A DNA stretch of 16,406 nt from an uncultured Erysipelotrichaceae bacterium (GTDB lineage Bacteria; Bacillota_I; Bacilli_A; Erysipelotrichales; Erysipelotrichaceae). Positions 1 through 16,406 of the stretch are shown one piece after another. The stretch is from NCBI GenBank assembly GCA_947575425.1, contig CANPNQ010000003.1, positions 1 to 16,406 of the forward strand. Reading direction: 5' to 3'. The position numbers were made by a program, and so were the translations under genes. The notes under the pieces are model-generated. The model saw nothing but the letters and a program-made list of their open reading frames with translations. It had not been told where the DNA came from and ran no database searches. Each line of letters begins with the position of its first letter. Position 1 is the stretch's first letter.

Positions 1-1
1 C

Positions 2-94
2 AATAAGATGCAGGATATGGAAGTGATAAGGCATATGGAAGACGATGAGGGAGCATTCAGTAAGTTTGGAAAAGCATCCGCATTTGTGATATAA
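2..94 (+). CDS. possible 3' end of an upstream gene (partial)
   Basis: An open frame enters from the left edge and ends at TAA 92-94, giving about 30 residues rich in charged residues and Met. No domain can be recognised from so short a piece. The -10 box of the veg promoter overlaps its stop codon, which is common where a new unit starts right after a gene. One minus-strand frame is also open across the same stretch, so this could be non-coding. Confidence 0.25.
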   Translation, partial: NKMQDMEVIRHMEDDEGAFSKFGKASAFVI

Positions 95-95
95 T
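66..95 (+). promoter_or_regulatory. promoter of veg
   Basis: The -10 is a perfect TATAAT at 90-95, preceded by TG at 87-88 (extended -10, TGATATAAT). A weak -35, TTGGAA, lies at 66-71 with an 18-base spacer. Transcription should begin near 102, leaving a leader of about 60 bases before the veg start codon. This also rules out the ATG at 98 as the start of translation. Confidence 0.6.
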
Positions 96-163
96 ATGTG
101 CATTCGCATGGCAAAGAAGCGCATGCTTCCTGCAAGGTGAAGCAGAAAGACAAAGGTGAAATC

Positions 164-427
164 ATGGATGACGAATTGATGACGCAGGAAATGACGATTG
201 CGCAAATACGTGAAAAAATCGCTGCGATCGAAGGGGAAAAGGTAGATGTGTATTATCAGGAAGGGATCGGCACCAGAGGCAGTAAAATCAAGAATGCGAT
301 CATCGGTCCTGCTTATGAGAGATTTTTTGAAATAACGGTAAATGTGATTGATGGAGCCTATAAAATGACCATCAACTATACGGATGTTTATACGCACGCT
401 TGTCAGATCAGCCCATGTGGCTCTTGA
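164..427 (+). CDS. veg: Veg family protein (DUF1021)
   Basis: An 87-residue protein, matching the roughly 86 residues of Bacillus subtilis Veg. The pattern fits the family: an N-terminal helix (residues about 8-22), then a small beta domain with a G-R-S-like stretch, the segment AYERFFEITV and a late Y-x-D before a hydrophobic strand. In B. subtilis, Veg is a small, strongly expressed protein reported to stimulate biofilm formation; its biochemical role is unclear. The start is ATG 164, because AAAGGTGA at 152-159 is a good ribosome binding site; an upstream in-frame ATG at 98 has none and lies at or before the transcription start. The gene has its own promoter and terminator, so it appears monocistronic. 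In many relatives veg lies beside ksgA and ispE; neither is seen here. Confidence 0.75.
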   Translation: MDDELMTQEMTIAQIREKIAAIEGEKVDVYYQEGIGTRGSKIKNAIIGPAYERFFEITVNVIDGAYKMTINYTDVYTHACQISPCGS

Positions 428-428
428 G

Positions 429-455
429 GAATGCAGTTTTGCATTTCTTTTTTTT
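429..455 (+). terminator. rho-independent terminator of veg
   Basis: AATGCA (430-435), loop GTTT and TGCATT (440-445) form a short stem followed by a long T run to about 455. It begins two bases after the veg stop codon. Confidence 0.7.
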
Positions 456-566
456 GCTTGCTTCATAAAAAGGATGATGAAATCGCAAAATTATTACACA
501 TCATGGCGCATATGCCGCAATTCCATCTAACTTTCACATAGGCGAATAAAAAATAAGCAAAAACTA

Positions 567-610
567 TTGACAAAACTTCTTTTATGTATTAGTGTATTAG
601 TATACTTAGT
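567..610 (+). promoter_or_regulatory. promoter/operator region of the ABC transporter gene
   Basis: A consensus -35, TTGACA, is at 567-572. No perfect -10 lies at 17 bases; TATTAG at 595-600 and TATACT at 601-606 are too far and TATTAG at 587-592 too near, so the exact -10 is uncertain. The octamer GTATTAGT occurs twice in direct tandem (586-593 and 594-601) and is followed by a partial third copy, and AGTATACT (599-606) is a perfect palindrome. Repeats at this place suggest an operator, for example for a GntR/YtrA-type repressor; that assignment is inference. Confidence 0.45.
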
Positions 611-638
611 GCAAATGGTACAGAAAGGAAGATGTAAT

Positions 639-3140
639 ATGTTGGAACTATCACATGTTTCAAAAACCTACAAAACAAGCAAAGGCATTAAAACAAACGC
701 ATTACAGGATGTCAGCCTGAAATTTCCGCAAAAGGGAATGGTATTCATTCTAGGAAAAAGCGGCTCCGGTAAATCTACCTTATTGAATGTGATCGGAGGA
801 TTGGATCAGGCGGATGAGGGTGAGATCATCTTGCATGGTAAGAGCTCTAAAACCTTTACCAAGGCGGACTATGACGCTTACCGCAATACGTATATCGGTT
901 TTATTTTTCAGGAGTTCTATCTGATCGAGGAATATACGATCGAGAAAAATATCGCTTTGTCCTTACAGCTTCAACAGAAGGAACCGAGTGAACAGGAAAT
1001 CGAGCAGATTTTAAAGAGTGTTGGATTATCCGGATATGGAAATCGCTATCCCAATGAATTGTCCGGAGGACAAAAGCAGCGTGTGGCCATCGCCCGCTCG
1101 TTGATCAAACGTCCGCAGATCCTGTTGGCAGATGAACCTACCGGCGCTCTTGACAGTACGACCGGCAAGGAGATCTTTGACACGTTAAAGGAGCTGTCAC
1201 AGGAAAAACTCGTGATTGTCGTCAGTCATGATGAGGACTCCGCTGAGCGCTATGCCGATCATATCATTCGTTTTGCGGATGGCAGAGTCATTGAAAATAC
1301 AAATCCTGAAGTGGCGGAGGATACGAGTAGCTTTGTTCCAATCAAATCTCATTTGCCTTTTAAAGATAGCTTTCATTTGGGAATCACCTGTTTGCGGCAT
1401 AAGAAGCTGCGGATGATCTTTACCATTTTATTGACTAGTTTTGCCTTGTTGACATTGGCGCTTTCCGATAGTGTCGGCTGCTTTAATTCAGTAGATGCGC
1501 AATATAAGGCAATGAACGATCAAGGGGAATATCTTGTCGGCGTTCGGCGTCAAGCAGTAGATGAGGATGGCTATACGTATTTCAGTTGGCAGGATAATTT
1601 AAGTGAGATCCACAAGGATCAGGCGACAAAGCTGATGAATGAGATCAACGGGAACGTCGCCAAGGTGTATGATTCGCAAAGCTATACGATTAACTTGAAT
1701 CATATGGGAATATATGCCACAGAGCCTACTGCATTTGAGAGTGCTTGTACTCGCTTTCGCCTTGCCGAGATGAACAGCTTTGATGATTTGCATATGGAGG
1801 ATGTGATTGGATCATTTCCCAAGAATACCAATGAGGTAGCGATCTCCTCCTATTTGGCGGATCTGATCCTCACCTATGGAATTGCGAATGAGGAAGGAGA
1901 GACGAAGCGTTTTACATCGTATGAGGAGATCATTGATCAAGCGAGTTTGCATCTCGTGAATCGTGAGGTCCGTGTCGTTGCGATCATCAAGCAGGACTTT
2001 GATGATTATCATGCATTGAAAGATATGACCCTCTCACAGCTGAGCAGTGAGGATTACACATTATATCGCCGCTTTTCCAGTATAGTCAATCAAAACAGCG
2101 AGCAGCTCTTTGTGAAGGATGGTTTTGTGAAAAGCCTGAATTTGGAAAAGGAAGAGATTCTGCAAAACCAGAGCGGCTTGCTGCAATTCAACAGCGATGA
2201 AGGAATTGTAGGGTCGATCGGATTGACTTATCCTAAGGGAGAAACCAGTTATTATGATGGGAAACAGATGCGCACGCTCACAGAATTAAAGAAAAATGAG
2301 GTGCTGTGGGATGTAGCGACATTATCTTCCTTTTTTGACGGTGGAATGGGAATTTATGATGAGAACTTTTATTTGAAAAGTGATGCGCAAAAAGAAGAGA
2401 TGATCAAGGATTTGGCAAATCGCATCATCGGAAAACAAGTCACACTGCTCTACAACGATTTGCCGATCTCTTATCATGCGCTGATCGATCAGGAAGTCAT
2501 TGTCAAGGGAGTGATTCTTCCCGAAGATTATGATAATTTGCAAAATGCGGTGTCATATGCCAGTCGAGAACTGGTAGAGCCGCTGATCACTGATCCGTTT
2601 TATATCGGAGAGCTGTTAATGTATAAGGAAGGTGCACAGCTGCGTCAGACATTAAAGCAATTTCCAAGTGATGAGGAATTCAGCGCCCATACAATCGCAA
2701 GCGATGATGTGAACAGTGTGCAGGGATTCGCACAGTTTGCGACGAAGGTATTCCTAGTCGCAAGTATCGCATTCTTTGCTTTTGCCGGGGCATTGATGAT
2801 GAATTTCATCGTTGTGTCGATTGCCTATCGGAAAAAAGAGATTGGCATTCTTCGTTCGATTGGAGCTCGCAGTAAAGATGTGATGAAGATCTTTGTTTGG
2901 GAAGCATTGATCTTGGCATTGATCTCTTATGTGATAACCGTCATTGCCTTGTATATATTGGCTCATTTCGTTAATGTATTTGCGATGGATTCCGTTGGTA
3001 TGCTGATATCGCCGGTGATCGTTACCATACGACAGCCGCTGTTGTTGATCATCATCGTGATGGCGATCGCATTTATCGCAAGTTTTATTCCAATTTTACG
3101 TATTGCCAGACAGCGTCCGATTGATGCGATCAAAAAATAA
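639..3140 (+). CDS. fused ABC transporter, ATPase plus FtsX/MacB-like permease
   Basis: An 833-residue protein with both transporter halves in one chain. The N-terminal ATPase has Walker A GKSGSGKST (39-47), Q-loop Q91, signature LSGGQKQ (141-147), Walker B ILLADEP (161-167) and H-loop H197; it resembles the MacB/LolD/BceA group. One membrane segment (about 258-276) follows, then an external domain of about 425 residues, then three membrane segments (about 704-728, 752-775, 800-820) with the FtsX-type cytoplasmic loop KKEIGILRSIGARSKDV. This is MacB topology, a type that moves or extracts lipids, peptides or antibiotics rather than pumping solutes through a pore. The external domain is about twice that of E. 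coli MacB. The start at 639 follows AGAAAGGAAG (622-631); an upstream in-frame TTG at 567 is really the -35 box. No two-component system or separate partner lies beside it. The substrate is unknown. Confidence 0.85.
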   Translation: MLELSHVSKTYKTSKGIKTNALQDVSLKFPQKGMVFILGKSGSGKSTLLNVIGGLDQADEGEIILHGKSSKTFTKADYDAYRNTYIGFIFQEFYLIEEYTIEKNIALSLQLQQKEPSEQEIEQILKSVGLSGYGNRYPNELSGGQKQRVAIARSLIKRPQILLADEPTGALDSTTGKEIFDTLKELSQEKLVIVVSHDEDSAERYADHIIRFADGRVIENTNPEVAEDTSSFVPIKSHLPFKDSFHLGITCLRHKKLRMIFTILLTSFALLTLALSDSVGCFNSVDAQYKAMNDQGEYLVGVRRQAVDEDGYTYFSWQDNLSEIHKDQATKLMNEINGNVAKVYDSQSYTINLNHMGIYATEPTAFESACTRFRLAEMNSFDDLHMEDVIGSFPKNTNEVAISSYLADLILTYGIANEEGETKRFTSYEEIIDQASLHLVNREVRVVAIIKQDFDDYHALKDMTLSQLSSEDYTLYRRFSSIVNQNSEQLFVKDGFVKSLNLEKEEILQNQSGLLQFNSDEGIVGSIGLTYPKGETSYYDGKQMRTLTELKKNEVLWDVATLSSFFDGGMGIYDENFYLKSDAQKEEMIKDLANRIIGKQVTLLYNDLPISYHALIDQEVIVKGVILPEDYDNLQNAVSYASRELVEPLITDPFYIGELLMYKEGAQLRQTLKQFPSDEEFSAHTIASDDVNSVQGFAQFATKVFLVASIAFFAFAGALMMNFIVVSIAYRKKEIGILRSIGARSKDVMKIFVWEALILALISYVITVIALYILAHFVNVFAMDSVGMLISPVIVTIRQPLLLIIIVMAIAFIASFIPILRIARQRPIDAIKK

Positions 3141-3221
3141 TCTGTTATTTTCATTCCGTATGGTCTTATTGGGCAATGAAGCAAAGGAAGATCTTATTTG
3201 AATGAATGACAAGTATAAAAG

Positions 3222-3262
3222 GAGCACTGCTTTCTAGGGTTATAGAAAGAGTGCTCTTTATT
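3222..3262. terminator. strong terminator after the ABC gene, probably bidirectional
   Basis: GAGCACT (3222-3228) pairs with AGTGCTC (3250-3256), and CTTTCT (3230-3235) with AGAAAG (3244-3249), with one bulged G and an 8-base loop. TTTATTGT follows on the plus strand. On the minus strand the hairpin is followed by CCTTTTATAC, so it can also end the convergent AI-2E transcript. Confidence 0.75.
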
Positions 3263-3300
3263 GTATCATAAGGAAATGCCTGCACCTCATCATCAGCATA

Positions 3301-4505
3301 TCATGCAATACGCTGCGATCCATCATCATTTTCTGTGGGATCATCATTTTTTGCTGACGGTGAAAAGGGTGCCGAGGGGTTCTCCTCCTTTAGAGAGATG
3401 ATCTCGGTTGTCGTGACATGTAAATGGCGCTGCTGCAAAATCCGGTTGATGATATGGGCAAATAAGGTATAGAAGAAAGCGGTTGTCGGGACTGCCAAAA
3501 GCATTCCGATGATGCCAAATTGAGCGCCAAAGACAAAGATCGACAATAATACCCATAATAACAGATAAACAGCACGGAGGTCCAAAAATCCTGTGACAAG
3601 ATCAGAATCGCACCGATGCTCATCGCAAACATGGAACCGAATACCGGCACCAATGAGCATACTGCGATCAAGGTGGAGATCAGTTCGGGATAGGGGAAGT
3701 GAAACAGATTCATTGTGATAAAGTATAAGATCCAAAGGATTCCTGCTTCTACCAGTTGTCCAGTAATAAAGCTGGAGAATATTTGATTGGCCTTACTGCC
3801 CCATGTAAATATCACTTCGGAACGCTGTCTGCCAAAAGCCGCAACGACTACTTTGCGGGTTTGACGGATAAAGCTCTCCTTACTGGAAAGCAGATAAAGG
3901 GAAAACATAAAACCGGTAAAAATAACCGCAAACTGAGCAGTGAAGGACATTGCATTATCCCAGATGCCACCGGCGCTGTGCGAAAGGAAATTTAAAGCAT
4001 GGGAGGATATATTCGCCCAATCCATGCTTCGCATATTCAATAGATCCTGAATCTGTGATATATCGGTCAAGCGATAATCGATATTCAGCGATATCAGTAC
4101 ATCATCGATATTATTGATCAATCCAACGAAAAAATCAGAGAGATTGTTTAGCAACTGCATGAGGCTTTCTCCAATGCGCGGTACAATGATGCTGAACATG
4201 AAAATCAGGATGCCGAATACGATGATCAGCGACAGGGCTATGGAGATGCCGCGGATCATACGGTAGAGAAAGGAATGCTCCTTGATGATGCGTTTTAATA
4301 GTTTTTCCACTCGTACCATGACGACATTGAGCACAAAGGCGAAACCAATGGCATACAGCATCGATTGAAACATGCCGATCAAAGAGTACAGCGTGGATGC
4401 AAATGAATCGAAGCGAAATAGGAATGCCGCCAGCAGCAGTGCATATGTAACAAGGATCAACCACGGTCGGATGGCTTTGAAATCCTCATGATTTGGATAT
4501 TTCAT
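3301..4505 (-). pseudogene. AI-2E family transporter, broken by internal deletion/frameshift
   Basis: The first frame runs from ATG 4505 (AAGGAG at 4520-4515, 9 bases upstream; an ATG at 4511 is too close to it) and gives about 314 residues typical of the AI-2E transporter/permease family (PF01594; TqsA, YdiK and relatives), with N-terminal membrane helices, an amphipathic middle and the segment ITGQLVEAGILWILY. After ...DFWTSVLFI (near 3564) the frame turns to junk. A second minus-strand frame, ending at 3301, carries the family's C-terminus: LLWVLLSIFVFGAQFGIIG, then MLLAVP and a hydrophilic tail. The conserved piece expected between them, roughly Q-x-x-E-G-N-x-x-x-P-x-x-x-G with flanking helix (about 25 residues), is in neither frame. 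So the change is a real deletion that shifts the frame, not only a base-calling error. Members export or import various solutes; the substrate here cannot be told. Most likely non-functional. Confidence 0.75.
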
Positions 4506-4558
4506 AATCATTTCTCCTTTTTCATCTCATCGATGTATGACATTTTATAAGCAGGAAT

Positions 4559-4587
4559 ATTGTAGAATATATAAGGAAAGAATACAA
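4559..4587 (-). promoter_or_regulatory. promoter of the AI-2E gene
   Basis: Read on the minus strand: TTGTAT (4587-4582), a 17-base spacer and TACAAT (4564-4559), about 50 bases before the start codon. The promoter survives although the gene is broken. Confidence 0.4.
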
Positions 4588-4627
4588 GGAGGAACAAGAA
4601 AAAAGAGCCTAAAAGAACAGATAATAC

Positions 4628-4656
4628 TTGCATATCTTGTAGGAATCGTGTATACT
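4628..4656 (+). promoter_or_regulatory. promoter of a short transcript upstream of the XRE gene
   Basis: TTGCAT (4628-4633), a spacer of exactly 17 bases and TATACT (4651-4656). It points rightwards, away from the AI-2E promoter, and should start RNA near 4663. No ordinary gene follows; a terminator lies only about 115 bases downstream. Confidence 0.45.
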
Positions 4657-4661
4657 CTACC

Positions 4662-4803
4662 TAGAGTTAGTTTATGCTAACTAAATAAAACAGAGCTTCC
4701 TCCATGAAAGTAAACATAACAATGAAATCAAAACCAATGGGCATAAAGGTGATTTCTTTAAGATCTGTTTGATTGGCGGTGCAAGTATCTGCATCGCTTT
4801 TTT
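4662..4803 (+). ncRNA. candidate small RNA or leader-peptide transcript
   Basis: A promoter (4628-4656), a palindrome at the start point and a good terminator (4776-4803) delimit a transcript of about 140 bases. It holds one small frame, 4704-4772, of 22 residues ending three bases before the terminator stem, but its ATG has no ribosome binding site; instead CTTCCTCC precedes it, which is complementary to a Shine-Dalgarno sequence. This suits a regulatory RNA pairing with ribosome binding sites, or the remains of a deleted gene's control region. Both are inference. Confidence 0.3.
4665..4682 (+). promoter_or_regulatory. palindrome at the transcription start, candidate operator
   Basis: AGTTAG-TTTATG-CTAACT: two perfect 6-base arms around a 6-base centre, lying right at the predicted transcription start of the 4628 promoter. 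Arms of GTTAG/CTAAC recall sites of DtxR-type metal regulators, but the centre is longer than in the classical DtxR box, so the regulator is not assigned. Confidence 0.4.
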
Positions 4804-4808
4804 ATTTT
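4776..4808 (+). terminator. rho-independent terminator of the short transcript
   Basis: GCGGTGCA (4776-4783), loop AGTATC, TGCATCGC (4790-4797): eight pairs with one G-U, followed directly by six T and then ATTTT. Nothing on the minus strand follows the hairpin with T, so it serves the plus strand. Confidence 0.7.
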
Positions 4809-5132
4809 CAACAGGAGTGAAAATCATGATAAGCGATAAGGGAAAGCGATCATTGCAGGAGAGTGATTATTTTAATTGAGTCAATCCATGCAAGAGAGCG
4901 ATGATTGCAGGCGATTATATCATTTCTAATTGATCGCCTGTGCTTCACCTAAGTAAGGGATCAGCGTCTAGCATGCATGGATCGCCTTTTGATCTTATAA
5001 AATAAAGATTATATAAATAAGGAAAAAATAATGCGAAAACATAAAATATAGTAGACAATCAGAGAGGTTTTGTGAAAAACAGAATAATGTTAATAGAAAT
5101 GATGACAATTTAATTGCACTTTTATACATGAA
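4809..5132. other. AT-rich gap with inverted repeats, no convincing gene
   Basis: A 17-codon frame at 4826-4879 has a good ribosome binding site (AGGAG at 4813-4817, 8 bases upstream) but no recognisable product and no clear promoter of its own. CAGGCGAT (4908-4915) and ATCGCCTG (4933-4940) form a perfect 8-base inverted repeat with a 17-base loop and no T run. The remainder, 4980-5130, is AT-rich and otherwise featureless to my reading. Confidence 0.35.
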
Positions 5133-5149
5133 TGAAACCATTGGTTTCA
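5133..5149 (+). promoter_or_regulatory. 17-base palindrome upstream of the XRE promoter
   Basis: TGAAACCA-T-TGGTTTCA is perfect over eight bases per arm. It ends 30 bases before the -35 of the XRE gene promoter, a usual place for an activator or autoregulator site. It is flanked by a looser ATGACA (5102-5107)/TGTCAT (5153-5158) pair. Binding by the neighbouring XRE protein is a guess from position. Confidence 0.4.
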
Positions 5150-5179
5150 AAATGTCATTAAAATGTGAATAATATTCCA

Positions 5180-5208
5180 TTGAGGTTGGAACTTGGCTTT
5201 GCTATACT
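5180..5208 (+). promoter_or_regulatory. promoter of the XRE regulator gene
   Basis: TTGAGG (5180-5185), a 17-base spacer and TATACT (5203-5208) with an upstream TG (5200-5201), so an extended -10. The start point near 5215 falls after the in-frame ATG at 5211, which therefore cannot be the start codon. Confidence 0.65.
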
Positions 5209-5234
5209 AAATGCAAGAGAAAGGAGACACGCAA

Positions 5235-6278
5235 ATGGAATTGAATGATAAAATCAAATATTATCGTAAAAGCAGAGGGATGACACAGGAGGAATTGGCT
5301 GATCGCTTGCATGTGTCCCACGCTGCCATCAGTAAATGGGAACGCGGATTTGCATATCCTGACATCAAATTGTTGCCGATCATGGCACGGGTGTTCCATA
5401 CCGATTTGAACACATTGCTATCCTTTCATGATGTGCTGAATGAGAAGGAGATTGCGGCACTTGTCCAGCCGCTGACGCAAATTGAAGATGTGAAGAGGGC
5501 GTTTGACTATGCTCAGGATCAGTTATTTGCCTTTCCCGATTGTGAGAGGCTGCGCTTGGCATGTGCAGATGCATTGATGAGCAAGCTGTATGATGATAAG
5601 AGGAAAACCGTCAGGTATGCATACATGGAAAAGCAGATCTTGGATTGGTATGAAGTGGTGAGTGAAAGTAAGGAGGTTGCAGTTTCTGATGAAGGAAAGG
5701 AACGTTTGATCCGTCATTATCTGCGTAAGGAAGATTTTACTAGGGCAAGGGAGCTGTTGACGCAGATCAGCACAAACAAGGTGCAAAATAGCGATCAGGG
5801 TAAACTTCAGTTGTTTTTATCGCAAGGAGAGTATAAGAAGGCAGAAGTGCTGTGTGAGGAATTACTGTTTGAGTTAGTGAATCAAGTGATCCTTAAAATA
5901 CAGCAGCTGATGGAACTGCGGCGTAGACAGAATTGCTTGGAGACAGCAGATGGATTAAGTGAGGTAATTCGCCAACTTTGCGTTATGACAGGCGTATGGT
6001 CTTATCCGCACCTGCTTGTTTCTTTTGAAACAGCAATCGCAAGGCAGGATCGCTCTGTGGCGTTGGATCTGCTTGAACAAATGTTGAACTGCTTTGATGT
6101 GCCTGTTCAAGAGGATCGCATCCTGTTTCTTCATTTAAAGAAAATGCCATTTTCCGACGAGTTTAACCGCCAATGTAAAAGCGTATTGGTGCGTAGTATT
6201 CAAAGTGATGAACTGGCTTTTTTGAAGGAAGATCCACGCTATCCCGCATTATTACAGCAGATGCAGACACATTGCTGA
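5235..6278 (+). CDS. XRE-family transcriptional regulator with long helical C-terminal domain
   Basis: A 347-residue protein. Residues about 4-60 are a classic HTH_3/XRE DNA-binding domain: ELNDKIKYYRKSRGMTQEEL, then the recognition helix SHAAISKWERG and the closing helix that begins PDIKLLPIMARVF. The remaining 280 residues are almost all helical and leucine-rich with TPR-like spacing, including LREDF-like and YKKAEVLCEELL segments; such domains often sense a peptide or partner protein, as in Rgg/PlcR-like regulators, but sequence identity to those is not claimed. The start at ATG 5235 follows AAAGGAG with a 9-base gap. It is a single gene with its own promoter. Targets may include itself through the palindrome at 5133 or the neighbouring units, but nothing in the sequence proves this. 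Confidence 0.75.
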   Translation: MELNDKIKYYRKSRGMTQEELADRLHVSHAAISKWERGFAYPDIKLLPIMARVFHTDLNTLLSFHDVLNEKEIAALVQPLTQIEDVKRAFDYAQDQLFAFPDCERLRLACADALMSKLYDDKRKTVRYAYMEKQILDWYEVVSESKEVAVSDEGKERLIRHYLRKEDFTRARELLTQISTNKVQNSDQGKLQLFLSQGEYKKAEVLCEELLFELVNQVILKIQQLMELRRRQNCLETADGLSEVIRQLCVMTGVWSYPHLLVSFETAIARQDRSVALDLLEQMLNCFDVPVQEDRILFLHLKKMPFSDEFNRQCKSVLVRSIQSDELAFLKEDPRYPALLQQMQTHC

Positions 6279-6449
6279 AACAATTACAAGCGCAAGAGGA
6301 AAAGGATGTTCAGTAGGAAAGCGTGCATGTAAGGAGAAGATTCATAGGATCGATCTATATCGCAGGATTATAAAACCATAAGCATTTTCATATAAAAAGC
6401 AATCCTTGTAAAAGAAAGTTCCTTCTGAAGGGAAAAAAGATGTTAAAAG

Positions 6450-6474
6450 AAAAACTGTCACAAGGACAGTTTTT
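6450..6474. terminator. bidirectional terminator between XRE and bactofilin genes
   Basis: AAAAACTGTC (6450-6459), loop ACAAG, GACAGTTTTT (6465-6474): ten perfect pairs whose A/T ends give T runs on both strands. The bactofilin stop codon (6475-6473) lies inside the stem. On the minus strand more T follow (TTTTTCTTTT). It can stop both convergent transcripts. Confidence 0.8.
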
Positions 6475-7297
6475 AGTTTTCGTTAAAATATACTTCCTGA
6501 CGGATGATGATATTACCTTGGATGACCGCGCCTCGCTTTACCTGTATATCATTGGCGCTGACATCACCGACGATCGCACTGGTCGATAGGAATTTCACAC
6601 CCTCGGAAACCATCGCATTACCCTTGATGCGTCCACCGTTGAGCAACTCAAACGCCTCTACATTGCCATTGATTGTGGAACTTTCACTCACCTGCATATT
6701 ACCTCCGCAGCCGATGTCACCGACAACAATCGCATTATCCAAATAAGCATTGTTACAGCTGATGGTTCCTTCGACAATCCCATAGATGGATAAGTTGGCA
6801 TTGCACAGAATATCACCTTGTACATGCCCTTGTATGACTAGATCTCCGTCTGCTTCGATATTACCGTGGATAACGGTACTCTTGGAAATGGTTGTTGTGT
6901 CCTCACCACTTGATTTGTTTTGATTGGCTGTAAACTGAGAACGCTGATAACTCCTTTCCGCATAGGATTGCGTTTGCTCATAGGATTCATCTTCTTGATA
7001 GCTTTGGGTATTCTCATAAGGCTGATGATCCCTTTGGTCCTGTATTGCTTCATAACTCTGCGTATCCTGATAAGACGGCTCCTGTTCATATGCCTGATAG
7101 TTATCTTCCTTCAGCATTTCGTCAAAAGCATCGTTGCCATAGGAACTTTGTGCAGATTGTGCTTCCGCATTTACCTGTGGCTGAATGATCTCCTGCTCCT
7201 GTGCCTGAGTATTCGCTGCTGTTTGCTGCGGCTGTTTGGGAGTTTGATTTTGGTTTTTCTGAGCATACATTTGTTTTTGACGTTCATACCACTTCAT
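6473..7297 (-). CDS. bactofilin family cytoskeletal protein with Q/Y-rich N-terminal extension
   Basis: A 274-residue protein. Residues about 138-268 form a bactofilin (DUF583) domain: a right-handed beta-helix made of short repeats such as STVIHGNIEADGDLVIQGHV, then VEGTISC, VVGDIGC, INGNVEA, IKGNAMV and VIQGNII. Bactofilins polymerise without nucleotide into filaments or patches at the membrane and act in cell shape, division-site or envelope tasks. Residues 1-137 are low complexity and rich in Q, Y, E and S, with a recurring T-Q-S-Y motif (79-82, 97-100, 109-112). No membrane segment is present; MKWYERQKQM could be a short membrane-binding helix. The start is fixed by GAGGAGGAAA seven bases upstream. 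It is transcribed alone; no M23 peptidase gene, a frequent neighbour, is near. Confidence 0.85.
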   Translation of the reverse strand: MKWYERQKQMYAQKNQNQTPKQPQQTAANTQAQEQEIIQPQVNAEAQSAQSSYGNDAFDEMLKEDNYQAYEQEPSYQDTQSYEAIQDQRDHQPYENTQSYQEDESYEQTQSYAERSYQRSQFTANQNKSSGEDTTTISKSTVIHGNIEADGDLVIQGHVQGDILCNANLSIYGIVEGTISCNNAYLDNAIVVGDIGCGGNMQVSESSTINGNVEAFELLNGGRIKGNAMVSEGVKFLSTSAIVGDVSANDIQVKRGAVIQGNIIIRQEVYFNEN

Positions 7298-7330
7298 TTG
7301 TATTTCCTCCTCTTCATCACCATTTTAGAT

Positions 7331-7359
7331 ATTATATCATTAAATCATTGTAATTTACA
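7331..7359 (-). promoter_or_regulatory. promoter of the bactofilin gene
   Basis: Minus strand: a perfect TATAAT (7336-7331) with TG two bases upstream (TGATATAAT) and a poor -35, TGTAAA (7359-7354), at 17 bases. The start near 7325 leaves a leader of about 28 bases. Confidence 0.55.
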
Positions 7360-7460
7360 TCATTTCTTATGCTTTTTTCTGATAAATTTATGTTTTTTGT
7401 CTGCAATTCAGGCGTTCTCTGCTTTAAATTCAATGCTTTTCTTCCTTATGGTGCATATAT

Positions 7461-7490
7461 TTCCCATGCATAGACCTCATATGCTATAAT
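7461..7490 (+). promoter_or_regulatory. promoter upstream of the EamA gene
   Basis: TATAAT at 7485-7490 with TG at 7482-7483 (extended -10) and a partial -35, TTCCCA (7461-7466), at 18 bases. Transcription would begin near 7497, about 285 bases before the EamA start codon. Confidence 0.5.
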
Positions 7491-7781
7491 TTGCAGGCAC
7501 TGTTGACCGCTTTGCCGGTTCTTTTTGATCAGCGCAGCTATACCTGATATCGCTGCGTTTGCCTGATGTAATATATGGATGGCTTTCATGCTTGCCGCTT
7601 TGCTTGTTTCAAAAAATCATCAGCTACGAAAACACGATCGTGATCCTGAAGCATTTTGTTATGCCCTTTCTCTGATTGCCTGTTTTAGTTCCTTTATTTT
7701 CCTCTGTTTCTATGCTTCTGTAGGCAGCGGCTTGAAATTATGGGGGAGGATATGCTATCATACCAAGCAAAAGGAAGGGAT
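7491..7781 (+). other. long leader of the EamA gene, with hairpins and a coupled small frame
   Basis: Near the predicted start, GACCG-CTTTGC-CGGTT (about 7505-7520) is a short hairpin followed by TCTTTTT, like an attenuator. AGCGCAGC and GCTGCGTT, separated by 12 bases, form a second hairpin in about 7532-7559. From 7579 a 68-residue frame with one hydrophobic stretch runs to TGA 7783-7785, overlapping ATG 7782 of the EamA gene by ATGA. It lacks a ribosome binding site and resembles nothing I know. I do not recognise a known riboswitch class. Confidence 0.3.
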
Positions 7782-7784
7782 ATG

Positions 7785-8660
7785 ATGCATAAAACAACAG
7801 CAAATTTTATTTTGGTGCTGGTAACGATCATATGGGGCGGCGGCTTTATTGCGACAAGTACGGCGCTGAATACGTTTCCACCCTTTACCATCATGGCAAT
7901 TCGCTTTCTCGGTGCGGCGATTCTGCCATTTCTGATCGCATGGAGAAAGTGGCGCTCTCTTTCGATGGGAGAATTGATTCATGGAATCATGATCGGCGGT
8001 TTTCTGTTTTTGGCCTTCGGGTTTCAGACCTTCGGCTTACAGGTGACAACACCGGGGAAAAACGCATTTCTGACTGCGACTTATGTAGTATTTGTACCGT
8101 ATTTATTGTGGCTGTTTCGAAAACGGAGACTGAAGCGAAAAGAATGGGCGGCATCCTTTCTCTGTATTCTGGGAATTGCGCTGTTGACATTACAAGGGGA
8201 TTCTCTTTCCTTCACCATAGGAGATAGCCTTTCTTTTATCTGTGCTTTGTTTTTTGCGATTCATATCATTGCGCTGGAGCGTTATGGTGCGCACAGTGAT
8301 GTGTTTGTGATGACGGCGTTACAGATGGGAACAGCAGGTGTGATTTCAGCATTGTTTGCCTGTTTTACAGAGACGTGGCCTGCTCAGATTCCCACCACAG
8401 CGATCCTGTCGGTGGGGTATTCGATCCTGATCTCCACCATGCTTGCCTACTTGTTACAGACATGGGCGCAGAAATATACCGATGCGAACAGTGCCTCTAT
8501 GATTCTTTCAATGGAGGCATTATGGGCGAGCGTATTTTCCTTTTTGTTTTTACAGGAAACGATGAGTGTGGCGATGCTGTTTGGGGCAGTGTTGATCCTT
8601 GTATCTGTGATCTCCATGGGATATGATCCTCATCAAAAAAAGGCAAAGAGATCTTCCTGA
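7785..8660 (+). CDS. EamA/DMT family transporter
   Basis: A 291-residue integral membrane protein of the drug/metabolite transporter superfamily with two EamA repeats and about ten membrane helices. The first repeat opens with the family hallmark IIWGGGFIATSTAL (about 12-25) followed by FTIMAIRFLGAAILPF; the second begins near GDSLSFICALFFAIHIIALE and ends with the typical glutamate motif SMEALWASVFSFLFLQE. The tail is basic. Family members export amino acids, nucleosides, sugars or metabolites; the substrate here is unknown. The start is ATG 7785 or the adjacent ATG 7782; AAAGGAAGG at 7770-7778 serves either. An in-frame ATG at 7752 sits only two bases after GGGGGAGG and is less likely. No clear terminator follows; about 160 featureless bases separate it from the hydrogenase promoter. 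Confidence 0.85.
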   Translation: MHKTTANFILVLVTIIWGGGFIATSTALNTFPPFTIMAIRFLGAAILPFLIAWRKWRSLSMGELIHGIMIGGFLFLAFGFQTFGLQVTTPGKNAFLTATYVVFVPYLLWLFRKRRLKRKEWAASFLCILGIALLTLQGDSLSFTIGDSLSFICALFFAIHIIALERYGAHSDVFVMTALQMGTAGVISALFACFTETWPAQIPTTAILSVGYSILISTMLAYLLQTWAQKYTDANSASMILSMEALWASVFSFLFLQETMSVAMLFGAVLILVSVISMGYDPHQKKAKRSS

Positions 8661-8825
8661 TATTATCAATACGTCTTGAGTGATATGGTAAAGGCTGCGA
8701 TTGCAGGCATTCACTTGGATGTACCTGACAAGCATAGGGAAGCGGATTTTGGCATATCATACGTTATAGGAGATACGTGTACAAGGGAAAAGGAGAATTG
8801 TTAAAAATTTCTTATGAATTTGTGC

Positions 8826-8853
8826 TTTTCAAGTAGTGATTTTATGGTATAAT
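8826..8853 (+). promoter_or_regulatory. promoter of the hydrogenase gene
   Basis: TATAAT (8848-8853) with TG at 8845-8846 (extended -10) and TTTTCA (8826-8831) at 16 bases. RNA should start near 8860. Confidence 0.65.
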
Positions 8854-8857
8854 TGAT

Positions 8858-8889
8858 TTGTGAAAAAAAGTACAAGGTGATACTTGTAC
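8858..8889 (+). promoter_or_regulatory. Rex-like half-site and hairpin at the hydrogenase start point
   Basis: TTGTGAA-AAAA-AGTACAA (8858-8875) resembles the Rex redox-repressor site TTGTTAA-N4-TTAACAA: the left arm matches 6 of 7, the right arm only its ACAA end. Overlapping it, GTACAAG (8870-8876), GTGATA and CTTGTAC (8883-8889) form a perfect 7-base inverted repeat at the 5' end of the mRNA. Either could control the gene; Rex is a known regulator of fermentation and hydrogenase genes in Clostridia. Confidence 0.35.
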
Positions 8890-8922
8890 CCTGTGATAGG
8901 GATAAGGATTGGAGAGGAATTT

Positions 8923-10371
8923 ATGTCATTATTTGAGCATGAAGCACGACAATTTAAATTTGATGTGCTGCGCGAGGTCTCACATCGCTGTTTTGAGGGA
9001 AAACTGGATGAAACGATCATTGATGAACTTGCATATCAGTTGATTCCCGGCAAGCATGCGGATTTTCGCTGTTGCGTGTATAAAGAAAGAGAGATCATTC
9101 GTCAGCGTGCCAGAATGGCGATGGGTAAGCCGCCGGTGCCGATGGAGCATGACAATCCAAGGCAGATTGTCAGAGTGATTGAAGCGGCTTGCGATGGCTG
9201 TAGCATCCATAAAATATTAGTAACGGATAACTGCCGCAAATGCATGGCGAAGTCCTGCATGGCCGCATGTAAATTCGATGCAATGAAAATGGGGCCAGAC
9301 CATGCATATGTGGATTATGCCAAATGTAAGGAATGCGGGGCCTGTGTGAGTGCCTGTCCCTTCCATGCCATCGTGGAGACGATGCGTCCTTGCCGGGCCA
9401 GCTGTCCGGTCGATGCGATTAGTATGGATGAAAACGGTTTGGCTCAGATTGATGAAGAAAAGTGCATCAACTGCGGGGCCTGTCAGGCAAAATGCCCGTT
9501 TGGCGCGATTGAGGATATGTCGTGGATGACACAGGTGATTGATGAACTTCGCTCAGATACAAAGCTGTTTGCGATTTTTGCGCCTTCCATCCAAGGACAA
9601 TTTGATAATGCAAGCTTGCCGCAAATCAAACAAGCGATTCGGGAGCTTGGCTTTGAGGAAGCATATGAAGCGGCAATCGGGGCTGATGCGGTGGCATGGT
9701 ATGAGCGTGAGGATGCCATAAAGCATAAGGCGGAGGGAAAGAAGATCACAACCTCTTGTTGCCCCGCTTTTGTCAATTTGGCAAAACAGCACTTTCCCAG
9801 CGTATATGAAAACAACGTATCGCATATGGTATCTCCGATGGTGGCGATCGGACGCTATTTGAAGCATCACTATCCGGATCATAAACTGGTGTTTGTGGGA
9901 CCATGTGTTGCGAAAAAACAGGAGGCACAGGATTCCTGCATCGACTATTGCCTGACCTTTGAGGAGCTTGCGGCGATGATGGTCAGCTGTCAAATTTCAC
10001 CGGAAAATGTAATTCCAAATGAGGATGAGACCGCCTCTGTTTACGGTCGTAACTTTGCGATCGGCGGCGGCGTATCTAAGGCGATGCTTCAAGCACTGAA
10101 GGAAAACAGTGAGGATGTCGTAACCGCCGAATATGCCGATGGTTCTGCCGCATGCAAGAAGGCATTGCTGCTGATGAAGGTAGGGCGTTTCCCAAGTGAT
10201 GTATTGGAAGGCATGGCATGTGTTGGCGGCTGTGTTTGCGGTCCGGCATCCATTGAAAATGCACCCAAGATCAAGGCTCGCATGAACAAGGAAAACGCGG
10301 AGCATACGGAAAAAACGATCGCCTCTACATTGGAAGTATTTGATTTCACCGGAATTGATCTGCATAAATAA
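8923..10371 (+). CDS. monomeric [FeFe] hydrogenase, group B (B1/B3 type)
   Basis: A 482-residue cytoplasmic iron-sulfur protein. An N-terminal helical part (1-89) precedes a cysteine-rich ferredoxin-like region with several clusters: C90/C93, C104/C107/C112/C116, CxxCGACVSACP (135-146), C157/C161 and CxxCGACQAKCP (181-192). The H-cluster domain follows: L1 TTSCCPAF (276-283, cluster ligand C280 and proton-relay C279), L2 GPCVAKKQE (326-334, C328, K331, E334), L3 MACVGGC (431-437, C433, C437). L2 lacks the usual Met and L3 lacks GGGQP of group A enzymes, both marks of group B. The enzyme should convert protons and electrons to H2 or the reverse; the partner is probably ferredoxin. No HydE/F/G maturases are in the window. 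The start at ATG 8923 follows GGAGAGGA; a TTG at 8884 lies inside the leader hairpin and is rejected. Confidence 0.9.
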   Translation: MSLFEHEARQFKFDVLREVSHRCFEGKLDETIIDELAYQLIPGKHADFRCCVYKEREIIRQRARMAMGKPPVPMEHDNPRQIVRVIEAACDGCSIHKILVTDNCRKCMAKSCMAACKFDAMKMGPDHAYVDYAKCKECGACVSACPFHAIVETMRPCRASCPVDAISMDENGLAQIDEEKCINCGACQAKCPFGAIEDMSWMTQVIDELRSDTKLFAIFAPSIQGQFDNASLPQIKQAIRELGFEEAYEAAIGADAVAWYEREDAIKHKAEGKKITTSCCPAFVNLAKQHFPSVYENNVSHMVSPMVAIGRYLKHHYPDHKLVFVGPCVAKKQEAQDSCIDYCLTFEELAAMMVSCQISPENVIPNEDETASVYGRNFAIGGGVSKAMLQALKENSEDVVTAEYADGSAACKKALLLMKVGRFPSDVLEGMACVGGCVCGPASIENAPKIKARMNKENAEHTEKTIASTLEVFDFTGIDLHK

Positions 10372-10406
10372 AAAGAGGCTTAAATCGAGGACGATATTCT
10401 ATGATT

Positions 10407-10470
10407 AAAAAAGTCTGTGTGCTGTCTTAATCTCCATGAGAGTCCTATCTGAAGCGATACAGGCTTTTTT
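10407..10470. terminator. long-stem terminator after the hydrogenase gene
   Basis: AAAAAAGTCTGTGT (10407-10420) pairs with ATACAGGCTTTTTT (10457-10470) over 14 positions with two G-U pairs. The 36-base apical part contains smaller pairings (CTC/GAG around 10432-10441). Both ends carry A/T runs, so it can act in both directions, also for the convergent membrane-protein gene. Confidence 0.65.
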
Positions 10471-10553
10471 ATATGCTTTTGTTTTTGGGATGCGGCTTTC
10501 AATCATAGGAGCGAGTGATCCATGAGTAGCAACAAGCATGCATCATTTGCAGT

Positions 10554-10922
10554 TTATTCATTCAACCATTGTCGGTTGTTGGCGAAGGTACTTTTCTTTA
10601 AATGCTTATGACGTTTGACGAAAAAACGGTAGCGCATCCAGCACACAGCTTGAATCAAAATTGCCAAAAGCGCAGCCATTCCCATACATAGGGTAGGTAA
10701 AAAATAAGGGGAGGATTGTCCTTGATCATCCGCCATCACTCCTAGGTAAAATAATTGTCCCATAATGGCAAGAAAGGCGAAAACAGTAAGCAGGAATGGA
10801 AAGATGACAGTTTTCTTATTTCTTATGGCGGCATAACTAAAATAGATCACTATAAGAAGCAGCACGCACACTGCCATATAATTGGCAGGATAATAACTGA
10901 TCAGTTCTGTCTGAGTATGCAT
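10554..10922 (-). CDS. small membrane protein, unknown function
   Basis: A 122-residue protein with three predicted membrane helices: about NYMAVCVLLLIVIYFSYAAI, then TVIFPFLLTVFAFLAIMGQL, then a third beginning YFLPTLCMGMAALLAIL, and a strongly basic C-terminus (RYRFFVKRHKHLKK). The positive-inside rule puts the tail in the cytoplasm. I recognise no family. ATG 10922 is chosen because AGAGGTG lies six bases upstream; the GTG at 10931 is part of that ribosome binding site. It faces the gene at 11161 with a divergent promoter region, and ends before the long-stem terminator it shares with the hydrogenase gene. Confidence 0.6.
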   Translation of the reverse strand: MHTQTELISYYPANYMAVCVLLLIVIYFSYAAIRNKKTVIFPFLLTVFAFLAIMGQLFYLGVMADDQGQSSPYFLPTLCMGMAALLAILIQAVCWMRYRFFVKRHKHLKKSTFANNRQWLNE

Positions 10923-10997
10923 ATATTTCACCTCTTGATGTTCTGATTTGCTTATTATTTCAAATCAATGGCTGTGAGCTTAGAATCTGATATCGAA

Positions 10998-11012
10998 TGG
11001 CGAGGATCGCCA
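10998..11012 (-). promoter_or_regulatory. palindrome TGGCGA-N3-TCGCCA, candidate operator
   Basis: Two perfect 6-base arms around GGA, lying about 12-27 bases after the predicted start point of the minus-strand membrane-protein transcript. It could be a repressor site or a small hairpin in the leader. No known regulator is assigned. Confidence 0.3.
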
Positions 11013-11030
11013 AAAGGAAAGAATAATTTG

Positions 11031-11059
11031 ATTATAGTCCTTTTTATGAGGAAAGGCAA
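11031..11059 (-). promoter_or_regulatory. promoter of the small membrane-protein gene
   Basis: Minus strand: TTGCCT (11059-11054), a 17-base spacer and a perfect TATAAT (11036-11031). The leader to ATG 10922 is about 100 bases. Confidence 0.55.
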
Positions 11060-11108
11060 CTGTTTCCCAACTGAGAGGGAACAGAAAGAGGTCCAATGCT
11101 TTTTCCGC

Positions 11109-11137
11109 TTGTATATCAATCCATTTCCTGATACAAT
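11109..11137 (+). promoter_or_regulatory. promoter of the acidic 165-residue protein gene
   Basis: TTGTAT (11109-11114), a 17-base spacer and TACAAT (11132-11137) with TG at 11129-11130. The leader is about 18 bases. Confidence 0.55.
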
Positions 11138-11160
11138 GATACAAAAAAGGAGGGGTATGT

Positions 11161-11658
11161 ATGTTGTGGAAACAGGGGGATCATGCGCAACTGTCGCTGA
11201 GCGATGGAATCGCTGTTGATTATACACAAGGGCGCTTTGTGCTTGTGGTTAAGGACGATGTGTGGACGGAATATGAATGCAAGGCACTTCATCAAAATCC
11301 CTTGCATCTCTATTTTATCTATGAGCGCATCTGTGCGTTGTTTTTATTAGAAAATGTGGCTTCCATTGATACCAGTGATGCGATTTTCGATATTCACAGT
11401 TGCGATGAAGCAAACCGGCTGTTAGAGGACGAAATATACGATATGGAGATTTATTTCATTGATGGACATGATATGGTTTGTGGCGCACGTAGGATCAGTT
11501 TTGATAAGCAAAGCAGTGAAATAATCCGTAAGCATTTACAGAAACAGATGGATACCCCTTATGATGATGCGGGATTTGATCGCGCATTAGCCAAAATACA
11601 AGGAATCTATGAGCCATTTGAAATGGAAAAGATGGCACTTTTTAAGGCAACATTCTAG
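11161..11658 (+). CDS. hypothetical protein, acidic, soluble
   Basis: A 165-residue protein with no signal peptide, membrane segment or cysteine cluster. The N-terminal half alternates short strands (DGIAVDYTQGRFVLVVKDDVW) with a hydrophobic core around residues 50-65 (HLYFIYERICALFLLENVAS); the C-terminal half is mainly helical and charged. Composition is acidic. It does not match a family I can name. AAGGAGG at 11147-11153, seven bases before ATG 11161, is a near-consensus ribosome binding site and, with an extended -10 promoter and its own terminator, makes a real gene likely. Another ATG at 11157 is in a different frame and too close to the binding site. Confidence 0.65.
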   Translation: MLWKQGDHAQLSLSDGIAVDYTQGRFVLVVKDDVWTEYECKALHQNPLHLYFIYERICALFLLENVASIDTSDAIFDIHSCDEANRLLEDEIYDMEIYFIDGHDMVCGARRISFDKQSSEIIRKHLQKQMDTPYDDAGFDRALAKIQGIYEPFEMEKMALFKATF

Positions 11659-11694
11659 CGCGTATGTCAATCATGGCAACAAAGAAATAACGAT

Positions 11695-11725
11695 ATACCT
11701 CTCAAACAGTCAGAGGTATTTTTTT
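11695..11725 (+). terminator. rho-independent terminator
   Basis: ATACCTCT (11695-11702), a 9-base loop and AGAGGTAT (11712-11719), then a run of T to 11725. It ends the 11161 transcript. Confidence 0.8.
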
Positions 11726-11797
11726 AACTTAAAAAAATAAATAATTACTAAAATATATCGCATTGAGCCTTGTGATTGCTTTCTTTTATAAATTTAT

Positions 11798-11813
11798 AAG
11801 TAATCGTTTACAA
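11798..11813 (+). promoter_or_regulatory. cre-like box (CcpA catabolite repression) upstream of glpK
   Basis: AAGTAATCGTTTACAA fits the cre consensus WTGNAANCGNWNNCWW at every fixed position but one (A for T at position 2). It overlaps a possible upstream promoter: TTGTGA (11770-11775) with TATAAG (11795-11800) at a wide 19-base spacing, or a -10 TACAAT at 11809. Glycerol genes are classic CcpA targets in Bacillota, so the context fits. Confidence 0.5.
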
Positions 11814-11826
11814 TCACTCGATATGG

Positions 11827-11847
11827 TTTCTGATTAAACATCAGAAA
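11827..11847 (+). promoter_or_regulatory. hairpin in the region upstream of glpK
   Basis: TTTCTGAT (11827-11834), loop TAAAC, ATCAGAAA (11840-11847): eight perfect pairs. It is followed by an A run and then ATTTATC, so it is not a plain plus-strand terminator; it may be an operator or the 5' structure of an RNA started near the cre-like box. Confidence 0.35.
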
Positions 11848-11910
11848 AAATTTATCATAGTAGGCTTTATGAGACAGAGTAAATCGCAATGGTTTATCCT
11901 GCTTTGAGGA

Positions 11911-11950
11911 GAGGCGACAGCGGATGATAAGCGTCTGTCGCTTCCTTTCT
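11911..11950 (+). terminator. stable hairpin upstream of the glpK promoter, possible leader terminator
   Basis: GAGGCGACAG (11911-11920) pairs with CTGTCGCTTC (11935-11944), with a further CG/CG inside. The 3' side continues CTTTCTCTATTTG, a weak T tract. It could end a short RNA begun near 11815-11825, or act as a regulated leader terminator like those controlled by GlpP in B. subtilis glp genes; the second idea is inference. Confidence 0.4.
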
Positions 11951-11954
11951 CTAT

Positions 11955-11983
11955 TTGATTATTGTCAGCCACCGTGTTATACT
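11955..11983 (+). promoter_or_regulatory. main promoter of glpK
   Basis: TTGATT (11955-11960), a 17-base spacer and TATACT (11978-11983). Start near 11990; leader about 73 bases. Confidence 0.6.
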
Positions 11984-12025
11984 TACCACAGATATGTAAC
12001 CGCATACATGATGGGAAAGAATTTG

Positions 12026-12047
12026 GATCGTATATCCAATTACGATC
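12026..12047 (+). promoter_or_regulatory. leader hairpin just before the glpK ribosome binding site
   Basis: GATCGTA (12026-12032), loop TATCCAAT, TACGATC (12041-12047): seven perfect pairs ending three bases before GGAGG (12050-12054). It could tune ribosome access or protect the 5' end. Confidence 0.4.
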
Positions 12048-12062
12048 ATGGAGGACAAACAC

Positions 12063-13562
12063 ATGGAAACATATATTATGGCGATTGATCAGGGAACCAC
12101 TAGCACCAGAGCGATCTTATTTGATCATGAATCCAATGTAGTGGGGATAGCGCAGAAGGAATTGGATAACTACTACCCGCAACCGGGATGGGTGGAACAA
12201 AATGCCAATGACATCTGGGCGCACACGGTAGGTGTCATGTTTGAAGTCATGGCAAAATGCGGGGTTAAAGATTCCCAGATCGCTGCCATCGGCATCACCA
12301 ATCAGCGTGAGACAACGATCGTATGGGATAAGGAAAGCGGCCGACCGATCCATTTCGCAATCGTTTGGCAGTCAAGGCAATCCAAGTCCTATATCGAGGA
12401 ACTCAAGGCGCAGGGCAAAGAGGCATGGATCAGGGAGAAAACCGGATTATTGCTGGACCCGTATTTCAGTGCATCCAAGATTCGCTTTATTCTGGATCAT
12501 GTGAAAGGCGCTCAGAAAAAAGCAGAGGAAGGCAAACTGTTGTTTGGGACGGTAGACAGCTGGCTGGTATGGAAACTCACGAAGGGAAAGTGTCATTTCT
12601 GCGATGTTTCCAATGCCTCAAGAACGATGCTGATGAATCTGAAAACGATGGATTATGATGAGGAACTGTTAGCGCTGTGGAATATCCCTCGCTGTATGCT
12701 TCCTGAGATCAAAGACAGCAGCGAGATTTATGGGAGCACGGTCGGCTTGTTCGATCACGAAATACCGATTGCCTCTATGATCGGTGACCAGCAGTCCGCA
12801 TTATTTGGACAGACATGCTTTTCAAGCGGTGATGTGAAAAACACATATGGTACCGGGTGTTTCCTGTTGATGAATACAGGAGAAGTGCCCATCTTTTCCA
12901 ATCATGGCTTGCTCACCTGTGTGGGATGGCGCAGAAAACAGGAGAAATGCTATGTGTTGGAAGGCAGTGTGTTTGTCGCAGGAGCGGCTGTTCAATGGCT
13001 GCGGGATGGCTTGAAAATCATTACAACCAGTGAAGAAAGCGGCAAGCGTGCTGCGATGCTTTCCTCCAGCGAGGGTGTGTATGTAGTGCCTTCCTTTACC
13101 GGCTTGGGAGCACCGTATTGGAATGCGGATGCACGAGGGGCAATGTTCAATCTGACACGAGGAACCACGCAGGAGCATATCATCCGCGCTACCGTGGAAA
13201 GCCTTGCTTATCAGACATACGATGTGATTGATGCGATGCGCAAAGACAGTCATTTGGCAATTTCTTCCTTGCGGGTGGATGGGGGAGCCTCGCGCAATGA
13301 TTTCCTCTTGCAGTTTCAGGCGGATCTTTTACAATGTGAGGTCAAACGCTCTTTCATCAGCGAAACAACAGCACTGGGCGCCGCCTATTTGGCAGGTCTG
13401 GCTATTGGCTATTGGCACGACAAGGAGGAAATCAAGACCTTGCACCGCGATGGCAGATGCTTTCTTGCTTCTGCGGATGATGAAAAGAGAAAAATGCGCT
13501 TGGCAGGCTGGCATCGTGCCATTCAAGGCGTCTGTACTTTTTCGCAAAAGGAGGACATATAA
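12063..13562 (+). CDS. glpK: glycerol kinase
   Basis: A 499-residue enzyme of the FGGY carbohydrate kinase family, normal GlpK length. It phosphorylates glycerol with ATP to sn-glycerol 3-phosphate in the cytoplasm. Visible motifs: phosphate-1 DQGTTSTR (9-16), glycerol contacts R82, E83, W102, Y134 (LDPYFSASK), D242 (GDQQ) and F267, the NASRTML segment (184-190), and the FGGY signature region around GLGAPYW (347-353) and DGGASRND (406-413). The usual WQDRRT reads WQSRQS. The phosphorylatable histidine of many Gram-positive GlpKs (H232 of Enterococcus, 14 residues before the GDQQ aspartate) is G228 here, so control by HPr phosphorylation is doubtful. Start ATG 12063 has GGAGG eight bases upstream; ATG 12048 overlaps that site. 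No glpF or glpD lies beside it. A cre-like box upstream suggests catabolite repression. Confidence 0.95.
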   Translation: METYIMAIDQGTTSTRAILFDHESNVVGIAQKELDNYYPQPGWVEQNANDIWAHTVGVMFEVMAKCGVKDSQIAAIGITNQRETTIVWDKESGRPIHFAIVWQSRQSKSYIEELKAQGKEAWIREKTGLLLDPYFSASKIRFILDHVKGAQKKAEEGKLLFGTVDSWLVWKLTKGKCHFCDVSNASRTMLMNLKTMDYDEELLALWNIPRCMLPEIKDSSEIYGSTVGLFDHEIPIASMIGDQQSALFGQTCFSSGDVKNTYGTGCFLLMNTGEVPIFSNHGLLTCVGWRRKQEKCYVLEGSVFVAGAAVQWLRDGLKIITTSEESGKRAAMLSSSEGVYVVPSFTGLGAPYWNADARGAMFNLTRGTTQEHIIRATVESLAYQTYDVIDAMRKDSHLAISSLRVDGGASRNDFLLQFQADLLQCEVKRSFISETTALGAAYLAGLAIGYWHDKEEIKTLHRDGRCFLASADDEKRKMRLAGWHRAIQGVCTFSQKEDI

Positions 13563-13578
13563 TTTCTACCCATCTATG

Positions 13579-13626
13579 CGCATTCGTGACAGGTGAGAAA
13601 TTGAGGATAAATTTCAAGCGAATGTG
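13579..13626 (+). terminator. composite hairpin after glpK, probable terminator
   Basis: CGCATTCG (13579-13586) pairs with CGAATGTG (13619-13626) and encloses GAAATT (13597-13602)/AATTTC (13610-13615). TTAAATTTT follows. The T tract is interrupted, so termination strength is uncertain. Confidence 0.4.
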
Positions 13627-13636
13627 TTAAATTTTA

Positions 13637-13666
13637 TAGACAAGGGGGAAGGGAATTTGTTATAAT
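13637..13666 (+). promoter_or_regulatory. promoter of the riboswitch-controlled transporter operon
   Basis: TAGACA (13637-13642, 5 of 6 to consensus), an 18-base spacer and a perfect TATAAT (13661-13666) with TG at 13658-13659. RNA begins near 13673, about a dozen bases before the aptamer. Confidence 0.75.
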
Positions 13667-13685
13667 AAAAAAGCATTGATACATG

Positions 13686-13750
13686 ATCATATATGACGCA
13701 GATAGGGTGCGTTGTCTCTACCCGGCAACCGTAAATTGTCGGACTATGAT
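13686..13750 (+). promoter_or_regulatory. purine riboswitch aptamer, guanine type
   Basis: All parts of the xpt-type fold are present. P1: ATCATA (13686-13691)/TATGAT (13745-13750). J1/2 begins with U13692 (U22 of xpt). P2: GACGCA (13695-13700)/TGCGTT (13708-13713), six pairs with one G-U. L2 GATAGGG (13701-13707) and L3 CCGTAAA (13729-13735) are the kissing loops; L3 is identical to B. subtilis xpt. J2/3: GTCTCTACC (13714-13722), keeping U47 and U51. P3: CGGCAA (13723-13728)/TTGTCG (13736-13741). J3/1: GAC (13742-13744). The ligand-pairing base, C74 of xpt, is C13744, which specifies guanine or hypoxanthine/xanthine-like purines rather than adenine. U51 being kept argues against the 2'-deoxyguanosine class. 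It controls the transporter genes that follow through the terminators at 13776-13839. Confidence 0.9.
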
Positions 13751-13775
13751 GATATCGGAAAAGAACTTTTTAAAC

Positions 13776-13806
13776 GCTTCTATCCTACATAGAAGCCTGC
13801 TTTTTT
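13776..13806 (+). terminator. riboswitch expression platform, terminator 1
   Basis: GCTTCTAT (13776-13783), loop CCTAC, ATAGAAGC (13789-13796), then CTGC and six T (13801-13806). Eight perfect pairs. Its 3' arm can also pair with the 5' arm of terminator 2. Confidence 0.7.
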
Positions 13807-13809
13807 GTT

Positions 13810-13839
13810 CGACTTCTATATCATATAGAGGTCGTTTTT
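13810..13839 (+). terminator. riboswitch expression platform, terminator 2
   Basis: CGACTTCTATA (13810-13820), loop TCA, TATAGAGGTCG (13824-13834): eleven pairs with one G-U, followed by five T (13835-13839). It ends about seven bases before the ribosome binding site of the first transporter gene. The aptamer's P1 3' strand (TGATAT, 13750-13755) is complementary to ATATCA (13818-13823) in this hairpin, which offers a ligand-free antiterminator. Confidence 0.75.
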
Positions 13840-13863
13840 GCGTTGAGGAGGAAGTGCGAGAAA

Positions 13864-14697
13864 ATGAAAAAACATGTGGCATATCTATTTCTGCTTCCCG
13901 GCACGGTGCTGTTATTATTCTTTCTGATGGTACCCCTGTTTGCGGTGTTATGGCCTACGGTATTTCCGGACGGTTTTTCACTGAGTGCCTACACGGCGTT
14001 TTTTCTGGATGATTATTACATGGAAATATTGATTCGGACCCTGCGCATTGCGCTGATATCAGCGCTGGTATGTATCGTTCTCGGTGTACCTACTTCTTAT
14101 TTCATCTCCCGCTGCCCAACCAAATGGAAGGGAATCTTGATCGCCGTATCCATCTTTCCGATGCTGACAAATTCGGTGGTGCGCAGCTTTGCGTGGATCA
14201 ATATTTTAGGCAGAAACGGTGTAATCAACACATTGCTCTTAAATCTTGGCGTGATTGATGAACCCATCGGGATGCTATATACGGAGTTTTCCATTCTCAT
14301 CGGTACTATTTATCTGTTTCTGCCGATCATGATCATGACGTTAGTCGGTGTGATGGATCAGATCGATAACGACATGATGGAAGCGGCAGAGAGCCTTGGC
14401 GCAAGCAAGCTCAAGGCGTTTATCAAGGTGGTTTTGCCAATGAGTGTACCCGGTATTATCACCGGTGCGGTACTCGTATTTACCGGTGCTTTGACCGCTT
14501 ATACCACACCACAACTCTTGGGTGGGAATAAGTCGCTTGTGCTGGCGACGCTCGTCTATCAAAAGGCAGTAACCTTAAATGACTGGAGCAGTGCCGGAGT
14601 CATTGCGGCAGTGATGATCGTATTGACGCTCATTGTGATGAAGGTGTTGAATCTGATTGCGGCACGCTTGGATAAGCGGGGTGAAGTAAATGCGTAG
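13864..14697 (+). CDS. ABC transporter permease, PotB-like, predicted purine-related import
   Basis: A 277-residue inner-membrane permease with about six membrane helices (first at 5-30) and the cytoplasmic EAA loop E173-AAESLG-179 followed by a conserved late proline (LPMSVPGI), where the ATPase docks. Overall it resembles PotB of spermidine/putrescine importers (MetI-like fold). It is the first gene after the guanine riboswitch and its two terminators, so low purine should switch it on; a polyamine substrate is therefore doubtful. GGAGG (13847-13851) lies 12 bases before ATG 13864, a long spacing; a TTG at 13843 in frame is less likely because it would precede the binding site. The gene overlaps the next one by eight bases, indicating translational coupling. 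Confidence 0.85.
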   Translation: MKKHVAYLFLLPGTVLLLFFLMVPLFAVLWPTVFPDGFSLSAYTAFFLDDYYMEILIRTLRIALISALVCIVLGVPTSYFISRCPTKWKGILIAVSIFPMLTNSVVRSFAWINILGRNGVINTLLLNLGVIDEPIGMLYTEFSILIGTIYLFLPIMIMTLVGVMDQIDNDMMEAAESLGASKLKAFIKVVLPMSVPGIITGAVLVFTGALTAYTTPQLLGGNKSLVLATLVYQKAVTLNDWSSAGVIAAVMIVLTLIVMKVLNLIAARLDKRGEVNA

Positions 14698-15472
14698 ATA
14701 TAAGGGATTGACGGTATTCTCCGTCCTCGTGTTTCTGTTTCTGTTTCTACCGTTAGTGATCATTGCGGTGACGGCATTCGGTGATCAGCCGACCATTCAA
14801 TTTCCGATCAAGGGTGTTTCCTTTGCATGGTTTGGTAAAGCGATTGCCTCTGCCTCCTTCCGTAAGGCATTCTTATTGAGTATACAGATCGCATTGCTTG
14901 CGACCTTATTGGCATTGCTGGTCGGGATTCCGATCGCCTATACGCTGTCGCGGCACAGTGTGAAAGGGAAAAAGCTGATTAAGAGCTTCTTTCTCTCTCC
15001 TACCATCATTCCTGGCATCGTGGTCGGCTATGCGCTATTTCAGTTTTTGGTGATAAAGCTGCGCTTTCCCGTGTATCCGGGATTGTTGCTCGGTCATTTC
15101 CTCGTGGTGCTGCCTTATATCATACGTGTGGTCGGCGGCTCGCTGGAGCAGTTTGATTTCTCCATTGAGGAGGTGGCTTGGAGCCTTGGCTGTAATAAAT
15201 GGAAGGCATTCTTTCAGATTGTGCTGCCCAATATATCCAGCGGCATCATTTCCAGCTTTCTGTTGGCATTCATCAATTCCTTTAACAACATTCCGGTAAG
15301 CATGTTTTTAAGCGGTCCCGGTATCACGACGCTGCCGGCAACGCTGATGAGTTATGTCGAATATAACTTTGATCCCACCGTTTCGGCGGTATCGGTATTG
15401 CTGATGCTGGCAACGATACTCATCATGTTTGTGGTGGAGAAAACGCTGGGCATCTCCGCACTGGCAAAATAG
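14690..15472 (+). CDS. ABC transporter permease, PotC-like, predicted purine-related import
   Basis: A 260-residue permease with six membrane helices (first at 7-30) and the EAA loop as E160-EVAWSLG-167 plus VLPNISSGI. It resembles PotC and forms the heterodimeric channel with the PotB-like product. The PotC-type segment FNNIPVSMFLSGPGITTLP (about 198-216) is present. The start, ATG 14690, lies inside the end of the preceding gene; GGGGTGA just upstream is the ribosome binding site. The next gene begins 11 bases after its stop codon. Confidence 0.85.
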   Translation: MRRYKGLTVFSVLVFLFLFLPLVIIAVTAFGDQPTIQFPIKGVSFAWFGKAIASASFRKAFLLSIQIALLATLLALLVGIPIAYTLSRHSVKGKKLIKSFFLSPTIIPGIVVGYALFQFLVIKLRFPVYPGLLLGHFLVVLPYIIRVVGGSLEQFDFSIEEVAWSLGCNKWKAFFQIVLPNISSGIISSFLLAFINSFNNIPVSMFLSGPGITTLPATLMSYVEYNFDPTVSAVSVLLMLATILIMFVVEKTLGISALAK

Positions 15473-15483
15473 GAGGAATGGAT

Positions 15484-16406
15484 ATGTCATTTGTCGATTT
15501 GAAAAACATATGCGTTAGCTATGATGGAAAAACGAATATTTTAGAAGGCTTGAATCTCTCGATTGAGGAAGGGGAGCTCGTCTCTTTGTTGGGTCCCTCC
15601 GGCTGTGGGAAAACAACGACACTGCGGGTGGTGGCAGGTTATATCGATCCCAAGGGAGGCGATCTGTTTGTCGATGGAGATAATATCACCCAGGTAGCGG
15701 TACATAAGCGAAACTTTGGGATCGTCTTTCAAAGCTATGCGCTGTTTCCCCATCTTAGCGTAAAGGATAATGTTGCCTTCGGCTTGAAAATGCGCAAAAT
15801 GGATCAGGCCTCGATCAATCAAAAGGTGGATGAGATGCTGGAAATCTGTGGGTTGAGCGAATTTAAGGATCGCTTGCCCAAACAGATGTCAGGCGGTCAG
15901 CGTCAGCGTGTGGCTTTGGCAAGAGCGCTTGTCATTGAACCAAAGCTATTACTGCTGGATGAGCCGCTGTCCAATTTGGATGCGAAACTGCGCATTCAGA
16001 TGCGGGTAGAGATCAAACGTTTACAGAAGCAGCTGGGAATTACAACGATTTTTGTCACGCACGATCAGGAGGAATGCTTCTCGATCTCGGATCGAGTCGC
16101 GGTCATGAATCAGGGCGTGATCGAACAATACGATACGCCGGAACACATCTACACCAATCCGAAAACCGAATTCGTAGCCCGCTTCATCGGCTTTGAAAAC
16201 TTTATTGATGCTAAGAAAACAGGATCGCATACTTATGAGGCCAATGGACACAGCTTCCATGTAGAGGAGGATAAGGATGGGGACAGCGCTAAGCTGACCA
16301 TTCGCCCCGATGATATCCGCATCGTAAAGGAAGCGGAGGAAAACAGTGTCGAGGGAATGGTAGAGGTACGCACTTTCCTTGGTAAAAGCTATCAATATGA
16401 AATGAA
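15484..16406 (+). CDS. ABC transporter ATPase, PotA-like (3' end outside the window)
   Basis: 307 residues are visible of a protein that should be about 340-370 long. Walker A GPSGCGKTT (37-45), Q-loop Q83, signature MSGGQRQR (135-142), Walker B LLLLDEP (155-161), D-loop SNLD (163-166) and H193 are all intact, and a TOBE-type C-terminal domain begins near residue 230 (ENFIDA, then LTIRPDDIRIV). This is the PotA/MalK/CysA class of import ATPases. AGGAGG (15471-15476), which overlaps the stop codon of the permease gene, lies seven bases before ATG 15484; ATG 15478 is too close to it. A substrate-binding protein gene (PotD-like) is expected next. Regulation is by the upstream guanine riboswitch. 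The true substrate is inferred, not shown. Confidence 0.9.
   Translation, partial: MSFVDLKNICVSYDGKTNILEGLNLSIEEGELVSLLGPSGCGKTTTLRVVAGYIDPKGGDLFVDGDNITQVAVHKRNFGIVFQSYALFPHLSVKDNVAFGLKMRKMDQASINQKVDEMLEICGLSEFKDRLPKQMSGGQRQRVALARALVIEPKLLLLDEPLSNLDAKLRIQMRVEIKRLQKQLGITTIFVTHDQEECFSISDRVAVMNQGVIEQYDTPEHIYTNPKTEFVARFIGFENFIDAKKTGSHTYEANGHSFHVEEDKDGDSAKLTIRPDDIRIVKEAEENSVEGMVEVRTFLGKSYQYEM

Follow-up and report, generated by a model that had tools for sequence, protein, structure and literature searches.

The DNA analysed here (the window, 16,406 bases, which is one whole contig of an uncultured Erysipelotrichaceae bacterium) ends in the opening part of a six-gene operon, before which stands a guanine-family riboswitch aptamer. 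With a probability of about 70%, this operon encodes deaminating enzymes and an ABC importer that brings in adenine or adenosine, and is turned off with guanine. The importer likely takes adenine or adenosine because the operon, as read in relatives, continues into genes predicted to encode deaminases of adenine compounds. As to which compound is carried (adenine, adenosine or another), the sequences point to an adenine-type purine, and we infer both this substrate and the switching. The substrate of the transporter need not correspond to the ligand of the guanine switch.

Architecture of the operon

Three transporter genes follow the aptamer on the forward strand. The first encodes a PotB-like permease (13864-14697) and starts at an ATG at 13864 preceded by GAGGAGG; the TTG at 13843 falls in the ribosome-binding region. 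It is followed by a PotC-like permease (14690-15472) and by a PotA-like ATPase (15478-16406), which starts at an ATG at 15478 or 15484 and is cut by the right end of the window. Both permeases match PF00528, and the ATPase matches PF00005 and TOBE_2. Among curated models, the first permease is nearest to PotB (NF007044, 182.6 bits against a cut-off of 348) and the second to PotC (NF007047, 122 bits against 326), while the ATPase lies nearest to PhnT2 and PotA-type models, all under their curated cut-offs, scoring 355.8 bits against the PotA cut-off of 482 with a gene shortened by the contig end. These nearest models agree with the initial annotation, which had described two PotB/PotC-like permeases and a PotA-like ATPase directly after the aptamer, with the PotABCD importer cut-offs reached by neither the permeases nor the shortened ATPase.

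The rightward extension that the initial annotation had proposed is provided by another contig of this genome, C80, which begins with the last 34 codons of the ATPase and continues with the binding protein, a PotD-fold lipoprotein (C80:124-1176), an adenine-deaminase-family gene (ade, C80:1192-2877) and an MTA/SAH-deaminase-like gene (mtad, C80:2868-4187). The gene order is thus permease, permease, ATPase, lipoprotein, adenine deaminase family and MTA/SAH deaminase family, with the last three genes on C80 here and the whole set on one contig in relatives. Past mtad, at a distance of 286 bases in the window's genome, lies an argD-type transaminase gene (442 bits, above cut-off), which is not a purine gene.

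A guanine-type aptamer and its leader

Across the 16,406 bases of the window, RF00167 (Purine) gives the one Rfam match that reaches its gathering cut-off; it covers 13667-13766 on the forward strand, over the full length of the model, with 71.6 bits (cut-off 37, E 2.9e-11). In the RF00167 alignment, U22, U51 and C74, which are the ligand-contact positions of guanine riboswitches (PMC9295807, in the part consulted), are all present. The J3-1 segment reads GACUA, which gives the C74 of the guanine type, and J2-3 reads GUCUCUACC, which retains U51 and differs from GUUUCUACC only at position 48. By score and contact bases the aptamer is a member of the guanine family, and the complete guanine-type aptamer reported earlier is upheld by this RF00167 match; with the 2'-deoxyguanosine class it was compared at U51 and C74. 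GACUA (C74) recurs in 28 of 28 aptamers compared, which rules out an adenine riboswitch. Xanthine-II and other variant guanine riboswitches are described as purine riboswitches before purine-degradation genes, Xanthine-II having a changed position 51 and insertions in J2-3 and J3-1 (PMC9295807, in the part consulted). Unlike Xanthine-II, the window aptamer keeps U22, U51 and C74, as in guanine-I, and its J2-3 and J3-1 are without insertion, so that the Xanthine-II type is ruled out for it.

A promoter-like site, TAGACA-N18-TATAAT, lies directly before the aptamer (13637-13666, forward strand) and matches 11 of 12 consensus bases, a quality equalled in none of 200 mononucleotide shuffles. The mere count of such sites in 13400-14200 (2 against 1.5 expected) is not above chance. 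Of 22 leaders, 16 (the window among them) carry an exact TATAAT bordering the aptamer on its 5' side, and in seven of the 22 at most one of 200 shuffles scores equally. Two terminator-like hairpins, each followed by a U-run, come after the aptamer on the same strand (13776-13796 and 13810-13834); both are also part of the predicted minimum-energy structure of the leader, and 13400-14200 holds four such hairpins against 0.7 expected. The aptamer's own promoter and terminators, as first proposed, are represented by a promoter-like site and two terminator-like hairpins. In the other leaders the picture varies: 14 of the 22 have, after the aptamer, a terminator that meets the set criteria, and the remaining eight do not.

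At low guanine, the aptamer's P1 helix would be unstable, and its free 3' strand could pair with the downstream leader, by which the terminator would be prevented and the operon transcribed. The lipoprotein would capture the adenine compound, which the permeases and the ATPase would import; deamination would yield hypoxanthine or inosine, and salvage would lead from these to IMP and GMP. With guanine plentiful, the aptamer would be bound, the terminators would form and the operon would be off. Pairing of the P1 3' strand with the downstream leader is equalled or exceeded in only 0-4 of 200 shuffles in nine of the 22 leaders; for the window, where 19 of 200 shuffles are equally good, the pairing is weak, and eight leaders give no signal (at least 29 of 200).

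Conservation of the aptamer-operon pairing

In all, 26 genomes yielded the binding protein, which is absent from five genomes of the same genus. Loci were fetched for 24 of the 26, leaving aside the window's own genome and G559 (the G559 contig, L006, has the aptamer). The aptamer stands before the operon in 22 of the 22 fetched loci that retain upstream DNA, which span three families, a recurrence that the initial annotation had proposed to survey; 21 of these aptamers score above gathering and one has 35.9 bits. Distances were counted in 22 of the 26 genomes (G397, G556, G559 and G560 were left out), and in 21 of them 2.6-3.2 kb separate the aptamer from the binding-protein gene, which follows downstream on the same strand. 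In the 22nd, the window's own, a contig break hides the link that the window itself shows. About 0.05 such placements would be expected by chance against the 21 seen, and chance placement of the aptamer is thus rejected. L010 and L011, which are more remotely related to the first permease, show no aptamer.

The aptamer could also be a non-functional relic or act elsewhere, with operon regulation unrelated to guanine. Some copies are weak (L053 and L054 with 37.5 bits, and G539 with 35.9 bits, under gathering), and some leaders are without a clear expression platform; nevertheless, the constancy of C74 and the position before the operon, kept in three families, make this explanation highly improbable.

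Deaminase genes and the nature of the substrate

Directly after the binding-protein gene, ade is present in 21 of the 24 fetched loci, mtad in 20 and both in 17, so that at least one occurs in all 24; ade is absent from three loci and mtad from four. The ade products score 379.4 (C80) and 389.9 bits (L003) with TIGR01178, below its cut-off of 472.5, and the adenine-deaminase-family substrate is therefore not certified by this model. The L003 protein also contains the adenine deaminase C-terminal domain PF13382 (169.4 bits). Aligned to "Adenine deaminase 2" (PDB 3nqb), the C80 deaminase retains HMHIESSM, DPHE and TDDV, which we take to be metal-binding motifs. The known relatives of ade act on a free base.

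The product of mtad, the last gene, is close to proteins and models of the MTA/SAH-deaminase and 5'-deoxyadenosine-deaminase types, with none above cut-off, and it occurs without ade in three loci. These features would suit a transporter that takes up a different adenine-containing compound (5'-methylthioadenosine, 5'-deoxyadenosine, S-adenosylhomocysteine or a modified adenine, for example), which the deaminases would trim. This is rather unlikely given the prevalence of ade, with its free-base relatives, and the nucleoside hydrolase encoded beside the importer in three plasmid relatives.

The module in loci without the aptamer

The identical six-gene order occurs without the aptamer in four of four Clostridia-type loci, which belong to another class. 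One Clostridia-type genome, G977, has an aptamer on the contig and strand that carry the binding-protein gene. This aptamer is placed 12.4 kb upstream of that gene, does not adjoin the operon and was left out of the count. The gene set, with varied enzymes, is also found on plasmids of Alphaproteobacteria, Lactiplantibacillus and Deinococcus, where an adenine-deaminase-domain protein or a nucleoside hydrolase is part of the importer gene run in 7 of 11 records (of 13; H9 and H11, from A. vitis, were left out). In H14, a record without annotation, tblastn alone gave a 29%-identical deaminase-like gene on the opposite strand, which was not counted. The module can thus do without the aptamer, which was found neither in the four Clostridia-type loci nor in the seven loci scanned on plasmids.

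These loci also bear on the idea that the importer carries guanine, hypoxanthine or xanthine and that the deaminases are merely co-regulated purine genes. Guanine riboswitches of C. difficile control xanthine/uracil-type permeases (PMC11477304, in the part consulted), which would fit such a transporter, but deaminases accompany the importer even where the aptamer is missing, in the other class and on plasmids, and 6-oxopurine import is accordingly improbable.

Comparison of the binding protein with PotD

The remaining explanation is a polyamine importer that stands under a guanine riboswitch by coincidence. In its favour are PotB and PotC as the nearest curated permease models, the PotD fold of the lipoprotein and the names of some relatives, which databases and papers call spermidine/putrescine proteins, just as the initial annotation had expected. 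The spermidine contacts of PotD (PMC11414716, in the part consulted) were compared in 18 operon binding proteins, namely those of 14 of the 24 fetched loci together with C80, L009, L016 and L017. At the positions of E171, W255, D257 and Y293, these proteins have T, N, N and E in 18, 17, 17 and 16 cases, and W229 is replaced by G in 16, whereas separate PotD-like proteins of the same genomes have D, W, D and Y at the first four positions in 26 of 26. At the E36 slot, past a three-residue insertion, D or E is aligned in 16 of the 18, and the W34 slot holds F or W in all 18 (in the 26 PotD-like proteins this residue is W in only 19). Because of this acidic residue and this aromatic one, part of a PotD-type pocket may persist in the operon protein.

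A separate, better PotD match exists in all 22 genomes tested of the 26 with the operon binding protein: the PotD equivalog model gives 117-227 bits for these proteins and 40-70 bits for the operon protein, its cut-off of 582 being reached by neither. None of the 26 separate PotD loci, some of them near contig ends, has an aptamer within 10 kb upstream. The pocket comparison, in which the acidic polyamine pocket appears mostly lost from the operon protein and kept in its PotD-like neighbours, and the presence of those neighbours lead us to reject the polyamine importer, to which we assign only a very small probability. The earlier proposal of purine-type rather than polyamine uptake gains support, at the level of sequence, from this loss and from the adenine-type deaminase neighbours.

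The structural matches in the PDB include binders of polyamines, opines, iron and sugars with similar Z, and the fold was not used as substrate evidence; a purine-binding description is absent among the best 50 matches of either search, which was given no weight either way. The closest structure, PDB 4EDP, is an ABC binding protein from Clostridium perfringens that carries no functional annotation and for which a literature search found no paper. The four Clostridia-type loci read without a guanine aptamer do not include that of C. perfringens.

Relation to known systems and significance

The purine permeases controlled by guanine riboswitches (PbuX, PbuG/AgzA, yxjA) are secondary transporters, and the BmpA/Nup type comprises ABC importers of purine nucleosides in Bacillota. 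ABC purine import, predicted here, is common to the BmpA/Nup type and the window operon, but for the L003 binding protein the family matches are SBP_bac_8, SBP_bac_6, SBP_bac_1 and SBP_bac_11, with none to a Bmp family. Permeases of the PbuX/PbuG/AgzA type and yxjA likewise have an RF00167-family switch before the transporter, which guanine turns OFF in the cases described (PMC11477304; PMC9756952, each in the part consulted), whereas the switch here precedes an ABC importer that shares its operon with deaminases. From PotABCD of E. coli (PDB 8y5h, 8y5i) the window operon differs in an identity of 18%, in the replacement of most polyamine residues, in its deaminases and guanine-type aptamer, and in the separate PotD-like protein of the same genomes. 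Among the matches listed, none reports a Pot-type importer preceded by a guanine or purine riboswitch; an earlier entry in the supplement of Sun 2013 or in a regulon database is possible. Sun 2013 (PMC3766115, in the part consulted) has a category "Purine & precursor transporters" among RNA-controlled genes.

It is somewhat probable that this branch of PotD-fold importers, which occurs in Bacilli, Clostridia, Alphaproteobacteria and Deinococcus and is often labelled spermidine/putrescine, is a missing high-affinity importer of adenine or adenosine, that the guanine riboswitch makes importer and deaminases one adenine-to-guanine module in Erysipelotrichaceae and Turicibacter-like relatives, and that 4EDP is an orphan adenine-type receptor. 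A group of transporters often annotated as polyamine pumps, one of them near a solved structure without a function, thereby receives a testable function. If true, a purine-specific branch would be added to the PotD-fold ABC importers, and metabolic models that take these operons for polyamine uptake systems would err in both polyamine and purine exchange. The guanine switch would then govern the conversion of adenine compounds to guanine precursors, beyond synthesis or simple uptake.

A guanine-type riboswitch ahead of a Pot-like importer operon

The purine riboswitch aptamer (RF00167) lies at 13667-13766 on the + strand, scores 71.6 bits (cut-off 37), and is the sole Rfam match to reach gathering in all 16,406 bases of the window. 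The alignment to RF00167 keeps U22, U51 and C74, which are the guanine-contact positions in an excerpt of PMC9295807, and C74 is present in 28/28 aptamers printed, of which 27 are linked to the operon and 1 to purE. J2-3 reads GUCUCUACC, one base different from the usual GUUUCUACC, a change that recurs in the related locus L051 and in a second purine riboswitch of the same genome, upstream of purE-like and purL-like ORFs (identified by eye, without a model search). A promoter-like TAGACA-18-TATAAT is found immediately 5' of the aptamer on the + strand (0/200 shuffles match its score), and two terminator-like hairpins stand, on the same strand, between the aptamer and the first permease gene. 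The two permeases are nearest to PotB and PotC and the ATPase to the PhnT2 and PotA models, with every score below the curated cut-off. The arrangement that the initial annotation had described, a guanine-type aptamer with promoter and terminators before PotB/PotC-like permeases and a PotA-like ATPase, is thus confirmed.

Elsewhere in the window, an AI-2E-family transporter gene (3301-4511, - strand) is apparently divided over two reading frames, a 373-residue ORF that matches PF01594 and an overlapping ORF with, by eye, a transporter-like end, and an iron-only hydrogenase-like protein with ferredoxin domains (PF02906) is encoded at 8923-10371 on the + strand.

The operon and its predicted substrate

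The window is a whole contig that ends within the ATPase gene, in a genome that is 66.5% complete. Another contig of this genome, C80, starts with 34 codons and a stop, matching the final part of the ATPase in L003, a locus from an Erysipelotrichaceae bacterium whose first permease is 93% identical to that of the window; these are followed by a 350-residue lipoprotein, an adenine-deaminase-family gene (ade) and an MTA/SAH-deaminase-like gene (mtad). L003 carries the complete run on a single contig: aptamer (5797-5898), first permease (5998-6831), second permease (6824-7606), ATPase (7618-8646), lipoprotein (8663-9715), adenine deaminase (9728-11413) and MTA/SAH-deaminase-like gene (11404-12723). 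The gene content 3' of mtad varies among loci (ORFs only), and an argD-type gene comes next in the window's genome. A separate PotD match of this genome (contig C116, 2265-3062) lies inside a 618-residue open frame whose N-terminal part is permease-like by eye, as though a PotC-PotD fusion.

Among 24 related loci, an ade relative is found in 21 and an mtad relative in 20; 17 have both and all 24 have at least one, with mtad without ade in three (L050, L055, L063) and ade without mtad in four (L058-L061). The earlier suggestion of a purine importer is supported, and these neighbours narrow the predicted substrate to an adenine-type purine.

Unlike that of its close relative L053, the second permease gene of L054 (3051-4144) contains an interruption of about 320 bases, which falls between residues 113 and 116. 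At 4947-7644 in L058, a single in-frame TGA lies within the lipoprotein match, and ade is matched in two overlapping pieces, unlike in L060 and L061.

Distribution of the pairing

Lipoprotein relatives (E <= 1e-60) are present in 21/272 genomes of the window's family, its own included (13/152 among the more complete ones); five genomes of the same genus have neither such a relative nor an RF00167 match. In a draw from the phylum, 10/392 genomes have a relative, 5 of them outside the family. The 26 genomes in all yielded 24 loci, and RF00167 reaches gathering upstream of the first permease in 21 of these, barely so in L053 and L054 (37.5 bits each). The remaining three comprise L045 and L050, which contig ends cut within the permeases, and L052, with a sub-gathering match (35.9 bits) at the expected place. 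Distances were taken in 22 of the 26 genomes. In 21 of these the aptamer is upstream of the lipoprotein gene, on the same strand and 2.6-3.2 kb away, where chance would give about 0.05 of 21; the 22nd is the window's own, in which a contig break parts the two. The genomes in these counts are kin to each other rather than independent trials and span three families (f1, f2, f12), across which the survey found the pairing to be recurrent.

In L058-L061, tandem aptamers precede the same operon (2051-2275, 9105-9328, 8897-9120 and 9346-9568, respectively); the upstream copy scores 57-59 bits and its J2-3 reads GUUUCUAGCC where GUUUCUACC is usual, C74 is found in both copies, and each pair is possibly a two-aptamer guanine switch. 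L058 (8761-8860) and L061 (2755-2854), both from genomes of the family to which the window belongs, also contain matches to rli23, an RNA family that is described as a Listeria RNA.

In the class of the Eubacteriaceae locus L009 (Clostridia-type), 4/391 genomes have a lipoprotein relative, L009's own included. All four loci share an identical six-gene order, and the RF00167 scan finds a purine aptamer at none of them; the L009 genome has zero RF00167 matches anywhere, and the other three have matches, but elsewhere than at the operon.

Thirteen plasmid records carry a relative at E <= 1e-40, of which 11 were opened. By annotation, an adenine deaminase C-terminal domain protein falls within the importer's gene run in Lactiplantibacillus, two A. 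vitis records, Neorhizobium petrolearium, Martelella and Deinococcus; in Lactiplantibacillus and Deinococcus the gene is immediately 3' of the importer and a nucleoside hydrolase follows. The Qingshengfaniella plasmid encodes a nucleoside hydrolase along with an mtad-like amidohydrolase. Neither deaminase nor nucleoside hydrolase is annotated in Rhizobium sp. CC-CFT758, Neorhizobium sp. NCHU2750 or Weissella, whose 5.5-kb plasmid has no annotated gene past the lipoprotein gene, and the R. rhizoryzae record (L127) carries no annotation. The purine aptamer is absent from all seven plasmid loci scanned (L015, L016, L017, L126, L128, L129, L130).

Switching model

Deamination converts adenine to hypoxanthine and adenosine-type nucleosides to inosine-type products, both of which lead to IMP and on to GMP. 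Ade and mtad would carry out these two reactions, respectively, and a guanine-OFF switch before importer and deaminases makes sense: adenine compounds would be taken up and deaminated at low guanine, and both processes would be off at high guanine.

The leader sequences agree in part with an OFF switch. Of the 22 leaders, 14, the window's included, have a terminator that passes set criteria between the aptamer and the first gene; L046, L047, L049, L055 and L062-L065 lack one. Pairing of the P1 3' strand with the downstream leader, which would form an antiterminator, is equalled by only 0-4 of 200 shuffles in nine leaders, by 9-19 in five (19/200 in the window) and by at least 29 in eight. L062-L065 have neither such a terminator nor notable pairing, and their switches may act on translation. 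The pairing resembles the strand exchange proposed in PMC9756952 for the B. subtilis yxjA riboswitch, which precedes a nucleoside transporter.

Relation to known systems

Among the papers listed by the literature searches, none reports a purine riboswitch paired with a Pot-type importer; a prior listing in a regulon database is possible. In Table 1 of PMC6958937, C. perfringens adeC (CPE1268, adenine deaminase) and potD (CPE1269, 'spermidine/putrescine-binding protein') are adjacent and have consecutive tags. By our reading of this table, both belong among the genes higher in liquid, since abrB, which the text places there, comes next in the same list. The spermidine/putrescine label for such a binding protein is already in print. 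The riboswitch class, the importer fold and the enzyme families are likewise known; what is new, as far as could be found, is the combination of riboswitch, importer and enzymes, together with its predicted substrate.
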